Source of the DNA: Minisyncoccota bacterium
GTDB lineage: Bacteria; Patescibacteriota; Patescibacteriia; Patescibacteriales; UBA12465
DNA length: 32,832 bases
Assembly: GCA_021734405.1 (NCBI GenBank)
Contig: JAIPJA010000008.1
Location: 1-32,832 of the forward strand
Reading direction: 5' to 3'
In this document: positions 1 through 32,832 of the stretch, piece by piece
How the letters are laid out: every line of letters starts with the position of its first letter
Position numbering within the stretch: position 1 is the stretch's first letter
The notes under the pieces: generated by a model
Seen by the model: only the letters and a program-made list of their open reading frames with translations
Database searches by the model: none
What the model was told of the DNA's origin: nothing
Program-made: the position numbers and the translations under genes

Positions 1-70
1 TCTGATTTCATTCTTAATTTACCAACTTTACATAAAGACGGGCAAAGTCATTTTAACCCGTATATAAAGC

Positions 71-97
71 AAAAAACAGAGCTTTTCAACTCTGTTT
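71..97 (-). terminator. Intrinsic terminator of tRNA-Gly
   Basis: Read on the minus strand, an 8-bp stem (AAACAGAG/CTCTGTTT, 8-nt loop) is followed by a T run, just downstream of tRNA-Gly. The bases before it (1-70) show no gene I can support. Confidence 0.85.
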
Positions 98-114
98 CTT
101 GCGAATAATCAGTG

Positions 115-186
115 AGCGGGTAACGGGAATCGAACCCGTGTCCCTACCTTGGCAAGGTAATATAATAGCCATTATACGATACCCGC
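115..186 (-). tRNA. tRNA-Gly (anticodon GCC)
   Basis: The minus strand folds as a 72-nt cloverleaf. The 7-bp acceptor stem GCGGGTA/TACCCGC has discriminator U, the T-arm reads CGGGTTCGAATCCCG, and the anticodon stem TTACC/GGTAG encloses TTGCCAA, giving anticodon GCC (glycine). The CCA end is not encoded, so CCA must be added after transcription. The gene has its own promoter and terminator and is therefore a one-gene unit. Confidence 0.95.
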
Positions 187-203
187 AATTTTTTAATACT
201 CTT

Positions 204-232
204 ATTTTATTAAAACCATCAACTAAAGTCAA
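204..232 (-). promoter_or_regulatory. Promoter of tRNA-Gly
   Basis: TTGACT (232-227) and TAAAAT (209-204) are separated by 17 nt on the minus strand. The predicted start is about 10 nt before the mature tRNA. Confidence 0.75.
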
Positions 233-257
233 GCTTTTAATAACACCTGTTTTAAAT

Positions 258-290
258 AAAAAAATAGGGGGTCAGTTATTTAGACCCCCC
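258..290 (-). terminator. Intrinsic terminator after the small secreted-protein gene
   Basis: A 7-bp G+C-rich stem (GGGGGTC with GACCCCC) with a 9-nt loop is followed on the minus strand by a long T-rich tract. It closes the unit that begins at the promoter near 651-678. Confidence 0.8.
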
Positions 291-300
291 TGAGAAATTT

Positions 301-367
301 AGACAACCATCTCTTGTGGTGCCTTCCGATAATCCCTTGTCCAGGGTTACACATTCGATATGTAACC
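301..367 (-). other. Structured 3' region of the small-protein transcript
   Basis: Between the stop codon at 371 and the terminator, the minus strand forms a perfect 7-bp hairpin (GGTTACA/TGTAACC at 345-367). Next to it is a nested fold in which GGACAA (342-337) pairs with TTGTCT (306-301) and ACCA (320-317) with TGGT (309-306). The sequence is G+C-richer than nearby intergenic DNA. It matches no RNA family I recognise and could be a 3' UTR element or a small RNA. The structure is seen by eye only. Confidence 0.35.
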
Positions 368-370
368 AAG

Positions 371-628
371 TTATCCGAACTTGAACAAGAATCTCTTCAG
401 CTTTTGTTCGCAACAGCTTGTCGGGGAACTCTTTTCCTCAAAACTTTCAGGTTGGTCCTGAATCATTACAGCTCTCTCTGTAAATACAATCTGAGGAATC
501 ACCCCTTGATCATTGTTCAAATCCGGACAAGTAGGAATTTCTTTATTCGTTGGTAGCTCAGTTGCCAAACTAAGGTCAACTGACTGAAACGAAAAAAAAG
601 TAATGAAAAGAACTACTATATATTCCAT
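371..628 (-). CDS. Small predicted secreted protein, unknown function
   Basis: This 85-aa reading frame starts at ATG 628. A longer in-frame start at 685 lies upstream of the promoter at 651-678, so the shorter start is chosen. The N-terminus (MEYIVVLFITFFSF...) is a hydrophobic stretch ending in a plausible signal-peptidase site (SLA before TELP). The mature part of about 60 residues is acidic at first, holds three cysteines (one in IPTCP, an adjacent pair in TSCCEQ) and ends in a basic tail. Base and codon use are noticeably less A+T-rich than in neighbouring genes, which suggests foreign origin. It has its own promoter and terminator. I recognise no family. It could instead be a spurious frame within a non-coding RNA. 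Confidence 0.4.
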   Translation of the reverse strand: MEYIVVLFITFFSFQSVDLSLATELPTNKEIPTCPDLNNDQGVIPQIVFTERAVMIQDQPESFEEKSSPTSCCEQKLKRFLFKFG

Positions 629-650
629 ACTCGTCAGGTTTATAAATATT

Positions 651-678
651 ATTCTAACAAAATTAAAAAATAAGTCAA
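651..678 (-). promoter_or_regulatory. Promoter of the small secreted-protein gene
   Basis: TTGACT (678-673) and TAGAAT (656-651) are 16 nt apart on the minus strand. Transcription would begin near 644, about 16 nt before the ATG at 628. Confidence 0.65.
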
Positions 679-720
679 TAAGCATCTTTTATCCTTTTCT
701 TTTTTAATTTCTTTAAATAT

Positions 721-747
721 AAAAAAACTGTGATAATCACAGTTTTT
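721..747 (-). terminator. Intrinsic terminator of the nusA-to-tRNA-Leu unit
   Basis: An inverted repeat (AAAAACTGTGAT/ATCACAGTTTTT) is followed on the minus strand by a T7 tract, directly downstream of tRNA-Leu. It is the first terminator-like structure found after the nusA leader on this strand. Confidence 0.85.
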
Positions 748-752
748 CTAAG

Positions 753-836
753 TGCCGCGGGGGAGAATCGAACTCCCACGATATCGCTATCATTGGATTT
801 TAAGTCCAACGCGTCTACCAATTCCGCCACCGCGGC
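753..836 (-). tRNA. tRNA-Leu (anticodon TAA)
   Basis: An 84-nt class II tRNA on the minus strand. The acceptor stem GCCGCGG/CCGCGGC has discriminator A. The D-arm carries the TTGGTAGAC core, the anticodon loop CTTAAAA gives TAA, a long variable arm is present and the T-arm is GGGAGTTCGATTCTCCC. CCA is not encoded. It lies 23 nt from the tmRNA 3' end with no promoter or terminator visible between, so it is probably released by processing from the same transcript. Confidence 0.96.
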
Positions 837-859
837 TAATATAGATACAGGGAAATATG

Positions 860-1244
860 TGGAGATGGCGGGAATTGAACCCGCGTGCAACAAAGCTTCT
901 TAAATACTTTTACAGAGATAGATCGGTTTGAAAAATCAAAGCAGTCATCAAAACCGAACAAAAGCGACTGCTTCTTAGCCTTTTAAGGTTCAGTTTAAAG
1001 CCAAAGGTAAGTCTTTAAACCTAGCTTCTGATATGACACCTAACACCACTTCTGAAGCCTAAAGAGGGTAGATGGTTGCGGCTGTTTAAGCGGCAACAGG
1101 AGCAAAAGCTGGCACTTTCCATGAGAAAGCTTTAGCTTTGCTTGCAATTTTGTTTGCAGTTGTAATTTTAAGCTGTATTTACGTGTAAGCTCAAACACGC
1201 TCTGAATATTTAAGGTGCATTTATTGTCGATACCGGTCATCCCC
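860..1244 (-). ncRNA. ssrA: tmRNA (transfer-messenger RNA)
   Basis: The tRNA-like ends pair (5' GGGGATG with 3' CATCTCC, discriminator A) and the T-arm GCGGGTTCAATTCCCGC is intact. The length of 385 nt is usual. tmRNA with SmpB enters stalled ribosomes and adds a degradation tag. The tag frame runs from resume codon GCA (1157-1155) to TAA (1088-1086). It encodes 23 residues that begin ANKIASKAKA and end FAPVAA, longer than the common 8-15. No CCA is encoded. The 5' base coincides with the last base of the smpB stop codon, so mature tmRNA must be cut from, or start inside, the smpB message. Alternative frames in this stretch do not end in the small apolar residues typical of tags. Confidence 0.96.
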
Positions 1245-1717
1245 TAGTATCTAAACTTTTCTTTTTTTAAAGCCCTAAAACGCCTGTCCAGTTCTCTTTT
1301 CTTTATATCCTCTCTTTTATCGTATTGCTTCTTGCCTCTGACCAGGCCAATTTCTAACTTTATAAAACTATGCTTAGTATATAGTTTTAGAGGCACAAGT
1401 GTCAAGCCTGCCTCCTGGCTTTTACCAAGCAAATAACCTATTTCTTTCCTAGTTAAAAGTAATTTTCTATCTCTTTCTGCGCTATAGTCCTCTATATCTC
1501 CAGCTGGCTTATATCTCCCTACATGAGCCTTAACTAAGTAAGGAGCAAGCTCCTTAGTTTCTTCATCCTTTTTAAGACTAATATAGCTACCTTTTAAATT
1601 AACTAAACCTGTTTTTATAGCTTTAACTTCATAGCCTTTTAGGACTATACCGGCCTCATAGGTTTCTAAAATCTCAAAGTTGTGCCTGGCCTGTCTGTTT
1701 AAAGCTATAGTTGGCAT
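1244..1717 (-). CDS. smpB: SsrA-binding protein SmpB
   Basis: The 157-aa protein is the family's usual length. It binds the tRNA-like part of tmRNA and is required for trans-translation. The N-terminus (ALNRQARHNFEILETYEAG), the core GYEVKAIKTGLVNLKGSY and the HVGRYKPAG segment are SmpB hallmarks. The lysine- and arginine-rich C-terminal tail fits the mRNA channel of the ribosome. The gene follows tig by 5 nt. Its TAG stop (1246-1244) ends on the first base of tmRNA, an unusually tight coupling of the two partners. No SD precedes the ATG; the leader is A/T-rich. Confidence 0.97.
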   Translation of the reverse strand: MPTIALNRQARHNFEILETYEAGIVLKGYEVKAIKTGLVNLKGSYISLKKDEETKELAPYLVKAHVGRYKPAGDIEDYSAERDRKLLLTRKEIGYLLGKSQEAGLTLVPLKLYTKHSFIKLEIGLVRGKKQYDKREDIKKRELDRRFRALKKEKFRY

Positions 1718-1722
1718 ATAAT

Positions 1723-3018
1723 TTATTTAGTCTTTACATTCCACTCTTTAAGCTGTTTAATTACTTTTTGATTAATAAGTAGATTATGTAAATAATTTCT
1801 ATAGTCCTGACTCTTTAACATTTTTTCCACTTCAGCCTTACCTTTGTTTTGATCTAAAATTGCTTCAAGTTGCTTATTTACTTCTTCATCAGAAACTTCT
1901 ATTTTCTCTGTTTGAGCAATTTTTCTAATAACTAAAGCTACTTTCACTCTTTTTATAGCCTCGGGTAAAAGCTCTAAAGTTAATTCTTCTTCACTTTTTT
2001 TAAGACTAGACAAATAATCTTCAAACTTCATTCCTTGTTGCTCTACAGATTTTTTAAGTTCAGCCAACATGTTTCTAGCTTCATTATCTATCAACACCTG
2101 AGGCAACTCCCCTACTTTAGCCTTCTTTAATAGTTCTTCTAACATTTTTATTTCAGTTTTTTGTTTAGCTTTTTGCTCTGTCTCAGCTTGAACATTTTTT
2201 TCCAAGTTAGAACGTAAATCATTTAAGCCTTTAAACTGCAAAGTTTTAGCAAAATCATCATCTACTTTAGGAATGCTTCTTTCATATACTTCTTTTATTT
2301 TAACTTTAAACTCTACCATTTTGCCAGCTAAATTCTTTTGATGATGATTTTCTGGGAAAGGTAAGCTAAAGTTTTTTTCTTCATTTTTCTTAGCTCCTAA
2401 AAGTTGTTTGTCAAAACCAGGCACAAAATAATCTTTACCAATAATAATAGTGGCGTCTTGACTTTGTCCACCCTCCACTGGAACCTTATCTTGGCTCATA
2501 AAAATATCAACTATAACCTTGTCTTCTTCTTTAATTTCTCTGTCAACAATTTTTTCTTGAGCTCTCATTTCAGCTAATTGACCTAAAGTTTTATCAATTT
2601 GTTTTTGATCTACTTCAACTTTTTCTTCTTCAATGCCTAAGTCTTTATATTTTGTAATCTCAACTTCTGGTAATACAGCTACTGTTAATTTATATTCTAA
2701 ATCATTATTAGGGGCTAATTTAGTAATACTCACTTGTGGTTGTCCTACAGCTTGAGAATCTTTGTCTATGCCCTCATCTAAAGCCTTGTCTAAAGTTTTG
2801 TTAATAGCTAAATAGGCGGCTTCTTCTAAAAGAGCCATTTCTCCTACCTTACTTTTTACTACATCTAAAGGCGCTTTACCTGGACGAAAGCCTTCAATTT
2901 TTACTTTTTCAGACAACTTCTCAGCACCCTTTTTTATATAAGGTTCAAATTCTTTTACTGAGAGAGTAACTGTTAATTCTACTTGTGATTTTTCTAAATC
3001 TTTTTTGTTAATATCCAT
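1723..3018 (-). CDS. tig: Trigger factor (ribosome-bound chaperone)
   Basis: The 431-aa protein has the three-part trigger factor plan. The N-terminal ribosome-binding domain contains the loop GFRPGKAP (around residues 44-51). A FKBP-like prolyl isomerase domain lies near residues 160-245 (EEDKVIVDIF ... PGFDKQLLGAKKNEEKNFSLPFP). The helical C-terminal substrate cradle runs to the end. It shields nascent chains at the exit tunnel. It sits between hppA (20 nt upstream) and smpB (5 nt downstream), which places nascent-chain folding and ribosome rescue in one unit. Nothing is truncated, and no SD is seen. Confidence 0.96.
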   Translation of the reverse strand: MDINKKDLEKSQVELTVTLSVKEFEPYIKKGAEKLSEKVKIEGFRPGKAPLDVVKSKVGEMALLEEAAYLAINKTLDKALDEGIDKDSQAVGQPQVSITKLAPNNDLEYKLTVAVLPEVEITKYKDLGIEEEKVEVDQKQIDKTLGQLAEMRAQEKIVDREIKEEDKVIVDIFMSQDKVPVEGGQSQDATIIIGKDYFVPGFDKQLLGAKKNEEKNFSLPFPENHHQKNLAGKMVEFKVKIKEVYERSIPKVDDDFAKTLQFKGLNDLRSNLEKNVQAETEQKAKQKTEIKMLEELLKKAKVGELPQVLIDNEARNMLAELKKSVEQQGMKFEDYLSSLKKSEEELTLELLPEAIKRVKVALVIRKIAQTEKIEVSDEEVNKQLEAILDQNKGKAEVEKMLKSQDYRNYLHNLLINQKVIKQLKEWNVKTK

Positions 3019-3038
3019 AAGAAATATTTTTATTTAAT

Positions 3039-5051
3039 TTATACTAATAGTCCCACTATTAAAAGAGCGACAATGTTTAAAATTTTAATCATCGGGTTAA
3101 TGGCTGGACCAGCAGTGTCTTTATAGGGGTCGCCAACAGTATCACCAGTAACCGCAGCTTTATGAGCTTCAGAGCCTTTACCGCCAAAATGACCATCTTC
3201 AATATATTTTTTAGCATTGTCCCAAGCACCTCCACCAGAAGTCATAGAAATTGCTACAAAAATACCAGTAATAATTGAGCCCACTAATACACCACCTAAA
3301 GCTAATTGTCCAGCTAAAGGATTGATTAATTTACTAAAGCCTACGCCAATAATAATTGGTGTTAAAACTGGAATTAAAGCTGGAACCACCATTTGCTTTA
3401 TAGCAGCTTTAGTAACAATATCTACGGTGCGACCGTAATCAGGCTTTTCAGTTCCTGCCATAATACCAGGTTTTTCTTTAAATTGTTCTCTAACATCAGT
3501 AACCACTGAACCAGCAGTTTTACCAACCGCCTTCATAGATAAAGCGGCAAAATAGAAAGGTAAAAGACCACCAATAAATAGTCCAGCTAATACATAAGGA
3601 TTGTTAATTAAAAACTGCACTTTATCTCCTAGGGTATGAGTATAATCAGCAAACAAGACTAAAGCGGCTAAAGCAGCACTACCAATAGCATAACCTTTAG
3701 TAACAGCTTTAGTAGTATTTCCTACTGCATCTAAAGGATCAGTAATACTTCTCACCTCTTCTCCAAGCTCTGACATCTCAGCAATACCGCCAGCGTTATC
3801 AGTGATAGGACCATAGGCATCTAAAGCTACAATAATACCTGTCAGAGAAAGCATAGACACAGCAGCCACAGCTACACCGTAGAGACCAACTAAAGCATAG
3901 GCCCCTAAAATAGCCGCGACTATAACGATAATAGGCCATAGAGTAGATTGTAAAGAAACCGCTAGACCAGCGATTACATTAGTTCCATGCCCAGTCTCAG
4001 AAGCCTTAGCAATACTTTTAACTGGTTTGTATTTAGTGGAAGTGTAGTATTCAGTAATTACTACTAAAAGACCAGTAACCACTAAACCAATTAAAGCAGC
4101 TAAATAAATATTAATAGCAGAATAAATAGCATTGTCAGCAAAAAAATAATTAGCTAAAGGATAAAAGCCAATTGCAGATAAAACACCAGTAGCAATTAAA
4201 CCTTTATATAAAGCTTTCATAATATTTTTCTTTTTGCCAAGCCTTATAAAAAATACTCCAATAATAGAAGCCACTATAGATAAAGCCCCTAAAGCTAGAG
4301 GGAAAATAATAACATTTACATCACCAGCAAATAAAAGTGAGCCTAAAAACATAGCTGCAATAGCAGTAACAGAGTAAGTTTCAAATAAGTCTGCGGCCAT
4401 ACCGGCGCAATCGCCAACATTGTCACCAACGTTGTCAGCAATTACTGCTGGATTTCTAGGATCATCTTCTGGAATACTAGCCTCAACTTTACCTACTAAA
4501 TCAGCCCCCACATCAGCAGCTTTAGTATAAATACCTCCGCCTAAACGAGCAAAAATAGAAATTAAAGAACCACCAAAACTAAAACCAATTAAAGCATGTA
4601 AATCTTTAGTTAAAAAATAAAAACCAGCTGTACCTAAAAGAGCTAAACCAACCACCAAAAGACCTGTAACTGAACCTCCTTTTACAGCTACATTTAAACC
4701 TTTCTTAAGTCCGCCTCTAGCAGCTTCAGCTGTTCTAACATTAGCACGTACGCTCACCCACATACCGACATAACCAGCTAAACCTGAAAATATAGCGCCA
4801 ATTAAAAAAGCTAAAGCCGTCATCCAGCCCAAAGCTGGAATAAGACCAATAATTAAAAATAATACCACTGCTACTACAGCCACAGTTTTATACTGTCTAG
4901 ATAAAAAAGCCTTAGCTCCTTCTTGAATAGCCTTAGCAATAGCGGTCATCTTATCATTACCTTTTGGCATTTTTGTAATAGATCTAACAGTTAGTGCGCC
5001 GTAAAGCAAAGCTAAAATAGCGCTACCAAGAATAAAAAAAGTGCTTCCCAT
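3039..5051 (-). CDS. hppA: Membrane proton-translocating pyrophosphatase
   Basis: The 670-aa polytopic protein (about 16 membrane segments) hydrolyses pyrophosphate to pump protons. Visible motifs are [11 protein letters not shown], the substrate-binding [34 protein letters not shown] and the C-terminal [18 protein letters not shown]. The motif [10 protein letters not shown] has Lys where K+-dependent enzymes have Ala, which predicts the K+-independent subtype, usually an H+ pump. Ion specificity itself is inferred. It lies 21 nt after a MazG-like pyrophosphohydrolase gene, whose product would release pyrophosphate. Length and motifs are complete. Confidence 0.97.
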
Positions 5052-5072
5052 AATTTTAAAATTAAATATATA

Positions 5073-5375
5073 TTATTTATTAATCTTTTGCTCCCATTTA
5101 AGAGACTTTTTTTGCATTATTTTATCTAAATCTTCTAAACTTATCTCTGGATCAGCTTGAAAGATAACTGCCAAAACTACTAACAAAACATCAACCCCTT
5201 CTTCTACAATCTCATCTTTACCCAGCTCTTTATAGGCACAAGCTGATACTTTTTTAAAGGATAAAACCGCTTCTGCTAATTCTCCAAACTCTTCCGCGCC
5301 CTTAAGCGTTCTTTCAATAATAGTTTTTGGATCTTTTTTAGTAAGTTCTTGTATGAGCCTTAAAGTTTTTTCCAT
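5073..5375 (-). CDS. MazG-like nucleotide pyrophosphohydrolase
   Basis: The 100-aa all-helical protein shows the MazG/PRA-PH superfamily metal-binding pattern: EEFGE around residues 28-32, and further acidic residues in VEEGVDVLL around 57-64. Family members cleave nucleoside triphosphates or phosphoribosyl-ATP to monophosphate plus pyrophosphate. The short single-domain form resembles HisE as well as MazG-like house-cleaning enzymes. No histidine biosynthesis genes are nearby, so MazG-like is preferred. It lies 10 nt after nusA and 21 nt before hppA, so its pyrophosphate product could feed the proton pump; that link is an inference. Confidence 0.8.
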   Translation of the reverse strand: MEKTLRLIQELTKKDPKTIIERTLKGAEEFGELAEAVLSFKKVSACAYKELGKDEIVEEGVDVLLVVLAVIFQADPEISLEDLDKIMQKKSLKWEQKINK

Positions 5376-5385
5376 TCTAAATAAA

Positions 5386-6846
5386 TTATTTCTTCTTTTC
5401 TTTAGTTTTAGATTCTTTTTCTTCTTTTTTTGTTTCTTTTTTAGTTTCTTTCTTGTCTTTTTTATCTGTCTTATCTTTGTCTTCCTTATCTTCTTTTTTT
5501 ACCTTCTCTGTCTCTTTATCTTTTTTCTCACTTATTTCTACTTTTTCCTCTACAGTAACATCTTCTTTGCTTTCAGTGTCTACTTCTTTTTCTTCCTTAG
5601 CTACTAAGTCTTCTGGATCAGCAGAAGCTTGCACAGCTTCTTCTTGCGCTTCACCTTTTACTTCTTCAGAAATAATATCTATTTTCCAGCCAGTTAATCT
5701 GGCAGCCAACCTCACATTTTGACCATTTTTACCAATAGCTAAAGATAATTTATCTGGAGCTACTTTTACCACAGCTTTTCTTTCCGCTTCATTTAATTTA
5801 ATCTCTAAAATTTGTGCTGGAGACAGTGAGTTGGCAATAAATTTACTATAATCTTCATTATATTCAATAATATCAACTTTTTCTCCGCCTAATTCATTAA
5901 TAATAGTTTGAATACGAGCACCTCTTTGACCTACACAAGAACCAACCGGGTCAACGTTTTCAGCTTCAGTATAAATAGCCACTTTTGATCTAGAACCAGC
6001 TTCTCTAGCTACCCCTTTTATTTCTATTAAACCATTAGATATTTCTGGTATTTCTAAATAGAAAACCTTTTTTAATATTTCCTCGCTTTTTCTAGAAAGT
6101 ATAATTTCAGCTCCTTTGTGTCCTAATCTAACCTCTTTAATATAGACCTTAACTCTTTCTCCTGGATTATATTTTTCTCCAGCTACTTGTTCTTCATAAG
6201 GAAGATAACCTGAAGCCTTGCCTAGGTCCACTAAAACAAACCTTGGTTCTCGTCTTTGTACTACACCACTGACAACTTCACGTTCTTTATCTTTAAACTC
6301 ACTAAAGATCATATCTCTTTCAATTTCTCTAAGTTTTTGCACTATTACTTGCTTAGCGGTTTGAGCGGCCATACGTCCATAATTCTCTGGAACTGGCAAA
6401 TCAGTGACAATTTCTTCATCAATTTTAGCATCTGACTTTAATATTTTAGCCTCACTTAGTTGAATTTCTGTTCGAGGATTAAATTTTCTAATTTCCTCTT
6501 CTTCTGTTGAGTCTTCTTTAATCTTTCTTTCTGCTAAGTCTGTTTTTGGTTTACCTTCTTTAGAAGCATTATCTCTTGAAGCTTCTAAAGCGGCTTGCTG
6601 TTTTTCTTTTAATTCTTCAAGTTTTTGCAATTCTTCTTCACTAAAGTCCTCAACCACAGTTTTAACATCAAAAACCTTAGATTTGCCGGTTTTAGGGTCA
6701 AATTCTACTTTAATATTTTGATTCTTTTCGCCAAAATCTTTACGATAGGCAGCTGCTAAAGCTAATTCTATAGCTGAAACTACTAAATCGTAATCCAAAT
6801 TCTTTTCTTCACAGATTTGTTTTATGGCGCTGGATAATTCTGACAT
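5386..6846 (-). CDS. nusA: Transcription termination/antitermination factor NusA
   Basis: The 486-aa protein binds RNA polymerase and nascent RNA and modulates pausing and termination. The N-terminal domain (about 1-68 and 126-188) is interrupted by a charged Glu/Lys-rich insertion of some 55 residues. An S1 domain follows (about 190-260), then two KH domains with the GxxG loops VGQRGARIQ and IGKNGQNVR. The last 85 or so residues form a low-complexity Lys/Glu/Asp tail not found in standard NusA. It is the first gene of the long unit, behind a consensus promoter and a leader hairpin. NusA commonly regulates its own operon, so that hairpin may be a control site. Confidence 0.96.
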   Translation of the reverse strand: MSELSSAIKQICEEKNLDYDLVVSAIELALAAAYRKDFGEKNQNIKVEFDPKTGKSKVFDVKTVVEDFSEEELQKLEELKEKQQAALEASRDNASKEGKPKTDLAERKIKEDSTEEEEIRKFNPRTEIQLSEAKILKSDAKIDEEIVTDLPVPENYGRMAAQTAKQVIVQKLREIERDMIFSEFKDKEREVVSGVVQRREPRFVLVDLGKASGYLPYEEQVAGEKYNPGERVKVYIKEVRLGHKGAEIILSRKSEEILKKVFYLEIPEISNGLIEIKGVAREAGSRSKVAIYTEAENVDPVGSCVGQRGARIQTIINELGGEKVDIIEYNEDYSKFIANSLSPAQILEIKLNEAERKAVVKVAPDKLSLAIGKNGQNVRLAARLTGWKIDIISEEVKGEAQEEAVQASADPEDLVAKEEKEVDTESKEDVTVEEKVEISEKKDKETEKVKKEDKEDKDKTDKKDKKETKKETKKEEKESKTKEKKK

Positions 6847-6866
6847 ATTTTTTATATTATTTATTT

Positions 6867-6899
6867 AAAAAAGCTAATTGTTATATAACAACTAGCTTT
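6867..6899 (-). promoter_or_regulatory. nusA leader hairpin with T run (possible attenuator)
   Basis: On the minus strand a 7-bp stem (AAAGCTA/TAGCTTT, counted on the plus strand) is extended by a second 5-bp stem after one mismatch, and a T6 run follows. It begins a few bases after the predicted start (about 6902) and ends about 20 nt before the nusA ATG. It has terminator form, so it could attenuate the operon, stabilise the 5' end, or end transcripts from the upstream gene. Confidence 0.6.
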
Positions 6900-6907
6900 A
6901 TATTCAT

Positions 6908-6936
6908 ATATTAACACTCTAAAAGTTTTTTGTCAA
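6908..6936 (-). promoter_or_regulatory. Promoter of the nusA unit
   Basis: A perfect TTGACA (6936-6931) lies 17 nt from TAATAT (6913-6908) on the minus strand. Predicted start is near 6901, giving a leader of about 55 nt. Confidence 0.85.
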
Positions 6937-7037
6937 AATAATTAAGTTTTATTAAGTTTTAAAATAGAATACAAGCTCAACGGTTTTTATTTTCTATATA
7001 CATAATTTTTTAGCTTGAAAACCTTCTAAACACTTAA

Positions 7038-8600
7038 TTATTTTAGACTGTCAGTTACATTAATAAAGTTAAAAGGTTGTTCCCAGGTAGCAAAATATAA
7101 TTTATCCTCTAAAAGTTCAAAATCCTGATCAAATAAATGATTAAATAAAAGTCTAAAGGTATTAACAGGTGTAATAGAGTCATAGAGCTTATTTTTCAAC
7201 TCTTCAGGCACGTAATAAGCATTTAATATAGCCAGCCTCTCCTCTAAATTAGTATTTTCTAAGCTTTCCCAATTAGTTTGCATGCCTGAACCATGATCTG
7301 ATTGAATAATTATAATGGGTTGCTGGGTGCCTTCAGGATATTTCACTAATATATCACTTACAACTTGCTCTATTTTTTTATCAATAAACTGAACTTGATC
7401 TGCATATCCTTGTTTATATTCCTCCAGAGTACCTCCTACTTTAAAATAATGATTCCCATCTTTGCCGATTAAATTAAAATCTTTTTTGATGTTTCCATTT
7501 TCATCAAACAAGAAAGGTGGGTGAGGAGACATTACATGAGCGTAAATAAAAGTTGAATCGCTTATAGCGCTAACTTCAGGTATAACTTTTAAAGCTGAAA
7601 AAAGTGCACTTTTATAGATATCAACCGCATGACTAGTGCTTAAAAGAATTTTAAACGGAGTGCTTTGTAGAAAAATGCGGTTAAAATCACTTAAACTTTT
7701 ATCAGCAGAAACAACCACATCGCTTTTTATTCTAGCAATTCCACCCCAAGACGGCGGTAGAGAAACCGTCGCATAATTATACTTATCTAAAATTCTATAA
7801 ACCCTACTATTTTCTAAAAATGGTCTAAGCATTGTTCTATCACTTTCTTCTTTATCTATTTTATCCACCAATACCTTATCTAAATAGTCTAAGTTAAGAG
7901 TGGAGCTCATAGATAAATGTGTTTGCGGATAATTAGAATGACTGTCTTTAGCCACAAAAAAACCTTTTTCCTCTAAAAAATTAACAAACTCTTGATCATT
8001 ATAGTCATATAATTGTTGCAAAATATCACTACGAGCGTGGGCGTCAAAAACTAAATAGTATATGTCTGGATAACTACTGTTTAAACTTTCTTCTTGCTCG
8101 GACAGATAAATAGTTTCCTCTCCGTTAAAATTTACAGTCTCTTGGTTATAGAAATAATAGCCTAATTCAATAACAAAGGACAAGCTTACTAACAAACCAA
8201 AAATAAATAAATATTTATTTAAGTTTTGAAAGGCTTTCTTGGAATCAAAAACTAAATAAAAAAGCACAAAAACTATTAAGATAAAGAAGGCTAGAGATAA
8301 GAAATAATCTAAATGTTTAATGTGAGATAAATTGAAAATTTTAACAATTAAGAGAAATATATCATTTAAATAACCAAAAAAGGAAAATAAAATTAAAAAA
8401 GCTGTGGTTATTAAAGCTATCTTAGACCAATCTTTGCTAAAAAATCTAAAAAATAAACCTAACAACAAGGCTAAAACTAGAACTAAAGTTAGAGGTAAAA
8501 ATAATTCATTAAAATAAAGCCACTCTTTATTAGTATTATACAAAGCTAAAACAGGGATTAAAACAAAAAATAAAGGATGGATTAAAAAGTATTTTTTCAT
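7038..8600 (-). CDS. Membrane-anchored alkaline-phosphatase-superfamily (sulfatase-like) enzyme
   Basis: The 520-aa protein has about five membrane segments in residues 1-150 and an external catalytic domain. Metal and active-site motifs of the AlkP/sulfatase fold are visible: PDIYYLVFDAHARSD (Asp186), a candidate threonine nucleophile in NYPQTHLSMSSTLN (Thr227), SPHPPFLFD, and IIQSDHGSG near the C-terminus. Relatives transfer or remove phospho- or sulfo-groups on envelope glycans and lipids (lipoteichoic acid synthase and phosphoethanolamine transferase types); the substrate here is unknown. It follows a NoeA-like methyltransferase by 10 nt and a YIDPGTG small protein, a partnership that suggests surface polysaccharide decoration. 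Confidence 0.8.
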   Translation of the reverse strand: MKKYFLIHPLFFVLIPVLALYNTNKEWLYFNELFLPLTLVLVLALLLGLFFRFFSKDWSKIALITTAFLILFSFFGYLNDIFLLIVKIFNLSHIKHLDYFLSLAFFILIVFVLFYLVFDSKKAFQNLNKYLFIFGLLVSLSFVIELGYYFYNQETVNFNGEETIYLSEQEESLNSSYPDIYYLVFDAHARSDILQQLYDYNDQEFVNFLEEKGFFVAKDSHSNYPQTHLSMSSTLNLDYLDKVLVDKIDKEESDRTMLRPFLENSRVYRILDKYNYATVSLPPSWGGIARIKSDVVVSADKSLSDFNRIFLQSTPFKILLSTSHAVDIYKSALFSALKVIPEVSAISDSTFIYAHVMSPHPPFLFDENGNIKKDFNLIGKDGNHYFKVGGTLEEYKQGYADQVQFIDKKIEQVVSDILVKYPEGTQQPIIIIQSDHGSGMQTNWESLENTNLEERLAILNAYYVPEELKNKLYDSITPVNTFRLLFNHLFDQDFELLEDKLYFATWEQPFNFINVTDSLK

Positions 8601-8610
8601 AAAAACTAAG

Positions 8611-10017
8611 TTAAGCTAACCTTGATTTCATTAAATATAAAACGCGACTTGATTCTTGCACTTTATGATTTTCTAAAATTTCAAAATAGTCTGAAAATTC
8701 TTTTTCAAAACAATTTTGATTATAAGAAGAAAAGATATCTTCTCTAGAACTTAAAAGCTTTTGCACCTGACTATCTTCTTTGGGCACAAATTCAATAACT
8801 AAATACTTTCCTAATTTGGCAAAGTACTTAGCAATTTTAATAAAAGGCAAATTATTAGAAATAGCTAAATGATGAATCAGGGCTAAAGCAAAAGTCATAT
8901 CAGCTGGACCTCTTTTTGCTAAAGACTCCCTTTCACTATGAGCCCAACCTAAATCAGAGCTAGGATTAGTTAAATCTAAAAATAAAGGTAAAATATTTTC
9001 ATCTTTATCTTTTAAAAGTTTCTGATAATTTTTCTCTACAGCGTTATAATCTATATCAAAAGCACAAGTTAAAATGCCTTTACTGCTAGCTAAGCGACTA
9101 AATTCACCGTTATTAGCCCCTAAATCCCAAACTGTTTTTGGCTGAATTTTATCCAAAAATTTTATTACTACATCTTTTTTAAAGGCAAAGGACTTTGAGG
9201 AATAATTGGTAAAATTATAGTAATCTTTCCATTCTGACTTAAAATTTTTAAGCTTAAGCTTAGAAATTCCTTTTTCTAAATTTTCTATTAAAGCTAAAAG
9301 AGAATTCTTTCCCATTACCCTCTTATTGTCTTGTATCTTTTTGGCTTGTTTCTCATCTTTAGAGAAACGCTTTTGGGCTTTAGCGTGTAAATGTATATGA
9401 GTTAAAAAAAATAATTTAAACTTTGTAGATTGAGGCAAGCTTTTGCTAGCTAAGTCTAAAGGAATGCCGTCTATAAAGAGACGGCTAAGCTGTAAAAATC
9501 TAATATCCACTTTTGAACTTAAAGCTAAAGGTGCTAAAAAGTGCTGACAAAATTGCCTATAAGCGAGCCAGGCTGAGCCTTTTCTATACTTTTCAAAAGA
9601 CAATGTATCTATTAAAATAGGCTTGCCTTTTAAAAACTGAACATTGTAGGCACTAGCATCTTTCAAGCTTAAGCCAAACTTTAAAGCTATTTTTTGAATT
9701 TTAAGTAAAACTAAACCAGCTTGTCGCAGTTGAGAAAAAGTCCATTCATAAGGATAAGAAATAAAAGGAATTGGCTCTGGCTTTATTACTTTATAACCAT
9801 CATTGTTTTTAACTATATCTCTTTCTTCTCTATGAGAAACTAATAATTGTTTATCAACTAAATTCTGATACAGACCTGAGGACATTAAAAGCTCATAATC
9901 ATCCTTATAACTTTTATTTATTTGTCTATAAACCTCTCCATCTCTTTTAAAAACAAAACCCGCTGGGTCGCGGAAAGAACTAGCACTAATCTCATCTTGG
10001 TTATTTTTCGTTTCCAT
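8611..10017 (-). CDS. NoeA-like class I SAM-dependent methyltransferase
   Basis: This 468-aa protein has a C-terminal Rossmann methyltransferase domain with the SAM motif VWDLGANNGEFSRLASSKG (about residue 295 onward), then FDIDYNAVEKNY and LALIHHLAI. The first 250 residues carry a characteristic region including YPYEWTFSQLRQAGL and LKDASAYNVQF, as in NoeA-type nodulation/glycan methyltransferases. The substrate is probably a surface glycan, by family and context. Its start overlaps the end of the preceding small-protein gene by 17 nt, which suggests translational coupling. Confidence 0.75.
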   Translation of the reverse strand: METKNNQDEISASSFRDPAGFVFKRDGEVYRQINKSYKDDYELLMSSGLYQNLVDKQLLVSHREERDIVKNNDGYKVIKPEPIPFISYPYEWTFSQLRQAGLVLLKIQKIALKFGLSLKDASAYNVQFLKGKPILIDTLSFEKYRKGSAWLAYRQFCQHFLAPLALSSKVDIRFLQLSRLFIDGIPLDLASKSLPQSTKFKLFFLTHIHLHAKAQKRFSKDEKQAKKIQDNKRVMGKNSLLALIENLEKGISKLKLKNFKSEWKDYYNFTNYSSKSFAFKKDVVIKFLDKIQPKTVWDLGANNGEFSRLASSKGILTCAFDIDYNAVEKNYQKLLKDKDENILPLFLDLTNPSSDLGWAHSERESLAKRGPADMTFALALIHHLAISNNLPFIKIAKYFAKLGKYLVIEFVPKEDSQVQKLLSSREDIFSSYNQNCFEKEFSDYFEILENHKVQESSRVLYLMKSRLA

Positions 10018-10213
10018 GTTTTTTGCCTTTAAAAATCTTTAAAAAGAAAGTTTTAATTTTATGAAAATATAGTTTAATTATAAAAAAGAAGCCTAAAACT
10101 GCTCCTACTATCATTTGAAAAACAAAACTACCTGTGCCAGGATCTATATAAGCCAAAGCCGGCTGACTAAAAGCTAAAAAAATTACTACAACATAAAAAA
10201 TATATTTGCTCAT
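10001..10213 (-). CDS. Small YIDPGTGS membrane protein
   Basis: A 70-aa protein with a signal-peptide-like N-terminus ending near ALA-Y, the motif YIDPGTGSFVFQM, one transmembrane helix and a Lys-rich cytoplasmic tail. Small proteins with this YIDPGTGS motif recur beside AlkP-superfamily and methyltransferase genes of envelope glycan clusters, as here. The molecular function is unknown. It overlaps the downstream methyltransferase gene. Confidence 0.75.
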   Translation of the reverse strand: MSKYIFYVVVIFLAFSQPALAYIDPGTGSFVFQMIVGAVLGFFFIIKLYFHKIKTFFLKIFKGKKHGNEK

Positions 10214-10245
10214 AAAATTTAAGGGTATTAAAAGAGATTTTGAAA

Positions 10246-10689
10246 CTAAAAAGGATTCTGATAATTAGGATCTCCAGTGGTAATAGCTACTAACCTTTTT
10301 ATAATAAAATAACTTATACTATATGAAGTTAAAATAATTAAAAGTCCTATAACTGAATTAATTAAAGTTTTTTTAGCTTTAGAAACTTGTTCTTGATTCC
10401 CTCCCGCTGTCATCCAGCGATAGCCAGCCATGGTTATAAGAACAACCATTAAAATAGCTAAAATAGTCAAAACTATATTTAAAACCTTTAATATTTGTAT
10501 CCTTATATCTTCCGGCTCTCCGCTTTCTCCAAACACGCTAGAACCTATTTCATCTAAGCCTGTCTGACTCTCTCTTAAAGAAGCATCAGCTGCTACAAAA
10601 TTAGGGCTCACAAAAACTACTGTGGGTAAAATTAAAAAAAAGGTTATAATAATTAAAGAAAGTAAATGTTTTTTAACTCTTTTCATCAT
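10246..10689 (-). CDS. Mbov_0395-type pilin-like membrane protein
   Basis: A 147-aa protein with a signal peptide (residues 1-35, cleavage near VAADAS) and two transmembrane helices either side of the signature ITMAGYRWMTAGGNQEQV, followed by KAKKTLINSVIGLLIIL. This matches the VirB2/TrbC-like 'pilin-like conjugal transfer' family that is widespread in Patescibacteria. No other secretion genes lie beside it, so the role (pilus, DNA uptake, attachment) is open. A good promoter (10730-10759) drives it, and the stop is TAG. Confidence 0.8.
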   Translation of the reverse strand: MMKRVKKHLLSLIIITFFLILPTVVFVSPNFVAADASLRESQTGLDEIGSSVFGESGEPEDIRIQILKVLNIVLTILAILMVVLITMAGYRWMTAGGNQEQVSKAKKTLINSVIGLLIILTSYSISYFIIKRLVAITTGDPNYQNPF

Positions 10690-10729
10690 CTTTATGTTAT
10701 AATTAAATTAAACAAGTCTTAATGATTAA

Positions 10730-10759
10730 ATTATAGCAAAAATTAAGACTTCTTATCAA
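10730..10759 (-). promoter_or_regulatory. Promoter of the pilin-like gene
   Basis: TTGATA (10759-10754), an 18-nt spacer and TATAAT (10735-10730) on the minus strand. An inverted repeat GTCTTAA/TTAAGAC (10716-10749) spans the -10 region and could be an operator for this promoter or for the divergent flippase gene. Confidence 0.7.
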
Positions 10760-10769
10760 TAGCTCTTCC

Positions 10770-12197
10770 ATGAACAATCAAAGTAAAGTTTTATATAACA
10801 CAGCCATACAAATTATTAGCAAGGTTATAGCCACTGCCTTAGGACTTATAGCTATGGCTATGATGACTAGATATTTAGGAACTACTGGGTTTGGAGAATA
10901 TACTACCATAGTTACCTATATATCTTTTTTTGCTATTGTAGCAGACTTAGGTCTAACTCTTATTACTGTACAAATGATTAGCGTGCCCGGGGTTTCGGAA
11001 AAAAGAGTTTTAGATAACCTTTTAGCTCTAAGACTTATATCAGCTATATTTTTTCTAAGCTTAGGACCTTTAAGTGTTCTGTTTTTACCTTATGAAAACT
11101 CCATAAAAGTAGGCGTGCTAATACTTTCGCTCTCTTTTATTTTTATTGCTCTTAACCAAATTCTTATCGGGCTTTTTCAAAAACGCTTAAGAATGGACAA
11201 AGCAGCCGCTGCAGAAATATTTGGCAGACTAATCTTAGTTTTAGGAGTTTATGTGGCTATAAAAAACAGTTTTGGCCTTAGTGGCTTATTATGGGCGTCT
11301 GTAATTGCTAGTTTTTTAAACTTTGCCCTACAATACTTGTTAGCTCAAAAGTTTATCAAAATAGGTTTAAAATTTGATTTTAAGCTTTGGCAAATAATTA
11401 TTAAAAAAAGTTGGCCATTAGCTCTAATTATTGTTTTTAATTTAATATATTTAAAAACTGACACCTTAATCTTGTCTATTGTTAAAACTCAAGAAGATGT
11501 AGGCATATATGGAGCTGCTTATAAAATCATAGAAGTAATTGTAACCATTCCTTTTATGTTCTCTGGTTTAATTTTACCATTTTTAACTGTTAGCTGGATT
11601 AAAAAAGATTTAAAGAAATTTAAAGTTGTCTTGCAAAAGTCTTATGATTTTATGTTATTTTTAGCTCTGCCCATGATTATAGCTATACAAATTATAGCCC
11701 CTCAATTAATCTTTTTAATTGCCGGAGAAGAGTTTATGCCGGCAACTCAAGTGCTAAAAATACTCATTTTAGCAGCTGGTTTAATTTTTATTGGCACAAT
11801 CTTTTCTCATGCTATAATTGCTGTAGAGAAACAAAAAAAACTTATACCCTTATACCTTTTTGTCAGTCTAACTGCTTTAGCTGGCTATCTAATATTTATT
11901 CCTAAATATTCATACTTTGGTGCTGCCTGGACAACTATATATAGTGAAGCTATTATTGCTTTGGCCTCTATTTTTTATGTGTATAAATTTACAAACTTTC
12001 TGCCTAAAAATTATTCTGCTTTGAAAGCTGTTTTCGCCTCCACTATAATGGCTGTTTTTCTTTTTTTCTTTCCCCAAAACTTTAGCTTTAGCTGGCCAGG
12101 GTTAATAATTGAAGTAATTTTAGCAACGCTAATCTATTTTTTATCCCTATACTTATTAAAAGGTTTTTCTAAAAAAGACTTAAATATTATTAAATAA
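10770..12197 (+). CDS. Polysaccharide/oligosaccharide flippase (Wzx/MATE-like)
   Basis: A 475-aa protein with about 12-14 membrane helices. The N-terminus is typical of polysaccharide flippases (AMAMMTRYLGTTGFGEYTTIVTYISFFAIVADLGL). Such proteins move lipid-linked glycans to the outer face of the membrane for assembly of surface polymers. Charged residues are few within the helices. It faces the envelope cassette across a divergent intergenic space and is followed after 6 nt by an RluD-type gene. The substrate cannot be told from sequence. Confidence 0.88.
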   Translation: MNNQSKVLYNTAIQIISKVIATALGLIAMAMMTRYLGTTGFGEYTTIVTYISFFAIVADLGLTLITVQMISVPGVSEKRVLDNLLALRLISAIFFLSLGPLSVLFLPYENSIKVGVLILSLSFIFIALNQILIGLFQKRLRMDKAAAAEIFGRLILVLGVYVAIKNSFGLSGLLWASVIASFLNFALQYLLAQKFIKIGLKFDFKLWQIIIKKSWPLALIIVFNLIYLKTDTLILSIVKTQEDVGIYGAAYKIIEVIVTIPFMFSGLILPFLTVSWIKKDLKKFKVVLQKSYDFMLFLALPMIIAIQIIAPQLIFLIAGEEFMPATQVLKILILAAGLIFIGTIFSHAIIAVEKQKKLIPLYLFVSLTALAGYLIFIPKYSYFGAAWTTIYSEAIIALASIFYVYKFTNFLPKNYSALKAVFASTIMAVFLFFFPQNFSFSWPGLIIEVILATLIYFLSLYLLKGFSKKDLNIIK

Positions 12198-12203
12198 AAT
12201 AAA

Positions 12204-12911
12204 ATGAAAATAAACATAATTGAAAAAACTAAAGATTATATAGTAATAGAAAAGCCGGCCGGCTTAATGGTTCATCCTGCTTTAGGACATAAAGAGCTGT
12301 GCTTAACTGATTATTTGCTTAAAAAATTTCCTCAAATAAAAGACGTGGGTGAGGATAAAAACCGTCCTGGCATAGTTCATCGTCTAGACAAAAATGTTTC
12401 TGGCATAATGGTGGTGGCTCTAAATCAAACAGCTTGGCAAGATTTAAAATCTCAATTTCAAAAACGAACTATAAAAAAAGAATACTTAGCTATAGTTCAT
12501 GGAGAAATGGCTGAAGAATTTGGAGAAATTAATTTTCCTATTAAAAGATCAGCTAAAGGTTTTAAAATGGCAGCTGTGCCAGTAAGTTTTCAAAATGAGA
12601 AGGAAAAAAGCCGACAAGCTTTAACTTTTTATGAAGTTGAAAAAAAATTAAAAAATTTCACCTTTTTAAAAGTAAAAATAAAGACTGGTCGAACTCATCA
12701 AATTAGAGTACATCTTTTAGCTCTGGGTTATCCGCTAGCTGGAGACTCTCTTTATTTTAATAAAAAATCTCAAACAAGAAATAAAAAATTAGAGCTTAAT
12801 CAGTTAATGCTATTTGCCAAAAAACTTGAATTTAAAAACTTAAACAAAGAGAAACAATCTTTTGAATTAGAAACGCCTAAATTCTTTACAGATTTTATAG
12901 AAAGATTTTAA
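12204..12911 (+). CDS. RluD/RluA-family pseudouridine synthase
   Basis: A 235-aa protein that converts uridine to pseudouridine in rRNA or tRNA. The catalytic aspartate is Asp62 in the signature HRLDKNVSGIMV. Further family motifs are IEKPAGLMVHP near the N-terminus and KTGRTHQIRVHLLALGYPLAGD. The N-terminal S4 RNA-binding domain of full-length RluD is absent, so it is a short, catalytic-domain-only form whose target cannot be assigned. It lies 6 nt after the flippase gene. Confidence 0.92.
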   Translation: MKINIIEKTKDYIVIEKPAGLMVHPALGHKELCLTDYLLKKFPQIKDVGEDKNRPGIVHRLDKNVSGIMVVALNQTAWQDLKSQFQKRTIKKEYLAIVHGEMAEEFGEINFPIKRSAKGFKMAAVPVSFQNEKEKSRQALTFYEVEKKLKNFTFLKVKIKTGRTHQIRVHLLALGYPLAGDSLYFNKKSQTRNKKLELNQLMLFAKKLEFKNLNKEKQSFELETPKFFTDFIERF

Positions 12912-12945
12912 AACAATTTCAGCAAAACTGCCTTAAATTATTTTT

Positions 12946-14178
12946 ATGAATATCAAGGCTTTTTTTGTTGGCATTTTTCTGGCCATCTTTATGCTAATAA
13001 TTTTAACTCCAGTAGCTTTATCTGCTTCTAATCAGACTAGGGGTTGGAAAGGTTTGGTTATTTCTGAAATTTTTCCTAATCCTGCAGGCACAGACAAAGA
13101 CAAAGAATGGATTAAAATATATAATAGCGCCAACACTGAAATTAATTTAAAAGATTGGATAATAAGCGATAATTACGGACACATTTGCCCCTACATCTTT
13201 ACTAAAGATCTGTGGCTAGAAGATGATGATTATTTTATTCTAGAAAGAAAAGAAAGTAATATTATTTTAAATAATTTTCTAGAAACTATTAGTTTATTCT
13301 CCAGTGAAGGTGAGCTAGCTGATCAAGTTAGCTACATTCAAGCCCCAGAAGACTCTATTTATACCTACAATCAAGGCTGGCTTTGGCAAAAAATAAGTCT
13401 AACAGAAAACAGCAATCAAACAAAAGAAGATACTTCAAAAGATGAGCCAGAATTAGAAAATAATTGGGATAAACTGTCAGAAGCAGAAAGTGAAGAGGTG
13501 TTTACTCTCTCTGGCATTGTCTTAACTTTACCTGGACAAGTTAGTTCTCAGTATTTTTTTCTCAGCCAAGACAGAAAGCAGTCAAGGGTAGTGCAAATAT
13601 ATAGTTATAATAAAGTTTTTCCTGAAATTGAAGTTGGAGAAACCCTTAAAGTTTCTGGTCGTTTTAGCAGTAGCTCTCAGTTATATCGTCTTAAAACTAG
13701 TTCTCTGGAAGATTTTTATATAGACACCAAACAAAGCCTTGAAAAAATTATCCCACTAGAAATTAATAATAATCTAAATGAAAAAAATCTAGGAAAAATT
13801 TTTTCTATTAAAGGTAAAATAATAAAAGTTAAAAAAAATTCTTTAACTGTTCAAACTCTAAATCATAAAGGAGATGGGCTTGTAGAATTAGAGTTAGACA
13901 CAGAACTGCTTACAGAAAATTTTTTAGTTAATCAAATCTTAGAGGCTAAGGGTGTTTTAAAAAATAATAGCCAAGGATATATATTCAAACTTATCCCTGA
14001 CTATGGTCTAAATATCTATAATAACATCTCCACAAGTTCTAGCGCCTTAGTTAATAAAAAAAGCGTCAACAGTAAAACTTTAAAGCCTAGTTTAAAAATA
14101 ATTTTACCTGCTTTAATCTTCAGTCTCCTTATCGCCTGGCTTTTAACTAAAAGAAAAACTTCAGTTTTTGACCTTTAA
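12946..14178 (+). CDS. Secreted lamin-tail-domain protein with C-terminal membrane anchor
   Basis: A 410-aa protein. It has a signal peptide (1-27, cleavage after ALS), then a lamin-tail domain (about 33-115; LVISEIFPNPAGTDKDKEWIKIYN, INLKDWIISDNYG). A linker precedes two OB-fold-like segments (FTLSGIVLTLPGQV, then FSIKGKIIKVKKNSLTVQT), and a transmembrane helix ending in TKRKTSVFDL closes the chain. Bacterial lamin-tail proteins are surface-associated, often with nucleases or adhesins. No nuclease motif is visible here. A role in surface or DNA binding is speculative. Confidence 0.75.
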   Translation: MNIKAFFVGIFLAIFMLIILTPVALSASNQTRGWKGLVISEIFPNPAGTDKDKEWIKIYNSANTEINLKDWIISDNYGHICPYIFTKDLWLEDDDYFILERKESNIILNNFLETISLFSSEGELADQVSYIQAPEDSIYTYNQGWLWQKISLTENSNQTKEDTSKDEPELENNWDKLSEAESEEVFTLSGIVLTLPGQVSSQYFFLSQDRKQSRVVQIYSYNKVFPEIEVGETLKVSGRFSSSSQLYRLKTSSLEDFYIDTKQSLEKIIPLEINNNLNEKNLGKIFSIKGKIIKVKKNSLTVQTLNHKGDGLVELELDTELLTENFLVNQILEAKGVLKNNSQGYIFKLIPDYGLNIYNNISTSSSALVNKKSVNSKTLKPSLKIILPALIFSLLIAWLLTKRKTSVFDL

Positions 14179-14196
14179 TTTTAGTTTTGCTATAAT
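14168..14196 (+). promoter_or_regulatory. Promoter of the thioredoxin-fold gene
   Basis: TTGACC (14168-14173) and TATAAT (14191-14196) have a 17-nt spacer. The -35 element lies within the last codons of the lamin-tail gene, and the leader is about 70 nt and very A/T-rich. Confidence 0.75.
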
Positions 14197-14274
14197 AATT
14201 TTGCTTTATATAATTAATAAAATTTATAAACTTTTTTTATTTAAAAAAATAAAAATAGTTTTAATCATAAAAAT

Positions 14275-15255
14275 ATGAAACAGAAACAACTTTTCATTAT
14301 TATAGGAGTTTTAGCAGTTCTTTTTTTAGCCTCTTTAAGTTGGGCTATCGTCTCATCTTCCACACCAGAAGCTAAGGCGCTTGCACCAGAGGAAGCTAAA
14401 AAAGTAGCTGAAGAATATATTAATAAAAACCTTATGCCTGAGGGTAGCACAGTTGTAATAGACGGTGTAGTTAGGGAAAATGATTTATATAAAATGGATG
14501 TAAATGTTGGCCAAGGGCAGGTAGTAAAATCATACCTTACTCTTGATGGTAGTGTTTTCTTTCCTCAAGGCTTAGTTATAGAAAAAGAAGTAGCTGAAAA
14601 CAACACCCCTTCAACTCCTCAAATACCTGAAAACATAGTTAAAGCTGATAAACCTGAAGTGGAGCTATTTGTTATGAGCCATTGTCCTTTTGGCACTCAA
14701 ATGGAAAAAGGCATGCTACCAGTAGTAGAAACTTTAGGTGATAAAATTGATTTTGAATTAAAATTTGTTGACTATGCCATGCATGGTGAAAAAGAAATAC
14801 AAGAGCAACTAAGACAATACTGTATTCAAGAAAACACTCCTGATAAACTAAACGACTACTTAGCTTGTTTCTTAGGAGAAGGTAATTCTCAGGCTTGTTT
14901 AGAAGAGACCTCTATTAATCAAAGTCAACTAAACAGCTGTGTAGAAGCTACTGATAATGAGTATAATATAACTTCTAACTTTGAAAATAAGAAAAATTAC
15001 CGTGGTAGCTATCCAGAGTTTGCCATACATAAAGCAGATAATGAGAAATATGGCGTTAGTGGCTCACCTACTTTAGTAATAAATGGATCTCAAGTTTCTA
15101 CAGCTAGAGACTCAGCCACCTTATTAGCTACTGTTTGTGAAAGTTTTAATGAAAAGCCAGCTGAGTGTGAAACTGAACTTTCCAGCGCCTCTCCATCTTC
15201 TGGTTTTGGCTATAATCAAGCAGCTGGAGGTGGTGCTGCAGCAGTTTGCGAATAA
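14275..15255 (+). CDS. Membrane-anchored thioredoxin-fold (DsbA/GILT-like) protein
   Basis: A 326-aa protein with one N-terminal helix (6-26) and a PepSY-like segment (about 37-105). From about 128 there is a thioredoxin fold with active-site SHCPFG (Cys137), followed by a cysteine-rich helical insertion (QYC, LAC, QAC, NSC) and the cis-proline motif GSPTLVING. The active site has a single cysteine instead of CxxC, as in GILT-like reductases whose partner cysteine lies elsewhere. It probably handles disulfides outside the membrane. The C-terminus is glycine/alanine-rich and ends in Cys-Glu. Its own promoter and terminator make it a single-gene unit. Confidence 0.75.
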   Translation: MKQKQLFIIIGVLAVLFLASLSWAIVSSSTPEAKALAPEEAKKVAEEYINKNLMPEGSTVVIDGVVRENDLYKMDVNVGQGQVVKSYLTLDGSVFFPQGLVIEKEVAENNTPSTPQIPENIVKADKPEVELFVMSHCPFGTQMEKGMLPVVETLGDKIDFELKFVDYAMHGEKEIQEQLRQYCIQENTPDKLNDYLACFLGEGNSQACLEETSINQSQLNSCVEATDNEYNITSNFENKKNYRGSYPEFAIHKADNEKYGVSGSPTLVINGSQVSTARDSATLLATVCESFNEKPAECETELSSASPSSGFGYNQAAGGGAAAVCE

Positions 15256-15310
15256 TCACGATACTTCATATATTATAGCTAAAACTATGGATGATAATTA
15301 CTTAGCTACA

Positions 15311-15336
15311 AAAAAACAGCTTTATCGCTGTTTTTT
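15311..15336. terminator. Bidirectional terminator between converging genes
   Basis: A 10-bp inverted repeat (AAAAAACAGC/GCTGTTTTTT, 6-nt loop) has T runs on both strands. It serves the thioredoxin-fold gene on plus and the glutamate dehydrogenase gene on minus. Confidence 0.88.
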
Positions 15337-15387
15337 TGTTAGTTATAATAAATAAAAATTTCAAAATTGCTTTAATAATCAAACTTA

Positions 15388-16611
15388 CTACACTTTACCT
15401 CTAAACCTAGCTGCCTTCAAAATTCTGTCTATAGCTATTACATAAGCAGCTTCCCTTAAAGTAATTTTTCTGTCTTGAGATTCCTTATAAACCTTAGCCC
15501 AACCTAGTTTCATTTTTTTCTCTAATAATTTAACTAAATATTCTGGATCTAAAATATTACCAGTACGATTTTGAGCCCATTCAAAGTAACTCACCACCAC
15601 ACCGCCAGCATTAGCTAGTATATCTGGAATAACAACAATATTTTTATCAGCTAAAATTTTATCACCTTCATTGCTAACTGGACCATTAGCTAACTCTAAA
15701 ATATATTTAGCTTTTACCTGCAAAGCATTGCTTTCTGTAATTTGATTTTCTAAAGCAGCTAAGGCTAAAAAGTCCACTGACAGATTTAAAAGTTCTTGAT
15801 TGCTAATTTTATCTGCCTCTTTATAATCTATTACAGACCCCTTATTAGCTTTTAGCTCTAGTAGCTTATCGATATCTAAACCAGCTTCATTGTAAATAGC
15901 TCCTTGGCTATCACTTACTGCTACTACTTTGTAACCATCACTGTTTAACATTTTAGCTAAATAAGAACCAGCATTACCAAAGCCTTGAATAGCAAAAACC
16001 GGTTTCTCGTTTTCTCCTTCCATGTCTCGTATAGCTTCTTTAGCTACAATATAAGCACCTCTGGCAGTGGCGTCTTGTCTTAATTCTATTCCTCCTAATT
16101 CTAAAGGCTTACCAGTAATCATACCTGGCTCATGTTTTTCTGTTTGTTTTTCAAACTCATCTAACATCCAAGCCATAATTTGACTATTAGTATAGACATC
16201 TGGAGCAGGAATATCTTTATCTTGTCCTAAATACTTATAGAAATTAACTATATATTGGCGACTAAGTTCTTCTTTTTCTGCTTCACTTAATTGTTTAGGG
16301 TCAACTTTAACACCACCCTTAGCTCCTCCATAAGGAATGTCAGCTAAAGAATTTTTAATACTCATCCAAAAAGCCAGAGAAGAAACTTCATCTTCACTAA
16401 CTTCTGGATGAAAACGAATCCCTCCTTTGCCTGGGCCTAAATCTCTGTTAAAAATAATTCTCCAAGCAGGATATTCTTTGCCAGAAACATTTAATGTGGC
16501 TGTTTTAATTTGTGCAGGTTTGCTTAAATAGTCCAATTCACTATCACTAAAGCCCATCACCTCTTGAGCTTTTTTAAGCCTACTGAGATTATCCTGAAAA
16601 ATACTAGACAT
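15388..16611 (-). CDS. Glutamate dehydrogenase (Glu/Leu/Phe/Val dehydrogenase family)
   Basis: A 407-aa protein for reversible oxidative deamination of glutamate to 2-oxoglutarate and ammonia. Visible are the substrate domain motifs PGKGGIRFHPEVS and IPYGGAKGGVKVDP (with the catalytic Lys), PAPDVYTNSQIMAWMLDEF, the NAD(P)-domain loop IQGFGNAGSYLA, and NAGGVVVSYFEWAQN near the end. Leucine or related dehydrogenases share some motifs, but length and motif set favour glutamate. It lies 75 nt downstream of trxA, with a terminator at the end of trxA, so expression may be partly independent. Confidence 0.92.
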   Translation of the reverse strand: MSSIFQDNLSRLKKAQEVMGFSDSELDYLSKPAQIKTATLNVSGKEYPAWRIIFNRDLGPGKGGIRFHPEVSEDEVSSLAFWMSIKNSLADIPYGGAKGGVKVDPKQLSEAEKEELSRQYIVNFYKYLGQDKDIPAPDVYTNSQIMAWMLDEFEKQTEKHEPGMITGKPLELGGIELRQDATARGAYIVAKEAIRDMEGENEKPVFAIQGFGNAGSYLAKMLNSDGYKVVAVSDSQGAIYNEAGLDIDKLLELKANKGSVIDYKEADKISNQELLNLSVDFLALAALENQITESNALQVKAKYILELANGPVSNEGDKILADKNIVVIPDILANAGGVVVSYFEWAQNRTGNILDPEYLVKLLEKKMKLGWAKVYKESQDRKITLREAAYVIAIDRILKAARFRGKV

Positions 16612-16669
16612 ATACTTTATTATTATTTAATTTTAATTAAAATCTATTTTTCACTTTAAAGAAATAAAG

Positions 16670-16697
16670 AAAAAAGCTTTAAAAATTTAAAGCTTTT
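16670..16697 (-). terminator. Terminator overlapping the trxA stop codon
   Basis: A 12-bp A/T-rich inverted repeat (AAAAGCTTTAAA/TTTAAAGCTTTT) with a T6 run on the minus strand. It begins inside the last codons of thioredoxin and would reduce read-through into the dehydrogenase gene. Confidence 0.65.
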
Positions 16698-17016
16698 CTT
16701 CTATTTCTTGTTTTAAAGAGTCCTTATCTCTTAAACCAATAAAGTTAGCTATCACTTCACCATTTTTGAATAATTTCATGTTAGGAATGCTTTGAATTTG
16801 ATATTTAATAGCCAACTCTTGATTCTCAGGCTCTTCAGTGTTTAATTTAGCGATTTTTACCTTGCCTTCCATATCCTTAGCTACTTCATCTAAAATAGGA
16901 GACATCATTTTACAAGGCATGCACCAAGGTGCCCAAAAATCTACTAATACTGGTAAGTCTGAGTTTATAACCTCAGAATCAAAATTGTCTTTGTTTAAGT
17001 CTATTGCTTTTGACAT
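16687..17016 (-). CDS. trxA: Thioredoxin
   Basis: A 109-aa cytoplasmic disulfide reductase. The active site is WCMPC (residues 31-35), with Met in place of the almost universal Gly of WCGPC, a change that usually alters redox potential. The rest is standard (VLVDFWAPW, PILDEVAKDM, cis-proline SIPNMKLFKNGE). It follows a CstR-like repressor gene by 65 nt with no promoter seen between, so it is probably in the same regulated unit. No thioredoxin reductase is in the window. Confidence 0.94.
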   Translation of the reverse strand: MSKAIDLNKDNFDSEVINSDLPVLVDFWAPWCMPCKMMSPILDEVAKDMEGKVKIAKLNTEEPENQELAIKYQIQSIPNMKLFKNGEVIANFIGLRDKDSLKQEIEEKL

Positions 17017-17081
17017 ATTAATATTATTTTTTTAGTAGCCTCTACTTTAGAGCCTTACTAAAAAATATTTTAATTTTTATA

Positions 17082-17327
17082 TTATTTTGCAATCTCACTA
17101 ACTAACTTTTTTAAAAGCTCTTTATCTTTTTTAGCAGAGCTATTTAAACAAGTTTGTAAGTTTTGTTGTAGATATAAATCTAGAAGTGAAGCAGAGGCTG
17201 ATTTAACCGCTTTCAACTGTATTAAAGTTTTAGAGCAGTCAAAGTCCTTATCTGCTAAAAGTTTTTTTATGCCTCTTAATTGGCCAATTATATTATTTAT
17301 TCTATTGTCTAATGTCTTTTCTGCCAT
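17082..17327 (-). CDS. CsoR-family repressor, CstR-like by cysteine pattern
   Basis: An 81-aa helical DNA-binding protein of the metal-sensitive/persulfide-sensing CsoR (DUF156) family. The N-terminal NRINNIIGQLRGIKKLL is the family DNA-contacting helix. Copper-sensing CsoR uses Cys-His-Cys. Here the positions read Cys31, Asn56, Cys60, so the His ligand is missing, while both cysteines match the Cys31/Cys60 pair of the persulfide sensor CstR. A palindrome of family type covers its own start site, implying autoregulation. Thioredoxin follows, which fits a thiol or sulfur stress response better than copper. The inducer is inferred. Confidence 0.85.
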   Translation of the reverse strand: MAEKTLDNRINNIIGQLRGIKKLLADKDFDCSKTLIQLKAVKSASASLLDLYLQQNLQTCLNSSAKKDKELLKKLVSEIAK

Positions 17328-17350
17328 AGTTTAAAGCATAAAATATTATA

Positions 17351-17365
17351 CACCCCTAGAGGGTG
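17351..17365. promoter_or_regulatory. Operator-like palindrome CACCCCTAGAGGGTG
   Basis: The half-sites CACCC and GGGTG are separated by 5 nt, resembling the C-tract/G-tract operators of CsoR-family repressors. It starts 5 nt after the -10 element and covers the predicted transcription start of the repressor gene, a position suited to blocking polymerase. Confidence 0.75.
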
Positions 17366-17370
17366 CTATT

Positions 17371-17398
17371 ATTATATCACAATAAAGAAAGGTGTCAA
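17371..17398 (-). promoter_or_regulatory. Promoter of the repressor-trxA unit
   Basis: A perfect TTGACA (17398-17393) and a perfect TATAAT (17376-17371) have a 16-nt spacer on the minus strand. Strong intrinsic activity is expected, held down by the adjoining operator. Confidence 0.85.
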
Positions 17399-17461
17399 GC
17401 CTTTTCTTGTTTTCTATTTATTAAAATAAAAAACTAATCGTATTTTAATATATTCTAAAAT

Positions 17462-18151
17462 TTAAAAATTTTTCTTTACCCAAACATACAAACTACCCTT
17501 GCCTTTTTTGCTAGACACAACTTCTAGACCAGCTCTCCTTATTTCCTTCTTTAATCCTTTCAAAGTAAAAGCGTGATAATACCTGAGACTTTCTTTTCCG
17601 CCTTTCCAATAAAAAAGCAAGTCTCTTGTATCTAAACCTTTTAAAAAGTTAAAATATGACTTTATTATCTGCCCTCTAAATTTCTTCCAGGCCCACATAT
17701 TCCAAACTGTTACAAGCATTTCTCCTTTATCGTTTAACTTGTCTTTCATTGATTTCAAGCTCTTTATTCTTAACTCTTTAGAGGGAATATGGTGAAGCAT
17801 GGCTATGGAAAAAATAAAATCAAAGTTAGTTTCTTTGATTTTTTCTAGCTCTAAAACGCTAAGTTCTAAAAAGTTAGTATTTTTTCTATCTTTATATCTT
17901 TCTTTAGCTATTTTTAAAAGCTCCTGGCTATTATCTATTCCTAAATAAATTGCTTCCTTGTCTATTTCTTCTACTAATCTGCCATTACCGCAACCCACAT
18001 CTAAAATCCTGTCATAAGCTTTAACTTTTTTAGCTTGGAAAATAACTTCTGGCCATAATTTTTTATCACGACTAACAGAAAAGTTAGAAGCAATTTCATT
18101 ATAATTATCTTCTACTATTTGTAAAAGCTTATTGGCTTTAGTTTCTTTCAT
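17462..18151 (-). CDS. Trm9/ALKBH8-like SAM-dependent methyltransferase
   Basis: A 229-aa class I methyltransferase. The SAM motif is ILDVGCGNGRLVEE, with GIDNSQELLKIAK and FDFIFSIAMLHHI following. The C-terminal RYYHAFTLKGLKKEIRRAGLE strongly resembles the RYYHxF...GEL segment of Trm9/ALKBH8 enzymes, which methylate the carboxymethyl group of wobble uridine 34 in tRNA. An Elp3 gene, whose product makes that carboxymethyl precursor, lies 4 kb away. It is the last gene of the glyA-folD-recQ unit, 14 nt after recQ. Methylation of another substrate remains possible. Confidence 0.7.
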   Translation of the reverse strand: MKETKANKLLQIVEDNYNEIASNFSVSRDKKLWPEVIFQAKKVKAYDRILDVGCGNGRLVEEIDKEAIYLGIDNSQELLKIAKERYKDRKNTNFLELSVLELEKIKETNFDFIFSIAMLHHIPSKELRIKSLKSMKDKLNDKGEMLVTVWNMWAWKKFRGQIIKSYFNFLKGLDTRDLLFYWKGGKESLRYYHAFTLKGLKKEIRRAGLEVVSSKKGKGSLYVWVKKNF

Positions 18152-18165
18152 AATAAACTCTATAT

Positions 18166-19941
18166 TTATATATCTATTAAATATGATCTTTCCTGGCTTT
18201 TCTTTACATCTTTTTCACTAACACTTCTTCTTTTTAAACAGTTATCACATTTACCACAAACACTTGGGTTTTTTTCACCAAAATATTCTAATATATATTT
18301 TTGCCTACAAGCATATTCATAAACATAGCCCTCCATTTTATCTAGCTTTTCATAAGCAGCTTCTAATTTTTCTTTTAAAACCGAAAAATCAATAGATAAA
18401 TTCTTACCAGGATCAATAACTTCAACTTCAGTCCCCCTAAACGGTGGCTTATACTCCACCAAATCTTTTTCTTGCAAATTTTTAACCAACCTAGTTATGG
18501 AATCTTTTTTAACTTCTAAAATTTGAGCAGTTTCTTCAGGGTTAAAATACCAACCCTCTTTTAGTTCTTTAGAAAATCTTTCTTCTAGTTTTTCTAAAAT
18601 TTCTTTTTGTTTCTTAGCTCTAGAACTTAATGATTCCTTTACCTCCCCCCAAGAACTTTTAATTTTCAAAAAGGCTTGGCTTTGTCTGTCCTGACTTCTT
18701 CTAATATATCCTTCTCGCTCTAAAAGCTTTAAACCAGTACCAATAGCCATTTCCGGTACTTGTTCAGACAGTCTTAGAGATAAATCGCCGTAGGTAAACA
18801 TAACTTTATTACCAGTAAAATTTTCTTCCTGACTAAGATAATCTAAAAGAGCATCATAAATTTCTACAATTACATCTGGAGAAGGATTATCGCCTTTTAT
18901 GAAAAATTCTCGTAAAAACCTATCTTTAGGAGAATAGAAAAGAATACAAAAACTTTTGACTCCATCTCTACCAGCTCGACCAGCTTCTTGATAATAGGCC
19001 TCTATGGTTCCAGGTATATCATGATGAATAACATAGCGAACATCTTTCTTGTCTATTCCTAAGCCAAAAGCATTAGTAGCTACCACCACCTGTATTTTGT
19101 TATTTATAAACCCATCTTGCACCCAGTTGCGACTTTCATTGTCCATGCCTGCATGATAAGTAGCGGCCTCAATACCTTCTTCTAAAAGTCTTTCCACCAC
19201 TTCCTCTGCTTTAGCTCTAGTGCCAACATAAACAATACCAGAACCCTCAGAAAAACTTTTAACTGAATCAACTATTAAGTCTACTTTTTGAAAATCATGA
19301 GCTTCCACTGCGGCCAAGTGTAGGTTAGGTCTAGAAAAACCACTAACTACTAAACTATAGTCATCACCTAAATTAAGTTGTTTAGCAATATCATCTCTTA
19401 CCTCTAAAGTCGCTGTAGCAGTTAAAGCAGCTATTAAAGGATTGCCTAATGACTTGACCACTTCTTTAAGTCTTAAATAACTAGGGCGAAAGTCATGCCC
19501 CCACTGACTAATACAATGGGCTTCATCAATAGCGAATAAAGATATTTTTAAGTCTTTTAGGGCGCTTATAAAGCTCTGGTTGTAGAAACGCTCTGGAGCT
19601 ACATATATTAACTTATATTTACTTTTCTTTATACCCTCTAAACGATTTTGCGTTTCTATTAAAGACAAAGAAGAGTTTATATAAGTAGCTGGAATATTTT
19701 TTTTATTTAAAGCATCAACCTGATCTTTCATTAAAGCTATAAGTGGAGAAACGACAATAGCTACTCCTGGTAAAGCCAAAGCTACAAATTGATAAATTAA
19801 AGACTTGCCACCGCCAGTGGGCAAAATGGCAATAGTATTTTTTCCAGCTAAAAGACTTTCAATGGCTTGTAATTGTCCAACTCTAAAATCTTTAAAACCG
19901 AAGTGCTGATGTAGCAATTCTTGTAAGTTAAGTTTAGTCAT
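18166..19941 (-). CDS. recQ: RecQ-family ATP-dependent DNA helicase
   Basis: A 591-aa 3'-5' DNA helicase for recombination and fork repair. It contains Walker A LPTGGGKSLIYQ, the DEAH box IDEAHCISQWGHDFRPSY, TATATLEVRDDI, and the C-terminal helicase motif ATNAFGLGIDKKDVRYVIHHD...YYQEAGRAGRDG. Winged-helix sequence then follows, and the zinc cluster (CRQKYILEYFGE ... CGKCDNCL) sits near the very end, after the winged-helix-like region. No HRDC domain is present. This order differs from E. coli RecQ, where zinc precedes winged helix and HRDC. It lies 2 nt after folD. Confidence 0.93.
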   Translation of the reverse strand: MTKLNLQELLHQHFGFKDFRVGQLQAIESLLAGKNTIAILPTGGGKSLIYQFVALALPGVAIVVSPLIALMKDQVDALNKKNIPATYINSSLSLIETQNRLEGIKKSKYKLIYVAPERFYNQSFISALKDLKISLFAIDEAHCISQWGHDFRPSYLRLKEVVKSLGNPLIAALTATATLEVRDDIAKQLNLGDDYSLVVSGFSRPNLHLAAVEAHDFQKVDLIVDSVKSFSEGSGIVYVGTRAKAEEVVERLLEEGIEAATYHAGMDNESRNWVQDGFINNKIQVVVATNAFGLGIDKKDVRYVIHHDIPGTIEAYYQEAGRAGRDGVKSFCILFYSPKDRFLREFFIKGDNPSPDVIVEIYDALLDYLSQEENFTGNKVMFTYGDLSLRLSEQVPEMAIGTGLKLLEREGYIRRSQDRQSQAFLKIKSSWGEVKESLSSRAKKQKEILEKLEERFSKELKEGWYFNPEETAQILEVKKDSITRLVKNLQEKDLVEYKPPFRGTEVEVIDPGKNLSIDFSVLKEKLEAAYEKLDKMEGYVYEYACRQKYILEYFGEKNPSVCGKCDNCLKRRSVSEKDVKKSQERSYLIDI

Positions 19942-19943
19942 GA

Positions 19944-20786
19944 TTATTTTTGTCTATGATTTTTAAAAGCTTGCAGGGTGTTTTTAAATAGCATAGCAAT
20001 AGTCATTGGTCCTATGCCACCAGGAACTGGAGTTATATATGAGACAATATTTTTTAAATCCTCAAAATTAGCATCTCCAACAACCTTGCCGTCTAATTTA
20101 GAAATGCCAACATCAATAACCACCGCTTTTGGTTTTACCAAACTACTATCTAAATATTTGGGCACACCTAAAGCTGTTATAATTACATCTGCTTGTAAAA
20201 TATTTTTCTTTTTATTTTCCACTTCTTTTTTTTGAACCAAAACAACCTCTCCTTTTCTGTTAGCTATAAGCTTAGCTAAGCTTTTGCCAAAAATAGAAGA
20301 ATTATGAATTATAGCAACTTTCTTTCCTTCTATGTTAAACTTAATCTCTTGAAGAACTTTTAAAACTGAAGCAAAGACCGGGGATAAAAAAACTTCCTCA
20401 CTGTCAATTCTTTCTAAACTTTTTTTATGGAATCCGTCCACATCTTTCTTGTAACTAATAGTATTTACTATCTTGTCAGCATCTAAATGTTTAGGTAAAG
20501 GTAATTGTACTAAAATACCATCAATAATGTCATCTTGATTTAAAAAATTAATCACCTCTAAAAGCTCGCTTTCTTTAATATTTTCTTCTAGGTGATAAAA
20601 ATGAGTATCTATACCAACACCTTTAGCTTGTTTGCACTTTAAATTAACATAAAGCTTAGAATCCTCTCTATCTCCAACTAAAACAATAGCCAGGTTTGGT
20701 CTCTGGCCCTTAAATGAATATATTTCTTTAGCTATTTTATCTTTAATACTCTCAGCAATCTTTTTGCCATCAATAATTTGTACCAT
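19944..20786 (-). CDS. folD: Methylenetetrahydrofolate dehydrogenase/cyclohydrolase FolD
   Basis: A 280-aa bifunctional enzyme that interconverts methylene-, methenyl- and 10-formyl-tetrahydrofolate. The active-site region YVNLKCKQAKGVGI has the Tyr and Lys of the family. DGILVQLPLPKHLD, KDVDGFHKKSLERI and PVPGGIGPMTIAMLFKNT are diagnostic. The NADP loop reads SSIFGKSLAKL, with Ser where Pro is usual (GKP). It is 3 nt after glyA, which supplies methylene-tetrahydrofolate, so the two form a one-carbon pair. Confidence 0.96.
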   Translation of the reverse strand: MVQIIDGKKIAESIKDKIAKEIYSFKGQRPNLAIVLVGDREDSKLYVNLKCKQAKGVGIDTHFYHLEENIKESELLEVINFLNQDDIIDGILVQLPLPKHLDADKIVNTISYKKDVDGFHKKSLERIDSEEVFLSPVFASVLKVLQEIKFNIEGKKVAIIHNSSIFGKSLAKLIANRKGEVVLVQKKEVENKKKNILQADVIITALGVPKYLDSSLVKPKAVVIDVGISKLDGKVVGDANFEDLKNIVSYITPVPGGIGPMTIAMLFKNTLQAFKNHRQK

Positions 20787-20789
20787 AAC

Positions 20790-22028
20790 TTAATAATTTA
20801 AAGGAAATTTTTTGCATAAATCAGCTACTCTTTTCTTAGCTGTTTCTAAAACTGCTAAGTCTTCTGTATTTTTTAAAGTTAAGTCAATAATCTTTACAAT
20901 TTCTTTTACCTCCCCTTCTTTCATGCCTCTAGTAGTTATAGCTGGAGTACCAATTCTCAGTCCTGAAGGGTTGTAGGGCGGACGAGGATCATTGGGTATA
21001 GTGGAGCGAGAAACTGAAATTCCAATTGACTCTAAGCTTTTTTCAGCTTCTTTTCCCCCTATATCAAGACTACTTAAATCTAAAACGAACATATGATTAT
21101 CAGTGCCAGCAGATACTATATTGTATCCCAAATCTAAAAATTCTTGAGCCATAAAGCTAGCGTTTTTCATTACTTGTTCAGTGTATAAAACGAACTCTTC
21201 TGTCATAGCTTCTTTAAAGGCCACTGCTTTAGCTGCGGTCATATTATCATGAGGACCTCCTTGCATACCAGGAAAAACTGAACGATCAATATCTTTAGCA
21301 AACTTCTCTTTACATAAAATAATCGCTCCTCTTGGACCTCGAAGGGTTTTATGGGTAGTAGTGGAGACAACATCACAAATAGGTACGGGATTTTCTATTT
21401 TTTTAGCAGCTATAAGCCCAGCAATATGAGAAATATCAGCAAATAGAATTGCTCCTATTTCATCAGCAACTTCTCTAAACTTTTGCCAATTTAAGTTTCT
21501 AGAATAAGCACTAAAGCCAGCTACAATCATTTTTGGTTTTTCTTCCATTGCCTGTTTTTTTAAGGCTTCCATATCTATATAACCATCAGCGCCTACGCCA
21601 TAGTGAACAAAATTATATAATTTGCCAGAAAAATTAACACTATGACCATGAGTTAAATGACCACCATGATCAAGCCTGAAAGCTAATACTTTATCACCTG
21701 GCTCTAAAAAAGCATTATACACAGCAAAATTAGCTGGAGAACCTGATAAAGACTGGACATTTACATGTTCAGCTTGAAAAAGTTCTTTAGCTCTAGAAAT
21801 AGCTAGGTCTTCCACTTCATCAATTATCTTATTACCACCATAATATCTTTTACCGCTATAACCTTCACTATATTTGTTAGCTAAAGGTGAAGCTAAAGCT
21901 TCTAAAACAGCTGAAGATACATAATTTTCTGAAGCAATTAACTCTAATTCATCCTCTTGTCTTTTAGTTTCTTTAGAAATTATATCTAAAACTTCACTGT
22001 CTATTTTTTGTAAATTATTATAATTCAT
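20790..22028 (-). CDS. glyA: Serine hydroxymethyltransferase
   Basis: A 412-aa PLP enzyme that converts serine and tetrahydrofolate to glycine and methylene-tetrahydrofolate. The cofactor lysine is in VVSTTTHKTLRGPRGA. The N-terminal ELIASENYVS, the SGSPANFAVY loop and the C-terminal GLRIGTPAITTRGM are all present. It heads the glyA-folD-recQ-methyltransferase unit. Its promoter's -10 element ends 8 nt before the ATG, so its mRNA is probably leaderless or nearly so, and no SD could fit. Confidence 0.97.
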   Translation of the reverse strand: MNYNNLQKIDSEVLDIISKETKRQEDELELIASENYVSSAVLEALASPLANKYSEGYSGKRYYGGNKIIDEVEDLAISRAKELFQAEHVNVQSLSGSPANFAVYNAFLEPGDKVLAFRLDHGGHLTHGHSVNFSGKLYNFVHYGVGADGYIDMEALKKQAMEEKPKMIVAGFSAYSRNLNWQKFREVADEIGAILFADISHIAGLIAAKKIENPVPICDVVSTTTHKTLRGPRGAIILCKEKFAKDIDRSVFPGMQGGPHDNMTAAKAVAFKEAMTEEFVLYTEQVMKNASFMAQEFLDLGYNIVSAGTDNHMFVLDLSSLDIGGKEAEKSLESIGISVSRSTIPNDPRPPYNPSGLRIGTPAITTRGMKEGEVKEIVKIIDLTLKNTEDLAVLETAKKRVADLCKKFPLNY

Positions 22029-22036
22029 ATAGATAT

Positions 22037-22065
22037 ATCTTAAGCCAGGAAACAGCTTTTGTCAA
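22037..22065 (-). promoter_or_regulatory. glyA promoter, predicted to give a near-leaderless mRNA
   Basis: A perfect TTGACA (22065-22060) lies 17 nt from TAAGAT (22042-22037) on the minus strand. The ATG begins only 8 nt after the -10, so the start point falls 0-2 nt before the start codon. Confidence 0.75.
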
Positions 22066-22114
22066 AACAAGGATATTAATCCTTTAATTATTTTCTTAAT
22101 ATTCTCAGGTATTT

Positions 22115-22151
22115 AAAAGTTCCTAGTTCCTAGCATGCTAGGAACTTTTTT
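22115..22151. terminator. Terminator with alternative stems after elp3
   Basis: A perfect 22-nt palindrome (22125-22146, centre GCATGC) is flanked on the left by a second copy of its first 7 bases (AGTTCCT at 22118-22124). The right arm can pair with either copy. On the minus strand it follows elp3 and ends in TTTT; on the plus strand it ends in a T7 run. Confidence 0.75.
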
Positions 22152-22175
22152 AAACGTCAAATAAAGACAACCGTT

Positions 22176-23744
22176 TTAAATATTTTTAACCATATAAGTA
22201 TCTTTCAGCTTATAACCCACTTTCCTGTAATAACCTCTAACGCCTACTCCTGAAATAACTGCTATTTGCTTAGCTTTATATTCTTTAGCTATTTTTTCTG
22301 CTTGTTTAATTAATTGTTTTCCTAGTCCTGAATGTTGAATCTTTTTTTCAGTGCCTACTGGCACCAATTGACCATAAACATGAAGCTCTCTAATTATAGC
22401 TTTAGCAATGGGGCTATTTTTATCTATTCTCAGTCTTAAAAAACCATAAAGAGCCTCCTTATCTTGATCAGTTAAACTAATAAAGTATTCTGTGCCTTCA
22501 GAGGCTTTATAGATAATAGTTTCTTCAATTAACTTTTTAGGCAAGGCCTTGTCTCTAGCTTCTCGACACCTAATACAATCACATTTTACGCCTTTTTCCT
22601 GCATAATTTGTCTCAAGTTAGTAATCTTGTTACCAGCCTCAATTGACTCTCCAGGGATATCCCTTATTAAGCGAATAATTCTAACATATTTAGGCACAAT
22701 ATTTTTACACTTTATAATTAAATCTTTAAGTTGCTTGTCGCTATATGGCTTATATTTTCCTTGCTTCCACCATCTATACAGCAAACTACCTTTAACTACT
22801 ACGGTGGGGTAAAATTTTATTTGATCTGGCTGAAAATCAGGCTTAGAAAACATTTTTTCAAACATTTTAAAATCTTTAGCTGGGCTAGAGCCTGGCAAAG
22901 CCGGCATAAAATGATAAGTTACTTTAAAACCATAATTTTTTAATATTTTAGTTGCTACTACAATTTCCTTGACTCCATGACCCCTTCTATTTAAATCTAA
23001 AATTTTATCAGAAATAGCTTGCACGCCCATCTCTACTCTAGTGCAACCCATTTCTCTCATAAGTATTAATTCTTCTTCATTTATATAGTCAGGTCTAGTC
23101 TCAAGTGTTAAACCAATAATTTGGTACTTAGTTTTTTCATTTCTTTTTTGCTCTTTCTTTAAAATAGTTTTTAAATCTTTTAAAGAAGTATTAGCCTTTA
23201 AGCTTTGATTTTTTTTCTTAAAATCATTAGCCGCTTTAAAACAATTAGCTATATACCAATACCTATACTTTAAAGGCAAAAAGCTCCAAGTGCCTCCCAT
23301 AACAATTAATTCTATCTTGTTGGGTTCATGTCCATTTATTTCTAGTGCTCTTAATCTGTCTTGAGTTTGTCTGTAGGGGTGATAATTACAGCGAATAGCT
23401 CTCATAACCGCTGGCTCATTAGAAAGATAACTAACCGGCACATCTTTTTCATTAGGACAATAAGCGCAATTTCCAGGACAAGGATAAGATTTAGTTAAAA
23501 CGGCTACTGGAGCAATACCAGAGAGAGTTCTAATGGCTCGTTTTTTTAAAATCTTTTCTAAAACTGGCTGTTTAAGGATTTCTTGATTTTTAAGTTGCTG
23601 TTTATACTCTTCTAAAATTTCTGCATTGGAAAGAATCTCTATCCCATATTTTTTGGATAAAGTTCTTTTTAAAGTATCTAAGTCTTTGATACTTTTTATT
23701 TTATTTATATGTTTTTTCAGTAGTTCTTTGGTTGCTTGGCTCAT
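22176..23744 (-). CDS. elp3: Elp3-family tRNA U34 carboxymethylation enzyme (radical SAM/GNAT)
   Basis: A 522-aa protein. The radical-SAM domain carries the Fe-S cluster cysteines in SYPCPGNCAYCPNEKD (spacing Cx3Cx2C), then ELIVMGGTWSFLP and GLTLETRPDYI. The C-terminal acetyltransferase (GNAT) domain shows RELHVYGQLVPVG and HSGLGKQLIKQAEKIA. Elp3 uses acetyl-CoA and SAM radical chemistry to place a carboxymethyl group on wobble uridine of tRNA. Stand-alone Elp3 occurs in archaea and some bacteria. No Elongator partners are present, as expected for bacteria. The Trm9-like gene nearby could act next. It has its own promoter and terminator. Confidence 0.94.
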   Translation of the reverse strand: MSQATKELLKKHINKIKSIKDLDTLKRTLSKKYGIEILSNAEILEEYKQQLKNQEILKQPVLEKILKKRAIRTLSGIAPVAVLTKSYPCPGNCAYCPNEKDVPVSYLSNEPAVMRAIRCNYHPYRQTQDRLRALEINGHEPNKIELIVMGGTWSFLPLKYRYWYIANCFKAANDFKKKNQSLKANTSLKDLKTILKKEQKRNEKTKYQIIGLTLETRPDYINEEELILMREMGCTRVEMGVQAISDKILDLNRRGHGVKEIVVATKILKNYGFKVTYHFMPALPGSSPAKDFKMFEKMFSKPDFQPDQIKFYPTVVVKGSLLYRWWKQGKYKPYSDKQLKDLIIKCKNIVPKYVRIIRLIRDIPGESIEAGNKITNLRQIMQEKGVKCDCIRCREARDKALPKKLIEETIIYKASEGTEYFISLTDQDKEALYGFLRLRIDKNSPIAKAIIRELHVYGQLVPVGTEKKIQHSGLGKQLIKQAEKIAKEYKAKQIAVISGVGVRGYYRKVGYKLKDTYMVKNI

Positions 23745-23759
23745 TTTTTCTGGTATAAT
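23732..23759 (+). promoter_or_regulatory. Probable promoter of the bactofilin-like gene
   Basis: TTGCTT (23732-23737), a 16-nt spacer and a perfect TATAAT (23754-23759). The -35 overlaps the first codons of the divergent elp3. Confidence 0.55.
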
Positions 23760-23766
23760 AAAATTA

Positions 23767-23794
23767 GTTATATTCTTTATTAACCTTATATCAA
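23767..23794 (-). promoter_or_regulatory. Probable promoter of elp3
   Basis: TTGATA (23794-23789), a 16-nt spacer and TATAAC (23772-23767) on the minus strand. The leader is about 16 nt. It interleaves with the divergent promoter on the other strand. Confidence 0.55.
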
Positions 23795-23798
23795 TTCT

Positions 23799-24935
23799 AT
23801 GAAAAAAACAACAATCCTAGTGCTTTTAGTTTTAGGTTTAATGGCCTTTTTACCTATTAGTGCTAAAGCTATAAATATTGAAAGCGCTGACTCCGTTTTC
23901 ATACCTAAAGATCAAGTAGTGGAAGGTAATTTTTATGTAGCCGCTAAAAACATTACTGTAGAGGGGGTTATAAACGGAGATTTAATAGCTGCTGCTCAAA
24001 ACATAACTGTTAAAGGTAAAATTGCTGGAGATATTTTATCTGTTTCTCAAAATTTAAACGTAGAAGGAGAAGTGGAGGGCAATATCCGCTCCATTGCCAG
24101 TGCTATTAATATTAATAATAAAGTAGGAAAAAACCTTAATATTTTAGGAGAAAATTTACTTATAGGTACTCAGGCTGATATTGGTTGGGACGCCCTAGTT
24201 GGCACCACCTTAACTGAGTTGAGAGGCAAAATAAACGGGGAACTAAACGGCTTTACTGATCGCTTGATTATTGGTGGTATAGTTAATAAAAATGTTAATC
24301 TAAGACTTCACAATTCTGGTGAAGAAAATTATAAAGATATAGAACTATTACAAGGCGCTGAAATTAAAGGTGATTTTAATTATTCCTCCGCTAATACTAT
24401 TAATATTGATGAAAAGAAAATTAATGGAAATTTAAACTTTAAAGAAGTCAAACAAGAAAAAAGTCATAAGGACACCTTGTGGAGTTTGATAGTAGCAATC
24501 TTTTCAGCTTTAATTGTAGGTTTAGTTTTAACTACCTTGTTTAAAAATTTCCTACAAAACACTATAGACAATGTGGAAAAGACTTGGGGTAAGAATCTTC
24601 TCTTTGGTTTAATAATTTTAATTATCGTGCCCATAGCTGTTATATTTTTAGCTATAACTATTATCGGTCTACCTTTAGCGATTATAACCTTAGTGATCTG
24701 GTTAATTTTACTTTATTTATCTCAAGTTATTTTTGCTATTTATTTTGGCTCTTTAATTAGAAAACGTCTATTTAAAATTAAAGAAAACAACTTAATTAAA
24801 TCTCTATTAGTGGGTGTTCCTATAACTTGGCTTATATTTGCTATTCCTGTAATAGGAGGAATATTAAGCTTCTTAACTATATTATTAGTTTTAGGAGTCT
24901 TCTGGAACTATCGCTTTAAAATATTTAATAAATAA
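23799..24935 (+). CDS. Secreted bactofilin-like (polymer-forming) membrane protein
   Basis: A 378-aa protein. It has a signal peptide (1-24, cleavage after AKA), then about 190 residues of short repeated beta strands of bactofilin type (VEGNFYVAAKNITVEGVINGDLIAAAQNITVKGKIAGDI), forming a right-handed beta helix in the family. The C-terminal 150 residues hold about four membrane helices. Cytoplasmic bactofilins are scaffold filaments. With a signal peptide and membrane tail the helix would lie outside the membrane here, so a cell-surface scaffold is the inference. It lies 4 nt before a phosphohexomutase gene. Confidence 0.8.
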   Translation: MKKTTILVLLVLGLMAFLPISAKAINIESADSVFIPKDQVVEGNFYVAAKNITVEGVINGDLIAAAQNITVKGKIAGDILSVSQNLNVEGEVEGNIRSIASAININNKVGKNLNILGENLLIGTQADIGWDALVGTTLTELRGKINGELNGFTDRLIIGGIVNKNVNLRLHNSGEENYKDIELLQGAEIKGDFNYSSANTINIDEKKINGNLNFKEVKQEKSHKDTLWSLIVAIFSALIVGLVLTTLFKNFLQNTIDNVEKTWGKNLLFGLIILIIVPIAVIFLAITIIGLPLAIITLVIWLILLYLSQVIFAIYFGSLIRKRLFKIKENNLIKSLLVGVPITWLIFAIPVIGGILSFLTILLVLGVFWNYRFKIFNK

Positions 24936-24939
24936 CTTT

Positions 24940-26310
24940 ATGCAATTAAATGAAAAAATATTTAAAGCTTATGATATAAGAGGTATTTTTGGACAAGATT
25001 TCAAAGAAGATTTTGCCTACACTTTAGGTTTAGCTTATGCAAAAATGCGCAAACAAGAACTAGAGAGTGGTAGAAAAATAAAGGTGGTGGTTGCTAGAGA
25101 CATGAGACTGAGCTCTTTGTCTTTACAGAAAGAATTAATAAGGGGATTATTAGAGGCTGGACTAGACGTTTTAGATATCGGCTTAAGCTCTACTCCTACT
25201 TTTTATTTTGCTGTAGCTAAATTAGAATATGATGGTGGTATTATCGTTTCTGCTTCTCATAACCCCGCTATTTGGAATGGCTTTAAAATAGTAAGAAACA
25301 AGGCTTTGCCTGTAGGAGAAGGCACTGGCATGGAAAAAATCAAAGATTTAATCTTAAATCATCAACTAGAAACCAGTTCTGACAAAGGTTTATTAACTAA
25401 AAATAATGAAATTTTAGACCTAGAAGTAAAGCACTCTTTAAGTTTCTCTAAAATAGAAAATATTAAACCTTTGAAAGTAGTAATAGATGCCGCTAATGCT
25501 ATGGGCGCTCTTTACTGTCAAAAACTATTTGAACAAATTCCTGCTAATTTAATTTCTTTAAACTTTAAATTAGATGGCACTTTTCCTAATCATGAAGCCG
25601 ACCCCTTAAAAGAAGAAAACCTTCAACAATTAAAAGAAAAGGTTATTTCTGAGTCAGCTGATTTAGGTATTGCCACTGACGGTGACGGTGATAGAGTCTT
25701 TTTTGTAGATGAAAAAGGCGAAAGCATAAATCAGGCTATAATACGAGGGGTTTTGGCTAAAATATTTTTAAGAGAAAAACCAGGCGCTAAAATTGCTTAT
25801 GATGTAAGACCAGGAAAAATTACGCAAGATTTAATTTTAGAAAATGGGGGTATTCCAGTTTTAAGTCGAGTTGGGCATTCTTTAATTAAAGCCCAAGCGA
25901 TAAAAGAAGATGTGTATTTTGCTGGAGAATCCTCCGGGCATTTCTTTTTAAATATGGACATTGGTTGTTATGAAGTGCCTATGATAGTAATTCTTAAACT
26001 TCTAGAAGAACTATCTAACTCAGGACTATCAGCCTCCGATTACTTTAAGCCCTATAAAAAATACTACTTGTCAGGAGAAATTAATCTAGAAGTGGAAAGC
26101 AAACAAGCTGTTTTAGATAAAATTACTGAAACATATCAAGATGGAGAAATTAATTTGTTAGATGGGGTTAGTGTTAAATATCAAGATTTTTGGTTTAATG
26201 TTAGAGCTTCTAACACTGAAGAGAAAATTAGACTTAATTTAGAAGCCGTTTCCCAAGAAATAATGGAAACAAAAACTAAAGAGGTTTTAGAGTTAATTAA
26301 AAATGTGTAA
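24940..26310 (+). CDS. Phosphomannomutase/phosphoglucomutase
   Basis: A 456-aa alpha-D-phosphohexomutase that interconverts hexose 1- and 6-phosphates to feed nucleotide-sugar synthesis. The phospho-serine loop is VSASHNPAIWNGFKIV, the Mg2+ loop is ATDGDGDRVFFVDE, the sugar loop is AGESSGHFF, and the C-terminal phosphate-binding region is NVRASNTEEKIRLNLEA. The substrate split between mannose and glucose cannot be decided by sequence. The end overlaps the converging PHP gene by 14 bp. Confidence 0.94.
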   Translation: MQLNEKIFKAYDIRGIFGQDFKEDFAYTLGLAYAKMRKQELESGRKIKVVVARDMRLSSLSLQKELIRGLLEAGLDVLDIGLSSTPTFYFAVAKLEYDGGIIVSASHNPAIWNGFKIVRNKALPVGEGTGMEKIKDLILNHQLETSSDKGLLTKNNEILDLEVKHSLSFSKIENIKPLKVVIDAANAMGALYCQKLFEQIPANLISLNFKLDGTFPNHEADPLKEENLQQLKEKVISESADLGIATDGDGDRVFFVDEKGESINQAIIRGVLAKIFLREKPGAKIAYDVRPGKITQDLILENGGIPVLSRVGHSLIKAQAIKEDVYFAGESSGHFFLNMDIGCYEVPMIVILKLLEELSNSGLSASDYFKPYKKYYLSGEINLEVESKQAVLDKITETYQDGEINLLDGVSVKYQDFWFNVRASNTEEKIRLNLEAVSQEIMETKTKEVLELIKNV

Positions 26311-26986
26311 CAAAAAAACTGTGCAGTAAATTAAGAAGACTTTTCCCTTTACTAACATTTTTAAATTTTCCTTGTTTTAAGCTGTTTATAACACTTTCAA
26401 CTGTTAACTCTGAGGAACTAATGACAGTATAATCATCGTCTAAATGTTTTAAAGAGTGCAAATCTCCTGTAGCTATAACTGGTTTATTATATTTTTTTCC
26501 TATCTCTAAGGTTTTTTTGTTATAAGGCATTAAGTTGTTATAAAGCCAAGTGTGTTCTAAGGCATCAAAGATATCTAAGTTTTTTAATAAAACTTTCTCT
26601 GGCAAACTAAAAAGTGGTAAGAACGGATGGGCTATCATGGTAAAAATTTGCGGATAATTGTGTTTATATTCTCTTAAATCTGTAAAAGTTTCTAGTTTTT
26701 CTGCTTGCTGGTTACAATTTAAAATAATAACATGACTAGTGGAAGTTTTTTTGTGGTTATTATATAGAGCTTTCTCTATTCCCGAGATTAATAATATGCC
26801 TCTCTTTTGAGCATAGTCAAAATATTTTTTATTAGTATAAAATTGGTTATGAAAAGTTAAAGCTAACACCTTAAAACCGTATTTATAAGCTTTATCTATA
26901 AGCTCATAAACACTATACTTTATTCTAAAATCTTCTTGACTGTCCTCAGTTGCATGAATATGTAAACTAGCTTTATATTTGGGCAT
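26297..26986 (-). CDS. PHP-domain metal-dependent phosphoesterase
   Basis: A 229-aa protein with PHP-fold metal motifs in order: LHIHATEDS at the N-terminus, ALTFHNQFY, a GIEKAL segment, MIAHPFLP, and ATGDLHSLKHLDD near residue 170. PHP proteins hydrolyse phosphoesters of nucleotides, sugars or DNA ends with two or three metals. The short single-domain form is typical of many uncharacterised bacterial members. It is transcribed against the mutase gene and their 3' ends overlap. The substrate is unknown. Confidence 0.85.
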   Translation of the reverse strand: MPKYKASLHIHATEDSQEDFRIKYSVYELIDKAYKYGFKVLALTFHNQFYTNKKYFDYAQKRGILLISGIEKALYNNHKKTSTSHVIILNCNQQAEKLETFTDLREYKHNYPQIFTMIAHPFLPLFSLPEKVLLKNLDIFDALEHTWLYNNLMPYNKKTLEIGKKYNKPVIATGDLHSLKHLDDDYTVISSSELTVESVINSLKQGKFKNVSKGKSLLNLLHSFFVTHF

Positions 26987-27017
26987 AATAAATTGTTTAT
27001 AAACTTAATTTAATTAT

Positions 27018-27604
27018 ATGAATGAGAAAAACTTAGTCAACTTTATTTTTGAACTTAACCACTTAAAACGTCAAAAACATATTGGGCTTTTAAGAGTTGG
27101 CTTAAGGGATATTGATTGTATTGCTGAACACGCTTTTAGAGCTTCTCAAATAGCCTATTTATGGCAGTACTAGAAGATTGTAATCCTGAAAAAAGCGCTT
27201 TAATTACTTTAATACATGACAACGGTGAAGCTAGAGTTGGCGATCAAGACAAGGTTCAAGCCACTTATATTAACGCCAAAGAGGCAGAAAAACAGGCCTT
27301 TACCGATCAACTGTCGCTACTTCCAAAAGAATTAGCAATTAAATGGCAGATGTATATAGAGGAATATGACCAAAGGAATACCCCCGAAGGAGTGGTGGCT
27401 AAAGACGCTGATTGGTTAGAATTGGCTTTTGAGGCTAAAGAAAAATTAGACATCGGTTACAAAGGAGCTCAAAACTGGCTTGATAATATTGAAAAAGCCC
27501 TGGAAACAGAATCTGCTAAAAAAATATTTGCTACTATGAAAAATAGTGATTTTAATGATTGGTACAAAAATCTAAAAACCATGACCTACGAAAAACTTTC
27601 TTAA
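27018..27604 (+). pseudogene. HD-domain hydrolase gene split by a frameshift
   Basis: Two reading frames together make one HD-domain protein of the YfbR/HDDC2 5'-nucleotidase type. The first (27018-27173, 51 aa) holds the first metal His in IAEHAFRAS and ends in TAG. The second (ATG at 27161, 147 aa) holds ALITLIHDNGEARVGD and the last Asp in VAKDADWLEL. They differ by one base around 27158-27165. Adding one T would restore AYLLAVLED. I see no slippery heptamer. The second ATG overlaps the first stop, so two coupled pieces are conceivable, but neither alone has the full H...HD...D site. It may be a sequencing error, a recent mutation or a true split gene. Confidence 0.75.
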
Positions 27605-27611
27605 GTATTAT

Positions 27612-27648
27612 AAAAACAGGTTAAACTTTTTTACTTAACCTGTTTTTT
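27612..27648. terminator. Bidirectional terminator between converging genes
   Basis: A 12-bp inverted repeat (AAAACAGGTTAA/TTAACCTGTTTT) with T runs on both strands. The minus-strand membrane-protein gene's stop codon lies within the right arm. Confidence 0.88.
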
Positions 27649-28060
27649 TAGTCTTTCTTCTGTTTGGTAAACTTTTTCTATATAAATTCTTTGATTTATT
27701 AGTTATTACTAACAAAGTTAAAACTGTTAAATACGCTGAAATAACTGCTCCAGGAAGAGAATAATTTGTTTGCATTATTAAATCACAAGCTAAAAGAGAG
27801 GCTATTAAAACTGTCCATAAAATTACATACATTTCTCCTGGGTGTCGCCCTTGATGCAAGTGATACCAACGTTCAAACTCTTTATTGCCCACATAAATAG
27901 CTAAAACTCCAATATAAATAATGGCTAAAGCAGACACCAAAGAACTCTGTTTATTACTACTAAATAAATCTACCACAATTATAGCCATAAAAAACAAAGT
28001 CCAGAAATTTACAATCTGATACCAAAATTTATAGCTATTTTCCAGCATTTTTTTAATCAT
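27635..28060 (-). CDS. Predicted four-helix membrane protein, unknown function
   Basis: A 141-aa protein with about four transmembrane helices (roughly 15-32, 40-58, 76-95 and 103-120) and a very basic C-terminus. Between helices 2 and 3 is the polar loop NKEFERWYHLHQGRHPGE. I recognise no family. It lies 3 nt after the Smr-domain gene and is probably co-transcribed with it. The shared unit gives no clear functional clue. Confidence 0.7.
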   Translation of the reverse strand: MIKKMLENSYKFWYQIVNFWTLFFMAIIVVDLFSSNKQSSLVSALAIIYIGVLAIYVGNKEFERWYHLHQGRHPGEMYVILWTVLIASLLACDLIMQTNYSLPGAVISAYLTVLTLLVITNKSKNLYRKSLPNRRKTKKTG

Positions 28061-28063
28061 ATA

Positions 28064-28336
28064 TTAAAGGCTTAAAAATTTTCTTGGACCTTGTTTTAAT
28101 TCTATCATAAAAGCTCCGGGCTCGCTATAAAACTGGTAACCTTTTTCAAAAAGCCAATTTTTTACTAAAGAAAATAAAACCGGCTCGCTAGCTTTTCCCC
28201 AACCAGTTATTATTTTCAACTCTTCCATTTTTAAACTATCTAAATTAAGAAAAAAATTTTCCAATTTCTTTTCTGCCTCTGCCCTGGTTAAGCTATGTAA
28301 ATCTAAAATTGCAACTTTCTTAGTTTTCTTTTTCAT
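28064..28336 (-). CDS. Smr-domain protein
   Basis: A 90-aa single-domain protein. The Smr motifs are LDLHSLTRAEAEKKLENFF at the start and LKIITGWGKASEPVLFSLVKNWLFE in the middle, matching the LDLHG and TGxG consensus. Ser replaces Gly in the first and Trp-Gly fills the second. Smr domains, alone or at the end of MutS2, nick DNA or cleave RNA; recent work on MutS2/SmrB links them to collided ribosomes. Which applies here is unknown. No MutS2 gene is in the window. Confidence 0.85.
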   Translation of the reverse strand: MKKKTKKVAILDLHSLTRAEAEKKLENFFLNLDSLKMEELKIITGWGKASEPVLFSLVKNWLFEKGYQFYSEPGAFMIELKQGPRKFLSL

Positions 28337-28342
28337 ATTTCT

Positions 28343-28378
28343 AAAAACAAAAAGGAGCTAATTTAAAAAGCCCCTTTT
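28343..28378 (-). terminator. Terminator of the cupin gene
   Basis: On the minus strand AAAAGGGGCT pairs with AGCTCCTTTT with one mismatch, and a T-rich tract follows. It separates the cupin gene from the Smr gene. Confidence 0.75.
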
Positions 28379-28389
28379 ATTTATTTTTT

Positions 28390-28788
28390 TTATTCTGTAG
28401 TTTGTCCGTCAAAATCTTCCTCATTAGCTTCAGCTTCTTCTTTAGTGGCTCTAACGATGCCGTCTTTGTGGTGAGCGGGAGAATAAATAGTATACATCTT
28501 TAAATCTTCTGTTTCTGAAGTGTTTATAATGTTATGAGCTGAGCCAGCTGGCACTATCACAGTAGAGCCATCTTCTAAATCATATTCATTACCATCAATA
28601 ATCCCTTTACCTTGACCCTTTTCAAAACGAAAAAATTGATCATTTTCAGGATGGACTTCCATGCCTATATCTTCTCCTGGCTTTAAACTCATTAAAACTA
28701 ATTGACTATGTTTAGCAGTATACAAAACTTTACGAAAATTGTTATTTTCCAAAGTTTCTTTTTCAATATTAATATTAAATCCTTTCAT
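28390..28788 (-). CDS. Cupin-domain protein
   Basis: A 132-aa single-cupin protein of the mannose-6-phosphate isomerase-like type. The first cupin motif reads GMEVHPENDQFFRFEKGQG and the second GSTVIVPAGSAHNIINT. Metal ligands of the usual HxH...E set are only partly kept (His, then Glu/Asp/Gln). The C-terminal YSPAHHKDG matches a common bacterial subfamily of unknown substrate. The last 20 residues are acidic. It is a single-gene unit with its own terminator. Confidence 0.85.
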   Translation of the reverse strand: MKGFNINIEKETLENNNFRKVLYTAKHSQLVLMSLKPGEDIGMEVHPENDQFFRFEKGQGKGIIDGNEYDLEDGSTVIVPAGSAHNIINTSETEDLKMYTIYSPAHHKDGIVRATKEEAEANEEDFDGQTTE

Positions 28789-28854
28789 ATATTTTTTAAT
28801 TAATAATTAACATTTTTCATTTTAACAAATTTTTACAGTAAAAACAAGGAAGCC

Positions 28855-28883
28855 TTGACTATAAATAATTATGGGTATATAAT
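28855..28883 (+). promoter_or_regulatory. Promoter of the DUF5320-DUF134-SLAC1 unit
   Basis: TTGACT (28855-28860), a 17-nt spacer and a perfect TATAAT (28878-28883). Predicted start is near 28890, and the leader carries a strong ribosome binding site (GAGGTGAT) 4 nt before the ATG. Confidence 0.85.
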
Positions 28884-28926
28884 CATAATATATATAAAAT
28901 AATTTCTAGAAAGTGAGGTGATAAAT

Positions 28927-29037
28927 ATGCCACAATTAAACGGAACCGGTCCTCAAGGAAAAGGGCCTAAAACAGGTAGAGGTTTAGGTAAGTGCCAACC
29001 CAAGCCAAAAAAAACTAATAAAAATAAAAAGAAATAA
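28927..29037 (+). CDS. DUF5320-like Gly/Pro-rich mini-protein
   Basis: A 36-aa peptide, below usual gene-calling length, beginning MPQLNGTGPQGKGPKTGRG. This matches the GTGPxGxGPxTGRGxG signature of DUF5320, often found beside DUF134 and iron-molybdenum-cofactor-type proteins in anaerobes. It has a single Cys (Cys23) and a Lys-rich tail. A clear SD (GAGGTGAT), rare in this window, precedes its start. Its TAA directly abuts the ATG of the DUF134 gene. Family function is not established. Confidence 0.8.
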   Translation: MPQLNGTGPQGKGPKTGRGLGKCQPKPKKTNKNKKK

Positions 29038-29358
29038 ATGAGACCTAGACAAAAAAATAGGGTGGGAAGACCTTGCCTAAAAAGACAAATAGAGTTTGAC
29101 CCAAAAATAACTTATTTTAAGCCTCGAGGGGTTAACGTTTCAAGCTTAGAAATCATTGAGCTTAGCTCTGAAGAATTAGAAGCTGTAAGACTAAAGAATC
29201 TTAAAGAGTACAACCAATCAATGTGCGCCAAAAAAATGCACACCTCTCCAGCCACCATACAAAGAATTCTTGAAAAAGCTAATAAAAAAATAGCTGAGGC
29301 TTTAATAGAAGGAAAGGCTATTAAAATTATTAAAAACTATGACTCAAAAAAACTATAG
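29038..29358 (+). CDS. DUF134-family DNA-binding protein
   Basis: A 106-aa protein with the DUF134 layout: an Arg/Lys-rich N-terminus (MRPRQKNRVGRPCLKRQI), then IELSSEELEAVRLKNLKEYNQSMCAKKMHTSPATIQRILEKA, a sigma-70 region 4-like helix-turn-helix. The usual second cysteine region is reduced; cysteines are at Cys14 and Cys62. It is likely a transcription regulator, possibly of its own unit. It starts immediately at the end of the mini-protein gene and overlaps the channel gene by 20 nt. Confidence 0.9.
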   Translation: MRPRQKNRVGRPCLKRQIEFDPKITYFKPRGVNVSSLEIIELSSEELEAVRLKNLKEYNQSMCAKKMHTSPATIQRILEKANKKIAEALIEGKAIKIIKNYDSKKL

Positions 29359-30298
29359 AATTAAAAATTTTCCCATATCGTTTTTTGCTGTTTCCATGGG
29401 ATTAACTGGTCTTGTTATATCTTTACAAAAAGCCTCTGTTTTAATTAATATTAATAAATTAATTATAATAAATTTTCTTTATATTGATTTATTAATATTT
29501 ACTATTTTAAGCCTTATTTATTTAAATAAGTTTGTTAAATTTAAAAATGAGGTTAAAAAGGAATTTAACAATCCTATAAAAATTAACTTTTTCCCTAGCT
29601 TTTCTATTAGTTTAATACTTTTTTCTATATCTTTTTTAGATATAAATTTAGAAATATCAAAATATTTTTGGCTAACAGGCACTATTTTACATTTATTTTT
29701 TACGCTAAGTATAATCAGTGCCTGGATTCAAAAACAAACCTTTAAAATTCAACACATGAACCCTTCCTGGTTTATTCCTGCTGTAGGAAATATTTTAATA
29801 CCAATAGCAGGAATTTATCATTTTTCACCTGAAATATCTTGGTTCTTTTTTAGTGTTGGCTTAATCCTTTGGCTTATACTTATGGTAATCTTTTTTAATA
29901 GAATATTTTTTCATGATCCCCTACCAGAAAAGTTGCTTCCTACCCTTTTTATCTTAATAGCTCCTCCAGCTATTGGATTTATTTCTTACTATAAAATTGT
30001 TAACGAAATAAATGACTTTGCTAAAATACTCTATTTTTTTGCTTTATTTATTAGTATATTAATTTTTTTTCAAGCTAAAATATTTAAAAATATAAAATAT
30101 TATCTTTCTTGGTGGGCCTATTCATTCCCTATAGCTTCTATTAGTATTGCTAGCTTTATAATGTATCAAGTTAATAAAATAACTTTATATAAATATTTAC
30201 ACTTTTTCTTTTTGTTATTTTTAATTATCTTAGTATTATTTCTTAGTTATAAAACTATCAAACAAGCTTTAAAAAGAAAAATTTGTGTTGAAGAGTAG
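29339..30298 (+). CDS. SLAC1/TehA-family (Mae1-like) transporter
   Basis: A 319-aa protein with about ten membrane helices. The N-terminal FPISFFAVSMGLTGLVI, the middle NPSWFIPAVGNILIPIAG and the late SWWAYSFPIASISIASF are hallmarks of the tellurite-resistance/C4-dicarboxylate (TehA, SLAC1 anion channel) family. Members pass anions such as chloride, nitrate, malate or sulfite. Which one passes here is unknown. Its start overlaps DUF134, so it is translated in the same unit, and it ends 4 nt before the converging signal peptidase gene without a visible terminator. Confidence 0.85.
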   Translation: MTQKNYRIKNFPISFFAVSMGLTGLVISLQKASVLININKLIIINFLYIDLLIFTILSLIYLNKFVKFKNEVKKEFNNPIKINFFPSFSISLILFSISFLDINLEISKYFWLTGTILHLFFTLSIISAWIQKQTFKIQHMNPSWFIPAVGNILIPIAGIYHFSPEISWFFFSVGLILWLILMVIFFNRIFFHDPLPEKLLPTLFILIAPPAIGFISYYKIVNEINDFAKILYFFALFISILIFFQAKIFKNIKYYLSWWAYSFPIASISIASFIMYQVNKITLYKYLHFFFLLFLIILVLFLSYKTIKQALKRKICVEE

Positions 30299-30302
30299 TT
30301 TT

Positions 30303-30812
30303 TTATAAAAAATTTATTTGAGTGGGTTTATCCTTCTTGTAAATTTCTCTTAAAATCTTTACCACCTCAACTATCACAATTATAAAGGCTGGCAAAATAA
30401 TCATTAAAAAATTACCTATATAAGTTTTAGCTAACATTATTAAATAGCCAAGCCAAGGAATAATTAAAACAACCTTGCCAATTACTAATCTAGGCAAAAC
30501 CAGCTCTCTATCTGCTAATTGATTAGCATCTCCTTTAGTAGTATAAACATTACCACCGATGTCTATTATTCTATGTGTTATAACATCTATATTATCAACT
30601 TTTTCTCCATAATAAGAAATAATATCACCTATCTTATAACCTGCCTGTTTTTGAACCATAATTATACTACCTTTTTCTATTTCCGGTGTCATGGAACTAG
30701 AAACATTTGTAAAACAACGCACTTTGCCAAAAAAATTAATAGAAGCAAAAATAACAATAAACAAAAGGGCTAAGTAGCTATAAATAAATATTTTATAAAT
30801 TTTTTTTAACAT
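30303..30812 (-). CDS. SipW-type signal peptidase I (second copy)
   Basis: A 169-aa S26B-family peptidase with N- and C-terminal membrane helices. The nucleophile is in NVSSSMTPEIEKGSI, the general base His (not Lys) in DVITHRIIDIG, and the downstream box is TTKGDANQLADREL. The Ser/His form is that of SipW, archaeal and ER enzymes. SipW cleaves special substrates such as TasA. It is the last gene of the TasA-like cluster, 4 nt after the secreted unknown. Two copies in one cluster may divide the substrates. Confidence 0.9.
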   Translation of the reverse strand: MLKKIYKIFIYSYLALLFIVIFASINFFGKVRCFTNVSSSMTPEIEKGSIIMVQKQAGYKIGDIISYYGEKVDNIDVITHRIIDIGGNVYTTKGDANQLADRELVLPRLVIGKVVLIIPWLGYLIMLAKTYIGNFLMIILPAFIIVIVEVVKILREIYKKDKPTQINFL

Positions 30813-30816
30813 ATTT

Positions 30817-31398
30817 TTACCACTCTGTGGTAGATATTATATTGTTTAATTTTCTTTCAGCAAAAATACCGCCTGATTCAGAAGGGTTGTCTCTATAACT
30901 TCTGACATAAAAATCAAAATTGCAAGATTTGTTTTGTAATTCTACTCCACCCTCATTAAGACCAACTAAAAATATGAAACTTTCTGGAGAACCATAAATC
31001 ATGTCTGAGCTAATAGAGAATTCTATCAACGGTCCTCTATATTGATTTCTCAATTCTCTATTTAAAACTTCTAAATATAAGCTACTGCACAAATAATCAT
31101 CACCACCCCTCTTTATAGTTCTTATATTATATTTAAACTCTCTTTCTGTCGAACTTTCAATCTTAAGAGCCTCTACGTCAAATCCGTAAGGCAAGGCTCC
31201 AGTAATATAAAAAAGATTATTGATATCATAGTTATTAAAAGAAGCCTTAGTCTTAAAATCTAAAGAAACTGCGGAAAAAAAATTCTCTTTAACTATCCTC
31301 TCAGCAAAAATATCAGCGTCGGTATACTGACTGTTAATTAAAAAGATATACAAAAAAATAGAAATCAAGCATATTTTTTTAACTACTTTTCTTAGCAT
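30817..31398 (-). CDS. Secreted protein of the SipW/TasA-like cluster, unknown
   Basis: A 193-aa protein with a basic N-terminus and a hydrophobic signal segment (about 8-23), then ADIFAERIVKENFFSAVSLDF, which loosely recalls the start of TasA/camelysin mature chains. The rest is predicted beta-rich, with two cysteines (CSSLYLEV and KSCNFDF). It lies between two SipW-type peptidase genes, overlapping the first by 20 nt. It is likely a minor surface or fibre component processed by one of them. No named family is recognised. Confidence 0.65.
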   Translation of the reverse strand: MLRKVVKKICLISIFLYIFLINSQYTDADIFAERIVKENFFSAVSLDFKTKASFNNYDINNLFYITGALPYGFDVEALKIESSTEREFKYNIRTIKRGGDDYLCSSLYLEVLNRELRNQYRGPLIEFSISSDMIYGSPESFIFLVGLNEGGVELQNKSCNFDFYVRSYRDNPSESGGIFAERKLNNIISTTEW

Positions 31399-31879
31399 TT
31401 TTTATTTTTACAAGCTCATCTAATACATATATAAAAGCTGGGATAATGAGCAAAATAATTAAACCATTTAAAGTCTTAGCAAAAGACAAAAGATAACCTA
31501 AACGAGGAACAACTAAAATAGCCTTGCCCATAATTTGCTCTTTTACAATATGATCTTCGTCTCCGGTTTTATTAGCATCTCCTTTAGTAAAATATTTTTT
31601 TTCTCCACTTTTATCTATTTCTTGGATTCTGTGAGTCACAACTCTTCCTGAGTTATTGGAAAAAGTAACAACATCATTTATTAAATAGTCTTTTTGCTGT
31701 TTTATTAAAATCACATCTCCAGTCATAATAGCCGGCTCCATAGATCCTGACTGAACTAAAAATGTTTTATAACCTTTAATTATATTAAAATTAGAATTAA
31801 TAACATATATAGCTAAAAGTGTTAAAACGGCTAAAACAGCCCACTTTAAAAGTGATAAAATAAATCTTAAAATATTCAT
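31379..31879 (-). CDS. SipW-type signal peptidase I (first copy)
   Basis: A 166-aa S26B peptidase with membrane helices at both ends. The nucleophile is Ser in FLVQSGSMEPAIMTGDVIL, the base is His in RVVTHRIQEID, followed by YFTKGDANKTGDED. It is expected to process the TasA-like protein encoded just upstream. A terminator between the two genes would keep peptidase levels below substrate. AGGAGAG in its leader is part of that terminator stem, so it is probably not a functional SD. Confidence 0.9.
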   Translation of the reverse strand: MNILRFILSLLKWAVLAVLTLLAIYVINSNFNIIKGYKTFLVQSGSMEPAIMTGDVILIKQQKDYLINDVVTFSNNSGRVVTHRIQEIDKSGEKKYFTKGDANKTGDEDHIVKEQIMGKAILVVPRLGYLLSFAKTLNGLIILLIIPAFIYVLDELVKIKNAKKSS

Positions 31880-31885
31880 AACAAC

Positions 31886-31917
31886 AAAAAGCAGGAGAGT
31901 TTTATAGCTCTCCTGCT
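31886..31917 (-). terminator. Terminator between tasA-like and sipW-like genes
   Basis: A 10-bp G+C-rich stem (AGCAGGAGAG/CTCTCCTGCT, 8-nt loop) with a T5 run on the minus strand, just after the TasA-like stop codon. Partial read-through would give abundant matrix protein and little peptidase. Confidence 0.85.
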
Positions 31918-31926
31918 ACTTACATA

Positions 31927-32553
31927 TTATATATTACTTGGATATTCTCCTTCAATAAGCTGTATTAACCTAAAATTAACATCGAACTGAACACTATCAC
32001 TTTGAACTTCATTTCCATAAGAGCTTTGATCTGCATTCCAATACACAGTCACTTCTCTTTCTTCATTTGGTTGAAGTACAATTGATTCTAAATTATACCA
32101 ATCTTGACCAATTTTAGTTTGATCAACAGTGGCCAAGGTTGATTCAACCATGTCAGTGCCATCCAAACTAACCTTTAAAGTTATTGCGTCTCCTAAATTT
32201 CCTTCTTTATCAGGAGCTTCACAATTTGGGTCAGCTACTTTTTCTTGGTCATTGCAACCATTTTCTTCATTAATAACATTTTGTAGTCTTACAAACAATC
32301 TTCCAGGTAATGATCCGGTGTTTTTAATAGTCCAGGTTTTAGTTCCACCAATATTACCAGTGGCCCCCATATTTTCAATAATAAAAGGTTCTAGTTTGTT
32401 GCCGTTAGCAGCAACATCTAAATCCAAAGTTCCTGAGATGAATCGGTTAGCGTTAGTTGTTCTGGTGGCGGTAAAGTAAGCATAGGTCCCAGCAATTGCC
32501 CCAATAACAACAATTGCTATAAGGATACTGCTATAAAAAACTTTCTTATTCAT
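31927..32553 (-). CDS. TasA/camelysin-like secreted protein (SipW-type signal peptide)
   Basis: A 208-aa protein. Its signal peptide (1-24) runs into AGTYAYFTATRTTNANRFISGTLDLDV, shortened here as AYFTATRT and GTLDLDV, the pattern of SipW-processed TasA/camelysin proteins. The mature domain is beta-rich with IKNTGSLPGRLFVRL, as in that family, and has two cysteines (GCND, NCEAP). TasA forms biofilm fibres in Bacillus; camelysin is a surface protease. A fibre or surface-coat role is inferred. The leader has four AGGAGG motifs, the nearest 14 nt before the ATG, unlike other genes here. Two SipW-type peptidases follow. Confidence 0.88.
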   Translation of the reverse strand: MNKKVFYSSILIAIVVIGAIAGTYAYFTATRTTNANRFISGTLDLDVAANGNKLEPFIIENMGATGNIGGTKTWTIKNTGSLPGRLFVRLQNVINEENGCNDQEKVADPNCEAPDKEGNLGDAITLKVSLDGTDMVESTLATVDQTKIGQDWYNLESIVLQPNEEREVTVYWNADQSSYGNEVQSDSVQFDVNFRLIQLIEGEYPSNI

Positions 32554-32565
32554 ATCTTTATGTTG

Positions 32566-32626
32566 TTCCTCCTTGTTAATTTCTAAAATTCCTCCTTATT
32601 TCTCCTCCTTTTATTATCTCCTCCTT
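32566..32626 (-). promoter_or_regulatory. Four AGGAGG (Shine-Dalgarno) motifs in the tasA-like leader
   Basis: On the minus strand AGGAGG occurs at 32625-32620, 32609-32604, 32596-32591 and 32573-32568, each inside a purine-rich AAGGAGGA context. The last lies 14 nt from the ATG, farther than the usual 5-9. They may act as ribosome standby or loading sites, or as a protein- or RNA-binding array. Confidence 0.8.
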
Positions 32627-32709
32627 TTTTGATATAAATTATTCAATTGTACACTGTTGCATAGTTAAAATAAATATTAAATAATTAAAAGAGTTCCGCA
32701 ATTTCCGTT

Positions 32710-32737
32710 TTGAATTGCAACTTTTATTCGCTAGAAT
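32710..32737 (+). promoter_or_regulatory. Probable promoter of the transposase gene
   Basis: TTGAAT (32710-32715), a 16-nt spacer and TAGAAT (32732-32737). The perfect hairpin TTTTATTC-GCTA-GAATAAAA (32722-32741) overlaps the -10. Bases 32691-32720 may hold the left inverted repeat of the element, which cannot be checked without its right end. Confidence 0.5.
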
Positions 32738-32745
32738 AAAAGCAT

Positions 32746-32832
32746 ATGAAAAAAGAAGAAAACAAACACAAAGTAAAGAGTAAAGGTCGAAAATATAAAC
32801 ATATAGATCAGTTTGAAAGAGATAGAATTGAA
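32746..32832 (+). CDS. IS30-family transposase, N-terminal fragment (runs off window)
   Basis: The last 29 codons of the window are open. After a Lys-rich start (MKKEENKHKVKSKG) comes RKYKHIDQFERDRIE, which matches the beginning of IS30-type transposases (YKHLTxxERxxIE) just before their helix-turn-helix. The catalytic DDE domain lies beyond the window. It is divergent from the tasA-like gene and about 190 nt from it. With 29 residues the family call is provisional. Confidence 0.6.
   Translation, partial: MKKEENKHKVKSKGRKYKHIDQFERDRIE

Follow-up and report, generated by a model that had tools for sequence, protein, structure and literature searches.

The window, by which we mean the whole stretch of 32,832 nucleotides that was analysed, is one contig (C5) of a Patescibacterium genome of 1.01 Mb in 51 contigs. 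It carries a gene for a predicted exported protein, followed by two genes for SipW-like signal peptidases (Table 1). The protein scored 23.3 bits against PF12389 (Peptidase_M73; cut-off 22.5) and 24.6 bits against TIGR04088 (cut-off 19). With both profiles over the cut-off and two TIGR02228 peptidases adjoining, we assign it to the SipW-dependent TasA/camelysin-like proteins. The ATG of the gene is credible because the orthologues start with MNKKV at the same place. Two alternative starts, an AUA 6 nt past the fourth Shine-Dalgarno (SD) copy of the leader and an in-frame AUU upstream, were rejected as rare start codons, the orthologues backing the ATG. The presence of CUCUCCUGC in an arm of the terminator-like hairpin prompted us to consider an hbs-like pairing between 5' and 3' UTR, which was rejected because the arm belongs to its own hairpin and no further support was found. 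The genome also encodes the 5'-3' exonuclease RNase J (TIGR00649, 554 bits; cut-off 400). On the minus strand the window further contains a tmRNA gene (857-1244) and a tRNA gene (753-836); a 66-aa ORF at 1040-1240 sits inside the tmRNA and is therefore not a protein gene.

Table 1. Features of the TasA-like gene cluster, its leader and the adjoining element, in window coordinates.
Feature	Position	Strand	Description
Second SipW-like signal peptidase I, same gene cluster	30303..30812	-	TIGR02228 80.1 bits (cut-off 51.85)
SipW-like signal peptidase I	31379..31879	-	TIGR02228 103.8 bits (cut-off 51.85); NF046067 112 bits, under the cut-off of 190
Terminator-like hairpin	31890..31917	-	AGCAGGAGAGCTATAAAACTCTCCTGCT, 10 pairs, then a T-rich tail; between the TasA-like and SipW-like genes
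TasA/camelysin-like exported protein, predicted	31927..32553	-	208 aa, with a SipW-dependent signal peptide; no further copy in the genome
SD copy 4	32568..32574	-	AAGGAGGAACAACATAAAGAT-ATG; GGAGG-to-ATG 14 nt; -11.2 kcal/mol; AGGAGG at 32568-32573, AAGGAGG starts at 32574 (read downward)
SD copy 3	32591..32597	-	AAGGAGGAATTTTAG; 44 nt before ATG; -11.1 kcal/mol; AGGAGG at 32591-32596, AAGGAGG starts at 32597 (read downward)
SD copy 2	32604..32610	-	AAAAGGAGGAGAAAT; 57 nt before ATG; -12.9 kcal/mol; near-duplicate of copy 1; AGGAGG at 32604-32609, AAGGAGG starts at 32610 (read downward)
SD copy 1	32620..32626	-	AAGGAGG within AAAAAAGGAGGAGATAAT; 73 nt before ATG; -14.3 kcal/mol against own anti-SD; AGGAGG at 32620-32625, AAGGAGG starts at 32626 (read downward)
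End of multi-copy, presumably mobile element	32697..32832	+	about 136 bases recur at or near six other places of the genome

The leader of the TasA-like gene, AATTTATATCAAAAAAGGAGGAGATAATAAAAGGAGGAGAAATAAGGAGGAATTTTAGAAATTAACAAGGAGGAACAACATAAAGAT-ATG, contains four copies of AAGGAGG within 59 nt on the minus strand. An earlier sequence-only reading had pointed to four AGGAGG motifs in about 60 nt before this gene. All four were located, and their grouping was never matched by shuffles: 200 dinucleotide shuffles of the window gave at most 2 AGGAGG in 60 nt, and when the leader alone was shuffled 5000 times the count did not exceed three for AGGAGG or two for AAGGAGG. The total of AGGAGG in the window is 12, against 10.8 expected by chance. 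The array is real and its clustering goes beyond chance. Tandem Repeats Finder reported a tandem repeat of period 16 (94% match) for copies 1 and 2, and a looser repeat spanning copies 1-3, which points to local duplication. The centre-to-centre distances of the copies are 16, 13 and 23 nt, and a search of the same genome gave no second copy of the array.

Upstream, the boundary of the multi-copy element lies 70 nt from SD copy 1, and the contig ends inside the element. At least seven copies are present in the genome, mostly at contig ends, with the terminal sequence CGCAATTTCCGTTTTGAATTGCAACTTTTATTCGCTAGAATAAAAG followed by the ORF start MKKEENKHKVKSKGRKYKHIDQFERDRIE. An IS30 identity was considered but not supported, as the sole HTH_38 match of the genome is a different gene. 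The 70 nt that separate copy 1 from the element gave no score for a sigma-70-like promoter; the element may have displaced the original promoter of the TasA-like gene.

The 16S rRNA of the same genome ends in GGATCACCTCCTTTC and keeps the canonical anti-SD CACCUCCUUU, including CCUCC. All four copies can pair with this 3' end over 7-8 bp, at -11 to -14 kcal/mol. Judged from the sequence, no ATG, GTG or TTG lies in range downstream of copies 1-3. The first 117 nt have a predicted structure of -4 kcal/mol with no excess over shuffles (z 0.19). Copy 1 is unpaired with a probability of 0.93-0.95 in all predicted folds containing it, and the full-length predicted fold shows partial pairing for copies 2-4 and for the AUG (0.32-0.52 unpaired). 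Across 32544-32640 a weak long-range pairing joins AUUUAUAUC, at the 5' end of the leader, with GAUAUGAAU, which lies over the start codon, so that the four SDs are looped out. The 16S rRNA gene itself (contig C43, 1437-2120) gave matches in two parts about 680 nt apart, and an insertion is therefore probably present.

SD usage was assessed in a sample of 281 kb (28% of the genome), in which a simple longest-ORF rule yielded 258 ORFs of 100 aa or more, together with whole-genome pattern searches. A match of at least 6 nt preceded 15 of the 258 sampled genes (5.8%), about 94% being without one; control bands gave 0 such matches at -24 to -40 and 4 at -44 to -60, some of which are the array of the TasA leader itself. 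The 4-nt SD core was present at -4 to -20 in 11% of the sampled genes, compared with 7% and 9% in two upstream control bands. The SDs of at least 6 nt belonged to 13 of 139 first or isolated genes and to 2 of 119 operon-internal genes (Fisher p = 0.014, one test with a simple operon rule). In most of these genes the match lay 4-8 nt from the ATG, and several matches were 7-8 nt long. Since other genes here use AAGGAGG at 4-8 nt, the motif is evidently recognised by the ribosome. The final spacing of 14 nt in the TasA leader, which the sequence-only reading had called out of the ordinary, is indeed unusual beside the 4-8 nt of most other strong SDs in this genome. An SD (AAAGGAAGGTG before ATG) was also found at an rpsU-like gene (bS21-like; Pfam 26.4 bits, just under the cut-off of 27). 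Within the window the DUF5320 ORF has the SD GAGGTGAT and a doubtful ORF at 371-685 has a weak AAAGGA ahead of it; no SD of the AAGGAGG kind was found for the other window genes. On these counts SDs are few in this genome but a minority of them looks functional, a situation comparable to that of organisms published as SD-scarce. The contrast drawn earlier within the window holds. Genome-wide, SDs are scarce, yet with 15 of 258 sampled genes the array has more than one companion.

Several SD-poor lineages offer a comparison. Genomes of several candidate phyla, among them Absconditabacteria, Wolfebacteria and Campbellbacteria, are listed as SD-scarce and without a conserved CCUCC (PMC10783764), in contrast to the present genome, which retains CCUCC; the threshold of 5.5% in that work is a binding-based measure, whereas our 5.8% counts matches of 6 nt or more in 28% of the genome. 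In Flavobacteriales bS21, bS18 and bS6 sequester the 16S tail, which keeps the ribosomes from recognising SDs (PMC9976891). The TasA-like gene resembles flavobacterial rpsU in having a strong SD in an SD-poor lineage, and the rpsU-like gene here likewise has one; unlike in that group, at least a dozen other genes here have SD matches, mostly well spaced. The proposal that SDs are reserved for special genes in the manner of Bacteroidetes was not borne out: a minority class, mostly of first or isolated genes, uses ordinary AAGGAGG SDs at normal spacing.

Two further observations concern leaders and SDs elsewhere in the genome. A recurrent leader with the 13-mer AAAGATCTTTACA was seen in L034 (minus strand, 5469; plus strand, 175) and L035 (minus strand, 9497 and 5238), and also beside copies of the multi-copy element in L057 and L059. 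In three cases it follows a hairpin-looking stretch containing G+C, e.g. GCCTGTCGGGAAGTATAGGC. One possibility is that the genome carries it as a repeated leader at the RNA level or as a regulatory element. Isolated genes also occur amid Patescibacteria housekeeping genes (L033, 180-737; L034, 190-1170, 4726-5436 and 17236-17814; L035, 3989-4519; L037, 9951-10796). Most of them have strong AAGGAGG or AAAGGAG SDs, several encode Bacteroidetes-like signal peptides (...FAQ, ...HSQ), and none gave a Pfam match; they could have been acquired horizontally.

Conservation was assessed by a profile search of species genomes, in which the TasA-like proteins were 46-76% identical. The array was found in none of the 19 related loci; absence of the repeated motif in orthologues is what the sequence-only reading had named as a refutation. 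The family therefore does not need the array, and a conserved regulatory device for the TasA-like family is excluded on the same ground. Several of these loci have a TTGACA-type sequence and then an SD-less leader. Two relatives have one far-upstream SD-like site, namely an AGGAG in L062, probably before the transcript start, and an AAGGAGG about 115 nt upstream in L069.

For comparable arrays, triple AAGGAGG was searched for in 381 genomes of the class and 380 of the phylum, or 728 distinct genomes after removal of 33 present in both. Apart from L081, no other case of three AAGGAGG in the non-coding leader of an ORF was found in these roughly 728 genomes. L081 was rejected, as its copies 1 and 2 lie inside tgt and the third is the SD of a 73-aa ORF. 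L083 is non-coding with no ORF after the motifs, L086 is an intergenic repeat, and the remaining triple matches fall in coding sequence or simple repeats. L083 (minus strand, about 1383-1583; Patescibacterium G154) is part of a region with at least six AAGGAGG in about 1 kb without a notable ORF, upstream of a probable ABC-transporter gene. When a double SD before an ATG was sought in 40 relatives, three of the four other places were coding and L225 was ambiguous. Among the viral matches listed, contig L177 (7141-7230) has, immediately ahead of a 100-aa ORF, three AAGGAGG units in tandem, each 24-26 nt long, with the last unit at normal SD spacing; such SD duplications therefore do occur. Across the genomes compared, the array is private to one genome and lineage-specific, which leaves room for a species-private regulatory device.

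The closest known counterpart is the STAB-SD. According to the work of Agaisse and Lereclus (1996) and Mathy et al. (2007), as reviewed in PMC4113751, the STAB-SD of Bacillus thuringiensis cry3A binds the 30S subunit, starts no translation and blocks RNase J1; binding of 30S without translation can stabilise mRNAs (PMC7509114). The TasA leader has the corresponding sequence properties, i.e. complementarity to the 16S 3' end, no start codon in range of copies 1-3 and an RNase J gene in the genome. Like cry3A, it has a 5'-UTR site that is complementary to the anti-SD and set apart from the start codon, and a presumably abundant protein as its product. It differs in having four copies instead of one, all at most 73 nt from the start codon, and in belonging to an SD-scarce Patescibacterium, and stabilisation here is a proposal by analogy. 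The polypurine 5' stabiliser of phage SP82 in B. subtilis, where mutation of the ribosome-binding site shortened the mRNA half-life (Hue et al., 1995, as cited in PMC7509114), is alike in its purine-rich, SD-like leader; in that account it is not described as an array, and it belongs to a phage mRNA in a Firmicute. With the B. subtilis tapA-sipW-tasA operon the locus shares the SipW-type signal peptide and the adjoining SipW-like peptidase, but the genes are arranged in another order and resemble each other remotely (23-25 bits).

We tentatively favour, with somewhat less than even confidence, the reading that the array consists of lineage-specific sites for anti-SD pairing in an open leader, on which 30S subunits would land as on a STAB-SD. 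Most likely the array arose as a single strong SD was duplicated locally in tandem. Subunits would dock at copies 1-3, none of which has a usable start codon at the normal distance. There they would keep RNase J from attacking the 5' part of the mRNA, and through rebinding or sliding they would supply the true start codon past copy 4. The result would be a longer lifetime and more translation of the mRNA for an abundant exported TasA-like protein. The 30S footprint is about 30 nt. Because the spacings of the copies are smaller than this, at most two or three subunits could be bound at once, and the gain would lie in multivalent, repeated capture rather than in a queue of four. We infer the binding of 30S in the cell, the protection, the abundance of the protein and a transcript start upstream of copy 1. 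The reading is supported by the complementarity to the genome's own 16S, the non-chance cluster, the tandem units 1-2, the open copy 1, the RNase J gene and the atypical spacing of 14 nt. Against it stand the absence of the array from the relatives, the lack of a scored promoter between copy 1 and the element, and the partial pairing of copies 2-4 and the AUG. The special use of anti-SD pairing on a surface-protein gene, suggested by the sequence-only reading, keeps the pairing with the cell's own 16S and the predicted SipW-type export, but not the standing of a conserved family device.

The main rival is that slippage duplicated a normal single SD in an A- and purine-rich leader, neutrally or nearly so, and that only one copy matters, or none. 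We regard it as a real possibility, and it explains the sequence almost as well as capture of 30S subunits does. It draws on the 94% repeat of units 1 and 2, on the restriction of the array to one genome, on the many sampled genes that lack a 6-nt match in a genome where most genes start without an SD, and on the precedent of the viral tandem units. The spacers have diverged with the four AAGGAGG cores intact, which hints at selection, weakly given the few bases involved.

Translational regulation would have AUUUAUAUC pair with GAUAUGAAU in the modelled fold, closing the AUG and looping out the four SDs, with the 30S subunit, a protein or an sRNA as the switch. The minimum-energy fold does pair both segments around the loop, and wherever a fold takes in the first copy, the probability that the AUG is unpaired is only 0.34-0.5. 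We nevertheless consider this improbable: the fold is no better than shuffles, the AUG is similarly closed (0.41) after removal of the 5' segment, and the leader has no Rfam family match. Even less probable is that the repeats act in the DNA, as binding sites of a transcription factor, and not in the RNA. The occurrence of one 7-8-mer as direct repeats ahead of a single gene would fit such sites, but the spacings do not suit one helical face, the motif is the exact complement of the anti-SD, and single copies occupy the SD positions of other genes. An assembly error beside the multi-copy element, in which the contig ends 70 nt upstream, is the least credible explanation, as the spacers differ among the four units, the units lie in unique sequence outside the element and the genome has no second array.

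Among these explanations, a lineage-specific site of 30S capture thus competes chiefly with neutral duplication. We think it rather unlikely that the multivalent array is a dedicated device for 30S capture and mRNA protection, by which one exported protein is favoured for ribosomes in a genome otherwise mostly SD-independent. The array is a striking species-private feature, most like a multi-copy STAB-SD, and is neither a conserved system nor evidence for a special use of SDs in the style of Bacteroidia. If neutral, it would indicate that strong SDs can expand by slippage without a conserved function. Should it prove functional, it would represent a natural four-fold array of SDs from outside the Firmicutes, found in a streamlined genome in which other SDs are rare, and would offer a clean test of whether distant SD copies protect the mRNA, concentrate 30S subunits or have no effect.
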